Shown piece by piece: positions 1-64,000 of a stretch of 64,000 bases of DNA; position 1 is the stretch's first letter, and every line of letters begins with the position of its first letter. The DNA is from an uncultured Clostridia bacterium (lineage in GTDB: Bacteria; Bacillota; Clostridia; Christensenellales; Borkfalkiaceae). The position numbers were made by a program, and so were the translations under genes. The DNA lies in assembly GCA_947625865.1 (NCBI GenBank), contig CANQQD010000004.1:1-64000 (forward strand). The letters run 5' to 3'. The notes under the pieces were generated by a model. That model was not told where the DNA came from. It did not search any database and was given only the letters and a program-made list of their open reading frames with translations.

Positions 1-27
1 ATCCTTCTTGACTGTGCAGTTGTTAGG

Positions 28-113
28 CTTCGCCTTGCGTAGGTTTCGCCGAGGAAAACCTCGCTTATGCGTAGGCGAAAGCCTTGAAAAACTCAATACG
101 TGTTGAGTTTTTC
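28..113. repeat. imperfect inverted repeats upstream of tRNA-Asn
   Basis: Positions 28-95 can fold as a long imperfect hairpin of GGCTT/AAGCC-type arms around CGCC and GCGTAGG words. Positions 86-113 contain a nearly perfect palindrome, AAACTCAA-TACG-TTGAGTTT, followed by TTTTTC. The second could be a terminator of an unseen upstream gene, but the same ACTCAA...TTGAGT words recur near other genes in the window. No gene is seen in the first 150 bases. Confidence 0.4.
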
Positions 114-153
114 ATAAAAAACCGTCAAAGCCGAAGAGGCTTGCCAATGTTAT

Positions 154-229
154 TCCGCTTTAGCTCAGTCGGTAGAGCATTCGGCTGTTAACCGAAGTGT
201 CGTTGGTTCGAGTCCAACAAGCGGAGCCA
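154..229 (+). tRNA. tRNA-Asn (anticodon GTT)
   Basis: A complete cloverleaf is visible. The 7-bp acceptor stem TCCGCTT/AAGCGGA is at 154-160 and 219-225, the discriminator is G226, and CCA is encoded at 227-229. The anticodon stem TTCGG/CCGAA encloses a loop with GTT at 187-189, which reads Asn codons. The T arm has the usual GTTCGAGTCC-type loop. It lies about 225 bases upstream of a 5S rRNA gene, with no 16S or 23S in view. Confidence 0.95.
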
Positions 230-252
230 CGTCGAGGCAAATCTCGTTTCAA

Positions 253-277
253 GCTGTCCGCGCACAGCGCGGACAGC
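253..277. repeat. perfect 10-bp hairpin after tRNA-Asn
   Basis: GCTGTCCGCG and CGCGGACAGC form a perfect 10-bp stem around CACAG. A second long hairpin follows at 303-337 (TCGCTAAAATC / GATTTTAGCGA). Neither has a U-run on the plus strand, so they are not ordinary intrinsic terminators. They may be processing or stability hairpins between tRNA-Asn and 5S, or repeat debris. No gene is seen in 230-454. Confidence 0.45.
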
Positions 278-454
278 GAGATTACTCGATTGTCTCTCTC
301 TTTCGCTAAAATCTCGCTGCGTTGCGATTTTAGCGAGAAAAAGGGGGAATGGGTTGCAGTTTCTCCGCCCGTTCCTGTTGGAAATGCTCCCGAAAATGGA
401 GAAATAAAAGAATTTAATATGTATATTCACGGCTTGCGCCGTTAATATAGCCAT

Positions 455-568
<114 letters not shown>

Positions 569-581
569 TTTCAAAAAAATA

Positions 582-616
582 GACAGTCCGTTTTTTACGG
601 GCTGTTTATTTTTTTG
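582..616 (+). terminator. intrinsic terminator of 5S rRNA
   Basis: ACAGTCCG (583-590) pairs with CGGGCTGT (598-605), followed by TTTATTTTTTT. Position and U-run fit termination of the 5S transcript. Confidence 0.85.
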
Positions 617-618
617 CT

Positions 619-680
619 ACTTGGCTCCTTCCCCCAATGGGGGGGGGGAGCTGTCGAGCAAAGCGAGACTGAGGGGAGTG
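619..680. repeat. dispersed repeat R1, partial copy a
   Basis: This is the left half of repeat R1: TTGGCTCCTTCCCCC, a G-run, then AGCTGTCGAGCAAAGCGAG and ACTGAGGGGAG. Other copies are at 1113-1362, 45086-45215 and 59395-59644. This copy lacks the ~120-bp segment that interrupts the copies at 1113 and 59395, so it serves as an empty-site comparison. Confidence 0.75.
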
Positions 681-708
681 TAAATAATTTAATCGCCCAT
701 TAAGCCGT

Positions 709-963
709 GTCATTTCGAGGGATATGAGCGCGAGTTTCGCGCGATTGACCGAGAGAATCCCCTTGTGGTCTGCTCGTGGCTGTTTGAAACAGCAAACCAA
801 AAGTTGCTTCGCAACAGATTCTTCGTCTGGCGTTGCCGTTTCCTCTGCCGTTTCCCCTTTGGGGAACCTCGGCAGGGCGTAACGCTTACGCGTTCGGTAC
901 GACGCTAACGCTCGCGCAGAATGACAGGAGAGGGGGTAGAATGGCAAACCCGCGCAGAATGAC
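709..963. repeat. dispersed repeat R2, copy 1
   Basis: The segment starts GTCATTTCGAG and ends with two CGCAGAATGACAG boxes (AATGAC at 920-925 and 958-963), so its ends form GTCATT...AATGAC inverted repeats. The inside shares GGCTGTTTGAAACAGCAA and CAGATTCTTCG with the copy at 59191-59370. No transposase or credible coding frame is present. It resembles a small non-autonomous element; that is inference from two copies. Confidence 0.7.
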
Positions 964-1112
964 AGGGTAGGGGGAGTTGTTAGTGACCCGCCGCCTCGTC
1001 GCCGCAAACTTAGGTTTTAAGCCGTTTGCTCTACGCGCAAACGGCAAAATTGCCATGTTGCGGCTCCTCTTCCCAAAAATTTCGCTATGCTGCAATTTTT
1101 GGGAACCCTGTG

Positions 1113-1362
1113 ACTTGGCTCCTTTCGCTTGGGGGGGGACGAGCGCGGAGTATTCAAAACAGCACAGTGCGCTGTTTTGCCGCGCGAGATGAGCCTGCGC
1201 AAAGAGAAAGGCGCAGGCGGTGACCGAACACGGCGTTATTCCTTGCGCCGTGTGAGACAGCTGTCGAGCGAAGCGAGACTGAGGGGAGGACAACACGTCA
1301 GCGGTGCTCCCACCCGACGACTACGTCGCCACCCTCCCCCGTCGGTGACGGAAGATGGCAAG
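1113..1362. repeat. dispersed repeat R1, copy b, with internal insert
   Basis: R1 left end (ACTTGGCTCC, G-run) and right end (CCCTCCCCCGTCGGTGACGG, then AAGATGGCAAG) enclose a ~120-bp insert at about 1139-1258. Within the insert, 1186-1258 matches 59471-59543 at 72 of 73 positions and folds into two hairpins: GCCTGCGC/GGCGCAGGC and ACACGGCG/GCGCCGTGT. Short ORFs here are in repeat sequence and have no family resemblance. The stretch 964-1112 and 1363-1537 holds nothing else I recognise. Confidence 0.75.
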
Positions 1363-1537
1363 GCAGCGGAGCCACTCCGCCGCTTGCCGTGCGGCAATAT
1401 TCGTCCACCGCTAACGCAATAAAGATACTTGGCAGCGGCGACAATTTCGTCTTAAAGGGAAGCAGGATAAGGATTGTGGGCAGTCCTGCCGCAATCGATC
1501 CCCAACAAGCGGGAAACCGCTTGCAACCCCGCGATAG

Positions 1538-1567
1538 TTGACAAAACTGTCCATTTTATACTATAAT
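1538..1567 (+). promoter_or_regulatory. sigma-A-type promoter for the DUF4238 gene
   Basis: Perfect -35 TTGACA (1538-1543), 18-bp spacer, perfect -10 TATAAT (1562-1567). The 5' leader to the chosen ATG would be about 55 nt. Confidence 0.8.
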
Positions 1568-1629
1568 AAAAGCAATTATTGCTCGTCAGTTTGAATCTTT
1601 TAAGTTCGAGTGAAATCTTAAGGTGTTTA

Positions 1630-2538
1630 ATGGCTGAATTGCAAAAATCCCATTTGCGGCAACACTATATACCGCAGTTCATATTGAAAAACTTTTGTTA
1701 TGATCAAAGCAAGGAAAAGGTATTTTTCTTTAAGGTCGGCGAGAATGAGTGTTCGTCCGAATTTGTATCGAATGTCTTTATGGAAAAACATTTGTATTCA
1801 ACGGCGGAAAATTCGGTTGAAATCGAGGAAAGTTTGGCAAGGTTCGAGGCAGATATAGCGCCTATTTTCAAAAAGTTCAGCCAAGATTCAGAAATTAGCT
1901 TAACTTTTGCAGAAGATGAGCGCTTGCGAATATTTCTTTCGTTACTTGCTTTTCGTGCGGCAAACACAAGGGATCAATTTGGCAATATGTCCGATCTTTC
2001 GAAAGCATTGTATAGCAGAAACTCGGACGACACGGATATGAAAGATTTGTGGCTGAAGAATGTTCATCTTTTAAGTCGGCACCGCACAATCAAAGAAATT
2101 TTAACAGACCCGGAAGTAAGCAGTCCTTTGAAGCTCTTTATTAATCAAGAAGTTTCCGCTTTTTATATGTGTCTGTTGGAGCGGCGCGGCAATGTGGATT
2201 TTCATATATCCGACTGCTATCCCGTGGTAATGTTCGGTGAGGCAGAGTTTAATGGCAAATCGATTAATCTGCCGATTTATTACTTTTATCCCATTTCGGA
2301 CAGCAGAATTATCGTTCTTGTAACAAACTACATAAAAGACGTTCAGAGAAGCTTAGCTTATTTAGATTGTGACAAAATGCTTAAAGGGCCGAAGCGCTCA
2401 AATGACAGCACCCATTTGCTTTTCCGTCCTGCAAGGGTATATTCTTCCGAAGTGGAATGGATAAATGAAATGATTATCAAAAATGCAAAAGTAGGCATAG
2501 TCGTTAAAGATTTAGATAGGTGCAGTAATCATTTATAA
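1630..2538 (+). CDS. DUF4238-like protein
   Basis: Encodes 302 aa from the ATG at 1630, which has AAGG six bases upstream; an in-frame TTG at 1579 is possible but lacks a ribosome site. The N-terminal motif RQHYIPQFILKNF (about residues 10-22) is the hallmark I associate with DUF4238, a family of unknown biochemical function. The rest is soluble, with no signal peptide or membrane span. The gene is AT-rich (many TTT, AAT, AAA codons) compared with the GC-rich genes beside it and sits in a repeat-rich gap after a 5S gene, which suggests horizontal acquisition. It is monocistronic, with its own promoter and a terminator about 130 bases downstream. Family call is good; role unknown. Confidence 0.8.
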   Translation: MAELQKSHLRQHYIPQFILKNFCYDQSKEKVFFFKVGENECSSEFVSNVFMEKHLYSTAENSVEIEESLARFEADIAPIFKKFSQDSEISLTFAEDERLRIFLSLLAFRAANTRDQFGNMSDLSKALYSRNSDDTDMKDLWLKNVHLLSRHRTIKEILTDPEVSSPLKLFINQEVSAFYMCLLERRGNVDFHISDCYPVVMFGEAEFNGKSINLPIYYFYPISDSRIIVLVTNYIKDVQRSLAYLDCDKMLKGPKRSNDSTHLLFRPARVYSSEVEWINEMIIKNAKVGIVVKDLDRCSNHL

Positions 2539-2665
2539 TATATGGAATCTTGTGGAATTTTTACGTTCGTCAACACTCCTAAGTTTATAGATTCCCTATA
2601 AACATCAACCATAATGCCGGGAGTGCAGTCCCTACAACCGACGGGAAAGGAAATTGCCCGGTTTC

Positions 2666-2703
2666 AAAAAAGCGTTACCCCAAAAAGGTAACGCTTTTTT
2701 CAC
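2666..2703. terminator. bidirectional terminator
   Basis: AAAAAAGCGTTACC and GGTAACGCTTTTTT form a strong stem with U-runs in both directions. It would end the DUF4238 transcript from the left and the small minus-strand gene from the right. Confidence 0.85.
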
Positions 2704-2733
2704 TTATTTTTGCTTTTCTTATTATCGCTTTTT

Positions 2734-2835
2734 TTACATTGTGCGCAGGAAGGCGTTTATAAATGCCCCCGAAAAGAAAGAGCCGTTCTCTCTTCCGTCG
2801 CAGTCCTTAATGTCGTCAAAAAGTTCGTAAATCAT
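2734..2835 (-). CDS. small protein of 33 aa with complete expression signals
   Basis: Reading the minus strand from 2835 gives a 33-residue ORF beginning MIYELFDDIKDC and ending FINAFLRTM, stop TAA at 2734. The start has a near-ideal ribosome site, AAAGGAG eight bases upstream (plus-strand 2843-2850). A consensus promoter lies upstream and a terminator downstream, so this is a complete transcription unit. The peptide is acidic at the N-terminal half and hydrophobic toward the C-terminus; the FFSGAFINAFL stretch could be amphipathic. I do not recognise a family. It could be a small regulatory or membrane-associated protein, or a translated leader. The DNA signals make it more credible than a chance ORF. 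Confidence 0.6.
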   Translation of the reverse strand: MIYELFDDIKDCDGRENGSFFSGAFINAFLRTM

Positions 2836-2917
2836 AACAAAATCTCCTTTAAGATATTATAGTCTGTTTTGTCCGCGGCGCGTCGCCGGATTACTTCCGC
2901 ACCCCGATTACACCTGC

Positions 2918-2946
2918 AGTATAACATCTGTGATTTTGTCAGTCAA
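2918..2946 (-). promoter_or_regulatory. promoter of the 33-aa gene
   Basis: On the minus strand, -35 TTGACT (2946-2941), 17-bp spacer, -10 TATACT (2923-2918). The predicted leader to the ATG at 2835 is about 75 nt and contains a GC-rich inverted repeat near 2873-2888. Confidence 0.7.
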
Positions 2947-3082
2947 TCACATTTTTAAAATTTTTTGAAATTGATTTTTTGCTATTTTTTCTCAAATTAA
3001 CACTTTAATTATTACAGTTTTGTGAAACCCGGCGTTTCACGCTGTAAAATACTTGCAATATAACATTTTGCAAAATGTGAAG

Positions 3083-4123
3083 TTACTTGTGCGGCAGACG
3101 GTCGGTAGATTCCCTGAAGATCGTATCCGTTGCAACGGTTATGGTGCGGGAGGGGATGTTGTGATTTTCTATCCTGTGAATGAGCGTTCGCAAAGTTTCG
3201 CTGCCCAAAAACTCCTTGTCTACGGAAAAGGTGGTAATGCCGGGGCTGAACGCCGTTGCCTCCGACACGTTGTCGAACCCCACGACCATGGTGTCCTGAG
3301 GGATATGCACGTTCAGGCTCTTCAACGCGTTGCACACGTTGCGCGCCACGAAATCGTTGCAGCAGATAAAGCAATCGGGCATGTATTTCAGCTTTAAAAT
3401 TTCCGTTTTTATGGCTTCGGCGTTGCCGTAATCAAAGCTTTCGTCGTTGCATAGAATGTCGTCCCTTTTGGAATGTTCGCTTCTGGAGCTTATTATGCCC
3501 TTCAGCATGCCCATATAACGCTCGTGGAAGCTGAGGCAGTGCCTGCGGTCGCCCACAAAGGTGAAGGAGCCCGCGCGGTATTTGCTTATCAGCAGCTTGA
3601 CAATGTCGCACACCGATTTTTCGTCGCCGGTGCTTATTATATCATAGTTCTTGTTAAGGGGCATATCGTATGCGGTAAAGTCCACAAAGCAAATGGGCTT
3701 ATCCAAATTCAAAAGCTTGCCTATAAAGCTTCTGTCGAAGCACTCTATCGCCACAATTCCGTCGGGATGCAGTTCTTTCACATAGTCCGAAAAGCTTGAA
3801 AAGGGCGTTCTGTTCACGTTATAGGTGTGATGAAAAAACTCGTAGCTGCGCTCGAAGCAATAATTTTCGATGCTCTGCACGAGCGGCACAAAATAGTTCA
3901 TGTTGTTGAGCGGCTTGCCCGAAACGAGCAATATCCTGTATCGCCTTGCGCCTGTTTCGACGTGGCTTATGCCGAGCGATTTATACTTCATTTCCTGCGC
4001 TTTTTTAAGCACTAACTCGCGCGTTTTTTCGGGCACGTACTGCCCGTTGAGCGCCTTTGCCACGGTGTTGCGCGAAAGATTGAGCTGTTCGGCAATGTCC
4101 TTTATGGTTACCGCTTTTTTCAT
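3083..4123 (-). CDS. LacI-family transcriptional regulator of the fructan locus
   Basis: Encodes 346 aa from the ATG at 4123, preceded by GGAGAGGG; a TTG four codons upstream is less likely. Residues 4-25 form the LacI helix-turn-helix (VTIKDIAEQLNLSRNTVAKAL). The remainder is a periplasmic-binding-protein-like effector domain, with features such as GIVAIECFDRSF and PDCFICCNDFVARNVCNAL and the closing FSVDKEFLGSETLRTL stretch typical of this family. It probably represses the divergent locus and is relieved by a fructan-derived sugar. The spacer to the lipoprotein gene holds repeated TGCACAA-type sites, one next to this gene's own -35 box, which implies autoregulation. Effector identity is inference. 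Confidence 0.9.
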   Translation of the reverse strand: MKKAVTIKDIAEQLNLSRNTVAKALNGQYVPEKTRELVLKKAQEMKYKSLGISHVETGARRYRILLVSGKPLNNMNYFVPLVQSIENYCFERSYEFFHHTYNVNRTPFSSFSDYVKELHPDGIVAIECFDRSFIGKLLNLDKPICFVDFTAYDMPLNKNYDIISTGDEKSVCDIVKLLISKYRAGSFTFVGDRRHCLSFHERYMGMLKGIISSRSEHSKRDDILCNDESFDYGNAEAIKTEILKLKYMPDCFICCNDFVARNVCNALKSLNVHIPQDTMVVGFDNVSEATAFSPGITTFSVDKEFLGSETLRTLIHRIENHNIPSRTITVATDTIFRESTDRLPHK

Positions 4124-4226
4124 TACCCTCTCCAAAAAATTTTTCGGCGTGTTCTGTTGTCACAGAACAGTTGCCCCGCGGGGCAAACAAATCCTATAAG
4201 CTTTCGCGCGCGTTGCGCGCAGACAT

Positions 4227-4255
4227 ATTATATCATACGGCGTTTTATAAATCAA
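4227..4255 (-). promoter_or_regulatory. promoter of the LacI-family gene
   Basis: Minus strand: -35 TTGATT (4255-4250), 17-bp spacer, -10 TATAAT (4232-4227). A putative operator at 4258-4273 lies directly upstream of the -35. Confidence 0.75.
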
Positions 4256-4257
4256 CT

Positions 4258-4306
4258 TTACAAATGCACAATTTTTTAAAATATCAATATTTGCAAATGC
4301 ACAAAT
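4258..4306. promoter_or_regulatory. two putative operators (CAAATGCACAA)
   Basis: TTACAAATGCACAATT (around 4258-4273) and TTGCAAATGCACAAAT (around 4291-4306) repeat the same 11-mer CAAATGCACAA with the same orientation, 33 bp apart, about three helical turns. Related sites occur upstream of the GH32 gene (7793, 7826 and, inverted, 7861). The set fits binding by the adjacent LacI-family regulator. Confidence 0.7.
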
Positions 4307-4319
4307 AAATTATCGGCTA

Positions 4320-4348
4320 TTGACTTGCACGCCATTACAAAATATCAT
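4320..4348 (+). promoter_or_regulatory. promoter of the fructan locus (lipoprotein gene)
   Basis: -35 TTGACT (4320-4325), 17-bp spacer, -10 TATCAT (4343-4348). The spacer starts with TTGCAC, which overlaps the operator word. The leader is about 60 nt. Confidence 0.65.
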
Positions 4349-4417
4349 AGCGGCACAGCAAGATATGCGCCCGCATAGGCGCGCATAATTGTAAAAAACT
4401 ATTTAAAAGGGGAAGAC

Positions 4418-7400
4418 ATGAAAAAGATATCCGGGTTATTGAGTATTCTTTCGGCGGTCGTTATGGGTGCGACGATGTGCCTCACCGCATGCGGCAAGAG
4501 CGAGGCGCCCGAGCACGACCACGTGTGGAACGACGGCGAGATAACCACCGAGTCCACGTGCCAGAAGGAGGGCGTTAAAACCTACACCTGCACGGTGGAG
4601 GGCTGCGGGCAGACAAAGACCGAGCCCGTGGGCAAAAAGGAGCACAGCTGGGACAGCGGCGAGGTGACCACGCCCGCCAAGTGCGACGCCGAGGGCGAAA
4701 AGACCTATAAATGCACCAACGAGGGATGCACGGCAACAAAGACCGAGCACATAGACAAGATTGCCCACAGCTGGAAGGACGGCGAAATTATAAAGGCTCC
4801 CGACTTTTTGAATAAGGGCAGCATGCAGCGCGTGTGCGGGGAATGTCAAACCGCAACCACGGTGGAATTGCCCGCCGCTGCCGGCTTCGGGGCGCAGTTC
4901 TATGGCGATCTTGCCGAGGCGAACAACTGGCAGTACGGCTATGCGAGCACGTATGACCCTCAAACGGGAGATGTTGATTTTGTCCGCCTAACGGAAGTGA
5001 GCGGCGGCGTATGGAAGAATGGCGATATTGAAATAAGCAAGGGTCGCATTCTTTCGGGCGGCGAAAGCAAAGCGGTAGTCGCCTATACTTTCACCGAGCC
5101 CCTCACACAAAAAATGCAGACGAACGTTGAAATATCCTTTACGGGCGACGAGGCGAACACCGCGCTCAACGCCCACCTTATGGCAAAGGACGCAACGGGC
5201 GCGCTTAAAACCTTTGAGCTGAACAGCGCGGGCAAGAAGGACTGGACTTACAAAACCGAAGAGCCCATAGATATTGCCCGCAACGTGACCGTATGGCTCG
5301 TATTTGAAAACGTAGGCCAAGGCAAGGCGGGCGGCGCGCTCAGCGTAACGCTCACGGCTCCCTGCGTGCACGTTTGGAACGACGGCAGCGTAAAGACGCC
5401 CGCAACCTGCCAGGCAACGGGCGTTATGGAATATTCCTGCCTCAACTGCAGCGCAAAGTATGAGGGCGAGATCCAAAAAGCTCCCCACAACTGGGATAGC
5501 GGCGTTGTGGAAGATAAGCCCACCGAAACGAAAGAGGGCTTAAAGAAATTCACCTGCCAGAACGAGGGCTGCAACGAGACTAAGACGGAAAAAATCCCCA
5601 AGCTTGCGCCTTCCACGTTCAGCGGCGCGGACTTCACGGATGATTTCAGCCTTACGTCCCAGCCCAACTGGAAATACGGCTACACCGATAATTACAATTA
5701 CGGAAGCAATACCTTCACATTCAAGGAGGGCAGCCCCCTTGAGGACAAGTGGACGGACAATAAAGATATAGAGATCAAGAGCGATTGGGTACGCACTGAG
5801 ACCGAGGGCGCGGATATAGTTATAAGATATATAATGCCCGAAACGCGTGAAATAAATATTGCTCTTACGTTTAGCGGCACCAATGATAATACGCGCGTAG
5901 CCGGCAGATTGCTCATACAGAAGCCGGACGGCAGCCTTGCGGATGACGGTTATAAATTTGTGGACGGCTGCACAGCAAGTAAGGACTGGTCGTACACCCT
6001 CAACGGCGTAACGGTTGAAAAGGGCAACTTTACCTCGGTTGTATTGCATAACGAGGGCACGGGCTACGGTCAAGGTCACTTCAGTATGAAGCTTACCGCC
6101 ACGGGCGCCGCTCCCACCGAAACGGAAATTGCCAACTTTGCAAACGATTTCGAGCTTACCGAAGACGGATTATTCAACGGTTGGGAAGTAGGTACAATAA
6201 ACTTCCATTTCCCCGACCAGGATCCCGAACACCCCGAAACTTTTGACTTTACAAAAATAACCGGACACAATACGGGCAACGACGGATATTATAATGCCGA
6301 TCCCGAAACGGAAATAAAAGCGGGGAGTTTAAAGGCAAACGGAATGATAGGCTTTGCATATCATTTCAGCGCGGCAGATAAAGTAACGGTAAACTTCACC
6401 ATAAACGGCGCGGAGAACAGCAAATGGTCTATAAGGTGGGGACTTAAAGACGAAAACGGCGCAATCAAGACAAACGACGGTAAGGCAAGCTGGGGCGGCG
6501 ACGGCAAGGACGTAACCTTAACCCAAACGCTTGACGTTGCGGCTGGCGACGTATTCTATGTTCTCGTAAACAAAGAGAGCGACGTAACGGAAGCAACCTT
6601 CACCTTTACAATAACGGGCAAAGCGGCGCAACAGCCCGAACCCGAAAACGTGATAACGAACTTTAACGAAGATTTTGCGGGAACGCTTGCAGGAACTTCG
6701 AACTGGGAAGTGGGAGTAGTTGATTACAAGTTCCCCGAAGAGACGTTTACGTTCACAAAGATAACGAACAAGAACGACGGCGGCGACGCGTTCACGGACA
6801 ACACGGGCGAAAACTGGAAAGAAATCAAGGGCGACTGGGCGGCGATAAACGGCATGGTTGCATTCAAATATACGTTTGACAACGCCGTAAACGCACACGT
6901 TAATTTCCAAATAAAGGGCACGGGCAGCAACCAATACAACATAAGGTGGGCTATAACCGACAGCGAGGGCAACGTGAAAAACGACGGCAACAAGCCTGCG
7001 TGGGTAGACGGCGGCAACGACGTAACGCTCGACACCGACGTAACGGCGGCAGCGGGAGATATATTCTATATCTTCATCGAGAGGAACGCCGACATAGATG
7101 GGGACCAGTGCACCTACAGCCTTGTAATAACGGGCGAAAAGGCTCAGCAGCCCTCAACAAGCACGGTAGTTTCCGATTTCCACGACGATTTCCACGATAA
7201 CACGGTAACGGAAAGCAATTGGGAATACGGCAGCGCGGATTACGGTTGGGACGGCAATCATTCCATCAAAGCAAACGACGGCAACACCGAATCTTTTGAC
7301 TATATCAAGTCGGAAACGTACGATTCGGCAAACGGCGCGTGGACGGCCGACGGCGTGGAGATAAAGGCAGATTGGATAAAATTCGAAAAGAACGCCGTGA

Positions 7401-7705
7401 TATTATACAAAGCTCCCGCAGGCGGGGAAGCCGACTTCCACATCACGTTCAAGGGCGAGGACGGCAAAAACACGTGGTCGGCCGTAAGAATAATAATAAC
7501 GGACGGGAATAACAACTTCAAGGGGCGCGAGGAGATTTGGGACGGCAAAAACGCCAGCCAGTACGATAAGACGTTCAGCAAAACGTTAGCGGCGGGCGAC
7601 AAAGTTTACTTCATATTCTTCAGCGAAGGTACAAACGATTCCGGTGTCGCTACCGATAACAATTATGGTCATCTGACCCTTACCGTAACATATAAAGCGG
7701 CGTAA
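4418..7705 (+). CDS. large surface lipoprotein with Cys-rich repeats and five repeated modules
   Basis: Encodes 1095 aa. The signal peptide ends in lipobox LTAC with Cys25 as the lipid anchor. Residues about 33-150 and 317-395 are short repeats of the form H-x-W-(N/D)-x-G...C...G...Y-x-C...C-x-x-T-K-T-E, a doublet-cysteine repeat common in Clostridia surface proteins. Five modules of about 160-180 aa follow (around 157-313, 400-563, 570-742, 745-912, 916-1095). Each opens with a DF...NW-x-(Y/V)-G motif and closes with an aspartate/glycine-rich beta-sandwich pattern. Modules 3 and 4 are clearly homologous to a segment inside the GH32 enzyme next door. Being first in the fructan locus behind a regulated promoter, it probably binds polysaccharide at the cell surface. 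That role is inference; no characterized family was recognised. Confidence 0.75.
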   Translation: MKKISGLLSILSAVVMGATMCLTACGKSEAPEHDHVWNDGEITTESTCQKEGVKTYTCTVEGCGQTKTEPVGKKEHSWDSGEVTTPAKCDAEGEKTYKCTNEGCTATKTEHIDKIAHSWKDGEIIKAPDFLNKGSMQRVCGECQTATTVELPAAAGFGAQFYGDLAEANNWQYGYASTYDPQTGDVDFVRLTEVSGGVWKNGDIEISKGRILSGGESKAVVAYTFTEPLTQKMQTNVEISFTGDEANTALNAHLMAKDATGALKTFELNSAGKKDWTYKTEEPIDIARNVTVWLVFENVGQGKAGGALSVTLTAPCVHVWNDGSVKTPATCQATGVMEYSCLNCSAKYEGEIQKAPHNWDSGVVEDKPTETKEGLKKFTCQNEGCNETKTEKIPKLAPSTFSGADFTDDFSLTSQPNWKYGYTDNYNYGSNTFTFKEGSPLEDKWTDNKDIEIKSDWVRTETEGADIVIRYIMPETREINIALTFSGTNDNTRVAGRLLIQKPDGSLADDGYKFVDGCTASKDWSYTLNGVTVEKGNFTSVVLHNEGTGYGQGHFSMKLTATGAAPTETEIANFANDFELTEDGLFNGWEVGTINFHFPDQDPEHPETFDFTKITGHNTGNDGYYNADPETEIKAGSLKANGMIGFAYHFSAADKVTVNFTINGAENSKWSIRWGLKDENGAIKTNDGKASWGGDGKDVTLTQTLDVAAGDVFYVLVNKESDVTEATFTFTITGKAAQQPEPENVITNFNEDFAGTLAGTSNWEVGVVDYKFPEETFTFTKITNKNDGGDAFTDNTGENWKEIKGDWAAINGMVAFKYTFDNAVNAHVNFQIKGTGSNQYNIRWAITDSEGNVKNDGNKPAWVDGGNDVTLDTDVTAAAGDIFYIFIERNADIDGDQCTYSLVITGEKAQQPSTSTVVSDFHDDFHDNTVTESNWEYGSADYGWDGNHSIKANDGNTESFDYIKSETYDSANGAWTADGVEIKADWIKFEKNAVILYKAPAGGEADFHITFKGEDGKNTWSAVRIIITDGNNNFKGREEIWDGKNASQYDKTFSKTLAAGDKVYFIFFSEGTNDSGVATDNNYGHLTLTVTYKAA

Positions 7706-7763
7706 CACAGACGCCCGCAAAGGCATAATTAAACTACTCTTTTTACACTTTCAACCTCTTTAT

Positions 7764-7792
7764 GGAAATGCGGCAATCTTGCCGCATTTTCC
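7764..7792 (+). terminator. hairpin after the surface lipoprotein gene
   Basis: GGAAATGCGGCAA and TTGCCGCATTTTCC form a stem of 13 bp with a 2-nt centre, so the true loop must open further. The trailing U-run is short (TTTT). It may give partial termination ahead of the separate GH32 promoter. Confidence 0.55.
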
Positions 7793-7879
7793 ATTTGCAC
7801 AATAAATTTGGATTATGTAATATGCATTTGCACAAAATATTTATTGACGGTTGACAACCATTTTGTGCATATATAAACT
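7793..7879 (+). promoter_or_regulatory. regulated promoter of the GH32 gene with three operator-like sites
   Basis: -35 TTGACA (7851-7856), 17-bp spacer, -10 TATAAA (7874-7879). ATTTGCACAA occurs at 7793-7802 and 7826-7835, and the inverted form TTTTGTGCAT at 7861-7870 lies between -35 and -10, where a bound repressor would block RNA polymerase. The shared TGCACAA core matches the sites beside the LacI-family gene. Confidence 0.75.
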
Positions 7880-7911
7880 GTTCTTAACTACAATATTTTG
7901 AAAAATATTGA

Positions 7912-11412
<3,501 letters not shown>

Positions 11413-11450
11413 CGGAATTTCGATATAAAGTTTAAAATGGGAGGACGATT

Positions 11451-12518
11451 ATGACAGACGGTGTTACACAGGCGGCAACGCAAGTCATCGACGAGGATCT
11501 GGTCGAGCAGGCGTATGAAGCGCTTGACGGTTCGTCGCCGGCGGCGCCCGGCGGCGTCGATTTCGACGCGATCGAGCAAAGCGGCAACGGTGCAAATAAC
11601 AAGTCCAAGTGGCAGAAGTGGAAGGAAAACTTCAAGCGCAAGGGCTGGATACTCGTTTTTATTCTGCCGGCGCTCATATATGTGATAATTTTCTGCTATG
11701 TGCCGATGTACGGTATTCTGACGGCGTTCCAGGACTATATGCCGGGCGACCAGGTGATAGGTCCCGAAACTGTTTGGGTAGGCTGGAAAAACTTCAACAC
11801 GTTCTTTTCAAACCCCAATTTCGGCTCGTATTTCTTAAACACCTTCCTTTTGTGTATATTGGGATTTATAGTGGGCTTCCCGCTTCCCATAATAGTTGCG
11901 CTCCTTTTGAACTCGGTGCGCCCCAAAAAGGTAAAAAAGGGTCTGCAAATACTCTATTACGCACCGCACTTCATATCCCTCGTCGTTCTCGTCGGAATGA
12001 TGAAATTCCTGTTCGGTTCAGAGGGACTTCTGGATAATCTCAGCAAAAATATGAACCTCGGCGGCGTAGACCTCTTTTTAAAGGCTGAAGCGTTCAGACC
12101 GCTGTTCATATTCTCGGGCAACTGGCAGGACTTCGGCTGGTCGGCAATAATCTATCTGGCGGCGCTCTCGGGCGTGGATCCCTCGCTGCACGAGGCGGCA
12201 AAGGTGGACGGCGCATCGAGGTTCAGAAGAATATTCAGCGTGGACCTTCCCGCAATACTTCCCACGATAGTAATGCTTATGATCCTCTCCGTGGGCAACC
12301 TCATGAGCTGCGGCTACGAAAAGGTTTTGCTTATGCAGACGGACGGCAACATCGAACAAAGCGAGATATTGTCCACCTATGTGTATAACTTCGGACTTAA
12401 AGGCGGTGAGTACGGCTTAGGTACCGCGGCGGGTCTCTTCAACTCGGTAATAAACGTTGTGCTTCTGATAATAGCCAACTTCACCTCCAAAAAGCTTTCG
12501 GGAAACAGTATGTGGTAA
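11451..12518 (+). CDS. sugar ABC transporter permease, LplB-like
   Basis: Encodes 355 aa; GGGAGG precedes the ATG. An unusual, mostly hydrophilic N-terminal tail of about 65 residues (acidic, then basic) comes before six predicted membrane spans. The EAA loop is EAAKVDGASRFRRIFSVDLP (about 245-264), which contacts the ATPase. The family imports oligosaccharides with a lipoprotein or anchored binding protein and an MsmX-type ATPase; both partners are in this locus (13455 and 21343). It starts 38 bases after the fructanase gene, so co-transcription is likely. Confidence 0.9.
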   Translation: MTDGVTQAATQVIDEDLVEQAYEALDGSSPAAPGGVDFDAIEQSGNGANNKSKWQKWKENFKRKGWILVFILPALIYVIIFCYVPMYGILTAFQDYMPGDQVIGPETVWVGWKNFNTFFSNPNFGSYFLNTFLLCILGFIVGFPLPIIVALLLNSVRPKKVKKGLQILYYAPHFISLVVLVGMMKFLFGSEGLLDNLSKNMNLGGVDLFLKAEAFRPLFIFSGNWQDFGWSAIIYLAALSGVDPSLHEAAKVDGASRFRRIFSVDLPAILPTIVMLMILSVGNLMSCGYEKVLLMQTDGNIEQSEILSTYVYNFGLKGGEYGLGTAAGLFNSVINVVLLIIANFTSKKLSGNSMW

Positions 12519-12533
12519 GCGGGGTAAACTTGT

Positions 12534-13439
12534 ATGGATGTTCAGGAATTAAAGGCAGCAAAAAAGAAAAACAAAATAAGAGAGAGCAAGACGGACTACG
12601 TCTACTACGCAATCTGCGGGTTTATCCTCTTCCTTCTTGCGGTAATAGTAATATATCCTCTCTGGTATATCATAATAGCGTCTATATCGGACGCGGACGC
12701 GGTAATGAGCGGCGAAGTGTGGCTGTACCCCGTAAAGCTGACGTTTTCGGGCTATGCCAACCTGTTTAAGAGCGACGACGTGTGGAGGGGCTACTTCAAC
12801 ACCCTCGCCTACACCGCTCTCGGCACGGTGTTCAACGTGGCTCTCACGATCCCTGCCGGCTGGGCGCTTTCAAGGGACTATCTTCCCTGCAGAAAACTCA
12901 TTATGGCGCTTCTCATCGTGACGATGTTCTTCGGCGGCGGTCTCGTGCCCTACGTTATAGTCTGCCGCGCGCTGGGTCTCTACCAGAACCCGCTCATTCT
13001 CATAATAGGCGGCGGCGTGAGCGTATATAATGTATTCATGTGCAAATCATTCTTCCAGTCCAACGTTCCGCAGGAGGTGCTCGAAGCCGCGGCTATAGAC
13101 GGCGCGGGCGAGATAAGGACCTTCTTCGACCTTATACTTCCCATAGCAAAGTCCATAATAAGCGTAATGGTGCTCTTCTATGCGGTAGGTCACTGGAACA
13201 ACTATATCGACGCGTACATCTTCAGCATAGACAAGAGCTTTTATCCCCTGCAAACGGTCATAAACGAACTGCTGCAAGCCACGGCGGGCGGCGAGGGCGA
13301 AGTTGTGCTCGAGCAGATGAGGATAGCTACGCAAATCAAATTCACTTCGATAATAATAGCCACGGTGCCCATCCTCGTGATCTATCCCATGATAGAAAAG
13401 CATTTCGGACAGGGCGTTCTGGTAGGTTCATTCAAGTAA
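12534..13439 (+). CDS. sugar ABC transporter permease, YtcP/AraQ-like
   Basis: Encodes 301 aa; GGGG lies upstream of the ATG. Six membrane spans are predicted, with the EAA loop EAAAIDGAGEIRTFFDLILP (about 184-203). The C-terminus ends KHFGQGVLVGSFK, as is typical for this permease half. It forms the heterodimeric channel with the preceding LplB-like permease, 15 bases away. Confidence 0.9.
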   Translation: MDVQELKAAKKKNKIRESKTDYVYYAICGFILFLLAVIVIYPLWYIIIASISDADAVMSGEVWLYPVKLTFSGYANLFKSDDVWRGYFNTLAYTALGTVFNVALTIPAGWALSRDYLPCRKLIMALLIVTMFFGGGLVPYVIVCRALGLYQNPLILIIGGGVSVYNVFMCKSFFQSNVPQEVLEAAAIDGAGEIRTFFDLILPIAKSIISVMVLFYAVGHWNNYIDAYIFSIDKSFYPLQTVINELLQATAGGEGEVVLEQMRIATQIKFTSIIIATVPILVIYPMIEKHFGQGVLVGSFK

Positions 13440-13454
13440 TTAACGGGGGCAATC

Positions 13455-15068
13455 ATGAAAAAAGCAATAATCGGAATTTCCGTAGCCGTGATATGGCTTG
13501 TATGCGTTATAGCTTTTGCGGTGGCAGCCGCCGACTCGGGCAGCGGCGATCACCAGTTTACGGTGCTTACCGTTAAAGAGGACGCCGTAAAGGACTACAA
13601 CACAATGCCCGTTTTCAAGGAACTTGCCGAGGACACGGGCATAGAGGTACACTGGACCTACAATACGTCCGCGCAGTACAGCAACAATATCGACCCTGTG
13701 GCGATAAAGGGCATAGACGCAATATATCATTCGGGCTTCTCCAACCTGAAGCTCTATGACTACGGCAGGCGCGGCAGGATAGTCGCCATAGACGAATATC
13801 TGACGAGCATGCCCAACTTTTCCAAGATTTTAAACGCGCGTCCCGACATAAAGGAGGCTTTAAAGTCCCCCGACGGTCACATATATTCCCTTCCGAGAGT
13901 GGAGGAGATGGGGCTCAAAGCCTATCCCAACATTTTGTATCTCAACAAGGCGTGGGTTGAAAAGCTTATAGACGAACAACATATGCCCGCGGGCGTGAAC
14001 CTCACAAAGGAAGACTTAAAGGACGGGCTGGATATCTCCCGCGACGACTTCAAAGCCATTCTGCAGGAGTTTGCCAACCGCGACATGGACGGCGACGGCA
14101 AGACCAACAACGAGGTGCCCCTTGCGTTCGTAAGCGGCAACTGGCAGGGCAACGAGAGCGACCTTATAGCCTCTTTCGGCGTTCCCGAAAACAGGGAGCA
14201 TAAGACGATAGTCGACGGCAAGGTCACCTTCACCATCGAGGACGAAAACTGGTTAAAGGCCGTGCAGGAGCTTGCAGACTGGTATCAGAGGGGAATAATC
14301 CATTCCTCGGCGTTCACCCAGTCGGACAACGAGTTTCTGGCACGCGGACAGGACGGCAGATACGGCGCCTTCTACTGGTGGGAAAAGGACACGGTAATAG
14401 CCGAGAGCAAGAGGGACGACTATATCATAGTTTTACCTCTCAAAGACAGCGACGGCAACCGCTATGTGGGCCTTAGCAACGAGCTTGAGGTGGAAAAGGG
14501 CGAGTGCGTTATACTTTCCTCCTGCGCGGACAAGAAAGGGCTCTTATCCTACTTCGACAAGTTCTTCGAGCCCGAATATTCGGCGCAGCTCAACTACGGC
14601 TCGATAAAGTCCGGTGCGTTCCTCTCGGCAAAGGTAAACGGGAAGCTCATTCCCAACGACGACCACGGCGCGCAGAGTGCGGACGACTTCCGTATGAAAA
14701 ACGCACCCTACGGGGTAGTGTATCTCACCGGAGAGGTCTGGGAAAAGTCGGTCGAAATGGAATCGCGTGCAAAGCTGAGGCTGGAAAACCTTGAACAATA
14801 TGTAAAGCCCTACACGTTTGCCGGCGCGACGTCCATTCCCAATTTAAACTACACGCAGGATGAGCTCAACCAGCTCAACACCTACGAAATATCCCTTTCG
14901 AACAACATAGCGAGCTGGTACACAAAGGCGGTTACGGGCGGCGGCGCCTCAAGGGATTCGTGGCAAAGTCTTTTAAACACGAACAGGACGTCCATAAACA
15001 CCGTTCTCGAATTGAACCAGCGGGCTTACGACAGATATAAAGAAGCCGTGACAGCTACCGCCGAATAA
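13455..15068 (+). CDS. extracellular solute-binding protein of the fructan ABC transporter
   Basis: Encodes 537 aa; GGGGGC precedes the ATG. An N-terminal hydrophobic segment (about 4-25) has no lipobox cysteine, so the protein is either cleaved after AAA or kept as a membrane-anchored form, unlike most binding proteins of this family, which are lipoproteins. The body resembles LplA/family-1 oligosaccharide-binding proteins, with the EEYGRYGAFYWWEKD-like region and the signature spacing of that fold. It lies directly after two matching permeases. Substrate (fructo-oligosaccharides) is inferred from neighbours. Confidence 0.85.
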   Translation: MKKAIIGISVAVIWLVCVIAFAVAAADSGSGDHQFTVLTVKEDAVKDYNTMPVFKELAEDTGIEVHWTYNTSAQYSNNIDPVAIKGIDAIYHSGFSNLKLYDYGRRGRIVAIDEYLTSMPNFSKILNARPDIKEALKSPDGHIYSLPRVEEMGLKAYPNILYLNKAWVEKLIDEQHMPAGVNLTKEDLKDGLDISRDDFKAILQEFANRDMDGDGKTNNEVPLAFVSGNWQGNESDLIASFGVPENREHKTIVDGKVTFTIEDENWLKAVQELADWYQRGIIHSSAFTQSDNEFLARGQDGRYGAFYWWEKDTVIAESKRDDYIIVLPLKDSDGNRYVGLSNELEVEKGECVILSSCADKKGLLSYFDKFFEPEYSAQLNYGSIKSGAFLSAKVNGKLIPNDDHGAQSADDFRMKNAPYGVVYLTGEVWEKSVEMESRAKLRLENLEQYVKPYTFAGATSIPNLNYTQDELNQLNTYEISLSNNIASWYTKAVTGGGASRDSWQSLLNTNRTSINTVLELNQRAYDRYKEAVTATAE

Positions 15069-15088
15069 TACGGTAAAGGGAGGAGGCA

Positions 15089-15772
15089 ATGAAGGGACTT
15101 AAGCTTTTCGGCGACTATGCGTTTGAGTTTATCGTCGTTACGGTTCTCGTTGCCATCTCCGCACTCACGGTAATATTCTTCGTGCCGGTGACGGTGGGGG
15201 TTACGGGTTATTTTAAAAACGACATAAATACCCGCCGCTTCAAGGACATATTCGTCACCATAGGCAGAAACTGGAAGATACTTATATTCTACACGGTGTT
15301 CCAGCTTGTGATAATAGTTTTCCCCGTGCTGAATATCTACTTTTTCAACACCCATCCCGACAATATCAACTACTTTGTGCTGGCAGTTTGCGTGATTGCG
15401 CTTTTAGTCGGAGTCATATATCTGGCAACGGCTCCGACGGTGATAGTCAACATGAACTTGAAGTTCCGCCAGCTGATATATAACGGGATAATGATGCTCT
15501 TCGGCTCACTGTGGCGCAGCTTGCTTGCGGTGCTTATCATATGCGGAGTGGTCGCGCTGATAATATTTTATCCCTACGCCGTACCTTTGACGCTCTACGT
15601 TTCGCCGCTTGCGATCTCGCGGCTGATGGCGGAAAATTTCTATCACCTCAAGGCAAAGGCGTTGAACATCAGCGTGTTCGAGCTGAAAAGTAAAGAAAAC
15701 CAAGACGATTATCTTGACGAAAAGGGCGCGGTAAGGCGCGACAATATGGAGAATAAAAATGAAAAAGACTAA
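15089..15772 (+). CDS. YesL-like DUF624 membrane protein
   Basis: Encodes 227 aa; GGGAGGAGG precedes the ATG. It has about five to six hydrophobic spans and ends with a charged tail. YesL/DUF624 proteins are common beside LplABC-type sugar transporters in Bacillota, but their biochemical role is unknown. The last 14 bases overlap the next gene, indicating translational coupling. Confidence 0.75.
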   Translation: MKGLKLFGDYAFEFIVVTVLVAISALTVIFFVPVTVGVTGYFKNDINTRRFKDIFVTIGRNWKILIFYTVFQLVIIVFPVLNIYFFNTHPDNINYFVLAVCVIALLVGVIYLATAPTVIVNMNLKFRQLIYNGIMMLFGSLWRSLLAVLIICGVVALIIFYPYAVPLTLYVSPLAISRLMAENFYHLKAKALNISVFELKSKENQDDYLDEKGAVRRDNMENKNEKD

Positions 15773-17507
15773 GCTTCTGGCAATACCCGTGCTTGCGGCT
15801 GCGCTCTTCGCAGGCTGCGCGTCCGCTCCTGCGGCGCCCGTAAACAAGGCTCCGACGGTGGTAGGCGTCAAAGACATCCAATGTATGGTAAACAGCACGG
15901 TGGATTTTTTGGACGGCGTTGCCGCGCTCGACAACGAGGACGGCGACATAACTCCCGTGCTTGAGATCACCGTTTCTCCCCACGTGGATGTAAATGACGG
16001 TTACGCGTATTTCAACGAGGTGGGCTTGTACACCGTGGATTACGCGGTAAAGGACAGCGGCGGCAGAACGGCGCAAAAGCGGGCGTATGTGGAGGTTATG
16101 GACCGCGAAACATACAGGACTTTCGCCGTACCAGAGGGCTTTTCCGTTCAGACTTCCGGAAAGGCTTCCGTGCAAAAGTGCGGGCTTGAAACGGGTGTGT
16201 TCACCCTGCAGGCAGCGGGCGGCGGAATAGCCGAGGATATAATTCTCAGCCGCACATACGCCGTAAGCGACACATACAACGCCGAGGGCGGTCCCTGCAC
16301 CTTCCGCTATAACGTCCATTCGAACAAGGCGGGCAAGATAAAGGTGATGGCGGACGGCTCCGACTGCGCCGAAATGAACGTCGCCGAGGGCGAAAACGAG
16401 CTTGTATTCATGTACGCGCCCGTAGCCGGAGGCGAAGTGCAGGGAAATATGCAGATAGACCTCTGCCTCGGCAATCTCGGCGAAGTGGACTGGACTATCG
16501 GCAGCGTGGAGATAGAGTACCCGCAGGAGGAGAACAGGGAGATAGAGCGCGCCGAAAACTTTAAATTCGGCGGCAAGTTAGAGGCGAGAATAGACACGCT
16601 GGCGGGCCTGAGCGATGATGAAAAGAAAGACCCCGCCGCTACAAACGGGCTTGTGGGCAACACATGGGCTGCAGACGGCGGCAACGAGGCTCACTTAGAA
16701 ATAACAAACCGCAGCGCCAAACCCGAAACGGTTTGGGCAGGCGGAATGTTTATAAACACGGGCATTGCGCTCAAAGCGGGCGTAACATATAAAGTTTCCT
16801 TAAACGTAGGCACCATTCACCCCGATAGTTGGGTCGAAGGAGAGGAAGACCAGTTTGAAATCCACTTCCAAAAACAGCAGTGGGGCTCCGACGACGAGGT
16901 TATGATAGATAAAGTATACCCGTCCGGCATAAGCGAAGATGGCGGCCTTGAAATAGATCTCAACGTAACCGAAAAGTTTGCGGGCTCGCTGTGGATATAC
17001 GTTATGTCGGGCATGCAAAAGAACGAAATAGTCCTTAAAGACCTCAGCGTTAAGGAAGTTCTCAACGCAACCGGCAAGGACGCGTATAATATAAACGACT
17101 TCACTTGCAGCGGCGGTAGCCTCCAAACGAAGGACGGCGGATTTACCTTCCACGCCGACAGGATTTCCGAAAACGGCGGAGATACGGCGGTTGAAAGCCC
17201 CTCCTTCAATGTTGAGGGCAGCGGCGGCAACTATGTTTTAACCTTCAAGGCAAAGGCTTCCAAGCCCGTGGACGTGGTAGTTGCCATTCCCGTGGCAAAC
17301 GGCTGGGATCCCACCATTTTATGGCAGCAGATAAGACTCAGCGATGAGGAAACGATATACACGTTTATGTGCAACAAAAACGACGGCGACAGGCTGCACA
17401 AAATAGCATGGCAGTTCGGCTCGGCGTTAAACGCGCAATATACGGACGTAACGGTAGAAATAAGCGATATAAGGATATGTCTTAAAAACAGTCAACTGGA
17501 TAGCTAA
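15759..17507 (+). CDS. surface lipoprotein with carbohydrate-binding-like domains
   Basis: Encodes 582 aa. The signal peptide ends FAGC with Cys20 as the lipid site. Residues about 27-118 form an Ig-like domain of DUF5011 type (LDNEDGDITPVLEI, GLYTVDYAVKDSGG). The following regions (about 130-250, 260-430 and 440-582) look like beta-sandwich CBM4/9-type domains, with the FAGSLWIYVMSG and ILWQQIRLSDE motif patterns. No catalytic motif was seen. Within the locus it probably holds fructan at the surface for the GH32 enzymes. The stop is immediately followed by the next ATG. Confidence 0.75.
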   Translation: MKKTKLLAIPVLAAALFAGCASAPAAPVNKAPTVVGVKDIQCMVNSTVDFLDGVAALDNEDGDITPVLEITVSPHVDVNDGYAYFNEVGLYTVDYAVKDSGGRTAQKRAYVEVMDRETYRTFAVPEGFSVQTSGKASVQKCGLETGVFTLQAAGGGIAEDIILSRTYAVSDTYNAEGGPCTFRYNVHSNKAGKIKVMADGSDCAEMNVAEGENELVFMYAPVAGGEVQGNMQIDLCLGNLGEVDWTIGSVEIEYPQEENREIERAENFKFGGKLEARIDTLAGLSDDEKKDPAATNGLVGNTWAADGGNEAHLEITNRSAKPETVWAGGMFINTGIALKAGVTYKVSLNVGTIHPDSWVEGEEDQFEIHFQKQQWGSDDEVMIDKVYPSGISEDGGLEIDLNVTEKFAGSLWIYVMSGMQKNEIVLKDLSVKEVLNATGKDAYNINDFTCSGGSLQTKDGGFTFHADRISENGGDTAVESPSFNVEGSGGNYVLTFKAKASKPVDVVVAIPVANGWDPTILWQQIRLSDEETIYTFMCNKNDGDRLHKIAWQFGSALNAQYTDVTVEISDIRICLKNSQLDS

Positions 17508-18869
17508 ATGACGGACAAAATTCAATCGGCAAACAACTATATAGCAAAATCCCGCAGAACGGTGAACAACGAGTACAGACTCAAATATCACATGATGCCG
17601 CCGATCGGCTGGCTCAACGACCCCAACGGTCTGATATATTACAACGGCAAATATCATCTCTACTACCAGTTCAACCCCTATGCGAGCGAGCCGGGCAAGA
17701 TGTTCTGGGGGCACTTCGTTTCGGGCGACCTCATAGACTACTTCGACGACGGCGTGGCGTTAAAGCCCGACATGGAGGACGCGAGCGCCTATTCGGGCGG
17801 CGCAATAGAGATAGACGGCAAAATACACGCCTTTTACACCCTGCACAGGGAAAACGCAAACGGCAAAACGGAAGAGGTCTACAGGGCGACCTCGTCGCTC
17901 GGCTTTTGCTTCGACCAGGGAGAGAAGGTCTTCGACAACGAGACCCTGCCCGAAAACATCAGCCGCACGGACTTCCGCGACCCCTGTCCCGTTAAATTAG
18001 GCAACACGTATTATCTTTTCGTGGGCGGCAAGGACAGGATACTCAACAAGGGCGTCATAATAGTCCTCCGCGGCGAGTCTCCCGAAAGGTTCGAATACGC
18101 CTTCACTTTGGGACCTTACTATGAACTCGGCGACATGGGCGAGTGCCCGTCCTATTTCAGGATAGACGGCAAGGACGTGATAATAGTTTCGGGCTGCAAC
18201 GTGCCCGCCCGCGGCAACGACTTCAAAAACATAAACTCCAGCGTGTTTATAGTCGGCAGCATAGACTTCGGAAAGGGAGAAATGCAGATAGACTGTATCC
18301 GCGAAATAGACAAGGGCGACTCCTTCTATGCGCCGCAATTCATACGGGGCATAGATACGCCGGTGATGATAGGCTGGCTCGAAATGTGGGAGAGAAAATA
18401 TCCCACGCACGAAAAAAATCACGGCTGGGTGGGCGCGTTCACCATTCCGAGGGAGATATCCATAAGGGACGGCGAGATATTCCAGACCCCGGTAAAGAGC
18501 CTCGAAAGCTATCTCAGCCCCGTGCCCGCGGGCGTCGTGCCCAAGTGCGCGGACATCACCGTGCGGTTCGACGGCGAGGGATATGTTAAAATAAAGGGCG
18601 GCGACGGCGAGGTGACGGTCGGCAACGGCGACGGGGTCTGGCTCGACACAAACCGCACCAACAACATGTTCGGGTGCGTGCGCAAAACCAACGGGCGATA
18701 CGATAAATGCAGCGTGCGCATACTTCTCGACGTCTCGGGCATCGAGGTGTTCGTGGACGGCGGCAGGGAAGTAATAAGCAGCAGAATTTATATAGACGGC
18801 GGCTACAGCCTCGAAAAGGGCGGCGCGGTCGGCGAAATCCAAATAAAGGAAATAGGTAAAAGGCTATGA
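17508..18869 (+). CDS. cytoplasmic GH32 beta-fructofuranosidase
   Basis: Encodes 453 aa without a signal peptide, so it should act on imported oligosaccharides. GH32 motifs are clear: WLNDPNG with nucleophile Asp38, FRDP with Asp158, and ECPS with acid/base Glu212. The catalytic propeller is followed by a short beta-sandwich (SIEVFVDGG-like region near the end). The length matches sucrose(-6-phosphate) hydrolase and intracellular fructosidases. The ATG abuts the previous TAA with only a weak ribosome site, so translation is likely coupled. Confidence 0.92.
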   Translation: MTDKIQSANNYIAKSRRTVNNEYRLKYHMMPPIGWLNDPNGLIYYNGKYHLYYQFNPYASEPGKMFWGHFVSGDLIDYFDDGVALKPDMEDASAYSGGAIEIDGKIHAFYTLHRENANGKTEEVYRATSSLGFCFDQGEKVFDNETLPENISRTDFRDPCPVKLGNTYYLFVGGKDRILNKGVIIVLRGESPERFEYAFTLGPYYELGDMGECPSYFRIDGKDVIIVSGCNVPARGNDFKNINSSVFIVGSIDFGKGEMQIDCIREIDKGDSFYAPQFIRGIDTPVMIGWLEMWERKYPTHEKNHGWVGAFTIPREISIRDGEIFQTPVKSLESYLSPVPAGVVPKCADITVRFDGEGYVKIKGGDGEVTVGNGDGVWLDTNRTNNMFGCVRKTNGRYDKCSVRILLDVSGIEVFVDGGREVISSRIYIDGGYSLEKGGAVGEIQIKEIGKRL

Positions 18870-20389
18870 AAAAAATGTGGGCGGCTACGGCCGTGGCGGC
18901 GGCTGTGTGCCTTTGTGCGGCGGGCTGCACTTCGGGCGGCGCAAACCAAAAGAGAGCTAACGTATTCCCCGTTTCCACCACGGAAGAGGGGCTCGATGTC
19001 ACAATGGGCGACGTTATGCCCTTCTATGACGACGGCGTAATGAATATCTACCACCTGAGGAACAGCACGGGCACGAACAGTATGTTCTATCACCCCATAG
19101 CGCGGCTTACGACCTCGGACTATATCCACTACACCGACGAGGGAGTGGCGCTCGACTTTGTCGAGGACGTATCCTCGGTGGACGCGGCGCTCGGCACCGG
19201 CTCGTTCATAAAGGACGAAAGCGGCGTCTATCACTGCTTCTACACCGGTCACAACGACAAGGCGGGCGACGAGGGCTTGCCCTACACGGAGGTCATCCGC
19301 CACGCCACGAGCAACGACGGGCAAAAGACGTGGGAAAAGGACGAGAACTTTAAGCTGTACGGCGAGAAGGACGACTACACGAACAACGACTTCCGCGATC
19401 CCTATGTCTACTACGACAGCGTTGACAGCTGCTATTATATGCTTATAACCACCCGCCAGAAAAAAGAGTCGGAAATAGCCGTCATCCAGCGCTACACCGC
19501 CCAATCGCTCAGCGCAACCTCGGCGGAGTGGAAATACAAGGATAACTTCTTCGAAAACGACGAAGGCACCTACAACATGGAGTGCCCCTCGTATATAGAA
19601 CTCAACGGCTACTACTATCTCGCGTACAGCGAACAGGGCGACAACCGCGTAACGCATTACCGCTACAGAACCACTCACGACGGCGAATGGAAAAAATTTG
19701 AGCGCGACAGCATAGACGCCAGCGGCTTCTATGCGGGCAGGCTGGAAAAGGCGGGCGATAAGCTCTATGCCTTTGCATGGTGCGCGCGTCTTTCGGGCGG
19801 CAGCTCGGGCGGCTTCGACTGGGGCGGCAACCTCGTGACCCACGAGCTCGTGCAGAAGGAAAACGGCGAGTTGTGCGCGGTAATACCCCAGAGCTACAAG
19901 GATTTCTTCACCTCCGAAGCCGGCTACAGCGCGGTGGGCGGCGAAGCAATTACCGACTATGAGTTCGACGGAACATTCAAAGCTCACGGCATACAGAGAT
20001 TATCTTCAAACGTCACGAGAATGAGCTTCAAAATAGAGGCGAACGAGCTTAAAGGCAATTTCGGGCTCACGTTCGGCATTGACGGCGAATACAACAACCG
20101 TCTGGGCAGCGCGGTTATGGCGTTTGAGCCCGGGCAGAACAAAATAACCTGCTACAACGGCGTTTCAAGCGTTTTGCGCTACGGCGCGCCCCTTGCAAGC
20201 GTTGCGTTCGAGTTTGAAAAGGACAAGAGCTATGAAGCCGACGTAATAATAGACGGCGAGGTCATAACGCTCTATCTCGGCGGAGAGGTCGCGCTCACCG
20301 CAAGAATAACCGATATGGAGGAGTCCGGTTTCGCCTTTTACTCCAACGGTGCAAAGGCAAGCATACGGGAAATCAAAATTTATGGGTAA
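18866..20389 (+). CDS. lipoprotein GH32 enzyme of the Aec43/FosGH2-like branch
   Basis: Encodes 507 aa, with an ATGA overlap with the previous gene. Lipobox CAAGC places it on the outer face of the membrane (Cys21). The classic W-x-NDPNG is replaced by GDVMPFYDDG (about residues 48-57), a form I associate with the Aec43-like GH32 branch from E. coli fos loci. FRDP (Asp178) and ECPS (Glu239) are retained. The C-terminal ~150 residues form a GH32-type beta-sandwich. It likely trims fructo-oligosaccharides outside the cell. Which Asp of the DD pair is the nucleophile is not settled. Confidence 0.8.
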   Translation: MKKMWAATAVAAAVCLCAAGCTSGGANQKRANVFPVSTTEEGLDVTMGDVMPFYDDGVMNIYHLRNSTGTNSMFYHPIARLTTSDYIHYTDEGVALDFVEDVSSVDAALGTGSFIKDESGVYHCFYTGHNDKAGDEGLPYTEVIRHATSNDGQKTWEKDENFKLYGEKDDYTNNDFRDPYVYYDSVDSCYYMLITTRQKKESEIAVIQRYTAQSLSATSAEWKYKDNFFENDEGTYNMECPSYIELNGYYYLAYSEQGDNRVTHYRYRTTHDGEWKKFERDSIDASGFYAGRLEKAGDKLYAFAWCARLSGGSSGGFDWGGNLVTHELVQKENGELCAVIPQSYKDFFTSEAGYSAVGGEAITDYEFDGTFKAHGIQRLSSNVTRMSFKIEANELKGNFGLTFGIDGEYNNRLGSAVMAFEPGQNKITCYNGVSSVLRYGAPLASVAFEFEKDKSYEADVIIDGEVITLYLGGEVALTARITDMEESGFAFYSNGAKASIREIKIYG

Positions 20390-21341
20390 GCTTTATTGTA
20401 TAGGCGAACTGCTTATAGACTTCCAGTCGGTGGGCACGGGCTCCATAAAGGATACGGCGCAGTTTGTAAAAAAAGCCGGCGGAGCGCCCGCCAACGTGTG
20501 CGTGCAGGCTGTAAAGCTCGGCGCTGAGGCGGCGTATCTTACAAAGGTCGGCAACGACGGGTTCGGGGATTTCCTTATAGAGACCCTCAAAAAGGAGGGC
20601 GTGGATACGCGGTATATCTCCAAGGACCCCGCCCACGACACCTCGCTCGCATTTGTCAGCTTTACCGAGGACGGCGAAAGGGAATTCAGCTTTTTCAGAA
20701 AGGCGGCCGCAGATCTGTATTTCACGACTGGCGACTTCAAGGACGTTGAATTTTCCGCCGGCGACGTGCTCGAATACGGCAGCGTGGCTCTCAAAACGTT
20801 CGTCGCAAGAACGACGCACAAATATCTCATTGACAAGGCAAGGGAAGCGGGCGCGCTCGTCTGCTTCGACCCCAACCTGAGGTTCAACCTCTGGGAGGAC
20901 GCCGGTGAGCTGAAAAATACGGTAAAAGAATTCGCCGCATACGCCGACGTAATAAAGGTTGGCGAGGAAGAGCTGGAATTTATAACCGGGCTCAAGGGCG
21001 GGGACGCCGTTAAGGCTATGTTCACGGGAAATCTCAAGGTGCTGCTCGTCACAAACGGCGGCGAGGGCGCAAAGCTGTATCTTGCCGACAACCGCTATGC
21101 GGAATGTCAGGGGTTCAAGGTCAAGACCGTGGATACGACGGGCGCGGGCGACTCCTTTTTCGGGGCGTTCATAGCGTGCCTCATGGAAAATAACGCAACA
21201 AGCTCAGAGCTTTTGACGGGCAGATTTGCCTACAAACACATGCTCGGCTTTGCCTGCAAATGCGGGGCGTACACAACAATGCACTTCGGCGCAATATCCG
21301 CAATGGGAAATAAAGAAAACGTAGAAAAGGTGGTAAAATAA
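20382..21341 (+). CDS. scrK: fructokinase, PfkB family
   Basis: Encodes 319 aa from the ATG at 20382, which overlaps the preceding stop by eight bases. The N-terminal MGKLYCIGELLIDF and GGAPANVCVQA motif (about 28-38) bind sugar. The PfkB signature DTTGAGDSFFGAF carries the catalytic base Asp257. The family phosphorylates fructose to fructose-6-phosphate with ATP, the step expected after the cytoplasmic GH32 releases fructose. Confidence 0.9.
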   Translation: MGKLYCIGELLIDFQSVGTGSIKDTAQFVKKAGGAPANVCVQAVKLGAEAAYLTKVGNDGFGDFLIETLKKEGVDTRYISKDPAHDTSLAFVSFTEDGEREFSFFRKAAADLYFTTGDFKDVEFSAGDVLEYGSVALKTFVARTTHKYLIDKAREAGALVCFDPNLRFNLWEDAGELKNTVKEFAAYADVIKVGEEELEFITGLKGGDAVKAMFTGNLKVLLVTNGGEGAKLYLADNRYAECQGFKVKTVDTTGAGDSFFGAFIACLMENNATSSELLTGRFAYKHMLGFACKCGAYTTMHFGAISAMGNKENVEKVVK

Positions 21342-21342
21342 T

Positions 21343-22644
21343 ATGGCATCCGTTAAACTTATAAACGTAAACAAGGTGTACGACGGCGGCGTTCATGCCG
21401 TGCATGACTTTTCGATCGACATCAAGGACAGGGAATTTATCGTGTTCGTAGGACCCTCGGGCTGCGGCAAATCCACGACCTTGAGAATGATCGCGGGGCT
21501 TGAGGAGATATCCTACGGCGAGTTCTATATAGACGACAAACTGATGAACAGCGCCGCCCCCAAGGACAGGGACATAGCGATGGTTTTCCAGAGCTACGCG
21601 CTCTATCCGCAGATGACGGTCTATAACAACATGGCGTACGCTTTAAAGCTCCGCAAGGTCCCCAAGGAGGAGATAGACAGGCGCGTACGCGAAGCGGCAG
21701 CCATATTGAAGCTTACGCCCTATCTCGACAGAAAGCCCCGCGCTCTCTCGGGCGGCCAGAGGCAGAGGGTCGCTTTGGGCAGATCGATAGTCCGCCGTCC
21801 CAAGGTGTTCTTAATGGACGAACCTCTTTCCAACCTCGACGCCAAACTGCGCGTTGCCATGAGAAGCGAGATCGTGCGCATACACGAGGAAGTGGGCGCA
21901 ACCACCATATACGTCACGCACGACCAGATAGAGGCCATGACGATGGCGTCGAGAATAGTCGTTATGAAGGACGGCTTCATCCAGCAGATAGGCACGCCCA
22001 ACGAGGTGTACCAGCACCCCGCAAACCTGTTTGTCGCCGGCTTTATAGGCACTCCCGCAATGAACTTCCTCTACGGCAAACTGGAGGAGGACGGCTTTGC
22101 GCTTAACGGCTGCGACCAGAAGCTCAAAATGCTGCCCGGCCAGATGGAACTCCTTAAAAATTACGTCGGTCACGGCTTAGTCTACGGCATCCGCCCCGAA
22201 AACCTCATTTTCGAGCAGGACGAGAGATTTGAAAGATACAAGGATACGTCCTTTGAAATGAAGGTGGGAATAGTGGAGCTCTTGGGCGACATTCTCAACG
22301 TGCACGGCAAGACGGGCGACGCGGACGTAATAATAAAAATGCCCAACAAGTATTCGGTAAAGGAGGGCGACGTTATAAGGGTAGCCATAGAGCACGGCTA
22401 CGAGCGGTTCTTCAACGAAACGACGACCAAGGCAATCACGCCCGATTACTGCGAGTACGAGGAAGTAGTTAACACGAAGTCCCTCGACGAGGACAACGTG
22501 ACCATTATCGAGCAGAAAAAGAGCGGGCTCTTCTCCAAGGCGGCAGACGCCATAAAGAATAAATTAAAGAAGAAGTCGGAAAAGGAAGAAGAGAAGGACG
22601 CCGCAAAGCAAGAGGACGCGGCGGACTCCCAAGACAATAAGTAA
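21343..22644 (+). CDS. msmX: MsmX/UgpC-type ABC transporter ATPase
   Basis: Encodes 433 aa, with two bases between the fructokinase stop and this ATG. Walker A is GPSGCGKST (about 38-46), the signature is LSGGQRQRVALGR, and Walker B is VFLMDEPLSNLDAK. The C-terminal regulatory domain is the OB-type TOBE fold of sugar importers. It likely powers the LplB/YtcP-type permeases upstream. The last ~45 residues are a lysine- and glutamate-rich tail that typical MsmX proteins (about 365-370 aa) lack. Confidence 0.9.
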   Translation: MASVKLINVNKVYDGGVHAVHDFSIDIKDREFIVFVGPSGCGKSTTLRMIAGLEEISYGEFYIDDKLMNSAAPKDRDIAMVFQSYALYPQMTVYNNMAYALKLRKVPKEEIDRRVREAAAILKLTPYLDRKPRALSGGQRQRVALGRSIVRRPKVFLMDEPLSNLDAKLRVAMRSEIVRIHEEVGATTIYVTHDQIEAMTMASRIVVMKDGFIQQIGTPNEVYQHPANLFVAGFIGTPAMNFLYGKLEEDGFALNGCDQKLKMLPGQMELLKNYVGHGLVYGIRPENLIFEQDERFERYKDTSFEMKVGIVELLGDILNVHGKTGDADVIIKMPNKYSVKEGDVIRVAIEHGYERFFNETTTKAITPDYCEYEEVVNTKSLDEDNVTIIEQKKSGLFSKAADAIKNKLKKKSEKEEEKDAAKQEDAADSQDNK

Positions 22645-22655
22645 ACAATGAATTT

Positions 22656-22688
22656 AAAAAGGCTCTGCGGCGGCAGAGCCTTTTTTTA
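22656..22688 (+). terminator. terminator of the fructan locus
   Basis: GGCTCTGC (22661-22668) and GCAGAGCC (22673-22680) form the stem, followed by TTTTTTT. This closes the 4.4-22.6 kb transcription block. Confidence 0.88.
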
Positions 22689-22695
22689 CGGCGGT

Positions 22696-22722
22696 AAAAA
22701 AAGGAAGGGCTTACCTTCCTTT
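22696..22722 (-). terminator. terminator of the rarA-side minus-strand genes
   Basis: On the minus strand AAGGAAGG and CCTTCCTT pair around TAAGC, followed by a U-run (A-run at 22696-22702 on the plus strand). It lies just past the rarA stop. Confidence 0.75.
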
Positions 22723-22726
22723 TCGT

Positions 22727-24049
22727 TTATGCGCCGTGATTCTTTTTCCATTCCTTGATCTCGGCGAGCCTCGCCTTTATCCTGCTCTCCACGCCCTCGT
22801 CCCCGGGGAAATAATATTCCTTTCCCGCAAGACTGTCGGGCAGGCACTGCATATTCGTCAACTTATCCTCGCTGTCGTGCGCGTATTGGTAGCCCTTGCC
22901 GTAGTCGAGCTCCTTCATAAGCCTTGTGGGCGCGTTGCGTATCACGAGGGGAACGGGCTCGGCGAGCATCGTCAGCGCGTCCTTTTTAGCCATTCCGTAG
23001 GCGACGTACAGCGCGTTGGACTTGGGAGCCATGGACATATATATCACAGCCTCGGCCAAGTGCACCGTACATTCGGGCATACCTATGAAATGGCACGCCT
23101 GATATGCCGCAACGGCTATCTCGAGCGCCCTCGGGTCGGCAAGTCCGACGTCCTCGCTCGCGAACCGCGTGACCCGCCTCGCTATATACAGGGGGTCCTC
23201 GCCCGCCTCGAGCATACGCGCAAGCCAATACACCGCGGCGTCGGGGTCGGAGTTGCGCATGGATTTATGGAGAGCCGAAATAAGATTGTAGTGCTCCTCG
23301 CCCGTCTTGTCGTAGAGCAGGGATTTTTTAGAGGTGCATTGCTCCACGGTCTCCCGCGTGACGGTTATTTTGCCGTCCGTTTGCTCGCCGTTAAGAACAG
23401 CCATTTCGAGGGTGGAGAGGGCGCTGCGGGCGTCGCCGTTGGCAAAATTTGCTATCGTCTCCAAAAGCTCCTCCGGAATTTCCACATTCTGTTTGCCGAA
23501 GCCGCGCTCGTCCTTTACCGCCCGCCGCAGCAGCTCTGCCAACTCTTCCGTTTTAAGGGCCTGCAGAACGAACACCTTGCAGCGCGAAAGCAACGCGCCG
23601 TTCACCTCGAACGACGGGTTTTCCGTGGTTGCGCCTATGAGGATTATGCTGCCCTTTTCCACAAACGGCAAAAAGGCGTCCTGCTGCGCCTTGTTGAAGC
23701 GGTGGATCTCGTCCACGAAGAGTATGGTCTTTTCGCCGAAGCGGCGGTTTTTCTCCGCCTGCTCCATCACCTGTTTTATTTCCTTAATTCCGCTGGTGAC
23801 GGCTGAAAAATCTATAAAATTTGCCTTGGTGCGGTTGGCGATAATTCTCGCGAGCGTAGTCTTTCCCACTCCCGGGGGACCCCAGAAGATCATGGAGCCC
23901 ACGCTGTCGCTCTCTATCAGTCTGCGCAAAACCTTGCCCTCGCCCAAAAGATGCTTCTGCCCGCAGAACTCGTCGAGCGACTGCGGGCGCAGCCTTGCCG
24001 CCAGCGGCTCGGAATCGTCCTTTTCGAAAAGCGTTTTTTGTTCAAACAT
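22727..24049 (-). CDS. rarA: replication-associated recombination protein A (AAA+ ATPase)
   Basis: Encodes 440 aa; AAAGGGGG precedes the ATG. Residues 1-30 carry the LAARLRPQSLDEFCGQ box typical of RarA/MgsA, Walker A is GPPGVGKTT, Walker B is ILFVDEIHRF, and sensor 1 is GATTENPSFE. The C-terminal tetramerization part (NALYVAYGMAKKDA and the DYGKGYQYAHD region) is present. RarA acts at stalled forks and helps recombination-dependent restart. Full length for the family. Confidence 0.95.
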   Translation of the reverse strand: MFEQKTLFEKDDSEPLAARLRPQSLDEFCGQKHLLGEGKVLRRLIESDSVGSMIFWGPPGVGKTTLARIIANRTKANFIDFSAVTSGIKEIKQVMEQAEKNRRFGEKTILFVDEIHRFNKAQQDAFLPFVEKGSIILIGATTENPSFEVNGALLSRCKVFVLQALKTEELAELLRRAVKDERGFGKQNVEIPEELLETIANFANGDARSALSTLEMAVLNGEQTDGKITVTRETVEQCTSKKSLLYDKTGEEHYNLISALHKSMRNSDPDAAVYWLARMLEAGEDPLYIARRVTRFASEDVGLADPRALEIAVAAYQACHFIGMPECTVHLAEAVIYMSMAPKSNALYVAYGMAKKDALTMLAEPVPLVIRNAPTRLMKELDYGKGYQYAHDSEDKLTNMQCLPDSLAGKEYYFPGDEGVESRIKARLAEIKEWKKNHGA

Positions 24050-24092
24050 AATTTACCCCCTTTGCGGTTCTTCCAAACCCCGTAAAGTCCCG

Positions 24093-24455
24093 TCAGCCGC
24101 CGTTGAACTTCTCGTCGAGCTCCTTTTTGTGCAAAAGCTCGGCATATTCCCGCATGTCGGCGGGCAGCGTCACCCGCTTCCCCTGCCATGCCGAGAGGTA
24201 TGCGGCGTTTATTATCTGCAGCGTCCGTTCGCTCTCCCTGCCGGGAGCTATCAATTCCGCGCCGTCTGAAACAGCCTCCGCAAAGTTGCAAAACATTTTT
24301 TCATAGGCGTCGTCCGTCTCTTCAAATTCAAAGGTCTCCACCGAGCTCCTGCAGCACACCGCCGAAAGCCCGAGCCCGCCGATCCTGCCGGAGTCCAGCA
24401 TTTCGGCATACTTTTTTCCCATGGCTCCCGTTCCGATAACGGCACAATTTATCAT
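24093..24455 (-). CDS. internally shortened Gfo/Idh/MocA-type oxidoreductase
   Basis: Encodes 120 aa from the ATG at 24455, which has GGAGG five bases upstream. Residues 1-55 match the start of a Gfo/Idh/MocA dehydrogenase, including the Rossmann motif GTGAMG. Residues about 70-120 match the extreme C-terminal part of such enzymes (INAAYLSAWQGKRVTLP). Normal members are 330-400 aa, so the substrate and catalytic middle has been lost in frame. It could be a remnant that still has a good start, or a small protein kept for another use; I favour a decaying gene. Confidence 0.55.
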   Translation of the reverse strand: MINCAVIGTGAMGKKYAEMLDSGRIGGLGLSAVCCRSSVETFEFEETDDAYEKMFCNFAEAVSDGAELIAPGRESERTLQIINAAYLSAWQGKRVTLPADMREYAELLHKKELDEKFNGG

Positions 24456-24574
24456 AATAGCCTCCACGGAAATTTTTATATCACGATTTTAGCACACCGC
24501 GGCTGCGATTGCAATATTCCCGTCAATAATTCCCCGCCGTACCGCGCCCTACGGCAACAAAAAAGCATTATCAA

Positions 24575-24602
24575 AGGCGGCAAGGTATTCCTGCCGCCTT
24601 AA
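24575..24602 (-). terminator. terminator after radA
   Basis: AAGGCGGCAGGA and TCCTGCCGCCTT-like arms (plus strand AAGGCGGCAAGG / TCCTGCCGCCTT) form a hairpin just past the radA stop, followed a few bases later by a U-run on the minus strand. Confidence 0.7.
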
Positions 24603-24603
24603 T

Positions 24604-25968
24604 TTATCTGTCCTTGAAGAGGTTCTTTATCATGGTGTTCACATAGAGCACGGGGACTATCGAAATTTTGTCGGCGTACTTTACGACCGATTTCATATTT
24701 TTCGCCGGCACGAGCACCCTTTTGAAGCCCATCTTTACGCACTCAGCCACCCGCTTTTCGCAGTAGCTCACGGCGCGTACCTCGCCCGTTAGCCCGACCT
24801 CGCCGAAAACGGCGGTGTATTTGTCTATCGGCTGTGAATAGTAGGCGGAGGCGAGCGCGGCGCAAACCGCCAGATCGCACGCGGGCTCGCCGAGTTTTAT
24901 GCCGCCCATGGCGTTTACATATACGTCATATCCGCCGAGGGACAGCCCGCACCGCTTTTCGAGCACGGCAATCAGTAATACCAATTTGTTGTAGTCTATC
25001 CCGAGCGGCATGCGCCTCGGCAGTCCGAACGCCGTTTTTGAGACGAGCGTCTGTATCTCCACGTTCATGCACCTCGCGCCCGTTTCGGCGGGGGTAACGG
25101 CGCTGCCCGCCTCCTCGCCGCGGCTCTCGGAGAGGAATATGCCCGAGTAGTCCGTAACGGCTATTATCCCGCCCTCGGTCATCTCGAATACGCCCACCTC
25201 GGCTACGTTGCCGAACCTGTTCTTTACCGCCCGCAGGATCCTGAAGTTTTCCTGGTTTTCGCCCTCGAAGTAGAGCACCGTATCCATAATGTGCTCCAAA
25301 ACCTTTGGACCCGCAAGCGCGCCCTCCTTGGTCACGTGGCCTATTATAAAGAATGTTATATTTCTGCTCTTTGCTATACGCATGAGCTTTGCGGCGCACT
25401 CCCGCACCTGACCCACCGAGCCGGCGGAGGAGGAGAGGTCGTCGGTATATACTGCCTGAATGGAGTCGATAACGCAGAATTCCACGCCCCCGAGCTCGCC
25501 CTCCAAGCCGTCTATGCACGTTTCGTTCAAAAGAAGCATATTCCCGCAGTCCAGCCCCAGCCTCGCCGCACGCATTTTCACCTGCGCGCAGCTCTCCTCG
25601 GCGGAGACGTACAATACCTTATGCCCCGACGAGAGGTGTGCCGCAATCTGCGTGAGAAGGGTGGATTTGCCTATGCCCGGGTCGCCGCCCAAAAGCACCA
25701 GCGACCCCGCTACAATTCCGCCGCCCAGCACGTTGTCGAACTCGGAAATGCCCGAGGACGTGCGGTTGAATTTTTCGTACGTTATCTCCGAGAGGGGCTT
25801 GGCCCTCGGCGCCGTGGGATTTTTAGCCGTTTTAAGCGTGGTTGCCGCAGGTGCGGTCGGCTCTTCGGCCATAGTGTTGAATTTTCCGCACGCGGGGCAT
25901 CTTCCAAGCCAGCGCGGGCTGACCGCGCCGCACTCCGAGCAGACGAACTGCGAGGTCGGCTTAGCCAT
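24604..25968 (-). CDS. radA: DNA repair protein RadA
   Basis: Encodes 454 aa; AAAGGAGG precedes the ATG. An N-terminal zinc finger uses Cys10, Cys13, Cys25 and Cys28. The RecA-like ATPase has Walker A GGDPGIGKST (about 91-100), and the RadA-specific KNRFG motif is followed by a Lon-protease-like domain (about 280-450). It assists branch migration in recombination. The start overlaps the end of ispDF by eight bases, so it is co-transcribed with ispDF and the upstream genes. Confidence 0.96.
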   Translation of the reverse strand: MAKPTSQFVCSECGAVSPRWLGRCPACGKFNTMAEEPTAPAATTLKTAKNPTAPRAKPLSEITYEKFNRTSSGISEFDNVLGGGIVAGSLVLLGGDPGIGKSTLLTQIAAHLSSGHKVLYVSAEESCAQVKMRAARLGLDCGNMLLLNETCIDGLEGELGGVEFCVIDSIQAVYTDDLSSSAGSVGQVRECAAKLMRIAKSRNITFFIIGHVTKEGALAGPKVLEHIMDTVLYFEGENQENFRILRAVKNRFGNVAEVGVFEMTEGGIIAVTDYSGIFLSESRGEEAGSAVTPAETGARCMNVEIQTLVSKTAFGLPRRMPLGIDYNKLVLLIAVLEKRCGLSLGGYDVYVNAMGGIKLGEPACDLAVCAALASAYYSQPIDKYTAVFGEVGLTGEVRAVSYCEKRVAECVKMGFKRVLVPAKNMKSVVKYADKISIVPVLYVNTMIKNLFKDR

Positions 25969-27118
25969 TTTCAGCCTCCTTTAAAAGCACGACGGCGTAG
26001 GCTGTTATCCCGAGCCCCTCGCCCACAAAGCCCAGTCCCTCGGAGGTGCCTGCGGCAACCGACACAAAGGCGGGGGGAATATCCAATACATCCGCTATAT
26101 TTTTTACCATTTTATCGATGTGCGGGGCGAGTTTCGGCTTTTCCGCCTGCACGGAAATTGATATGTTCAGCGGCGCATATCCCGCTTTTTTCACTTCCCC
26201 GAGTGCAATTTTACACATATGCGCGCTGTCTGCGCCCTTATATGCGGGGTCCGTGTCGGGGAAGTAGTGTCCTATGTCCTTCAGGCCCGCCGCGGAAAGG
26301 AGCGCGTCCGTAACTGCATGGAAAAGGACGTCGCCGTCGCTGTGGGCTAAAAGCGCTCTGTCGCAATCTATTTTTACGCCGCCCAGCGTGACGCCGTTGC
26401 CCTCCGTGAAGGCGTGCACGTCCACGCCGAAGCCCGCGCGCACCCCGCCCGCAGACGGCATGGGCGGGATCCCGACAGTAAAATCACGCGCAAAGGTCAG
26501 CTTTTTGTTGTTTTCCTCGCCCTCGACCACGCGCGGGAAGCCGCATATCTCGCAATATACCCGCGAATCGTCGGTGTATTCTTTATCGCCCGCTAACTCG
26601 TAGGCGCGGCGGATATCCTCGGTGAAAAAGCCCTGAGGGGTCTGTATGCGGTAGAGGGAGTGCCTGTCGTGACAGCCCGTTATAAGGCCGTAGTTGGAGG
26701 TGGCTATTGTGTCGGTGCAGGGCAGCGCGCACACGCCGCTCCCGAAACGCACAACGCTGTCTATGCACTTTAAGATCAGTTCGTGCGAAACAAACGGGCG
26801 TGCGCCGTCGTGGATGAGCACTATGTCCCCCGTCACCGCCTCAAGCGCCCTTTTCACGCTTTCGGTGCGGGTCGCGCCCCCTAAGACCACCTTGTAGCCG
26901 AACGGCTCCGCAAGCCGCGAAATCTCCTTGAAGTCGCGTGCGGACGAAGCCACTATAACCTCGTCCACCTCGGGGATATCGAATTTTTTGAATGTGTGCC
27001 ACAGCGCCGGTTCGCCGCAGAGGGGGGCGAGCAACTTGTTTTTGGAAAAGCCCGCGCGTTCGCCCTTTCCCGCCGCGGCAATTATAACGCTTACCTTAAG
27101 GTTCTTCGCCGTTGTCAT
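25961..27118 (-). CDS. ispDF: bifunctional IspD/IspF isoprenoid enzyme
   Basis: Encodes 385 aa from the ATG at 27118. Residues about 7-225 are the IspD cytidylyltransferase (AAAGKGERAG nucleotide loop, HDGARPF). Residues about 230-385 are the IspF MECDP synthase (GFGVDVHAF metal-binding Asp/His, AHSDGDVLFHA). The two catalyse successive-but-one steps of the MEP pathway. The IspF nucleotide-binding loop reads AAGTSEGLGF, a variant of the usual TTTE-GLGF form. The start lies inside the end of the YitT-like gene, indicating coupling. Confidence 0.94.
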   Translation of the reverse strand: MTTAKNLKVSVIIAAAGKGERAGFSKNKLLAPLCGEPALWHTFKKFDIPEVDEVIVASSARDFKEISRLAEPFGYKVVLGGATRTESVKRALEAVTGDIVLIHDGARPFVSHELILKCIDSVVRFGSGVCALPCTDTIATSNYGLITGCHDRHSLYRIQTPQGFFTEDIRRAYELAGDKEYTDDSRVYCEICGFPRVVEGEENNKKLTFARDFTVGIPPMPSAGGVRAGFGVDVHAFTEGNGVTLGGVKIDCDRALLAHSDGDVLFHAVTDALLSAAGLKDIGHYFPDTDPAYKGADSAHMCKIALGEVKKAGYAPLNISISVQAEKPKLAPHIDKMVKNIADVLDIPPAFVSVAAGTSEGLGFVGEGLGITAYAVVLLKEAENG

Positions 27119-28145
27119 ATTTATATACCCTTTCCTTAGGTTCCTCCGCAATTTCCTGTTGCCTTTGCAACTCCATCTGCTGCCGCCGCTGTTTCAACAA
27201 TTTTTCGTTCACGCGGCTGTATTTTATACTTGTGCCTATCACGTCGGTTATATCCATCAGCGTTACGAACGCCATCGGGTCGTTGCGTGAAACCACCTCT
27301 CTCAGTTTTGCAACCTGAAAACGGTTTATAACGCAGTATATTACCTGTTTTTCGGACTGCGAATAGTATCCGCGCCCCTCCATCACGGTAAGCCCCCTGC
27401 CGAACTCGTCGGAGAGCGCCTTGCACACCCCGTCGTATTTCGAGGTAATTATCAGAGCTCCCTTCGCCTGGTCGAGGCCGTCGGAGATAAAATCCACCGC
27501 CTTGCCCGCCACAAAGTACGCCACAATGGAGTAGAGCGCGGGCGTGAAGTCGGAGGTCCCGCTGTTGGGCACCGCCCCCGCGAACGCAAGAATACCTATC
27601 AATATATATAAGAAAATATTGAATATGAGCACGAAGTTGCCCACCGAGAGGTTGAGCTTTTTGGCAAACATTACGGCGAGGCTCTCCATGCCGTCCATTG
27701 TTCCGCCGAAGCGTATAGCCATTCCGCTGCCTATTCCCGATAACAGCCCGCCGAATATGGCGCAGATTATCTTTTCGCCGCCGCCTATGGGCGAGCCCGC
27801 GCTGAAAAAGTCGGGCACGAATCTGGGGATCACCTGCTCGAACACGAGCGAGGAGAGGGAGTAGATCATTATTGCAAAAAGCGAATACAGGGTAAATTCT
27901 ATGCCCTGTTTTTTCATTGCAAACAAAAAGACGGGCGCGTTCAATACGATAAGGGGGATCCATAGCTGTACAAACTGCCGCGCCCCCGCGGGGAGAAGCT
28001 GGATGACGAGCATTGAAACGCCCGAGATGCCGCTGTCGTAAAAGTTGGAGGGGAGAAGGAGCAAAGTTACGCCCGTGGCGTTCACCACGCCCGCCACAAA
28101 CAGCATGATGAAGTTTTTTACCTTAAAGTGCACGTGCCGCATCAT
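27096..28145 (-). CDS. YitT-family membrane protein (DUF161/DUF2179)
   Basis: Encodes 349 aa. About five membrane spans (residues about 15-215) include the GGTMDGMESLA motif, followed by a soluble DUF2179 domain (about 235-310) with GRGLTVMEGRGYYS and VIYCVINRFQ. The last ~30 residues are glutamine-rich and charged, unlike short YitT proteins. Its molecular role is not established. ATGATG at the start overlaps the rqcP-like stop. Confidence 0.88.
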   Translation of the reverse strand: MMRHVHFKVKNFIMLFVAGVVNATGVTLLLLPSNFYDSGISGVSMLVIQLLPAGARQFVQLWIPLIVLNAPVFLFAMKKQGIEFTLYSLFAIMIYSLSSLVFEQVIPRFVPDFFSAGSPIGGGEKIICAIFGGLLSGIGSGMAIRFGGTMDGMESLAVMFAKKLNLSVGNFVLIFNIFLYILIGILAFAGAVPNSGTSDFTPALYSIVAYFVAGKAVDFISDGLDQAKGALIITSKYDGVCKALSDEFGRGLTVMEGRGYYSQSEKQVIYCVINRFQVAKLREVVSRNDPMAFVTLMDITDVIGTSIKYSRVNEKLLKQRRQQMELQRQQEIAEEPKERVYKYDNGEEP

Positions 28146-28390
28146 TCGCCCTCTATAATTTCGTACATGGAGGCGGCTTCGTCCTTTTTGACCGTCTCCC
28201 TGATCTCCTTTATAATAAATTTAAGCGACCCGCCGGCAAAGCTTATTTCCACAACGTCGCCCGCCTTCACGCGGTGCCCGGGCTTGACTTCCCTGCCGTT
28301 CACCGAGACTTTGCCCTTTTCGCACGCCTCCTCGGCGAGGGTGCGCCTCTTCAATATGCGCGATAATTTCAAAAATTTGTCGATTCTCAT
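28142..28390 (-). CDS. rqcP: S4-domain RNA-binding protein, RqcP-like
   Basis: Encodes 82 aa from the ATG at 28390 (an in-frame TTG at 28399 is less likely). Residues 1-60 are an S4 domain (MRIDKFLKLSRILKRR, GKVSVNGREVKPGHRVKAGD). The size and sequence fit RqcP/YabO, which binds stalled 50S subunits in ribosome-associated quality control; Hsp15-like alternatives are hard to exclude. No clear ribosome site is seen upstream. It heads the minus-strand block ending at radA. Confidence 0.8.
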   Translation of the reverse strand: MRIDKFLKLSRILKRRTLAEEACEKGKVSVNGREVKPGHRVKAGDVVEISFAGGSLKFIIKEIRETVKKDEAASMYEIIEGE

Positions 28391-28733
28391 AATTTGCAAA
28401 AAAACGCTTGACTTTACTTTTTGCGGAGAGTAAAATAGTACAATGTATTAAAATGCGATTTTTATTGCCTTTCCCCGATTTTGGGGAAAAACAAACAGAA
28501 AAACCGTCTCCGAAATGTGCGTATATGTTGAGTTTTTCGTGTTAAGTATACACTAAAAAAATCAACTTGTAAAGCGCGGAGCGCAAAAAAAGCGACCGCC
28601 GCCAAAAAAATTTCGGTTATTTTATATGGTAAATATACATTTGCAGTATTGTGCGCGGTGAAAAGATATATCCGCGCGATAGCCTGAGATGTGAAAATAT
28701 ATAGCGGACAACCGCTCAAAAGGAGTTCTTTTA
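28391..28733 (+). promoter_or_regulatory. intergenic region and leader of the rpoBC operon
   Basis: This 343-bp AT-rich gap separates the divergent rqcP-like and rpoB genes. It contains the word TGTTGAGTTTTTC (about 28528-28540) that recurs near tRNA and other genes. The only rpoB-proximal signal I can fix is the ribosome site AAAGGAG at 28719-28725. No clean -35/-10 pair stands out, and no L10- or L7/L12-type ribosomal protein gene precedes rpoB here, unlike the common gene order. Confidence 0.5.
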
Positions 28734-31700
28734 ATGAATTTACCCATTCACAAGTATGGCAAAACCGAGAGGCGTAAGTTCGGCAAGATCAACGAGGTCA
28801 TAGATATTCCCGACCTCGTGGAGATCCAGAAGGCAAGCTACGACGCGTTCATCAAGGAGGGGATCTCCGAGGTGTTCGAGGACTTCATGCCCATAACCGA
28901 CTACTCCGATCACTACGAGCTCTATTTCCTCGACCACTGGTTCGACGAAAAGCCCAAGTACGACGAAAAGGAGTGCCGCAACCGCGACGCTACCTACGCC
29001 CTGCCCATGCACGTAAAGGTGCGCCTCGTCAACAAGGTGCGCGGCGACGTCATCGACCAGGACGTGTTCATGGGCGAATTTCCCCTTATGACCGATTCGG
29101 GCTCGTTCATAATCAACGGCGCAGAGCGCGTTATAGTATCGCAGCTCGTCCGTTCTCCCGGCGTATACAACGCCTCCACCCGCGATAAGTCGGGCAAGGA
29201 AATGTTTGCGACCACCGTCATTCCCAACCGTGGCGCATGGCTCGAACTCGAGCAGGACGCGCAGGGCGTTCTGTGGGTGCATGTGGACAGAAAGCGCAAA
29301 ATATGCGTAACCGTATTGTTGCGCGCCCTCGGCTTCGGCTCCGACAGGGCGCTCATGGACCTGTTTGCAAACGATAAAATGATTGAAAATACCATCGCCA
29401 AGGATACGACCAAGTCCGAGAGCGACGGTCTTGTCGAACTCTACCGCCGTCTGCGTCCCGGCGAGGTGCCCACGGAGGCTTCCGTGCGCCAGCACCTCAA
29501 CAATCTTTTCTTCGATCCCCGCCGCTACGACGTTGTGAAGGTGGGCAGATATAAGTTCAACAAAAAGCTCAACCTCGCATACAGGCTCCCCGGCTGCAGG
29601 CTTGCAGAGGACGTGGTAAATCCCTACACGGGCGAGATAATGGCGCATGCGGGCGACGTTGTAACGGAGCCCAAGGCAATAGAGATGCAGGATTCGGGCG
29701 TGAACGAGGTGTTCGTGCTCGTCTCCGACCCCGAGCAGGGCGAAATAAAGCACAAGATAATTGCCAACAACACCGTAAACTGGCGCGCGCTGTCGGATAA
29801 GCCCCACAAGATGTTCGGGCTTCTGCCTACAATATACTATCCCAACTTCGTGTTTATGAAAAAGATCGCCGCAGATTGCGAAAACGCTAAGGTGGAGGAT
29901 GTAGCCGCAAAGTACGCCGACGAAATAAACGCCATATACTACGTGGCCGAGACCCCCGAATCGGAGGACGAGAAGCCCGAGGACAAGAAAAACCGCGAGA
30001 GGAGACGGGAGCAGCGCATAAGGTTCGTTGCCGCCTGCAAGAAGTTCAACGAATTGCTCCTTTCCGATAAAACGGAGCTTGAAAACGACGAGAAAAAGGA
30101 AATCAAAGCCATCGTCGAAAAGCTCTGCCACAAGCATATCACCGTGGACGACATCGTGGCTTCTATATCCACGAATATCGACCTCCAGTACGGCATAGGC
30201 ACAATAGACAACATAGACCATCTGGGCAACCGCCGCGTGCGCTCGGTCGGCGAGCTCTTGCAGAACCAGCTCAGAATAGGCATAGCGAGGCTCGAAAAGC
30301 TCATAAAGGAGCGCATGGCAACGCAGGACGCGATGGAGGTTACTCCCTCGGGACTGGTGAACGTACGTCCCGTGTCGGCGGTCATACGCGAGTTCTTCGG
30401 CTCCTCGCAGCTCTCCCAGTTCATGGACCAGACCAACCCCGCCGCAGAGCTCACGCACAAGCGCAAGCTCTCCGCGCTCGGCCCCGGCGGTCTGAACCGC
30501 GACAGGGCGACCTTCGAAGTGCGCGACGTTCACCACTCTCACTACGGCAGGCTCTGCCCCATAGAGACCCCCGAAGGTCAGAATATAGGTCTTATATCCT
30601 CGCTTGCCACCTTCTCCAAGGTGAACGAGTACGGATTTATAATGTCCCCCTACCGCAAGGTGGAAAAGGACGAAAACGGCATACCCACCGTTACCGACCA
30701 TGTGGACTATCTCACCGCGGACGAGGAGGACAGATATATAGTTGCGCAGGCGAACGAGCCTCTGGACGAGCACAACCACTTTGTCAACTCGCACATAGGC
30801 TGCCGCCACCGCGACCTCATAACGCAGTATCCTCCCGAAAAGATGGACTATATGGACGTCAGCCCCAAACAGCTCGTTTCGGTTGCGACGGCGCTCATAC
30901 CCTTCCTTGAAAACGACGATACCAACCGCGCCCTGATGGGCTCCAACATGCAGCGTCAGGCGGTGCCCCTCATGAAGACCGAATCGGCGATAGTTGCCAC
31001 GGGCATAGAGGCGGCGATCGCGCGCGACAGCGGCGTTTTGGTTCGCGCAAAGAACGCGGGCGTCGCCGTGGGCGTTGCCTCCGACTGCATCAAAATTCAG
31101 GAAGACAACGGTCTTATAACAGAATACAAACTCAAAAAATTCGAGCGTTCCAACCAGTGCACCTGCCTGAACCAGCGCCCCATAATCAACACGGGCGACA
31201 GGGTGGAAGCGGGCGAGATAATCGCCGACGGTCCCGCGACCAACAACGGCGAACTGGCGCTCGGCAAAAATATCCTCATCGGCTACATGGAGTGGGAGGG
31301 CTATAACTACGAGGACGCCATTCTCATCTCCGAAAAGTTGGTGCAGGACGACGTGTTCACCTCTATCCACATAGAGGAGCACGAGACCGAGGCGCGCGAC
31401 ACCAAGCTCGGCGCCGAGGAAATAACGAGGGATATCCCCAACGTCTCCGAGGACGCTCTTAAAGACCTCGACGAGAACGGTATTATAAGAATAGGCGCCG
31501 AAGTTCAGACGGGCGACATCCTCGTAGGTAAGGTCACGCCCAAGGGCGAAACGGAGCTCACCCCCGAGGAGAGGCTTCTCCGTGCGATATTCGGCGAAAA
31601 GGCGAGAGAGGTGCGCGACACCTCCTTGAAGGTGCCCCACGGCGAGGGCGGCATTGTAGTCGACGTGAAGATATTCACCCGCGAGAATAAGGACGAGCTC

Positions 31701-32807
31701 TCCCCCGGCGTATCCAAACTTGTGCGCGTATATATAGCGCAGAAGCGCAAGGTGCAGGTCGGCGACAAGATGGCGGGACGTCACGGCAACAAGGGCGTTA
31801 TATCCCGCGTGCTCCCGCAGGCGGATATGCCCTTCCTTGCGGACGGCACTCCCCTGCAGATAGTTTTAAATCCCCTCGGCGTGCCTTCACGTATGAACAT
31901 AGGTCAGGTGCTCGAAGTGCACTTGGGGCTTGTGTGCAAGCAGCTCGGCTGGAAGATAGCAACGCCCGTATTCGACGGCGCGACCGAGCAGGATATCAAA
32001 AAGCTCTTCCAGGAGAACAACATTCTTAACCCCGAGGGCAAGGTGGACGGCAAGATACAGGTGTACGACGGCAGGACGGGCGAGCCCTTCGAAAACCGCG
32101 TTACGGTCGGCATACAGTATATGATAAAGCTCATACACCTTGTAGACGACAAGATCCACGCGCGTTCTATAGGACCCTACAGCATAGTTACGCAGCAGCC
32201 TCTCGGCGGCAAGGCGCAGTTCGGCGGACAGCGTTTCGGCGAAATGGAGGTGTGGGCTTTGGAGGCCTACGGCGCGGCGCACGTCCTGCAGGAGATCCTT
32301 ACCGTGAAGTCGGACGACGTGGTGGGGCGTGTAAAGACCTACGAAAGCATAGTAAAGGGCAACAACATCTCCGAGCCCGGCGTGCCTGAGGCGTTCAAGG
32401 TGCTCTTAAAGGAGCTTCAGTCGCTCGCGCTTGACGTAAAGGTGCTCACCGAAACGGGCGAGGAACTCGTGATCCGCGAGCTTGACGACGAGGACGACGC
32501 AATACCCACCGCAAGGGCGCGCGAGATACAGGAAATAGAGGACCAGAAGCCCGAGGAAGAGGTGGAGATTGCAGGGGAACACAAGATCGAGGATATCGAC
32601 CTCGGACCCGGCTCCATCTTCGACAACGACGAGGACGACTTCACAAGCAAGGAGCTGTTCACCGGCGAGGATGAGGACGAGGATATGGACTCGTTCGGCG
32701 ACGACGATGACCTCGGCGATAAATTCACTCTCTTCGACGAGGATGAGGACGATGACGACGACGAGGACAAGGACCTCTTTGGCGATAACGACGAGGATAA
32801 GGACTAA
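28734..32807 (+). CDS. rpoB: RNA polymerase beta subunit
   Basis: Encodes 1357 aa; AAAGGAG precedes the ATG. Standard landmarks are present: the [12 protein letters not shown] rifampicin-region motif (about 555-567), [27 protein letters not shown], and the C-terminal [21 protein letters not shown]. The protein is longer than Bacillus RpoB (about 1190 aa) for two reasons. A charged segment around residues 370-490 is inserted before the [10 protein letters not shown] motif, and the C-terminus carries a very acidic tail of about 90 residues rich in Asp and Glu. The rifampicin-site residues look like the sensitive form. Confidence 0.97.
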
Positions 32808-32819
32808 GGGAGGTAAAAT

Positions 32820-35800
32820 ATGTTTGAATTAAACGATTTCAACTCAATTAAAATCAGCGTAGCTTCTCCCGAAAAAATCAGGGAACTTTCCAAGGGCGAG
32901 GTAACAAAGCCCGAAACAATAAACTACAGAACTCAGAAGCCCGAAAAGGACGGACTTTTCTGCGAGCGCATCTTCGGACCCATGAAGGACTGGGAGTGCC
33001 ACTGCGGAAAATATAAGAGAATAAGATACAAGGGCATCGTGTGCGAAAAGTGCGGCGTTGAGATCACACGCGCAAAGGTCAGAAGGGAGAGAATGGGTCA
33101 TATAGAACTCGCCGCTCCCGTGTCGCACATCTGGTATTTCAGGGGCGTGCCCTCGAGGATAGGTCTTATCCTCGATATGAGCCCCAAGGCGCTCGAGCAG
33201 GTAATATACTTTGCGGCGTACGTCGTAATCGACCCCGGCACCGTGCCCATTTTGGAGTATAAGCAGGTCATAAACGACAAGGAACTCCGCGACATAATCG
33301 AGCAGTACGGCGACAACGAGGTTACGGGGCTCAAGGTCGGCATGGGCGCGGAAGCCATACGCGAACTTCTCGTTGCGGTCGACCTCGACAAGGAGTGCGA
33401 AGAGGCGAGAAAGATAATAGAGACCAGCTCCGCCAGCCAGAAGAGGCTGAAGGCGGTCAAGAGGATAGAGATACTCGAAGCGTTCAGAAAGAGCGGCAAC
33501 CGTCCCGAGTGGATGATTTTAACCGTTCTGCCCGTGCTTCCCCCCGACCTCCGTCCCATGCTCCAGCTCGACGGCGGCAGATTTGCCTCCTCGGACCTCA
33601 ACGACTTATACAGGCGCGTTATAAACCGCAACAACCGTCTGAAGAGAATGATCGAACTCGGCGCGCCCGAAATGATAATCAAAAACGAAAAGCGCATGCT
33701 GCAGGAGGCGGTCGACGCCCTCATCGATAACGGCAGGCGCGGCAAGGCGCTCTCCGGTCCCTCCAACCGCGAGCTCAAGTCCCTCTCGGGCATGCTCCGC
33801 GGCAAGCAGGGGCGCTTCCGCCAGAACCTTCTCGGCAAGCGTGTCGACTATTCTGGACGTTCGGTTATAGTCGTAGGTCCCGAACTGAAGCTCTACCAGT
33901 GCGGACTTCCCAAGGAGATGGCAATAGAGCTGTTCAAGCCCTTCGTAATGAAGAAGTTAGTGGAGAGCGGGCAGTGCCACAATATAAAGAGCGCAAAGCG
34001 CACCGTAGAGAGGGCGAAGCCCTTTGTATGGGACGTGCTCGAGGAGGTCATAAAGGAGCACCCCGTGCTTTTGAACCGCGCTCCCACGCTGCACAGGCTC
34101 TCCATTCAGGCGTTCGAGCCCGTGCTCATAGAGGGCAGGGCGATAAAAATACACCCGCTCGTCTGCACCGCCTTCAACGCGGACTTCGACGGCGACCAGA
34201 TGGCTGTGCACGTGCCCCTTTCGGTGGAGGCGCAGGCCGAGGCGAGATTCCTGATGCTCTCCTCAAACAATATTCTGAAGCTTTCGGACGGCAAGCCCGT
34301 AATGCAGCCCTCGCAGGATATGGTTATGGGCGCGTACTACCTCACCATAATCCGCCGCGAGAACGGTAAATATTATAAATGGAGCGGCGACAGATACTAC
34401 GAGTGCTCCGAAAACGACGTGGGCGCGGAAAAGTACGTTTCAAACGCATATATTTCAGAGGACGAGGCGATGATGGCTTACCAGCTGAAGCTCATCCACA
34501 TGCAGGACGAGATCAAGGTAAGGCGCACCGTCACAATCACCGACGAAAATTCACCCTATTACGGCGAGACCGTGCAGGGCATAGTAATGACCACCGTCGG
34601 CAGAATAATATTCAACTCCAACATGCCGCAGGATTTAGGCTTTGTAAAGCGCGCCGCAAAAGAGGATTATCTCAAATACGAAATTTCCTATGAATTTTTG
34701 GGCGACGCAGTGGCTGTGGGCAAGAAGCAGCTCGGCAAGATCGTCGAGCGTTGCTTCAAGACGGGCGGCGCGCCGAGGGCTGCCGACGTGCTCGACAGAA
34801 TAAAGACGCTCGGCTACAAGTATTCCACGATAGGCGCGATAACCACGTCCGTGTTCGATATGCACATTCCCGCCGCAAAGCAGGAGATAGTGCACGAAAC
34901 GGAGCAGAAGGTAATTTCCATCGAAAAGAAGTACCAGCGCGGACTTTTGAGAGAGGAGGAACGCTACAACGCCGTGATCGACGCGTGGGACGAGGCGACC
35001 GACAAGGTCACCGAGGAGCTCAAAAAATCGCTCGATAAGTTCAATCCCATATGGATGATGGCAAACTCCGGCGCGCGCGGCTCCATAGACCAGATGAAGC
35101 AGCTTTCGGGCATGCGCGGACTGATGGTAAACCCGCAGGGCAAAAAGATAGAGGTTCCCGTTAAGTCCTGCTTCAGGCAGGGGCTCTCCGTTCTGGAATA
35201 CTTCATTTCCTCGCACGGCGGACGTAAAGGTCTTGCCGATACGGCGCTGAAAACCGCGGACTCGGGCTACCTCACAAGGCGTCTCGTCGACGTTTCGCAG
35301 GACGTCATAGTCAGGGAAGAGGACTGCATGGCGGGCAGCAAGAAGCCCCGCGGCATGATAGTAAAGGCAATAATAGGACCCAACGGCGAAGTTATCGAGG
35401 GTCTCGAGGACAGAGTGCAGGGCAGATTCGTCGCCGAGGACGTGTACGATAAGCAGGGCAACCTGATAATCGGCGTAAACGGGTTTGTCACCGACGCCAT
35501 AGCAAAGCAGATAGTGAACGCGGGCATAGAACAGGTATCTATCCGTTCGGTATTCACCTGCGATTCGAGATACGGCGTATGCGCCAAGTGCTACGGCAAA
35601 AATATGGCGACCAACACACCCGTTATGCCGGGCGAGGCGGTCGGCGTAATTGCCGCACAGTCAATAGGCGAGCCGGGCACCCAGCTCACGATGCGTACCT
35701 TCCACACCGGCGGCATAGCGGCAACGGGCGATATCACCCAAGGTCTGCCCCGCGTAGAGGAGCTTTTCGAAGCCCGCAAGCCCAAGGGCTGCGCTACCCT

Positions 35801-36494
35801 TTGCGAGGTCTCGGGCGTAGTGTCCGTGGATGACAAGGACGGCGAAAAGGTAGTAGCCGTGCGCGATCCCGTAACGGGCGAGCAGAAGAAGGAATACAAA
35901 CTTCCGTTCAACGCCGAACTCCGCGTAAAGAACGGCGATACTGTCCAGCCCGGCACCGTGCTGAACACCGGCTCGATTTATCCGCAGGATATATTGAGAG
36001 TTTCGGGCGTAAAGGGCGTTCAGGACTATATACTCGAACAGGTACAGTCCGTTTACCGCGGGCAGGGCGTTGATATAAACGATAAACACGTTGAGATAAT
36101 CGTGCGCCAGATGCTCAGAAAGGTAAGAATAGAGAGCGCGGGCACCACCGATCTCTTGCCCGGCGAAACGGTGGATATGTTCACGGTCGAGGAGGAGAAC
36201 AGGAAGGCGATCGAAAACGGCGGCAAGCCCGCCCTCCAGAAGCGCGTGCTTTTGGGCATAACCAAGGCGGCGCTCTCCACCGACAGCTTCCTCTCCGCGG
36301 CTTCCTTCCAGGAGACTGCAAGGGTACTCACCGACGCGGCTATAAAGAACAAGGTAGACCCGCTTATCGGCCTGAAGGAAAACGTGATTATAGGCAAGCT
36401 CATTCCCGCCGGCACGGGCGTGAAGGAGTATAAGAATATGTCTCCCGTTATCGCTCCGGGATTCAACAGCGCGGTAGACATAAACATCAAGTAA
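32820..36494 (+). CDS. rpoC: RNA polymerase beta-prime subunit
   Basis: Encodes 1224 aa; GGGAGG precedes the ATG, 12 bases after rpoB. The catalytic Mg-binding motif NADFDGDQM is at about 453-461. The N-terminal zinc-binding cysteines (CHCGKYKR...CEKCGVE) and the second zinc cluster in the C-terminal third ([13 protein letters not shown]) are present. Full length for Clostridia. Confidence 0.98.
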
Positions 36495-36513
36495 CCGCAG
36501 CGGGGACGCGCCC

Positions 36514-36846
36514 ATGTTGAATTTTGAAGATCTCAGGCTCTTGGACCTTGTGAATAAATTCGGCGGATCGGTGACCGAAATCATGGAAACGCGGAATTTA
36601 TCGCTGTTAAAGACTGCGGGCAAGAAGTTGCAGGATATCTACGACTTCTTCGTCACCGCCGAGGGGAGCTATGAAAAGCAGCAGGAGCTGTTAAAGAATA
36701 TGTTTTCCTCGTTCAACTACGCGGCCATAATAGTGAACAACGCCATAAAGAGCGGCAGCCTGACGGACGGTGACAAGGAGCTTTTGAACGAGTGCCTCGA
36801 GATAATGTTAAAGTGCTGTTCCTCCGTTAAAGCCTCTCTGCAGTGA
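36514..36846 (+). CDS. small helical protein of unknown function downstream of rpoC
   Basis: Encodes 110 aa; GGGGA lies nine bases before the ATG. It is leucine- and lysine-rich, predicted mostly alpha-helical, with no signal peptide or membrane span and a late Cys pair (LKCCSSV). It follows rpoC by 19 bases and precedes a terminator, so it belongs to the rpoBC transcript. I do not recognise a family. A transcription- or translation-related accessory role is possible only by position. Confidence 0.65.
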   Translation: MLNFEDLRLLDLVNKFGGSVTEIMETRNLSLLKTAGKKLQDIYDFFVTAEGSYEKQQELLKNMFSSFNYAAIIVNNAIKSGSLTDGDKELLNECLEIMLKCCSSVKASLQ

Positions 36847-36880
36847 AACGGCGGTTCGGGCAAATGAAAACAATAAAATA

Positions 36881-36914
36881 GGCGGGCGGCAACGAAAGTT
36901 GCCGCCCGCCTTTT
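36881..36914. terminator. terminator of the rpoBC operon
   Basis: A perfect 13-bp stem, GGCGGGCGGCAAC / GTTGCCGCCCGCC, with a GAAA tetraloop, followed by TTTT. It lies between convergent genes and may act both ways. Confidence 0.88.
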
Positions 36915-36936
36915 AAAACCCAATACAGGTAGGCAT

Positions 36937-37815
36937 TTATTGTGTTTTTGACTTATGTTCGAGGTATGCTGTGAGCGCATAGGTGGCAATTGCCCCGAGC
37001 GCAAACAGGATGCAGCCTATCGCAATCTGCACGGCGTCAAGGGGCGCGTTTGCGTAGTCGAAAACTATAAATATGGCGGGGATACTCCCCAAAACGAACC
37101 CGAGGATCGCCCAATGCGTGCCGCGGGGGAACCGCGACAGGAACAGTTTCATAAGCTTGGCTATGCTGAAAAAGCCTATAACGAGCCCCGCCGCAAACAG
37201 TGCCAGAACAAGCGCGGCGTGCCAGAAGTCGCCGGAGAGCGTGCGAACCACCGCAAATATAGAGTCGTAATATCCCAAAATGATCAAGAGCATGCTTCCG
37301 CTCACTCCGGGAACGACGAGGGCGCAGCTTGCAAGCATAGCCACGGCAACAAGCGCAAAATATCCCCAAACGGGCATGCCCGCAGAAAGATTTGCCGAGC
37401 CCGCGGCAAAGAAAAGCTTTGAAACGCATATGCCGATTATCGCCAAAAAAGGCAGAATTACCGAGAACGTGTTGAGTTTTTCAAAGCCGTTCGCCCTGCA
37501 ATCCTTGAAAAGCTTCGGCACCGAGCCCGCCATCAGCCCCGCAAACAGCAGCACGGTGGGGAGGGGCGCATAGCGGAGCGCATAGTCCAGCGGGAAGTAC
37601 ATAGCCGCAAACGCCAGCACGGCGCCGAGAAGTACGGGGATCAGAAAAAGGATATTTTCTTTAAAATTCCTTCTTAAATTTCCGAGCGCGTCTATGAGCT
37701 TGTCATATATATTCAAAAGCACCGCGATCGTGCCGCCGCTCACGCCCGGAATGATCATGGCTACTCCTATGGCTGCGCCGCAAGCCATATTTTTGAAAAA
37801 TGCCTTTACGTTCAT
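36937..37815 (-). CDS. DUF368 membrane protein, PopT-like undecaprenyl-phosphate translocase
   Basis: Encodes 292 aa with about nine membrane spans and the two family motifs MIIPGVSGGTIA (about 20-31) and VVPGVSGSMLLIILG. DUF368 proteins were reported as flippases that recycle the cell-wall lipid carrier undecaprenyl phosphate. The consensus promoter sits so close to the ATG that the mRNA should have almost no leader. It stands alone between a shared terminator and the Ig-domain lipoprotein gene. Confidence 0.87.
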   Translation of the reverse strand: MNVKAFFKNMACGAAIGVAMIIPGVSGGTIAVLLNIYDKLIDALGNLRRNFKENILFLIPVLLGAVLAFAAMYFPLDYALRYAPLPTVLLFAGLMAGSVPKLFKDCRANGFEKLNTFSVILPFLAIIGICVSKLFFAAGSANLSAGMPVWGYFALVAVAMLASCALVVPGVSGSMLLIILGYYDSIFAVVRTLSGDFWHAALVLALFAAGLVIGFFSIAKLMKLFLSRFPRGTHWAILGFVLGSIPAIFIVFDYANAPLDAVQIAIGCILFALGAIATYALTAYLEHKSKTQ

Positions 37816-37824
37816 ATGTATAAT

Positions 37825-37853
37825 ATATTACTCGTTTGCGGCGGACTTGTCAA
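37825..37853 (-). promoter_or_regulatory. promoter of the DUF368 gene, apparently leaderless
   Basis: Minus strand: -35 TTGACA (37853-37848), 17-bp spacer, -10 TAATAT (37830-37825). The ATG begins at 37815, about 10 bases after the -10, and no ribosome site fits between them. Confidence 0.75.
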
Positions 37854-37943
37854 CATTATTTAACGGCGCATGCGTTCCGTCGCAAATGTCCTCCCGCAAA
37901 TATGGAGTATTTTACATATGCTTAAAACGCACGTCCCCGCGGA

Positions 37944-38861
37944 TCAGGCTTGCTGTGCATCCTCATAATCGTCGGGCAGTTCTATTGTCGTTGTGCCTAT
38001 GTCGGAAACGGTGTGCACCTCGGTCGCTTTGCCGCCCTCGCCCGCGTCGTTCGCCACGTCATAGGTCAGTGCAGCAAGCTTGCCGTCTTTGAATGTAATA
38101 CAGATATCGCTGTACTCGCACTTTACGGTCATGGGATTTATCGCCTGCACCTTTTCCGTCATATCGATATAGCCGCATTTATAAACTCCGCCGGCGTCAT
38201 AGGTAAATTTGCCGAAGCAGTCCGCGAACATAGTCAGCAAACTGTAGTTGCTTGCCATCATGGTGTCATACATATTTTCAGGTATCGTCTGCCTGTGACA
38301 AATGTGTTCGCTATCATAGTTGTAGAGGTAGCATATCCCCTCTTCTTTTGCGCAAAACAACACCGCTATGCCGTCCAGATATTGCGCCTGTATGCCCCCG
38401 CCGAACTTTACCACAATAGTTTCCGTCACCGTATTGCCGGCGTCAACATATGTTTGTACGTTGGTCAGAGTAAAGTTTTTGGTATTGCCGAGAATTTCAC
38501 GCCATTCGTTCTCCGTCACCTCTCCGCCGACGGTCACGGTCACGGCGCAGGTTGCGCTCTTGCCTCCGGCAGCCGCCGTAATTTTTGCCGAGCCGGCTTT
38601 AAGCGCGGTCACCTTGCCGTCCTCTACCTTAGCGACGTCCGGATGGTCGGAGGTCCATACCACCGTTTTATCGGTTGCGTCCACGGGCGCGATCTCAGCC
38701 GTCAGCGTTTCCTCGCCGCCGACTTCAATCGTCAGTTCGGTTTTATTGAGCGTTATTGCCGTCACGGCAACATTCCCGCCGCCGTTGCCGCAGGCTGTAA
38801 GCCCGAACACGCAGCAGAGCGCACAGGCAAAAGCCAATACAGAAAGTGCGATTTTTTTCAT
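37944..38861 (-). CDS. lipoprotein with bacterial Ig-like (Big2) domain
   Basis: Encodes 305 aa from the ATG at 38861 (AAGGAG upstream). Signal peptide with lipobox LTAC. Residues about 32-112 form a Big2 Ig-like domain (ITLNKTELTIEVGGEETLTA pattern and VTALKAGSAKITAAA), then a unique C-terminal domain with no family I recognise. The start lies 26 bases from the predicted invertible segment, and in the present orientation no good promoter faces it. I therefore read it as a possibly phase-variable surface protein currently off. Confidence 0.75.
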   Translation of the reverse strand: MKKIALSVLAFACALCCVFGLTACGNGGGNVAVTAITLNKTELTIEVGGEETLTAEIAPVDATDKTVVWTSDHPDVAKVEDGKVTALKAGSAKITAAAGGKSATCAVTVTVGGEVTENEWREILGNTKNFTLTNVQTYVDAGNTVTETIVVKFGGGIQAQYLDGIAVLFCAKEEGICYLYNYDSEHICHRQTIPENMYDTMMASNYSLLTMFADCFGKFTYDAGGVYKCGYIDMTEKVQAINPMTVKCEYSDICITFKDGKLAALTYDVANDAGEGGKATEVHTVSDIGTTTIELPDDYEDAQQA

Positions 38862-38886
38862 TTTCAACTCCTTTGCGCCATAGTTT

Positions 38887-38991
38887 AAGTGTACTTTTGC
38901 TTACCCCGAATACTTGCAATTTTTATGCCTTGATGATATAATAAATGCCATAAAAAACATATTTTTCAGGCGTTGTAGTAAAAGTACACTT
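38887..38991. promoter_or_regulatory. predicted invertible promoter segment (serine-recombinase type)
   Basis: Inverted repeats AAGTGTACTTTTGCTT (38887-38902) and, on the plus strand, TAGTAAAAGTACACTT (38976-38991) match at 14 of 16 positions. Each contains AAGT-GT-ACTT or its complement: half-sites around a non-palindromic two-base centre, as serine recombinases require. Between them is a consensus promoter, TTGCAA (38914-38919), 17-bp spacer, TATAAT (38937-38942), now facing right toward the recombinase gene. Flipping the segment would aim it at the lipoprotein on the left. Both genes are adjacent. Inversion itself is inferred. Confidence 0.6.
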
Positions 38992-39019
38992 TTTTGTAAA
39001 TTTTATTTTTTTTGCCGGG

Positions 39020-39057
39020 AAAGCGCGGAATATAAGTATATTGCCCGCGTTTTTTTG
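39020..39057 (+). terminator. terminator-like hairpin in the recombinase leader
   Basis: CGCGG (39024-39028) and AATAT pair with ATATT and CCGCG (ending 39049) with a small bulge, followed by TTTTTTT (39050-39056). It sits between the invertible promoter and the recombinase ATG on the plus strand, so transcripts from that promoter would be attenuated before the gene. Confidence 0.6.
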
Positions 39058-39087
39058 TTATTCTTTTGTAAAAAGGAGTATTTTGCT

Positions 39088-39699
39088 ATGAACATTTACG
39101 CATATGCCCGCGTTTCCGCCCGCGACCAGAATCCGGACAGACAAATCGCCGCGTTTACAGACTTCGGCATTGAAAAAGACCGTATTTATGCGGACAGGAA
39201 AAGCGGCAAAGACTTTGAAAGACGTGAATATAAACGGCTCATAAAAAAATTAAAGGCGGGGGATCTTCTCGTAATCAAGTCTATAGACCGTCTGGGGCGG
39301 AATTACGAGCAGATCATATCCGAATGGTCCCGCATCACAAGCGCATTGGGCGCGGATATACTCGTGCTCGACATGCCTCTTTTAGACACGCGCGCAAAAG
39401 CAGATACGCTCGTGGGCAAGTTTATATCCGACGTGGTTTTGCAGGTTTTATCCTTCGTTGCGCAGAACGAAAGGGAAAATATCAGACTGCGGCAGGCGGA
39501 GGGGATAAGGATAGCCAAGCAGAACGGCGTAAAATTCGGCAGACCGCAAAAGCAATATTCCGGGGAATTTTTGGCCATTGCCTCAGCCTACATAAAAAAG
39601 CGCGTCACCTCTGCATACGCGGCTTCAGCCCTCGGCATTACGCGTGAAAACTTTTATTATCATGTAAGAAAATTGAAAAAGAGCTTGCCGCCGGCATAG
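39088..39699 (+). CDS. serine recombinase (resolvase/invertase family)
   Basis: Encodes 203 aa from the ATG at 39088; AAAGGAG lies 10 bases upstream. The N-terminal catalytic domain has the nucleophile Ser10 in YARVSARDQ, the SIDRLGR motif around 70-76, and the long E-helix ending in NERENIRLRQAEGI. The C-terminal helix-turn-helix (about 168-195) binds DNA. At this size it is a small invertase/resolvase, not a large transposon integrase. Adjacent inverted repeats around a promoter make it the likely enzyme for a local DNA switch. It is not next to transposon genes. Confidence 0.9.
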   Translation: MNIYAYARVSARDQNPDRQIAAFTDFGIEKDRIYADRKSGKDFERREYKRLIKKLKAGDLLVIKSIDRLGRNYEQIISEWSRITSALGADILVLDMPLLDTRAKADTLVGKFISDVVLQVLSFVAQNERENIRLRQAEGIRIAKQNGVKFGRPQKQYSGEFLAIASAYIKKRVTSAYAASALGITRENFYYHVRKLKKSLPPA

Positions 39700-39791
39700 C
39701 CCTTTTACCTTTGCCGCGTAAGTCTATTAGCCCTCCGCGCTTGTTTATCGGGCACCGCCGCTGTAAAGAATTGTTTTTTTGAATTTCGGGC

Positions 39792-39819
39792 TTGCTTTTG
39801 CATGATTTGCTGTTATAAT
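39792..39819 (+). promoter_or_regulatory. promoter of the 167-aa lipoprotein
   Basis: -35 TTGCTT (39792-39797), 16-bp spacer, -10 TATAAT (39814-39819). The leader is about 70 nt. Confidence 0.5.
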
Positions 39820-39897
39820 AAAGGTGTGTTTTATTTGTAGTAGCTTGTAGTTTAAAAGAGGACGGCTGATTTTCAAATTTTTAACGGCGTAAGTATT

Positions 39898-40401
39898 ATG
39901 AGGAGCAAAATAACAGTAATTCACAAATTTCTTATATGTTTATTAACGGCGGCGCTTCTTTTCTGCTTGACGGCTGGCGGCTGTGCGCAAAGGTTAAGCT
40001 TTGTCGAGGGGGAATACGCTTCGATAGATGAAGTGGCTGACGCCGCTTTTTCAAAGGTCAAATTGGAATTATATAATATCGACAAACAGAGGTATTCCAA
40101 GGCAAATGGAGTGAATGTTATCTGCGATGTCACAAAATCGGGAGACGAAAAATATTTTTCTTTTGACCTATACCTATATGTGGATGAATTAAATGAATAC
40201 CGCAAGGTCAACGTAAACGAGCTTGAGTATGTGGGTGGTTCGCCGCAAGTATATAAAAGCAATCCGTCGGACGGGAACGGCTACATTGTCAGCGGCACAA
40301 GCTACAAAATCGATGGAATTGTCTTTGAATACCAATCAATAGTCACGGTTACTGTTTGCCAAAACGAAACGGAGTATTATTGTTATAGAATCTCACTGTG
40401 A
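39898..40401 (+). CDS. small lipoprotein of unknown function
   Basis: Encodes 167 aa. A positively charged start and hydrophobic segment end in TAGGC, a lipobox with Cys29. The mature part is beta-rich with many Tyr and Val residues. No family recognised. The ribosome site is weak. It is AT-rich compared with the main chromosome genes and lies in an accessory stretch. Confidence 0.6.
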   Translation: MRSKITVIHKFLICLLTAALLFCLTAGGCAQRLSFVEGEYASIDEVADAAFSKVKLELYNIDKQRYSKANGVNVICDVTKSGDEKYFSFDLYLYVDELNEYRKVNVNELEYVGGSPQVYKSNPSDGNGYIVSGTSYKIDGIVFEYQSIVTVTVCQNETEYYCYRISL

Positions 40402-40437
40402 ACTGCCGTGTAAACGTTAAATACAATTAAAATATAA

Positions 40438-40464
40438 AGACCCGCCGGCTATGCCGGCGGGTCT
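40438..40464. terminator. bidirectional hairpin terminator
   Basis: AGACCCGCCGGC and GCCGGCGGGTCT form a perfect 12-bp stem around TAT. It separates two convergent genes. The downstream U-run is short on the plus strand (TTTAT) and also short on the minus strand. Confidence 0.65.
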
Positions 40465-40469
40465 TTATA

Positions 40470-40811
40470 TCATTTTGTTTTTGATAAATTTTTTGTAAGT
40501 TTTATAATTAATTCTTTATTTTCTGTACTCAAATTGCGGAAATATTTTAAAAATAACATATCGGAATGTAAATTTTCCGAAGAAAAATTAACATTGCCAA
40601 ACTCATCCTGCCTGCCTACAAGATAATCGATCGAACATTGAAAAAAGTCGGCAATTTTAATCAGTGCGGAATAATCGGGCAATCTATTCAGTTTAGTCCA
40701 TCCGATAACGGTTGTGTATGGTATTCCGCTGCTTTCGGCAAATTGCTTTCTGTTTAGCCCCTTTTCAGCCAAAAGGTCGTTGAACGTTTCAATAAACACA
40801 TTGCTTTCCAT
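40470..40811 (-). CDS. XRE/Cro-CI-type DNA-binding regulator
   Basis: Encodes 113 aa. Residues about 8-65 form a helix-turn-helix of the XRE family (RKQFAESSGIPYTTVIGWTKLNRLPDYSALIKIADFFQCSIDYLVGR). The C-terminal ~45 residues are helical and polar and might mediate dimerization. It is divergent from the 275-aa lipoprotein gene, and palindromes lie over the shared promoter region, consistent with repression of that gene. AT-rich. Confidence 0.88.
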   Translation of the reverse strand: MESNVFIETFNDLLAEKGLNRKQFAESSGIPYTTVIGWTKLNRLPDYSALIKIADFFQCSIDYLVGRQDEFGNVNFSSENLHSDMLFLKYFRNLSTENKELIIKLTKNLSKTK

Positions 40812-40830
40812 ATCGAAATTTTATCAAAAA

Positions 40831-40888
40831 GACACCTAATAAGGTGTTGACATATCTGATTAGATAATATATAATTAGAATTATCTAA
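40831..40888 (+). promoter_or_regulatory. promoter with two operator-like palindromes for the 275-aa lipoprotein
   Basis: -35 TTGACA (40847-40852), 17-bp spacer, -10 TATAAT (40870-40875), both perfect. ACACCTAATAAGGTGT (about 40832-40847) is a near-perfect palindrome touching the -35. TTAGATAAT (40860-40868) and ATTATCTAA (40880-40888) form an inverted repeat that brackets the -10. Both are plausible targets of the divergent XRE regulator. Confidence 0.72.
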
Positions 40889-40990
40889 ATAGGTATTTTT
40901 TATTTAAAAAGATAGTTTTTGATTATCAACTTTTAACCGGAAGCGAACATACATACTATCTTTAAAATAAAATACAAAGGAGAAATTATT

Positions 40991-41818
40991 ATGAAAAGGT
41001 TATTGAAGGTTTTAGCGGCTGTAACGAGTGTAATATGTGCGTCAATATTGACAATTGCTTTTTCGGCATGCCAACAAAATCAAAACGCAGCGGTGCATAA
41101 GGATTTCGGACAATTCAGCCAAAACGGTTACATGTTGACTTCGTTTGCAACGCGGGAAATCGGGTTGGATGAAGCCGTCGGCAAATTAACAAGCAGTTCA
41201 AGGCAAGCGATGACGGTGGCATATTTGCCCGAACCCCTCCCCACAGATGAAAGTACTATAACTGCTATGTTGAAACGCAGCAACCATATAGTCGTTACAA
41301 CTAAATTTTTCAAAGAGGGCAGCGAAGAGATGCAGGAAGAAGTTTCCGACCAAACGGGATTGGTTGTGAACGATTATCTTAAGAAAAACGCCATTAATGC
41401 CGCTACGGGTTTATCCATTAAAAATTTATATCTGACCGACGCCGGACTGGAGTTTATGGACGAGGAAAATAAAAAATTCAAGGAAAGCGACGATTATATA
41501 AATGTGCCTTTCGCCAATTTATATACATATCATACCGACGAGCAGGCAAACCATCTGATCGTGCAAATGCATGATTTTGTAGACATCCCCGCCAGCGCGT
41601 TGAGCGGAGGAGTGAACTGCTATTACAGGCAGGATACCGAAATACTGTACGACATAATACCGCTGGATAATAATAATTTATCAGGCCCCAGATATGCGCG
41701 CATAAGTAAATGGCAGACTTCGCTCGGCTCCGTTGTTTCTACAGCCGCCGATTCTATCCATGAAGGATATGTTTTTCAGGTTGAAGTGGAATGGATCGAA
41801 AAAGATGAGGTTGCCTGA
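40991..41818 (+). CDS. lipoprotein of unknown function under a regulated promoter
   Basis: Encodes 275 aa. The signal peptide ends FSAC with Cys27 as the lipid site; AAAGGAG lies upstream of the ATG. The mature part has many acidic stretches and a motif IPLDNNNLSGPRYARISKW near the end. No family recognised. A consensus promoter with palindromes and a divergent XRE gene suggest a two-gene regulated unit. It ends at a strong terminator. Confidence 0.65.
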   Translation: MKRLLKVLAAVTSVICASILTIAFSACQQNQNAAVHKDFGQFSQNGYMLTSFATREIGLDEAVGKLTSSSRQAMTVAYLPEPLPTDESTITAMLKRSNHIVVTTKFFKEGSEEMQEEVSDQTGLVVNDYLKKNAINAATGLSIKNLYLTDAGLEFMDEENKKFKESDDYINVPFANLYTYHTDEQANHLIVQMHDFVDIPASALSGGVNCYYRQDTEILYDIIPLDNNNLSGPRYARISKWQTSLGSVVSTAADSIHEGYVFQVEVEWIEKDEVA

Positions 41819-41845
41819 AGTCCTGTTATAAATCTCATAAACGAT

Positions 41846-41883
41846 AAAAAAGGCGGGGGAGTTTGTTGCTCCCCCGCCTTTTT
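41846..41883. terminator. bidirectional terminator
   Basis: AAAAAAGGCGGGGGAG and CTCCCCCGCCTTTTT form a strong stem around TTTGTTG, with U-runs in both directions. It ends the lipoprotein transcript and, from the other side, the tRNA-Leu transcript. Confidence 0.9.
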
Positions 41884-41965
41884 GGTGCGGATAACAGGAC
41901 TTGAACCTGCACCCTCGCGGACAGGATTCTAAGTCCTGCGCGTCTGCCAATTCCGCCATATCCGC
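41883..41965 (-). tRNA. tRNA-Leu (anticodon TAG)
   Basis: Minus-strand cloverleaf with acceptor GCGGATA/TATCCGC, encoded CCA (ending at 41883), an anticodon loop CTTAGAA with TAG, and the long variable arm typical of tRNA-Leu (CCGCGAGGG region). It reads CUA/CUG-type Leu codons. Confidence 0.94.
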
Positions 41966-42031
41966 ACAAAATATCAATACGTGTTGAGTTTTTTGCAAAA
42001 AATACGTGCGCCTGTATTCATTTGCTTATAT

Positions 42032-42060
42032 ATTGTAGTAAATAAAAGCCAAAAAGTCAA
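42032..42060 (-). promoter_or_regulatory. promoter of tRNA-Leu
   Basis: Minus strand: -35 TTGACT (42060-42055), 17-bp spacer, -10 TACAAT (42037-42032). An AACTCAACACGT word lies between this promoter and the tRNA. Confidence 0.7.
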
Positions 42061-42149
42061 CAGCAAAAATAAAAATTAGGTGAAAACCCTTTTAAATGCG
42101 CCGCGTTTATGCTAATATATTTACGGAAAATAAATTGACAGGTGCATAT

Positions 42150-42851
42150 ATGAGCTATATTACACTTGAAAATGTGTGCAAGCAATATAAGGTGGGCGAT
42201 ATAACCGTCGACGCCCTTAAAAACGCCTCGTTCGAGCTTGAGAACGGCGAGTTCGCCGTGGTCTTGGGCAGCTCCGGCGCGGGCAAAACCACCCTTTTGA
42301 ATCTGTTGGGCGGCATGGACGGCGCAACCTCGGGCAAAATAGTTCTGGACGGCAGGGAGATAACCGCTCTCGACAAGCGCGGGCTCACCGACTACCGCAG
42401 AAGCGACGTCGGCTTTGTGTTCCAGTTCTATAATTTAATGCCCAACCTCACCGCCCTTGAAAACGTTGAGATAGCCGTGGAGATCTGCAAAAACCACCTC
42501 GACCCCGCCGAGGTTTTAAAGGCTGTAGGGCTTGGGGACAGGTTCAACAACTTCCCCTCACAGCTCTCGGGCGGCGAGCAGCAGCGCGTTTCCATAGCCC
42601 GCGCCATAGCGAAAAACCCCAAGTTGCTCCTTTGCGACGAGCCAACGGGCGCCCTCGACTACGAGACGGGCAAAAAAATCTTAAAGCTCTTATACGACGC
42701 CGCAAAGGCGCGCAATAAGCTTGTCGTGACCGTCACGCACAACCAGGCTTTAAAGGATATGGCGGATAAGGTCATACACATAAGAAGCGGCAAAATAGAA
42801 AAAATAGAAAAGAACGAGCATCCCCTGCCCATAGACGACATAGAGTGGTAA
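42150..42851 (+). CDS. ABC transporter ATPase, LolD/MacB-like
   Basis: Encodes 233 aa from the ATG at 42150 (AGGTG upstream); the longer upstream reading is unlikely. Walker [10 protein letters not shown] (about 38-46), Q-loop [10 protein letters not shown], signature [13 protein letters not shown] and Walker [13 protein letters not shown]. Its partner permease starts five bases after the stop. Such pairs export lipids, peptides or antimicrobial compounds; substrate unknown. Confidence 0.9.
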
Positions 42852-42855
42852 AAAA

Positions 42856-44805
42856 ATGAAAACCTACTTAAAAACGCTGGTACGTACGTTCAAAAAACAT
42901 ATAACGCGCCTCGTTTCCATAATCTTCATAGTCCTCGTCGCCGTGGGATTTTCCTCGGGCATCGGTCTTGCCGCCGATACGATAGGTTATTCCCTTTCGG
43001 ACTACTATAAATCGTCGAACGTGTGCGATTTTATAGTAAAAAGCACGACGGGGAACGGCTTTTCCGAAGCCGACGTCGCGGCTGTAAAAGATATATGCGC
43101 GGGTGCGCAGGTGCAGACGTTGTCAGCCGTTGACGCGAAGATCGGGGTCGCGGGAGAAGAGCGGTTAATGCGCCTGTATTTTATGGATTTCGACAACTGG
43201 AGCATAAACACCGTGAGGGAGGGCGGGTTTTTATCCGGGAAGATGCCCGCGGATGAGTCCTTTGCCCTCTCGGAAAACGGCGACAAACGGATCAAGGAAA
43301 TTCCCGCAGGCGAAAAAATAACGCTGGACTTTGCAAAAATTCTGGAGAGCTCCGCCTCTCTCAACGGCAGGGAGTTGCCCGCGCTTTACAAGAGCATGCT
43401 TGCGGGATTGGATAAGCCCGAAGTTGAAATAAGCGGCGTAGTAAATTCCCCGCTTTCCTTCGGCACGGACGGCGAGCCTGCCGCGATAGAGGAAAACGAC
43501 GGCAAGGGCACGCCCGACACCACAAACGCCATAAACGAGCTTGTTTCGGTGGACGGAATACTCTATATTTCCGACGCCCTCGTTCCGAGTATTTTCAACG
43601 TCAGAGTTTTGGGCACGACCGACATCTGGGTGGCGATGGAGGACCGCGAGCTTTTTTCCGACTTCGGCAGCGCGTACAAAAATCAAACCGAAGAGCAAAA
43701 ACTTAACATACTCTCGCATTTTACTGTGGACGGAGAGGAGACGGCAAGGGTTTTGACCCTATATGACAACTACTCCTTTTACGCGCTCCATTCCTATGGG
43801 GAAAAGGTGGAGCTTATAGGCTACGTGCTTATGGCGGCGTTTTTGTGCGTGACCGCGCTTGTCACGCTCTCCACAATGACAAGACTTCTTGAAGAGGAGC
43901 GCTCCGAAATAGCCTGTCTGAAAACGCTGGGCTATTCGTCCTTTAAAATAATCTTCAAATATCTGCTGTTTGCGGCTATAGCCACGGGCATAGGCGGCGT
44001 GGGCGCATACTTTGTGGGCGTGGGCTTGTCCTCGCTTTTGTATTGGGTGTTCGGCTATTCCTTTGATATGCCGCCCATGTCCCCCCACATTGCCGTTGCG
44101 TTCTTCCTTATAACGTTTGCGGTAATAGTTATTATAACTCTTGTCGCCACGTTCGCGGCTGGGCTAAAACTCACCTCGGCAACGCCGGCGAGCCTGCTTC
44201 GTCCGAAGGCTCCGAAACCCGGAAAAAAGGTAATAATAGAAAAGATTCCGGCTTTATGGAACAGGCTGTCGTTCAAATATAAGTCCACCGTGCGCAACGT
44301 TTTGAGGTTTAAGAGCCGTTTTGTTATGACGGTTGTGGCTGTGGGAATATCGATGGGGCTTGTAATGGCGGGTCTGACGCTTTTGGATATATGTCTTTTC
44401 CGCGGGGCGTACTCCGTATCCATACTTTTGGTTGCGCTCGTCGTAATATTTTTTGCGGGACTTCTCACCGCAGTGGTCATATATACGCTCACGAACATAA
44501 ACATAAGCGAACGCAACCGCGAACTTGCCACGCTCAAGGTGCTTGGATATTTCGACGGCGAGGTGGCGGGGTATATCTACCGCGAAATTTATATTGACGC
44601 GGCGATAGGCATAATAGTCGGTTATCCGCTATCCGCGCTGATAATGTACTTTTTATTTTCGATAATGAACGCCGGCACGTATGCGACCTTTATGTGGGCG
44701 GTTGCGCCGTTTGTGGTTTTCGGCTTTACGGCAATAGTCACGCTGTTGCTGAGGAGGCGGATCGTAAAAATTGATATGAACGAAAGTCTAAAAGCTAACG
44801 AATGA
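42856..44805 (+). CDS. FtsX-type ABC transporter permease
   Basis: Encodes 649 aa. One N-terminal span (about 15-40), a long extracellular domain (about 45-310), then two groups of FtsX/MacB-type membrane spans (about 320-440 and 490-640). MKTYLKTLVRTFKKHITRL and LATLKVLGYFDGEVAGYIYRE are typical of this permease class; the latter coupling helix recurs as CLKTLGYSSFKI. Acts with the ATPase immediately upstream. Confidence 0.88.
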   Translation: MKTYLKTLVRTFKKHITRLVSIIFIVLVAVGFSSGIGLAADTIGYSLSDYYKSSNVCDFIVKSTTGNGFSEADVAAVKDICAGAQVQTLSAVDAKIGVAGEERLMRLYFMDFDNWSINTVREGGFLSGKMPADESFALSENGDKRIKEIPAGEKITLDFAKILESSASLNGRELPALYKSMLAGLDKPEVEISGVVNSPLSFGTDGEPAAIEENDGKGTPDTTNAINELVSVDGILYISDALVPSIFNVRVLGTTDIWVAMEDRELFSDFGSAYKNQTEEQKLNILSHFTVDGEETARVLTLYDNYSFYALHSYGEKVELIGYVLMAAFLCVTALVTLSTMTRLLEEERSEIACLKTLGYSSFKIIFKYLLFAAIATGIGGVGAYFVGVGLSSLLYWVFGYSFDMPPMSPHIAVAFFLITFAVIVIITLVATFAAGLKLTSATPASLLRPKAPKPGKKVIIEKIPALWNRLSFKYKSTVRNVLRFKSRFVMTVVAVGISMGLVMAGLTLLDICLFRGAYSVSILLVALVVIFFAGLLTAVVIYTLTNINISERNRELATLKVLGYFDGEVAGYIYREIYIDAAIGIIVGYPLSALIMYFLFSIMNAGTYATFMWAVAPFVVFGFTAIVTLLLRRRIVKIDMNESLKANE

Positions 44806-45334
44806 AGTTCACAAAAATTTTCGTGCGGTTGCGCGCACTCAAATTTTTCGTGATTTGAGGGCGCGTGCCCACTTGCCGCGATAATAAGGGCGCACATATA
44901 ATATAATCGCGGCAATTCACCCCGCCGAGGCGAAAGGGTTCGCAAATTGGGGCGCGCTGGCGCAGGGAAACCATGCTTGCGCCATTAATTATTTAGAAAT
45001 TGCTCGTATCTGCGCACTTGCTAACTTCGTAATTACAAGGTTCTGCTTGCTTCTAACCGCTTGCAAACTTCGTAATTACAGTTTTCCTTGGCTTCTTCCC
45101 CTTGGGGGGGGAAGCTCCCGCGTAGCGGGTGATGGGAGGGGTAATAAAAAACAATCATACTCCCACCTGTCGACTACGTCGACACCCTCCCCCGTCGGCG
45201 ACGGAAGAGGGCAAGTGGAGTGGACACGCCGCTTGATTTGCGCTAACCTTCGTCTATCGTAAACGCAATTAAGATACTAAGGTCAAGCGTTACGCTTGTA
45301 AAAAATTTACGGTAAAAAAACAGGGCGCGCGCTA
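44806..45334. repeat. intergenic repeat locus with R4 words and R1 copy c
   Basis: No gene is seen in this 585-base gap up to the hydrogenase start. TGCTCGTATCTGCGCACTTG and ACTTCGTAATTACAA (45001-45038) are shared with 59110-59147 (repeat R4), and the ACTTCGTAATTACAG word is repeated at 45067-45081. R1 copy c occupies 45086-45215 and lacks the ~120-bp insert seen in copies b and d, reading straight from the G-run to AAGCTCCCGCGTAGCGGG. Confidence 0.7.
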
Positions 45335-45363
45335 TTGAAAAATAAGTTGACATATGTTATAAT
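45335..45363 (+). promoter_or_regulatory. promoter of the hydrogenase gene
   Basis: -35 TTGAAA (45335-45340), 17-bp spacer, -10 TATAAT (45358-45363). The leader is about 20 nt, containing GAGGGAG as the ribosome site. Confidence 0.7.
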
Positions 45364-45390
45364 TTTAAGCACTAACGAGGGAGCATTATT

Positions 45391-46905
45391 ATGAAACAAC
45401 AGAGCGTAGTAACAGAATTAAGAAAAAAGATATTCACCGAGGTTGCAAGAGTGGCTTACGAATCGGAGCACGTTGCAACCGATCTGGAGGAAATACCCTA
45501 TCTCATCACCCCGGACGAGGTTCCCCGCTACCGCGAGAGCATCTACCGCGAGAGGCAGATAGCCGCCGAGCGCGTGCGCCTTGCGATGGGGCTTTCGCTG
45601 CGCCCCGCAAACAAGCCCGTAAACATAACCTCGGGCATCTCGCGCAGCACGATTGCCGATAAATATTACGAGCCGCCGCTGATGCAGGTAATACCCTCGG
45701 CGTGCGACAAGTGTCCCGACAACGAGTACTTCGTGACCGACCAGTGCCGCGGCTGCGTGGCCCGTTCCTGCGTGAAGAACTGCCCCAAGGGCGCCGTGTC
45801 GATAGTTAACGGTAAGTCTTATATAGACCAGTCCAAGTGCATAAAGTGCGGCAGATGCAAGGCGAGCTGTCCCTATGACGCCATCGCCCACCGCACCCGC
45901 CCCTGTGCGAGCGCGTGCGGCATAAACGCCATTTCCACCGACGAGTACGGCAGGGCGCACATAAACAACGACAAGTGCGTTGCATGCGGGCAGTGTATGT
46001 CGGCATGCCCGTTCGGGGCGATAGCCGATAAATCGCAGATATTCCAGCTCATTCAGGCAATAAAGCAGGGCGACGAGGTGGTTGCCGCCGTCGCTCCCGC
46101 AATAATAGGACAGTTCGGACCAAAGGTCACCCCGGGAAAAATGAAGTCGGCGTTTCTGGCGTTGGGCTTCAAGGATGTCTACGAGGTAGCCGTGGGCGCG
46201 GACGTCGGCTGCATAGCCGAGGCGCACCACTATGTGAACGAGGTAAAAACGGGCAAGTTGCCCTTCCTTTTCACAAGCTGCTGCCCCGCATGGGCAGTGC
46301 TTGTAAAGACGCAGTTCCCCGACCTTGCAAGCGAGGTTTCGGAGGAGTTGACCCCCATGGTCGCAACGGCGCGCTCCATAAAGGTGAACCGCCCCAACGC
46401 GAGGGTAGTATTTATAGGACCGTGCGCCGCCAAGAAGCTGGAGGCGTCCCGCCGCGAGGTGAAGAGCCATGTGGATTTTGTGCTGACCTTTGAGGAGCTT
46501 GCGGGAATGTTCGCCGCAAAGAACCTCAATTTGGAGGAGCTCGAGGATCTGCCCATCAACTTCGAGGCAACGGGCGCGGGCAGGGGCTATGCCTGCTCGG
46601 GCGGCGTTTCGCAGGCTATTGAAAAGTGCATAAACGAGTACTATCCCGGCACCGAGGTCAAAATAGCGCACGCCGAGGGACTTGCCGATTGCCGCAAGGC
46701 GTTGATGCTCGCCAAGGCGGGCAAATACAACGGCTATATGATAGAGGGTATGGGCTGCCCCGGCGGCTGCGTTGCGGGCGTGGGCACTATAATCCCTCCC
46801 GAGCGCGCAAAGATAGCCGTGGACCAGATGGTGAAGAGCAGCGACAAGGCCATTCCCTCCAAGGATCTGGAGGATCTGGCAGCCGTGCTCACAAAAATGG
46901 ATTGA
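45391..46905 (+). CDS. [FeFe]-hydrogenase, group B-like, with two [4Fe-4S] ferredoxin domains
   Basis: Encodes 504 aa. Cys-rich motifs at about 107-215 include an extra DKCPDNEYFVTDQCRGCVARSCVKNCPKG cluster and two C-x-x-C-x-x-C-x-x-x-C ferredoxin motifs. The H-cluster motifs are TSCCPAW (Cys297/298), GPCAAKK (Cys345) and CPGGCVAG (Cys456/460), in line with the B-type family. It should reversibly reduce protons with ferredoxin electrons. No maturases HydEFG or partner subunits are in view, so activity depends on genes elsewhere. It is monocistronic. Confidence 0.9.
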   Translation: MKQQSVVTELRKKIFTEVARVAYESEHVATDLEEIPYLITPDEVPRYRESIYRERQIAAERVRLAMGLSLRPANKPVNITSGISRSTIADKYYEPPLMQVIPSACDKCPDNEYFVTDQCRGCVARSCVKNCPKGAVSIVNGKSYIDQSKCIKCGRCKASCPYDAIAHRTRPCASACGINAISTDEYGRAHINNDKCVACGQCMSACPFGAIADKSQIFQLIQAIKQGDEVVAAVAPAIIGQFGPKVTPGKMKSAFLALGFKDVYEVAVGADVGCIAEAHHYVNEVKTGKLPFLFTSCCPAWAVLVKTQFPDLASEVSEELTPMVATARSIKVNRPNARVVFIGPCAAKKLEASRREVKSHVDFVLTFEELAGMFAAKNLNLEELEDLPINFEATGAGRGYACSGGVSQAIEKCINEYYPGTEVKIAHAEGLADCRKALMLAKAGKYNGYMIEGMGCPGGCVAGVGTIIPPERAKIAVDQMVKSSDKAIPSKDLEDLAAVLTKMD

Positions 46906-46918
46906 CCGTAAACAAAAC

Positions 46919-46957
46919 GAACGGCGGCATTTCTGCCGCCGTTCTTATGATTTTTTC
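46919..46957. terminator. terminator between convergent hydrogenase and lipoprotein genes
   Basis: AACGGCGGCA and TGCCGCCGTT form a perfect stem around TTTC; TTTTTT follows at 46951. Confidence 0.78.
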
Positions 46958-46960
46958 AGC

Positions 46961-47986
46961 TTACCCAAACAGGAACCCGAAGTTTTTATCGCCCGCTATT
47001 TTATAAATTTCGTTCTTACCCTCAACGGAAAATATGTCCGCGGAGTATATGACGAGGTTTACCGCCGCGCTCTCCAAACGGTATGCGGGCGCGCCCGTAA
47101 TGCCGTCATAAGCAACAAATTCAAACTTGCCCAAGCCCGTATATTCGCCGATTTTTTGTTCGTCGGCTCCGTAGACAGCGTAGCTTTCGAACACGGGATT
47201 GCCCTCGGTTGTAAACGCGTGCCGCGTCGGTTCTGCATTTTCAAAGGTGCAGCCGCCGGTAAAGCGGTAATATTCGTCGCCGATCTGCACGAAGCCGTTG
47301 GTTATCCTTATGGAATATGTCTCGTCTGCGGTGTAAAAATCGTACTGCACATATCCGCCGCCGGTATATTCCTCCTTGCCGCTCACAGGGGTCATCGCCG
47401 AGGACAGGAGGGCATAAGCGTTTTCAATATCCTCCCGGTCGGAGGAATAGTCGACATTCTTTAACGATCCGGGCGCAACGCCTATATAAGCCTGCTCGCG
47501 TCGCACCTTCAGAATATCGTCTTTGCTTAAGCCCGCCGCCCAAGGATAGAGCCCGGCGAAGGTAGTGGTGGGTATCGGTCTGTCAAAGTCAAGCGCAGCC
47601 ACATACAGACGGTCGTACAGTGTTTCGCCGTCGCCGCCTATGGTAAAGGTTATCGTAAGCGCCCCGCCGTCCCCGATGTCAAACTGCAACACCCACGCGC
47701 CGTAGCCTATGTCGCGCTGGGGCTTGCCTATTTTTAATATGACGTCGTTCAGGCTCATTCCGGTCTGTATTTGACGGCACTGCGCCAAAGTGGGCAGATC
47801 GTTCTTTTTCCACCCGAACCAGGTGTCGGGTTGTTCCTTATCCACATAGGGAGCCGTAACGGTTCGTGTGCTTTGGGAGTCTTGCTCTCCGCCTTGGGAG
47901 TCGCCCTTATCGGGGGCTGCGCATGCGGCGAGCGAAAAAGCGCACACGGCGCACAAAACGGGCAAAACAAATTTTTTAAACTTCAT
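46961..47986 (-). CDS. lipoprotein with a BamE/SmpA-like segment
   Basis: Encodes 341 aa from the ATG at 47986, preceded by GGAGGTGAGGG. Signal peptide with lipobox LAAC. The segment around residues 75-130 (IQTGMSLNDVILKIGKPQ ... WVLQFDIGDGG) resembles the small BamE/SmpA-type fold repeat; the rest is unfamiliar. Surface-exposed accessory protein of unknown role, with its own consensus promoter. Confidence 0.65.
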   Translation of the reverse strand: MKFKKFVLPVLCAVCAFSLAACAAPDKGDSQGGEQDSQSTRTVTAPYVDKEQPDTWFGWKKNDLPTLAQCRQIQTGMSLNDVILKIGKPQRDIGYGAWVLQFDIGDGGALTITFTIGGDGETLYDRLYVAALDFDRPIPTTTFAGLYPWAAGLSKDDILKVRREQAYIGVAPGSLKNVDYSSDREDIENAYALLSSAMTPVSGKEEYTGGGYVQYDFYTADETYSIRITNGFVQIGDEYYRFTGGCTFENAEPTRHAFTTEGNPVFESYAVYGADEQKIGEYTGLGKFEFVAYDGITGAPAYRLESAAVNLVIYSADIFSVEGKNEIYKIAGDKNFGFLFG

Positions 47987-48020
47987 ATTTCCCTCACCTC
48001 CGATATGCTTTATTGCAATT

Positions 48021-48049
48021 ATTATAATGTATAAAAAAGCCGATGTCAA
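48021..48049 (-). promoter_or_regulatory. promoter of the 341-aa lipoprotein gene
   Basis: Minus strand: -35 TTGACA (48049-48044), 17-bp spacer, -10 TATAAT (48026-48021), both perfect hexamers. Confidence 0.8.
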
Positions 48050-48102
48050 GTGAGGGGTACTTTAAAGGGATATTTTAATAAACGGGGGCAATAATTTAAA
48101 TT

Positions 48103-48954
48103 ATGTACGATATAGCTATAATAGGCGGCGGACCGGCCGGAGTTTCCGCGGCGATAAACGCAAAAATTCTCAACAAATCATATATCTGGCTCTCGAGCCG
48201 CCCCACGTCGAAGAAGGTGGAGCGCGCAGAGCTCATAAAGAACTACCCGGGGCTGCCCAACGTCACGGGCGAACAGCTTGCGTGGGCGCTCATGCACCAC
48301 ACCGAGAGCATGGGCATAGGACTCACCGAAGAGGTCGTTACGGGAGTTTACGAGACGGGCGGAAAATTTACGCTGCTTGTCGGCGACAAGGACTATGACG
48401 CAAAGACGGTGATACTTTGTCTCGGCGTGGAGGCGGCAAAGCCCGTTGAGGGCGAGGAGGAGTTTTTGGGCAGGGGCATAAGCTATTGCGCCACTTGCGA
48501 CGGCATGCTCTATAAGGGCAAGAGGATCGCCGTTGTCTGCACCGACAAACGCTTCGAGCATGAAATAGAATATTTGTGCTCAATTGCGGGAACGTGTTAT
48601 GTTTTTCCCCTCTACAGGGGCTATGAAATAAGGGCGGAGAACGCAAAGACCGTGTTGAAGTCCCCGCAAAAATACGAGGGCGACGCGCGGCTTAAGCGGG
48701 TTATTTATAAGGGCGGCTCGCTCGATGTGGACGGCGTATTCATATTGAAGAGCGCGATATCTCCCGCGACGCTCGTGCACGGGCTGCACGTCGCGGATGG
48801 TCACATAGCGGTGGACAGGGGCTGCGCCACCAATATAGCGGGGATATTCGCCGCGGGCGACTGCACGGGCAGACCATACCAATATGTAAAGGCGGTGGGC
48901 GAGGGAAACGTCGCCGTACATTCGGCGGTGGAATATATGGCAAACGCGGAATAA
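48103..48954 (+). CDS. thioredoxin-reductase-like flavoprotein lacking NADPH motifs (FFTR-like)
   Basis: Encodes 283 aa. FAD-binding GGGPAGVSAA (about 8-17), redox pair CATC (Cys129, Cys132) and the closing GIFAAGDCTG motif are intact. In ordinary thioredoxin reductases the middle domain carries GGGxxA and HRRxxxR for NADPH; here those positions read VVCTDKRFEHE and LYRGYEIR. Loss of these motifs is the defining feature of ferredoxin-dependent flavin thioredoxin reductases known from Clostridium. It therefore probably takes electrons from ferredoxin to reduce thioredoxin. No thioredoxin gene is adjacent. The ribosome site GGGGGC is 13 bases upstream. Confidence 0.78.
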   Translation: MYDIAIIGGGPAGVSAAINAKILNKSYIWLSSRPTSKKVERAELIKNYPGLPNVTGEQLAWALMHHTESMGIGLTEEVVTGVYETGGKFTLLVGDKDYDAKTVILCLGVEAAKPVEGEEEFLGRGISYCATCDGMLYKGKRIAVVCTDKRFEHEIEYLCSIAGTCYVFPLYRGYEIRAENAKTVLKSPQKYEGDARLKRVIYKGGSLDVDGVFILKSAISPATLVHGLHVADGHIAVDRGCATNIAGIFAAGDCTGRPYQYVKAVGEGNVAVHSAVEYMANAE

Positions 48955-48967
48955 CGCTTTATTTTAA

Positions 48968-49000
48968 GCGGCGGAGGGCGCAGGCTGCGCCCTCCGCCGC
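48968..49000. terminator. GC-rich hairpin after the thioredoxin-reductase-like gene
   Basis: GCGGCGGAGGGCGCA and TGCGCCCTCCGCCGC form a perfect 15-bp stem. The U-run is absent, so it may be an RNA-stability hairpin or a weak terminator. Confidence 0.5.
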
Positions 49001-49016
49001 ATATTATAAAAACCGC

Positions 49017-49045
49017 TTGCAAATAGCGCGCCGTCGTGGTAAAAT
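49017..49045 (+). promoter_or_regulatory. promoter of prmA, apparently leaderless
   Basis: -35 TTGCAA (49017-49022), 17-bp spacer, -10 TAAAAT (49040-49045). The ATG is at 49052, about where transcription should start, and no ribosome site is present. Confidence 0.6.
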
Positions 49046-49051
49046 GATTTT

Positions 49052-49990
49052 ATGAAATTTATAGAATACACCGTTCATACGACAACCGAGGGCAGCGAAC
49101 TCGTTGCCGACATAATGTGGCGATACACAAGCTACGGCGTGGCTATCTCCGACATAAAGGACGTCATAGCCCTGCAAGAGAACAAGGTAATGTATTGGGA
49201 CTACATAGACGAGGACGTGTTAAAGGAGCGCGGGGACGTGCTCGTAAAGGCTTTTGTGCCTTTGGACGAGGCGGATAAAATTCTGCCTAAGATACGCGCC
49301 GACCTCGAAGAGCTGCAAAAAAACAGCCAAGACTTTTTGTGCGTGGGCACGCTTGAAACCTCCCGCCGCGAGGTGGAGGGCGACGACTGGATAGAAATTT
49401 GGAAAAAGCATTTCCGACCCATACATTTGGGCAATATAGTAGTCTGCCCCGAATGGATAGATTACAAAAAGAGCGCGGGTGAAAAGATAGTAAAGCTCGA
49501 CTCCAACATGGCGTTCGGCACGGGCGAACACGAAACTACCGCAATGTGCGTAAAGCTTTTGCAGGAATATCTCACGCCCGAAAGCGTCTGCATAGACGTG
49601 GGTTGCGGCAGCGGGATCCTCGGCATCTCCGCCGTAAAGCTCGGCGCAAAGCTTGCTTATCTCACCGATATAGACTACGTTGCGGTGGAGAGCGCAAAGC
49701 ACAACGCGCAGATAAACGGTGTGGAAAATAAGGTCGTGGTGGCGCACTCAAATCTCCTGGAGGACGCAAACATAAAGGGCGACATAATGCTTGCAAATAT
49801 CACCGCCGAAATTCTGGTTGGGCTGGCGCCGTCCATACCCAAAAACCTCAAAAAGGGCGGCGCGCTCATTCTGAGCGGAATTATAGAGAGCCGCCTTAAT
49901 ATGGTTATAGACGCGTTCACCGCGCAAAACCTCACTTTGGATAAAAAGATAAAAGAGGGCGAATGGATAGCCCTTGCCTTTAAATCATGA
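49052..49990 (+). CDS. prmA: ribosomal protein L11 methyltransferase
   Basis: Encodes 312 aa. The N-terminal beta-alpha substrate domain (about 1-100) is followed by the Rossmann methyltransferase with SAM motif VGCGSGILGI (about 180-189) and LANI at about 250, as in PrmA. It trimethylates L11. The last codons overlap rsmE by four bases. Confidence 0.93.
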   Translation: MKFIEYTVHTTTEGSELVADIMWRYTSYGVAISDIKDVIALQENKVMYWDYIDEDVLKERGDVLVKAFVPLDEADKILPKIRADLEELQKNSQDFLCVGTLETSRREVEGDDWIEIWKKHFRPIHLGNIVVCPEWIDYKKSAGEKIVKLDSNMAFGTGEHETTAMCVKLLQEYLTPESVCIDVGCGSGILGISAVKLGAKLAYLTDIDYVAVESAKHNAQINGVENKVVVAHSNLLEDANIKGDIMLANITAEILVGLAPSIPKNLKKGGALILSGIIESRLNMVIDAFTAQNLTLDKKIKEGEWIALAFKS

Positions 49991-50715
49991 GCGTTCCCAA
50001 AAGATTTTTCGTGGAAAACTTAACATATCCCGACAATTCGGAGGTGTATCTCGAGGGCGAGGAGTTCACTCACGCCAAAACGGTGCTGCGCGTTGAGGAG
50101 GGGAGCGAGATAGTTCTTCTCGACAACAGCGGCAAGGAGTATTCCGCCATTGTGCAAAGGATAGAGAGCCGCCGCCTGCTCGCGCATATCACGGGGGCGG
50201 CCGCGTGCGATAAGGAGCCGAAGAGCCCCATATATCTTTTGTGCGGCGCGCTTAAGGGCGACAAGACCGAACTCGTCGTGCAGAAGGCAGTGGAACTCGG
50301 CGCGGGCAAAATAGGCGTTTTTTCGTCGGAGTTCTGCTCGGCATATATGAACGAAAACAAGCTTGCGCGCCTCAATAAGGTCGCGCACGAGGCGGCAAAG
50401 CAGTGCTTAAGGTCGGTTGCGCCCGAGGTGGCGTATTTTCCCACCCTGCGCGAGGCGCTCATATCGGCTGAAAATTATAAAAACAAGCTGTTTTTTTGCG
50501 AGTTCGCTTCCTGTTCCGACGTGGAATTTTCAGGCATAAGCGGCGACTGCGCGCTTGTGATAGGAAGCGAGGGCGGGTTTTCGGAAACCGAATACAGGTA
50601 TGCAAAATCGCTTGGTTTTGCAGGCATGTCGCTGGGTAAGAGGATACTCCGCGCGGAGACTGCGGCAATTTCCGCCGCTGCGCTTGCCGCATATTTTTTG
50701 GGGGAACTCAAATGA
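49987..50715 (+). CDS. rsmE: 16S rRNA m3U1498 methyltransferase
   Basis: Encodes 242 aa of the SPOUT superfamily. The SAM knot motif is IGSEGGFSETE (about 188-198), with LGKRILRAETA near the end; both are RsmE signatures. N-terminal PUA-like domain (HAKTVLRVEEG). It overlaps prmA upstream and mtaB downstream by four bases each. Confidence 0.93.
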   Translation: MSVPKRFFVENLTYPDNSEVYLEGEEFTHAKTVLRVEEGSEIVLLDNSGKEYSAIVQRIESRRLLAHITGAAACDKEPKSPIYLLCGALKGDKTELVVQKAVELGAGKIGVFSSEFCSAYMNENKLARLNKVAHEAAKQCLRSVAPEVAYFPTLREALISAENYKNKLFFCEFASCSDVEFSGISGDCALVIGSEGGFSETEYRYAKSLGFAGMSLGKRILRAETAAISAAALAAYFLGELK

Positions 50716-51935
50716 AAGCCGTGATCTTTACGCTGGGCTGCAAGGTAAACGAGGTGGAGTCCGCCTCAATAGCGGCTGCGCTCGAGAGGAGCGGCTGGGA
50801 TGTCTCGGCGGAACTCGGCTTTGCCGACGTATATGTTCTGAACACCTGCGCCGTGACGAGGGAGGCGGAAAAGAAGAGCCGCCAGCTCATAGCGCGCGTA
50901 AAAAAATATAACGCCAATGCAAAAATTTTTGTATGCGGCTGCGCGAGCGAAAAAAACAGGGCGCAGTTTGAAGACAAGGGAGTGTTTTTCGTGTCGGGCG
51001 CGCGCGATAAAAGGGAGGTGGCGGAAGCCGTTTTGAGGGAATACGGCGGCGGGTGCGCCGCGCTCCCCTACCCTAAGCAGAGCAAAACCCGCGCCTTTAT
51101 AAAGATTCAAGACGGCTGCAACAGCTTTTGCTCATATTGCATAATTCCATATCTCCGGGGAAGGGAGAGATCGCGTTCGATCGGGGATATATGCGGGGAA
51201 ATCGCAAAATGCGGCAGCCCCGAGGCTGTGCTGAACGGCATAAATATTTCATCCTATTCGGACGGGGGCAGGGGCTTGCCCGAGCTCATGCGTGCTCTCG
51301 CGCCCGAAAAAAAGCGTTTGCGGCTGGGCTCGCTCGAGTGCTCGGCGATAACCGGGGAGCTTTTGGACGCCTTGCGCGGCTTATATGATTTCGCGCCGCA
51401 ATTTCATCTCTCGCTGCAGAGCGGCTCCACGGCCGTTTTAAGGGCGATGAACAGGCGTTATACCCGCGAAGAATATTTGGAGAAGTGCGCGCTCATATAT
51501 AAATATTTCCCCCGTGCGGCCATAACGACCGACATAATTTCGGGCTTTCCCACCGAAACCGAGGAGGACTTTGAAGCCAGCCTCTCCATTATCGGCGAGG
51601 CGGGCTTTGCGCGGGTGCACGCCTTTTCGTTTTCCCCGCGCGAGGGCACGGCGGCTTATAAACTCGGCGATCTGCCCGCAGACGTCAAGGCGGAGCGGCT
51701 GAACCGCCTTTTGCGGGCTGCAAGGGAGGCGGAAACTCAATATATATCGGGTTTTTTGCATAAGCCGCTCTCGTTTATAGCGGAGGAATACAATAACGGC
51801 TACACTACGGGATATACGGGCAATTACATAAAGGTCTATGTGCCCCGTCCGCTTGCTTCGGGCGTGAAATACAATGTGACTATCGAAGGTATGCACGCCG
51901 ACGGCGCGCTTGCGCAAATTACAGATGAAAGCTAA
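50712..51935 (+). CDS. mtaB: tRNA t6A37 methylthiotransferase
   Basis: Encodes 407 aa. The N-terminal UPF0004 domain has TLGCKVNEVES and NTCAVT, and the radical-SAM core motif is CNSFCSYCIIPYLRGRER (about 135-152). A C-terminal TRAM-like domain is present. MtaB adds a methylthio group to t6A37. The final bases overlap the PrsW-like start. Confidence 0.92.
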   Translation: MKAVIFTLGCKVNEVESASIAAALERSGWDVSAELGFADVYVLNTCAVTREAEKKSRQLIARVKKYNANAKIFVCGCASEKNRAQFEDKGVFFVSGARDKREVAEAVLREYGGGCAALPYPKQSKTRAFIKIQDGCNSFCSYCIIPYLRGRERSRSIGDICGEIAKCGSPEAVLNGINISSYSDGGRGLPELMRALAPEKKRLRLGSLECSAITGELLDALRGLYDFAPQFHLSLQSGSTAVLRAMNRRYTREEYLEKCALIYKYFPRAAITTDIISGFPTETEEDFEASLSIIGEAGFARVHAFSFSPREGTAAYKLGDLPADVKAERLNRLLRAAREAETQYISGFLHKPLSFIAEEYNNGYTTGYTGNYIKVYVPRPLASGVKYNVTIEGMHADGALAQITDES

Positions 51936-53658
51936 AGAAGCGCTTAAAAAATTTGCATACGAAACGTTCCGCCCCCGCACGCGCGAGGATTACGCGGAAC
52001 TGTTCACCCGCGGCAGGGGCGGCGAAGAGCGCGCGTCCTATCCGTGGCTCTATGCCCGCGCGCTTTTGTTTTTTTTGCTGCTGTTTTCGGCGCTTTCCGT
52101 CTGCTACAGCGCGTCGTTCATCAATTTATTCTCCCTCGCGTTTGCGGGCGGGATATTCGGCGATCTGACCTTTATTATACTTCTGTACGAGCTATATCCC
52201 AAGCGCGATCTGTCCCTTCTGACGCTCGCCGCCGCGCTCGTTTTCGGCGGGCTCATATCTACGGGCTATTCGACGCTTCTGTACGCCGCGGACATTCACG
52301 CCCCCTTCGCCGAACAGGCATATACGGCGTTCGCGGAGGAAACGGGCAAGGCTCTTACCACCGTGATATTGCTGCTCATTATAAAAAAACGCAGCCCTAT
52401 GTGCTGTCTTTTGGTGGGCGCGGCGGTCGGCGGCGGCTACTCGGCGTTCGAGAATATGTGGTATATGTATGCCGACGGTCTTGCATACGGCGGCGCGGCA
52501 AACCTCTCGGCTGCCCTGCAGACCGCGCTCTGGCGGTCGCTCGGCACGCCATTTTCGCATGCGGCGTGGGCGGGAGCGTTCGGCTGGGCCGTTTCGGGCT
52601 GCAAGCCCTATAAAAAGTGGCAGCCGTATGCGGTTTTCGCCTTTAACTATGTGATGCACTTTTTTGTGAACTTCCCGCTGATCCCCATGTTTTCCGGCTG
52701 GCGGGGATATCCCATAAGCGCTGTCACGGGGATAATCTCCATAGTCCTCATAATATATCTTGTCATAATATCCCGTCGCGAAGTTGCCGCCGACGTGTTT
52801 GCGGACGAGGGGCGGGTGCCAAACCCCGCATATTCTCTGCCGTCGGACGTTCCCCGCGGCTACGACCCGTTCGGCGTGCGGGTGAACGTGGAGGGGGAGA
52901 CGGGCGGCTCCGGTTCGGAAAGATGCCGGTTTATCGCGAACGTCCTCGCGGCTGCGGCGATAGCGTGCTTTTCGTTCATGCTTCTCGGCCCCACCTGTGT
53001 TTTCGGGGGCTATAACAGGTATAAAAGCTACACGTACGCCACCTTTGAGGAGGCAAAGCAGCTCGCGCAGAATGGGCTTGAGCTCTATCACGACGAGGAA
53101 CGTCCCATGGTCGTGTACGCAGATCTGTCGCAAAACTACGCCTACACCTACGAGGACGGCAGGGTCACAAGTGTAGCCCAGCGCGAGGAATACGGCGGTT
53201 ATCTGTACACATATGAATACGTGAACGTGAAGTACACAAATATTTATACCGACTCAGAGGGCAGATATTTTGTAGTGTCGGACGGCAAGCAGGTGTTCGT
53301 GGACGCCGTTGACGGACAGCCTCCGGAGGAGGTATATATATGGTCGCTGAGATACGTTTGGACGGAAATAGAGGGCGTCATATACTACAGGCAGAACGTC
53401 TATGCCGACGCAAGCTATCTCGCGGTCGGCGGGAATACGGGGCTCGAAGTCAGTCCGATAGTGTACCACTACTTTTCGCTCAACCCCAACGTTCTGTACA
53501 TTTCCGCAAATGCGGGCGGGGACTTTTCGGTGCGCGTGCGCGAGGACGTGCCCGTGCGGTTTGCCGAAAGCATAGCGGCAACTGTTATCTTCGGCGCGGC
53601 GGCAATAGCCTCGGGCACGGGATATATTATCTATAAGAAAAAAGCAAGGAGAATATAA
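51925..53658 (+). CDS. PrsW-like intramembrane protease with large C-terminal domain
   Basis: Encodes 577 aa from the ATG at 51925 (an in-frame TTG at 51910 is an alternative; neither has a strong ribosome site). About eight membrane spans (40-290) contain FAEETGKAL, GGYSAFENMWY, PFSHAAWAG and MHFFVNFP, the conserved Glu/His pattern of PrsW, a protease that cuts anti-sigma factors. Unusually, about 300 further residues follow: an extra membrane span near 345, a tyrosine-rich extracellular domain and a final membrane span with KKKARRI. Normal PrsW is about 220 aa, so the target may differ. Confidence 0.8.
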   Translation: MKAKEALKKFAYETFRPRTREDYAELFTRGRGGEERASYPWLYARALLFFLLLFSALSVCYSASFINLFSLAFAGGIFGDLTFIILLYELYPKRDLSLLTLAAALVFGGLISTGYSTLLYAADIHAPFAEQAYTAFAEETGKALTTVILLLIIKKRSPMCCLLVGAAVGGGYSAFENMWYMYADGLAYGGAANLSAALQTALWRSLGTPFSHAAWAGAFGWAVSGCKPYKKWQPYAVFAFNYVMHFFVNFPLIPMFSGWRGYPISAVTGIISIVLIIYLVIISRREVAADVFADEGRVPNPAYSLPSDVPRGYDPFGVRVNVEGETGGSGSERCRFIANVLAAAAIACFSFMLLGPTCVFGGYNRYKSYTYATFEEAKQLAQNGLELYHDEERPMVVYADLSQNYAYTYEDGRVTSVAQREEYGGYLYTYEYVNVKYTNIYTDSEGRYFVVSDGKQVFVDAVDGQPPEEVYIWSLRYVWTEIEGVIYYRQNVYADASYLAVGGNTGLEVSPIVYHYFSLNPNVLYISANAGGDFSVRVREDVPVRFAESIAATVIFGAAAIASGTGYIIYKKKARRI

Positions 53659-53660
53659 TT

Positions 53661-53999
53661 ATGCTTAACTGTGATTGCCTTTTCTGCAAAATAATCGAGG
53701 GCAAAATTCCTTCGGCAAAGGTGTACGAGGACGACGACATGCTTGTTTTTAAGGACATTGCCCCCAAGGCAAAGGTGCACCTTTTGGCTGTCCCCAAAAC
53801 GCACTTCGCGCTTCTTTCGGAGGCGGACGAAGAGGGCTACGCCATGCTTTCGCATATACTTAAAAAGATTCCCGGTATCGCCCGCGCGAACGGCTGCGGC
53901 AACGGCTTCAGGCTGGTAATAAACCAAGGCGAGGCGGCGGGGCAGACGGTGCCCCACCTGCACGTCCACATTCTCGGCGGCGAAACTCTCGGGTGGTGA
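53661..53999 (+). CDS. hinT: HIT-family hydrolase (HinT-like)
   Basis: Encodes 112 aa; AAGGAG precedes the ATG. The histidine-triad motif HLHVHILGG is at the C-terminus, with the usual C-x-F-C start (CDCLFCKIIEG) and nucleotide-binding GFRLVINQGEAAGQ. Purine-nucleotide phosphoramidase activity is typical of the family. Confidence 0.93.
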   Translation: MLNCDCLFCKIIEGKIPSAKVYEDDDMLVFKDIAPKAKVHLLAVPKTHFALLSEADEEGYAMLSHILKKIPGIARANGCGNGFRLVINQGEAAGQTVPHLHVHILGGETLGW

Positions 54000-54007
54000 G
54001 GCGGACT

Positions 54008-54835
54008 ATGATATACACGATACGTAATGAGTTTTTGTCCCTCTCCGTTAATTCCGGGGGCGGGAGCATGACGTCTTTAAAATATCTCCCCACGGGCGAG
54101 GAGAGGCTGTGGCAGGGCGACAAGTTCTGGACGAGCCGCGACGTGGCTATCTTCCCGATAATAGGACACGCCGGTCCCTACGAGGCGCAGGGCAAGGTAT
54201 ATACCCCGAAGTCGCACGGCGTGGCAAGATATTCGGAATTTGCCCTTGCCGACAAGGGGGAGAACCACATCACCCTTGCGATCTCCTCGGACGGGGAGAC
54301 AAAGAAGACATATCCCTATGATTTTGATTTTTCGGTGACCTACAAGCTGTCGGAAAAGACGGTGGAGGTGACCTATTTCGTGCGCGCAAAGGAGGGCAAA
54401 ATACCCTTCTATGTGGGCGGGCATCCCGGAATGAGGGCGCCCGGCGGCGAGGCGGTCATAGAGTTCGAAAATATAGAAAACCCTATAATATATCCCCTTG
54501 ACAGCGCGTATGCCACAAGGCTGAGGGGCTTGCACAGGTTTGTTGCCAACAAGGCGTTTTTCTGGGAGTGCCAGACCTTCCAACTCGGCTCCCTTTCGGG
54601 CGGCGCGATATATGCAAGCACCCGCGACGGCTACAGATATACATACAGATCGGACTGCCCGGTGTTTGCCTTCTGGTCAAATCCCGACGGCGGAGAGTAC
54701 GTCTGCGTGGAGCCGTGGTGGGGCATAAACGACTTCAAGGCTGCCCCGCGCGAAATAACGCTGAAGCCGTTCATGAACTTCACGGACGTGCAGGGCTCGG
54801 CTTTTTCATATTCCCTCACGGTGGAAAAGGTGTGA
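54008..54835 (+). CDS. aldose 1-epimerase family protein
   Basis: Encodes 275 aa from the ATG at 54008 (GAGG upstream). The galactose-mutarotase beta-sandwich fold is recognisable, with the FPIIGHAG, SHGVARYSEF and CVEPWWGIND motifs; the two conserved His/Glu of the YeaD/LacX branch are present. Probably interconverts sugar anomers; substrate not determined. Last gene of the run starting at prmA. Confidence 0.85.
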   Translation: MIYTIRNEFLSLSVNSGGGSMTSLKYLPTGEERLWQGDKFWTSRDVAIFPIIGHAGPYEAQGKVYTPKSHGVARYSEFALADKGENHITLAISSDGETKKTYPYDFDFSVTYKLSEKTVEVTYFVRAKEGKIPFYVGGHPGMRAPGGEAVIEFENIENPIIYPLDSAYATRLRGLHRFVANKAFFWECQTFQLGSLSGGAIYASTRDGYRYTYRSDCPVFAFWSNPDGGEYVCVEPWWGINDFKAAPREITLKPFMNFTDVQGSAFSYSLTVEKV

Positions 54836-54861
54836 TTTAAAAGCTTGAATTTACGGTAAAA

Positions 54862-54894
54862 AGCGGCGGCGCAACCGAGTGTTGCGCCGCCGCT
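54862..54894 (-). terminator. terminator of the WYL regulator gene (bidirectional stem)
   Basis: AGCGGCGGCGCAAC and GTTGCGCCGCCGCT form a 14-bp stem. On the minus strand a TTTTT run follows; on the plus strand none. Confidence 0.72.
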
Positions 54895-54912
54895 TGGCGT
54901 ATTTAAGCTCTA

Positions 54913-55842
54913 TTAATCGCCGCAGTATTGCGCGGATATCCTTTTGGCAGCCTTTGCCACCTTATCCTTTAAAGCCGCGGGCGACAAAACCTTTACGGCG
55001 CCGCCGTAGCTCAATATCATGCCCACCAGCCGCGAGTCGTCGGGCAGGGTCGCCTCCGCGACGAACCTGTCTCCCCGCGGCTCTATGATATCCATGCCCA
55101 GCCATTCCTCAACGTCTGGCAGGTCGGCTTTGCTTATCTCTAAGGTCACGGGAATAAGCTTGCCCGCGGGGTAGTAGAAATCCAGAGGTATCTGGCTGCG
55201 CAATATCTCCTTCTGTTCGAACGTCCCGCCCGTGAAGCTCGCCTTTTTTATCCTTCCTATTTTAAAGGTTCTGAACTCCTGCTTTGTATGGCAGAAGGCG
55301 TAAACGTACCACACGTTCTGCTTGAAAATGAGCACATGGGGGTCGATTACCCGCTTGCTGTGCTCGCCCTCGCGGGAGATATAGTCGATCATAAGGCTCT
55401 TTGCGCCGTTCATTGCCTCCTCCACGACCTGCATCTTGTCGGAGAATTTTGTAAGATCTCCCCACGTCCCGCCGTCGACTATTATCTTGCCCGTCACCGA
55501 GAGGTCGGCGCGTTCCTTTTTCTGCGTGCTCGCCAATTTTTCGCGGGCGGATATAAGGCTTTCGCTGTGCACCTGCCCCATCATGGCGTCCATCGCGCCG
55601 ATAGCCGCCGCGTACTCCTCGCGCGTTAAATAGCCCGTCGGCAGGCGGAAGGTGTCGGCAATGGTCAGCCCGCCGTATCTGCCCCTCGCCACGTCCACGG
55701 GCACCCCGCATACGTTCAGCTCCTCGATGTATCTATAAACGCTCCGCACCGAAATTTCATACCTTTCGGCAATTTCCTTGGCCGTTATCTTCCTTTTCGA
55801 CAAAAGCAGCATGAGGATCTTGAGCATTATCTGGTATTTCAT
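54913..55842 (-). CDS. WYL-domain transcriptional regulator
   Basis: Encodes 309 aa from the ATG at 55842, with GGAGGAGAG upstream. Residues about 5-60 form a DeoR/YafY-type HTH (ITAKEIAERYEISVRSVYRYIEEL), and residues about 135-300 hold the WYL domain (VWYVYAFCHTKQEFRTFKIGRI) and a C-terminal WCX segment. WYL proteins sense ligands or nucleic acid and regulate stress or DNA-damage genes. A palindrome over its own promoter suggests autoregulation. Confidence 0.88.
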   Translation of the reverse strand: MKYQIMLKILMLLLSKRKITAKEIAERYEISVRSVYRYIEELNVCGVPVDVARGRYGGLTIADTFRLPTGYLTREEYAAAIGAMDAMMGQVHSESLISAREKLASTQKKERADLSVTGKIIVDGGTWGDLTKFSDKMQVVEEAMNGAKSLMIDYISREGEHSKRVIDPHVLIFKQNVWYVYAFCHTKQEFRTFKIGRIKKASFTGGTFEQKEILRSQIPLDFYYPAGKLIPVTLEISKADLPDVEEWLGMDIIEPRGDRFVAEATLPDDSRLVGMILSYGGAVKVLSPAALKDKVAKAAKRISAQYCGD

Positions 55843-55883
55843 CTGTCTCTCCTCCGTAAAATATTCCGTAAAATCTATAAAAA

Positions 55884-55912
55884 ATTTTATCATAGGTGAC
55901 AATATATGTCAA
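55884..55912 (-). promoter_or_regulatory. promoter of the WYL gene with a perfect palindrome
   Basis: Minus strand: -35 TTGACA (55912-55907), 17-bp spacer, -10 TAAAAT (55889-55884). TGACA-ATATA-TGTCA (55897-55911) is a perfect 15-bp palindrome overlapping the -35, a likely operator. Confidence 0.72.
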
Positions 55913-55961
55913 CATTAAAATATAAAATTATTTATGAAAACGGAGACGGAGGAGCAAAAAA

Positions 55962-56156
55962 ATGAATTTTACGGCATATATCCAATCCCAGAAGAGCATG
56001 ATCCGCCGCCGCTGCGGCTTGTCGTTCATATCCGAGGAGGGGGAGATAATATTCGTCCCCGACAGGGAAAAGCTCTTGGGCGAGCTCGACAAGATGGCGG
56101 GCCTGAACGTTGAGGGCAGAAAAAAGTACGGTCTTTGCCGCGCGGAGCGACAATAA
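55962..56156 (+). CDS. small basic protein of 64 aa
   Basis: Encodes 64 aa; GGAGGAG lies seven bases before the ATG. It is rich in Arg and Lys, with one RRRCGLSFISEEGEIIFVP segment that reads like a small beta-rich fold, and two Cys. No family recognised. It is divergent from the WYL regulator, whose palindrome lies 50 bases upstream, so it may be a target. The stop is followed by a convergent gene within 30 bases. Confidence 0.6.
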   Translation: MNFTAYIQSQKSMIRRRCGLSFISEEGEIIFVPDREKLLGELDKMAGLNVEGRKKYGLCRAERQ

Positions 56157-56185
56157 ATTCCCCCTTGGCATAAGGGGGAGGAGGG

Positions 56186-56992
56186 TTAAAACTGTTTTAC
56201 CACAAATTTTTCTATCAGGGCTATTATCCCGTACATGCAGCCCGCGAGCACGCAGAGTATAAAGGTGGCGGTCATTACGAGGTCGAGCTTCATAACCTGC
56301 CCGCCGTAGACTATGAGATATCCGAGCCCCGCCCTCGAGACGATATATTCGCCCATGATCGAGCCTATCCATGCCAGCCCGACGGCGACCTTGAGGGTAT
56401 TCATGAGCGCGGGGAGCGACGCGGGAACGACAAGCTTTGTAAGCGTGGCCAGCCTGCCCGCGCCCATCGCCTTCATAAGGGTGAGCTTTGTGGGGTCCAC
56501 AGCCAGAAAACCCGCAAGCGTGTTCATTATACACAGGATTATGCCCACAATAACGGTCATAAAAATTATAGCCGTGCAGTCGGTGCCTATCCATATGATT
56601 ATCAGCGGTCCGAGCGCGATCTTCGGCAGGGAATTGAGAACTACTATATACGGCTCCACGACCGCGCGCACCGTTTCGCTCGACCACAGGACGACGGCTA
56701 TGGAGTATCCCGCCGCAACGGCGATGAAAAACCCCGCAACGGTCTCGCCGAGAGTGATGCCTATGTGTCTGAAAAGGTCGCCGCTTTCATAGAGCGAGCC
56801 GATCGTCCTTATCACGCGGGAGGGGGAGCTCGTTATAAAGGGGTCCATTACTTTAAAATAAGTCAAAAGCTCCCACAGTCCGAGGATCAGGGCTAAAATG
56901 AGCCAGCGCGAGAGGAATATGATTATTTTTCTGCGCCTTTGCTTTTTTAAATATGCGAGATGCTCGCCGGAAAAGTTCATTGTATTTTTCAT
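56186..56992 (-). CDS. ABC transporter permease, SsuC/ThiX-like
   Basis: Encodes 268 aa. About six membrane spans with the EAA-type loop MKAMGAGRLATLTKLVVPASLPALM (about 170-190). Family members import sulfonates, taurine or pyrimidine precursors. The binding protein and ATPase of the same system lie upstream on the minus strand. A 13-bp hairpin separates it from the ATPase gene. Confidence 0.88.
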   Translation of the reverse strand: MKNTMNFSGEHLAYLKKQRRRKIIIFLSRWLILALILGLWELLTYFKVMDPFITSSPSRVIRTIGSLYESGDLFRHIGITLGETVAGFFIAVAAGYSIAVVLWSSETVRAVVEPYIVVLNSLPKIALGPLIIIWIGTDCTAIIFMTVIVGIILCIMNTLAGFLAVDPTKLTLMKAMGAGRLATLTKLVVPASLPALMNTLKVAVGLAWIGSIMGEYIVSRAGLGYLIVYGGQVMKLDLVMTATFILCVLAGCMYGIIALIEKFVVKQF

Positions 56993-57017
56993 CTTTGGAG
57001 GTTCCTTTTGTGTTCTG

Positions 57018-57050
57018 CGGCAAGCCCGCCCGTTTGCGGCGGGCTTGCCG
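57018..57050 (-). other. intercistronic hairpin between ATPase and permease genes
   Basis: CGGCAAGCCCGCC and GGCGGGCTTGCCG form a perfect 13-bp stem around a 7-nt loop, without a U-run on the minus strand. It may stabilise one half of the mRNA or set different protein amounts. Confidence 0.6.
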
Positions 57051-57059
57051 CTTTATTGC

Positions 57060-57782
57060 TCAGATCCCCAGCTCCTTGCGCAAAACTTCAAACGTTTCGG
57101 CAAAACGGCTGTCGTTGCGCCTCGATTTCGGGCTGTCGCCGAAGGCGATCATATGCTCGGCTACCACGTGCGCGGGTCGGGCGGAGAGCACCACGACCTT
57201 GTCGGAGAGGGCTATCGCCTCGGATATGTCGTGCGTGACGAGCAGAGCCGTCTTTTTTTCCGATTTGATTATGGACTGCACGTCGTCGCACACCTCCAAC
57301 CTCGTCTGGTAGTCGAGCGCGGAGAACGGTTCGTCCAAGAGGAGTATTTCGGGCTCGGCCGCGAGCGTTCTTATCAGCGCAGCGCGCTGCCTCATTCCGC
57401 CCGAGAGCTGCGAGGGGCTCTTTTTAAGGAAGTCTTTAAGCCCGTATTTTTCGGCAAGCCCCACGGCCCTTGCCCGCATTTCGGCGGTGTTGCGCTTTTT
57501 TATTTCGAGGGGCAGGAATATATTTTGTTCCACCGTGCGCCACTCGAACAGCGCGTCACGCTGCAGCATATATCCGAACTCGCCGCTCCCCTTGATTATC
57601 TCGCCCGAAGAGGGCTTCAAAAGCCCCGCCGCAAGCGAGAGTATAGTGGATTTTCCGCAGCCCGAGGGTCCTATTACCGACACGAACTGTCCCTTTCCGA
57701 CCGTGAAATTCAAGTCGGAAACGGCCGCCGTTTCCCCCGATTTTGTGTGATAGGAGTAGGAGATGCTCTTAAATTCAAGCAT
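57060..57782 (-). CDS. ABC transporter ATPase, SsuB-like
   Basis: Encodes 240 aa. Walker A GPSGCGKST (about 38-46), signature LSGGMRQRAALIR, Walker B ILLLDEPFSALD. The start overlaps the binding-protein stop by eight bases. Partner of the permease at 56186. Confidence 0.92.
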   Translation of the reverse strand: MLEFKSISYSYHTKSGETAAVSDLNFTVGKGQFVSVIGPSGCGKSTILSLAAGLLKPSSGEIIKGSGEFGYMLQRDALFEWRTVEQNIFLPLEIKKRNTAEMRARAVGLAEKYGLKDFLKKSPSQLSGGMRQRAALIRTLAAEPEILLLDEPFSALDYQTRLEVCDDVQSIIKSEKKTALLVTHDISEAIALSDKVVVLSARPAHVVAEHMIAFGDSPKSRRNDSRFAETFEVLRKELGI

Positions 57783-58773
57783 AAACTTCCCTGTAGATCC
57801 TGTCGGCGGCTTCGGTAGTCACCACCGCGTCGAAGTCTACCCGTCTTTCAAGCTCGCCCGCAAGTTCTATAACGTCCTGCAGGCGGGTGAACGCCTCTTT
57901 TTTCATAGCCATGTTCGTCACCCACGCGTCGATGCCCTTATAGCTCTCCACCGAGGTCTTTATGCTCGCCGCGCTCGTATCCGCGAAGTAGGGGATGAGC
58001 AGTTCGGCCACCTCGTCCGTGTCGGCTTCGTTGATGTACTTTATGGCTTTTGTTATAGCGCGCAGCAGACCGTCTATCTTGTCGCCGTGCTTATCTATAT
58101 AGCTTTGCTTTGCGATATAGCAGGTGTAGGGGATCTCGCCCGAAGCCTCGCCCACGGAGGCGACGATATATCCGTTGCCCTCGGCCTGTATCTCGCTGGC
58201 GGTCGGTTCGAACACCGTGCAGTAGTCCGCCTTGCCGCCGAGGAAGGCGGAGGTCATCATGTTGAACGCCACGTCCGAATTCAATTTTGCGTTTACATTG
58301 TGATCCTTCATAACGTATTCAAAGGTCATAAAGGGCACGCCGCCCGGTCTGCCGGCAAGGATCTCCTTGCCCTCTAAATTTTTCCAGTCGAAGTTCGGCT
58401 CGGGTTTTCTGCCAACCAGAAAAGAGCCGTCGCGCTTTGTGAGCTGCCCGAAAACCATGGGCTGGTCGTCGCTGCCGCCGATCTCAACGTAAATTGCCGC
58501 CTCGGGTCCGCAGAAACCTATGTCAGCCCCGCCCGAGAGCACGGCAGCCATGGTGGAGTCTGCGCCGCCGCCCGTCGTCAGCTCTATTTCAAAGCCCTCG
58601 TCCTCGTAGTATCCCAAGGCGTCCGCAAGATACATCGGCGCGTAGAATACCGAGCGGGTAACTTCGTTTATTTTAACGACTTTGCCGTCGTCCTTTGAAC
58701 AGCTTGCCGCCGCAAACGGCACCGCAAGGGCGCAGACGGCGGCTAAAAATAAGTAAATCAGTTTTCTTTTCAC
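57775..58773 (-). CDS. ABC transporter substrate-binding lipoprotein, NMT1/THI5-like
   Basis: Encodes 332 aa. The signal peptide ends AAASC (lipobox Cys). The body has the NMT1/THI5-type pattern: YAPMYLADALGYYEDEGFEIELT, GGADSTMAAVLSGGADIGFCGPE. This family carries thiamine or riboflavin precursors and sulfonates. I see no TPP or FMN riboswitch upstream, so the ligand is open. First gene of a three-gene importer. Confidence 0.85.
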   Translation of the reverse strand: MKRKLIYLFLAAVCALAVPFAAASCSKDDGKVVKINEVTRSVFYAPMYLADALGYYEDEGFEIELTTGGGADSTMAAVLSGGADIGFCGPEAAIYVEIGGSDDQPMVFGQLTKRDGSFLVGRKPEPNFDWKNLEGKEILAGRPGGVPFMTFEYVMKDHNVNAKLNSDVAFNMMTSAFLGGKADYCTVFEPTASEIQAEGNGYIVASVGEASGEIPYTCYIAKQSYIDKHGDKIDGLLRAITKAIKYINEADTDEVAELLIPYFADTSAASIKTSVESYKGIDAWVTNMAMKKEAFTRLQDVIELAGELERRVDFDAVVTTEAADRIYREVYA

Positions 58774-58825
58774 TGTAAGCTCCTTAAAAATTTAATAATA
58801 CATATTATGCGGCCGCCTTTTGCGT

Positions 58826-58855
58826 TTGACAATGGGGAGTGGTTTGATTTATAAT
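58826..58855 (+). promoter_or_regulatory. strong promoter facing a gene-poor repeat region
   Basis: -35 TTGACA (58826-58831), 18-bp spacer, -10 TATAAT (58850-58855), both perfect, on the plus strand. The next gene in that direction is valS, about 1 kb away through repeats R4, R2 and R1. The transcript start would be near 58862. Confidence 0.65.
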
Positions 58856-58861
58856 AATTCC

Positions 58862-59190
58862 GTATAGCTCCCGCCAACGGGTGATAAACTTCGCAATACT
58901 GTGTTGCGCTCCGCTTGTCAGCGGGTCACGTACGTCTGTGTACGCTCCCCTTGTCAATGCTCGCGCGCCTTGTCTTGCTCGTTTCTGACCCGTTGCAACT
59001 CCCGCGGCAAGCGCGGATATACGTCGCATACCATTGTTGCCTTTGCGTTTTTGCTCAGTCATTTACCATTTAGTAAACTCCTGTCGCAAAAGCCGCAGGC
59101 GCCTCGTTCTGCTCGTATCTGCGCGCTTGCAGACTTCGTAATTACAGCTCCCGCAATTTTTAAATAATCGCACAGTAAATTACCTTAATT
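58862..59190. repeat. repeat-derived intergenic region including R4
   Basis: No gene recognised. The segment has short palindromes (AACGGGTGA, CGCAATACTGTGTTGCG near 58892-58908), then R4 at 59110-59147, with TGCTCGTATCTGCGC and CTTGCAGACTTCGTAATTACA shared with 45001-45081. Its function is unknown; it may be transcribed from the promoter at 58826. Confidence 0.55.
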
Positions 59191-59370
59191 GTCATTTTGA
59201 ACGAAATGAGACCCGCTGAAAGCGGGCGATTAAGTGAAATAATCCCCTCGTGGACTGGTCGAGGCTGTTTGAAACAGCAAGCCAAAAGTCGCTGCGCGAC
59301 AGATTCTTCGGTCACTCCGTTCCCTCAGAATGACAGAGGGGGGGGGAAGAGCAAGCACGCGCAGAATGAC
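59191..59370. repeat. dispersed repeat R2, copy 2
   Basis: Starts GTCATTTTGAAC and has AATGAC boxes at 59329-59334 and 59365-59370, like copy 1 at 709-963. The shared interior includes GGCTGTTTGAAACAGCAA and CAGATTCTTCG. As in the left locus, an R1 copy follows directly. Confidence 0.7.
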
Positions 59371-59394
59371 AGAATAAGGGCAACGCACCCCCAA

Positions 59395-59644
59395 CCTTGG
59401 CTTCTTCCCCCTTGGGGGGGGACGAGCGAGGCATTTCATAGCACAGCACTGTGCGCTGTGCGTGCCGAGCGAGATGAGCCTGCGCAAAGAGAAAGGCGCA
59501 GGCGGTGCCCGAACACGGCGTTATTCCTTGCGCCGTGTGAGACCGCTCCTGCGTAGCGGGTGATGGGAGGGCATAAAAAGCAAACGACAGCTCCCACCCG
59601 TCACTTCGTGACACCCTCCCCCGTCGGCGACGGAAGAGGGCAAG
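59395..59644. repeat. dispersed repeat R1, copy d, with internal insert
   Basis: Left end CCTTGGCTTCTTCCCCC plus G-run, right end CCCTCCCCCGTCGGCGACGG then AAGAGGGCAAG. An insert at about 59422-59543 contains the two conserved hairpins (59471-59543) that match copy b at 72 of 73 positions, while flanking sequence matches the uninterrupted copy c. Confidence 0.75.
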
Positions 59645-59683
59645 GGTAGCGCTTCTTATAATCTTCACCACAACATTGCACGA

Positions 59684-59850
59684 AGTGCAATATTTCACAT
59701 CGGCGCAGCCGATATTTAACATTTGCGTAGCAAATATTTCGCACGAGCGCAGCGAGTATTTAACGCGAGCGCAGCGAGCATTAGCGCGAGCGCAGCGAGT
59801 ATTTAACGCGAGCGAAGCGAGCCTTACCACGAGCGAAGCGAGCACATTAA
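59684..59850. repeat. tandem array of ~22-bp hairpin repeats upstream of valS
   Basis: About eight units of 21-24 bp. The first three have different stems that keep pairing, GCACGAAGTGC, TCGGCGCAGCCGA and TTTGCGTAGCAAA, joined by ATTT(C/A)A linkers. The later units read CGAGCGCAGCGAG or CGAGCGAAGCGAG. No T-box or tRNA-binding leader motif is seen before valS. Its role is unknown. Confidence 0.7.
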
Positions 59851-59882
59851 ATAGATATTCAATATTCAAACAGAGGTTCCGA

Positions 59883-62498
59883 ATGGAAAAAAAGTACAAT
59901 CCCAAGAGCTTTGAGGACAGATTATACAGGGAATGGGAGGAGTCGGGCTGCTTCAAGGCGGTGCGCGACGACAACAAGGTCCCGTTCACCGTGGTAATGC
60001 CGCCCCCCAACATAACCGGTCAGCTGCACATGGGTCACGCTATGGACGAAACGCTGCAGGATACCATTATCCGCTTCAAGCGCATGCAGGGCTACTGCGC
60101 CCTCTGGCTGCCCGGCACCGACCACGCCTCCATAGCCACCGAGGTAAAGATAGTGGAGGAGATGAAAAAGGAGGGGCTCACAAAGGAGCAACTCGGCAGG
60201 GAGGGCTTTTTAAAGCGCGCATGGGCTTGGAAAGAGAAGTATGCGGGCAGAATTTGCGACCAGCTCAGAAAGCTCGGTTCCTCGTGCGACTGGTCCCGCC
60301 TCACCTTTACCATGGACGAAAAGTGCTCGAGAGCCGTGCGCGAGGTGTTTGTAAACCTCTACAATAAAAAGCTCATCTACCGCGGCTCGAGGATAATAAA
60401 TTGGTGCCCGAACTGCAGGACTACTCTCTCGGACGTGGAGGTCGAATACGCCGAGGAAGAGGGGCATTTATGGCATATAAAATACTTCGTCGAGGGCTCC
60501 GACAGGGCGCTCGTCGTTGCGACCACCCGCCCCGAGACAATGTTCGGCGACACAGCCGTTGCGGTGAATCCCAAGGATAAGCGCTACAATGAACTCATAG
60601 GCAAGAACGTTATACTGCCCGTTGTGAACAAGCCCATTCCCATTGTGGGCGACGAGCACGCCGATATGGACTTCGGCACGGGCGTAGTTAAAATAACCCC
60701 CGCCCACGACCCCAACGACTTCGAGGTCGGGCTCCGCCACAACCTGCCCGTCGTGCGCGTTATGAACGACGACGGCACTATGAACGCGGGTGCGGGCAAG
60801 TTCGAGGGACTGGACAGATACGAGTGCAGAAAGCAGCTTTTGAAGGAGCTCGGGGAGACGGGATATCTCGTAAAGGAGGAGCCCCACACCTACAATGTCG
60901 GACACTGCTACCGCTGCGGTTCCACCGTAGAGCCCGTTGTGTCAAAGCAGTGGTTCGTCAAAATGGAGGACCTCGCGAGACCGGCAATAGACGCTGTAAT
61001 GAACAAAAAGGTCACCTTTATTCCCGAGCGCTTTGCCAAGACCTACTATAACTGGATGGAGAACGTAAAGGACTGGTGCATTTCCCGCCAGCTCTGGTGG
61101 GGGCACCGTATCCCAGTGTGGTACTGCGGCGACTGCGGGGCGGAGATATGCGAAAAGACAGACCCCGAGGTCTGCCCCGTGTGCGGCGGCAAACACCTGA
61201 CGCAGGACGAGGACGTGCTTGACACGTGGTTCTCCTCTGCGCTGTGGCCTTTCTCCACTTTGGGCTATCCCGAGGACACGTCCGATCTCGAATATTTCTA
61301 TCCCACCGACGTTTTGGTCACGGGCTACGACATAATTTTCTTCTGGGTCTCCAGAATGATATTCTCGGGGCTCGAGCACATGCGCAAGGTGCCCTTCCGC
61401 GACGTTTTGATGCACGGGCTCGTGCGCGATGAAAAGGGCAGAAAGATGTCAAAGAGCCTCGGCAACGGCGTAGACCCCCTCGAGGTAATAGATAAATACG
61501 GCGCGGACAGCCTCAGATTTTCGCTGCTGCAGGGCGTTGCACCCGGCAACGACACAAGGTATTCGGACGCTAAGGTCGAGGCGTGCGCCAACTTCATGAA
61601 TAAGATATGGAACGCCAGCCGCTTTGTAATAACCAACGCCGAGGGGAAAACGGTAAAACCCCTCTCTGCGGTAAAGCTGTGCGCGGCGGACAAGTGGATA
61701 ATCTCCAAGCTGCAGGCGGCAATAAGGGACGTTACCCTTTCGCTCAACAAATACGAGCTCGGCGTCGCCTGCCAGATATTGTATGACTTTACGTGGTCGG
61801 ACTTCTGCGACTGGTATATAGAGCTCTCCAAGCCCGCCCTCTACGGCGCCGACGAGGGCAAACGGGACGCGGCTATAAGCGTGCTGACGTTCGTTCTGGA
61901 AAACACGCTCAAGCTTCTGCACCCCTTTATCCCGTTCATAACGGACGAGATATACCGCAGCCTTCCGGGCGCGGAGGGCACCATAATGCTCAAGGACTAT
62001 CCCCGCTACAACGCAAGGCTCGCCTATAAAAAGGACGCCGAGGCCTTCGAGGGGATAAAGGATATAATCACGGCGGTGCGCGCCGTAAAGACGGAGCTCG
62101 GCTGCCCGCCCGCAAAAAAAGTCAGCCTGTATATCGTCACCGAGAACAAGCGGCTCATTTCGGCAAACCAGGACAGTATTTTAAAGCTCGCCGGCGCAAA
62201 GGACATAAGCTTTATAGCCGACGCTTCCGAAGCGGGCGAAAAGGCGGTTGCCAAGGTGCTGCACGTCGGCACGCTGTATATCCCTATGGGCGAGCTTGTC
62301 GACCCCGACAAGGAGCGCGAGAGATTGGAGGGCGAGCTCGAAACGGTCATGAGCGAAATACGCCGTGCGGACGGCAAGCTCAACAACACGGGCTTTTTGA
62401 TGAAGGCGCCCAAAAAGCTCGTGGACGAGGAGAGGGCGAAGCTCGATAAATATATAGCCATGCGCGAAAAAATATTGGAACAGCTCGAAAAGCTGTAA
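59883..62498 (+). CDS. valS: valyl-tRNA synthetase
   Basis: Encodes 871 aa from the ATG at 59883, preceded by AGAGG. Class I motifs are HMGHAM (about residues 45-50) and KMSKS (about 522-526), with the ValS editing domain between them. The C-terminal part ends in a coiled-coil (ERLEGELETVMSEI ...), as is usual. It joins valine to tRNA-Val. The upstream region lacks a T-box and instead carries the tandem hairpin array. Confidence 0.95.
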   Translation: MEKKYNPKSFEDRLYREWEESGCFKAVRDDNKVPFTVVMPPPNITGQLHMGHAMDETLQDTIIRFKRMQGYCALWLPGTDHASIATEVKIVEEMKKEGLTKEQLGREGFLKRAWAWKEKYAGRICDQLRKLGSSCDWSRLTFTMDEKCSRAVREVFVNLYNKKLIYRGSRIINWCPNCRTTLSDVEVEYAEEEGHLWHIKYFVEGSDRALVVATTRPETMFGDTAVAVNPKDKRYNELIGKNVILPVVNKPIPIVGDEHADMDFGTGVVKITPAHDPNDFEVGLRHNLPVVRVMNDDGTMNAGAGKFEGLDRYECRKQLLKELGETGYLVKEEPHTYNVGHCYRCGSTVEPVVSKQWFVKMEDLARPAIDAVMNKKVTFIPERFAKTYYNWMENVKDWCISRQLWWGHRIPVWYCGDCGAEICEKTDPEVCPVCGGKHLTQDEDVLDTWFSSALWPFSTLGYPEDTSDLEYFYPTDVLVTGYDIIFFWVSRMIFSGLEHMRKVPFRDVLMHGLVRDEKGRKMSKSLGNGVDPLEVIDKYGADSLRFSLLQGVAPGNDTRYSDAKVEACANFMNKIWNASRFVITNAEGKTVKPLSAVKLCAADKWIISKLQAAIRDVTLSLNKYELGVACQILYDFTWSDFCDWYIELSKPALYGADEGKRDAAISVLTFVLENTLKLLHPFIPFITDEIYRSLPGAEGTIMLKDYPRYNARLAYKKDAEAFEGIKDIITAVRAVKTELGCPPAKKVSLYIVTENKRLISANQDSILKLAGAKDISFIADASEAGEKAVAKVLHVGTLYIPMGELVDPDKERERLEGELETVMSEIRRADGKLNNTGFLMKAPKKLVDEERAKLDKYIAMREKILEQLEKL

Positions 62499-62540
62499 AA
62501 CTCAACACGTTCGCGCAAAAATATTGTAAAAACGCCGTCG
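62498..62540. other. AAAACTCAACACGT motif after valS
   Basis: The short gap between valS and the next gene holds AAAACTCAACACGT at 62498-62511, the reverse complement of words at about 86-113 and 41979-41994 and a relative of 28528. No hairpin or U-run accompanies it. Function unknown. Confidence 0.4.
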
Positions 62541-62566
62541 GCGGAGAATAAATATGGAGAACCAGA

Positions 62567-64000
62567 ATGAAGAGTATTAAAAGGACAATAGCCGCGCTCC
62601 TTGCCGGAGCCTTCCTTTCGGTAGGCGCGGTGGGTTTTACCGCCTGCGGCGATCTTTTCGGCGGGGCCGACGGCTCCTCAAAAATTTATGAAGTATATGA
62701 AGCGTATGCCGAGTCAGCCGGGAACAACGCTTTAAGCTACGAAGAGTGGTATGCCGAATTGCTTAAAATGGCTAAGGGCGACAAGGGCGATAAAGGCGAC
62801 GACGGAGCCCCCGGCAAGGACGGCGCGCCCGGCGAGGACGGAAATAAAATTTATCACGGCAAGGGCGCACCCGGAAGCCTGAAGGGCGCGGAGGGCGACA
62901 TGTATGTGGATACGGTCTCGTGGCGCGTTTATTTCTATGAAAAGGGCGCGTGGGTAGACTGCGGCAGCATAAAGGGCGCGGACGGCGCTCCCGCCGACCC
63001 CACAACACCCACCGACCCCGAAGGCGGCGACGGCGGAGAAACGGTCACGGGCGGCGATATTGCAATACATGTGATAGATTTGGGCAACAAGGCGGGCGAC
63101 AGCATCTACATAAAGGCGGGCGAGAACGATATTTTGATCGACGCAGGCTCGGAGGATTCGAGCGCGTCGCTCATCTGCTCCTATCTCAACGAATACGTTA
63201 CGGACGGCAAACTCGAATATGTGATAGCCACGCACGGCGACCAGGATCACATAGCGTCCTTTGCTTGCAAGACTCCCTCGGACGGGATATTCTATAACTT
63301 CGAGGTCGGCACTATAATAAAATTCGCAAAAACGAAAAAGGATACGCAGGTCTACCAAAGATTTTTAAGCGCGCTGGACTATGCCGAAAGCCAAGGGGCT
63401 ACCGTTTATACGGCGGACCAATGCTACAACGAGGAGGGCGGCGCAAAGAGGCAGTATTGGCTGGACGAAGAGCACACGCTCTCTATGAATATCCTCCACA
63501 ATTACTACTACTTTAACAAAAGTTCGGACGAAAACAACCACTCCGTCGTAACGCTGTTCACAAAGGAGACCTCAACAAGGACCTATAACTTCCTTTTGAC
63601 GGGCGACCTCGAAAAGGACGGCGAGAGCAGAATGGTGGAATACTATGCCGATCCCGCCAACAGCAAGTCCGAATACGACGTGCTGCCCGACGTAGACTTC
63701 TACAAGGCGGGTCACCACGGCTCGGGCACATCGTCCACCGAAAAACTTTTGAACGTGATAAAGCCCGAATATGTGGCCGTGAGCTGCTGCGCCGGCTCTC
63801 CCGAATACACTGTAAACAACAGCAACACCTTCCCCTATGTCGAGGTGTTCAAAAATCTTTTGAAGTACACCCAAAACATATACTGCACGAGCGTTGCCGA
63901 CACCCTGCCCTCTCTTTCGGACGGTAAGTTTTCCGGTCAGTCATACACGGGCAAGGCGTGGAACGGAAATATAGTCTGCTCCACGGATCCCTCGTCGCAG
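62567..64000 (+). CDS. lipoprotein with collagen-like segment and metallo-beta-lactamase domain (cut by window end)
   Basis: 478 codons are visible and the frame is still open at position 64000. The ATG at 62567 has GGAGA six bases upstream. Signal peptide with lipobox FTAC (Cys27). Residues about 67-90 carry Gly-x-y triplets (GDKGDKGDDGAPGKDGAPG), a collagen-like stalk. From about 165 a ComEC-type metallo-beta-lactamase fold begins, with THGDQDH (about residues 222-228) and later GHHGS as metal-binding motifs. Such lipoproteins may be surface nucleases or hydrolases; substrate unknown. Confidence 0.8.
   Translation, partial: MKSIKRTIAALLAGAFLSVGAVGFTACGDLFGGADGSSKIYEVYEAYAESAGNNALSYEEWYAELLKMAKGDKGDKGDDGAPGKDGAPGEDGNKIYHGKGAPGSLKGAEGDMYVDTVSWRVYFYEKGAWVDCGSIKGADGAPADPTTPTDPEGGDGGETVTGGDIAIHVIDLGNKAGDSIYIKAGENDILIDAGSEDSSASLICSYLNEYVTDGKLEYVIATHGDQDHIASFACKTPSDGIFYNFEVGTIIKFAKTKKDTQVYQRFLSALDYAESQGATVYTADQCYNEEGGAKRQYWLDEEHTLSMNILHNYYYFNKSSDENNHSVVTLFTKETSTRTYNFLLTGDLEKDGESRMVEYYADPANSKSEYDVLPDVDFYKAGHHGSGTSSTEKLLNVIKPEYVAVSCCAGSPEYTVNNSNTFPYVEVFKNLLKYTQNIYCTSVADTLPSLSDGKFSGQSYTGKAWNGNIVCSTDPSSQ

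Follow-up and report, generated by a model that had tools for sequence, protein, structure and literature searches.

Organization of the locus

Within the window, the whole 64,000-nucleotide stretch of DNA that was analysed, an intergenic region carrying a pair of inverted repeats lies between a lipoprotein gene and a gene for a small serine recombinase. The lipoprotein gene (37944-38861, minus strand) encodes a predicted product of 305 aa (MKKIALSVLAFACALCCVFGLTAC) with a Big_2 domain and a C-terminal domain whose predicted fold is LolA/LolB/LprG-like, and it is preceded by a Shine-Dalgarno-like AAAGGAG read from the sequence at 38868-38874 (minus strand). The recombinase gene (39088-39699, plus strand) encodes 203 aa. 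The left arm of the repeat lies 26 bp from the lipoprotein ATG at 38861 and the right arm 97 bp from the recombinase ATG at 39088, the same spacing that a preliminary description of this DNA had given. That description had also placed inverted repeats at 38887 and 38976, and the arms are indeed 16 bp long (38887-38902 and 38976-38991), agreeing at 14 of 16 positions after one of them is reverse-complemented. They contain a perfect 12-bp core, AAGTGTACTTTT at 38887-38898 and AAAAGTACACTT at 38980-38991, which a repeat search lengthens to 15 bp (93%).

Alignment of the arms found in relatives suggests that each arm represents a 26-bp dyad made of two 12-bp half-sites and a 2-bp centre. The putative left recombination site is CATAGTTTAAGT-GT-ACTTTTGCTTAC (38879-38904, plus strand, centre at 38891-38892), and the right one is, as reverse complement, TTACAAAAAAGT-GT-ACTTTTACTACA (38974-38999, minus strand, centre at 38986-38987). 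Cleaner dyads occur among relatives, for example TGTAGTTTAAGT-GT-ACTTTTACTACA at locus L006; the left arm in the window is an imperfect dyad, so that the efficiency of switching could be low. The two-base centre reads GT on one arm and AC on the other, as first described, and exchange would therefore invert the DNA between them. The predicted invertible segment (38891-38987, no strand) comprises 97 bp including the centres, contains no gene and leaves the Shine-Dalgarno-like sequence outside; the bases altered by its inversion run from 38899 to 38979.

The consensus promoter noted earlier between the repeats, TTGCAA-17-TATAAT with a TG ahead of the -10 element, was recovered by a promoter scan at 38914-38942 on the plus strand, which gives the layout of an invertible promoter: a promoter between inverted sites, with a target gene adjoining. 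As read, it points toward a terminator and the recombinase; after inversion it would point toward the lipoprotein. When 38891-38987 was flipped in silico, the promoter faced the lipoprotein with 74 nt from the -10 element to the ATG, giving a predicted leader of about 67 nt (assuming a start 7 nt past the -10) ahead of a good ribosome-binding site. The earlier proposal that the lipoprotein is off as read and on after the flip is supported by this computed flip and fits the inversions and promoter directions of relatives described below. In the assembly data the window locus is seen in a single orientation, with the contig unbroken across the switch.

Besides the longer dyad sites and a second switch in the genome, the present analysis adds to that first reading a terminator and a separate -10 element for the recombinase. 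The intrinsic terminator (39016-39058, plus strand), a hairpin of -16.5 kcal/mol with a T run, starts about 25 bp beyond the right arm; a simple consensus terminator scan did not list this hairpin, probably owing to its bulge. Next comes an extended -10, TGTTATTCT (39056-39064, plus strand), which from its sequence is the probable promoter of the recombinase itself, and then a ribosome-binding site ahead of the recombinase gene. Since the terminator is followed by a separate -10, the invertible promoter in the OFF state probably gives rise to no more than a short dead-end transcript, the recombinase being probably insulated from the switch and transcribed from its own promoter. Hairpins of -10 kcal/mol or lower between arm and recombinase were found at 12 of 34 loci versus 9 of 680 shuffles, and the TGnTAnnnT motif at 15 of the 34, a raw count without a shuffle control. 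Such insulation is not universal, since no strong terminator was detected between arm and recombinase in L006, L014, L226, L225, L024 and L020 (0 to -3.4 kcal/mol).

The recombinase matches the PF00239 Resolvase domain over residues 3-148 (92.5 bits against a gathering threshold of 23.3; E 3.5e-26). It has the conserved motifs ARVS (residues 7-10) and DRLGR (residues 67-71), which hold the nucleophilic serine and the surrounding arginines, and its YARVS and DRLGR align with those of Sin and the gamma-delta resolvase. Among proteins of solved structure it matches Sin with 99 bits, gamma-delta with 76 bits and the DNA-invertase entry 4m6f, which we take to be Gin, with 52 bits. Against the NCBIfam Mpi equivalog NF009949 it scores 48 bits, well short of the cut-off of 272. 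In the 1.76-Mb assembly as a whole the 12-mer is confined to this pair (one forward, one reverse; control 0), so that by exact matching the genome holds one site pair and not the many sites served by one enzyme that characterize an Mpi-type master invertase.

The switch block lies between a VCA0040-like gene and a tRNA-Leu gene (41883-41965). The VCA0040-like gene is present in 29 of the 41 genomes of the genus sample, the window's own included, and in the stretches compared around it in five other genomes no copy of the lipoprotein or the recombinase was detected, one of the five stopping at a contig end right after the VCA0040-like gene. The absence of the block from these relatives makes the switch look like a variable cassette. 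The variable interval from the VCA0040-like gene to the tRNA-Leu gene covers 37857-41883 of the window. Two more ORFs of this interval (39898-40401 and 40991-41818) are lipoprotein-like by eye and have no Pfam match, and a perfect 18-bp stem with a 3-nt loop (40432-40470), terminator-like on both strands, separates a small hypothetical gene from an HTH gene.

Paired sites and promoters beside related recombinases

The repeat by itself was rejected as proof of a switch. The window holds two perfect 12-bp inverted pairs with a spacing of 40-150 bp, compared with a mean of 1.03 per shuffled window and at least one pair in 13 of 30 shuffles; such a pair is thus within chance and proves nothing alone, and it is relatives that carry the case. 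In favour of the pair at this locus, its 12-mer has no further copy in the assembly. We collected 140 recombinase homologs, of which 7 have too little upstream DNA, leaving 133 regions to be scored. Strong pairs (at least 16/18) lie upstream of the recombinase in 21 of these regions versus 4 of 1,596 shuffles, which also speaks for the pair; two of these regions, L071 and L079, have pairs of another sequence type. At 31 recombinase-adjacent loci, hand-picked by eye from the 140 homologs, the centre dinucleotide is the same on both arms in every pair (GT/AC in 15, AT in 13, AG/CT in 2 and AA in 1), an agreement that is partly built in, since the pairs were found through similarity. A palindromic AT centre alone would not enforce inversion over deletion.

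The pairs are unevenly distributed in the family. No pair was found upstream of the recombinase at L036, a close relative with 71% identity, or upstream of most of the more distant homologs. The window's 15-row clade of the recombinase tree (95/95) has 11 rows labelled as paired, the others being L036, L197 and two contig-end rows. A single origin of the paired sites on this tree is unsupported, with 16 changes of the ad hoc paired-site label versus a shuffled mean of 30.5. The pattern GTACTTTTN{72,102}AAAAGTAC gave single matches in 16 of 396 genomes across the order; several of them resemble coding sequence, and they were given no weight, as the reversed control matches about two dozen genomes once by our reading of the table. 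An inner-arm pattern, CTTTTACTAC...GTAGTAAAAG, was discarded, matching 2 of 392 genomes and missing the window itself.

Several of the pairs deserve mention in their own right. Different site centres occur within one genome at L266 and L211 of G279 (CT versus GT) and at L228 and L227 of G349 (AG versus GT), possibly forming an address system. The GT pair of G349 adjoins an Ig/LRR lipoprotein gene, and the sole recombinase found in that genome is on a different contig, suggesting action of the recombinase in trans. GTAC-cored pairs adjoin the recombinase in the Bacilli relatives L043, L046 and L050, where two of the three neighbouring genes encode type IIG restriction-methyltransferases. L222 (G232 C9, 2468-2574) is a pair with a promoter and no recombinase alongside; it lies about 95 bp beyond the 3' end of an ORF of 652 aa that includes an Ig-like stretch.

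Promoter-like sequences scoring at least 13 were found in 17 of the 31 segments between arms, compared with 5 of 620 shuffled segments. At 15 of the 31 loci the promoter faces the recombinase and at 8 the other gene, the scores of the remaining 8 falling within the margin. It is the loci facing the other gene that argue for inversion, since a fixed recombinase promoter would also give the direction toward the recombinase. In genomes G035 and G001, identical 25-bp arms enclose promoters pointing in opposite directions. L124, L126 and L128, which belong to a separate, distant recombinase clade and were omitted from the 31-locus count, have their pairs just 33-52 bp upstream of the recombinase, and in all three a TTGCAA-17-TAAAAT promoter faces away from it.

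Natural inversions and multi-site genomes

The window's genome (G000) carries a second switch of the family at G000:C1:51083-51191 (L114, L331), which is AT-centred, lies beside a recombinase 55% identical to that of the window and has its promoter directed toward an amylase-like lipoprotein gene. Its 109-bp segment matches the counterpart in G013:C2, from the same genus, at 108 of 109 positions when inverted versus 53 of 109 in the direct orientation. The flanks are 99.1% identical over 1,277 bp and 98.3% over 842 columns, and the switch sits within about 12 kb of collinear DNA; between the two genomes the inner half-arms are exchanged and the outer half-arms retained. The 12-kb stretches around L331 and L332 are 97% identical, yet the rpoC region of the two genomes is 85% identical; this value, together with the 5% contamination of G013, means that the stretch may owe its place to transfer or to mis-binning. 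Neither would affect the inversion between the two sequences.

Evidence of a different kind comes from G093, whose recombinase is 75% identical to that of the window and whose Ig lipoprotein is homologous (39% identical). Here one contig carries the recombinase and another the segment and the lipoprotein, and the two overlap by exactly 77 bp, a stretch found nowhere else in the assembly; the overlap stops at base 77, and the two orientations would begin to differ with the next base, 78. We read this break as an assembly-graph branch arising from a mixed population. In G279, three loci hold the 118-bp segment of a fourth locus perfectly inverted (118/118, versus 76/118 direct) between the same outer half-sites.

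G279 belongs to g77, a genus in another family of the same order, of which ten genomes were scanned. Pairs of the form TTTCCTGAC...GTCAGGAAA number 18 in G279, 5 in G429, 13 in G386, 14 in G438 and 2 in G420 (reversed control 0) and are absent from the other five g77 genomes, and the arm pattern GTACTTTT gives 15 pairs in G279 and 8 in G429; three of the genomes thus carry 13-18 site pairs each. In G279 a recombinase sharing 64% identity with that of the window has a GT-centred pair about 100 bp upstream. This is the one family recombinase of the genome and stands beside one of its 15 GT-centred pairs, and no family recombinase was detected in G429, with its 8 pairs. Most of the 13-18 pairs in the multi-site genomes are away from any detected family recombinase gene. 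Thirty ORFs of more than 450 residues adjoin pairs in five genomes, 24 of them of at least 800 residues, lengths that are mostly lower bounds since the ORFs are cut by the edges of the stretches. N-terminal hydrophobic stretches recognized by eye suggest that their products are secreted or membrane proteins.

With direction scored from the outer half-sites, the promoter is turned toward the target side at 3 of 17 pairs in G279, 1 of 8 in G429 and 1 of 14 in G438, or 5 of 39 in total, the other 34 facing away; one G279 pair is unscored, one G279 side was set from the ORF and one G429 side by inference. The counts exclude G386 (13 pairs) and G420 (2 pairs), where both sides have similar outer half-sites and, for many pairs, the side of the gene could not be read, and, the assemblies being consensus sequences, they give the majority state at best. 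An earlier rule using the longest nearby ORF and the promoter score, under which 9 of 55 pairs in five genomes were ON, 27 OFF and 19 undetermined, was abandoned; it took two recombinases as targets and conflicts with the half-site rule at L252, L254 and L264. Contig ends near the G279 pairs were left out because the segments are repeated in that genome. L198-L220, L251-L264 and L271-L283 (G279, G429, G438 and G386) are genome-wide sets of pairs, many adjoining large ORFs and mostly facing away from them.

Proposed mechanism, alternatives and related systems

We consider it very probable that the locus is a site-specific promoter-inversion switch of the lipoprotein operated by the adjoining serine recombinase. 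The recombinase would bind the two 26-bp dyad sites, cut at their centres and invert the 97-bp segment. In the orientation read, the strong promoter would be aimed at the terminator, leaving the lipoprotein OFF, and after inversion it would drive the lipoprotein gene, turning it ON. The recombinase, with its own -10 past the terminator, would probably be expressed in both states, so that the switch stays reversible. For the window copy, the inversion, the neighbouring recombinase as its agent, the effect of the terminator and the resulting phenotype are all predicted; support is comparative and comes from the inversion of the second switch, the occurrence of both promoter directions, the contig break in G093 and the multi-site version in g77.

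The same features could be read as a self-limiting toggle, in which the invertible promoter is the main promoter of the recombinase and the ON state shuts the recombinase off, fixing that state. The promoter as read does face the recombinase with no intervening gene, and the relatives lacking a strong terminator would suit such an arrangement. In the window, however, both the terminator and the separate extended -10 intervene, and locking in ON should make ON states accumulate, yet 34 of the 39 scored multi-site promoters face away from their targets, an argument that is weakened by most of these 39 sites not being beside a recombinase. Weakened in its turn by the terminator, the toggle appears unlikely to us.

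Serine recombinases can bind dyads near their own genes, and the paired sites might accordingly be fixed operators of an autoregulated recombinase, with no inversion taking place; the recombinase-facing promoters at 15 of the 31 chosen loci and the single orientation of the window locus would agree with this. Given the natural inversion pair of G000 and G013, the perfect inverted copies in G279 and the genomes in which most of the 13-18 pairs are away from any detected family recombinase gene, we regard fixed operators as highly improbable. We find it scarcely credible that the recombinase serves a mobile element as its resolvase, the inverted repeat being a remnant or a product of chance. Its best relative of solved structure is the resolvase Sin, homologs of 46-51% identity head the list of plasmid matches, with at least 5,000 plasmid records matching, and the block between the conserved gene and tRNA-Leu is missing at the syntenic place in relatives; against this, the pair and its promoter recur beside near relatives of the recombinase, and a Pfam search recognized no transposase or replication gene among six ORFs in and around the block.

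A promoter-inversion switch of this kind has parallels in several known systems. The best-known cases of a single serine recombinase inverting promoters at many loci come from Bacteroides. Two articles describe Mpi of Bacteroides fragilis as a serine master invertase with 13 regions, including seven polysaccharide promoters (PMC4747536, PMC5903667). The switch described here resembles the Mpi system in that a small serine recombinase would invert short promoter segments between inverted repeats at surface genes, and in that one enzyme may serve many loci, as we infer for g77. It differs in that the window recombinase falls below the Mpi equivalog cut-off, the window promoter is of sigma-70 type, the genome has one exact site pair, and the targets identified are lipoproteins together with further large ORFs whose N-termini, judged by eye, have a hydrophobic stretch. 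The mode of action would thus be Mpi-like, but with a Sin-nearest recombinase acting on its own sites in uncultured Clostridia. Hin/hix and Gin/gix use 26-bp dyad sites with a 2-bp centre, the recombinase gene being inside (Hin) or beside (Gin) the segment, and have a Fis-bound enhancer. The window switch shares with them the 26-bp dyads, the 2-bp centre and serine chemistry, and differs in having its recombinase outside the segment and nearer to Sin and gamma-delta than to 4m6f. With the Sin/Tn552 Bin3 group it shares its best solved-structure match and the aligned YARVS motif, but it is predicted to invert promoters rather than to resolve cointegrates.

Gut invertons were reportedly described by Jiang in 2019. 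In two further articles they are detected by PhaseFinder and PhaseFinderDC (PMC11892184, PMC11868660); one of these gives 3 as the median number of invertons per Clostridia-like genome and describes invertases near invertons as generally lying where the inverton promoter would not drive them, apart from one possible exception (PMC11892184). The window locus resembles invertons in its promoter between inverted repeats beside an invertase and surface genes, and differs in that its recombinase is placed to be driven by that promoter, but with a terminator intervening. Among the matches listed from open-licence literature, nothing was found on this switch or on a multi-site serine-recombinase version in such Clostridia, which is not a claim of absence from print.

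As a tentative extension, switches of this Sin-like lineage may have radiated to repertoires of 13-18 promoters per genome that are mostly OFF, starting from single cassettes that control a lipoprotein, an amylase-like lipoprotein or, in Bacilli, type IIG restriction enzymes; in many members of the family a terminator would insulate the recombinase. The centre would act as an address, GT, AT, CT/AG and AA keeping the switches of one genome from cross-recombining. The site consensus can be used as a search query in existing metagenome reads, and in the family one could study both the insulation of a recombinase from the switch beside it and the avoidance of cross-recombination where one cell has several switches. 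If the radiation is real, few large surface proteins would be expressed at a time in the multi-site genomes. At the window locus, the cell can probably flip its lipoprotein gene on and off by inverting the segment, and this surface lipoprotein would be expected to vary between cells of one clone.
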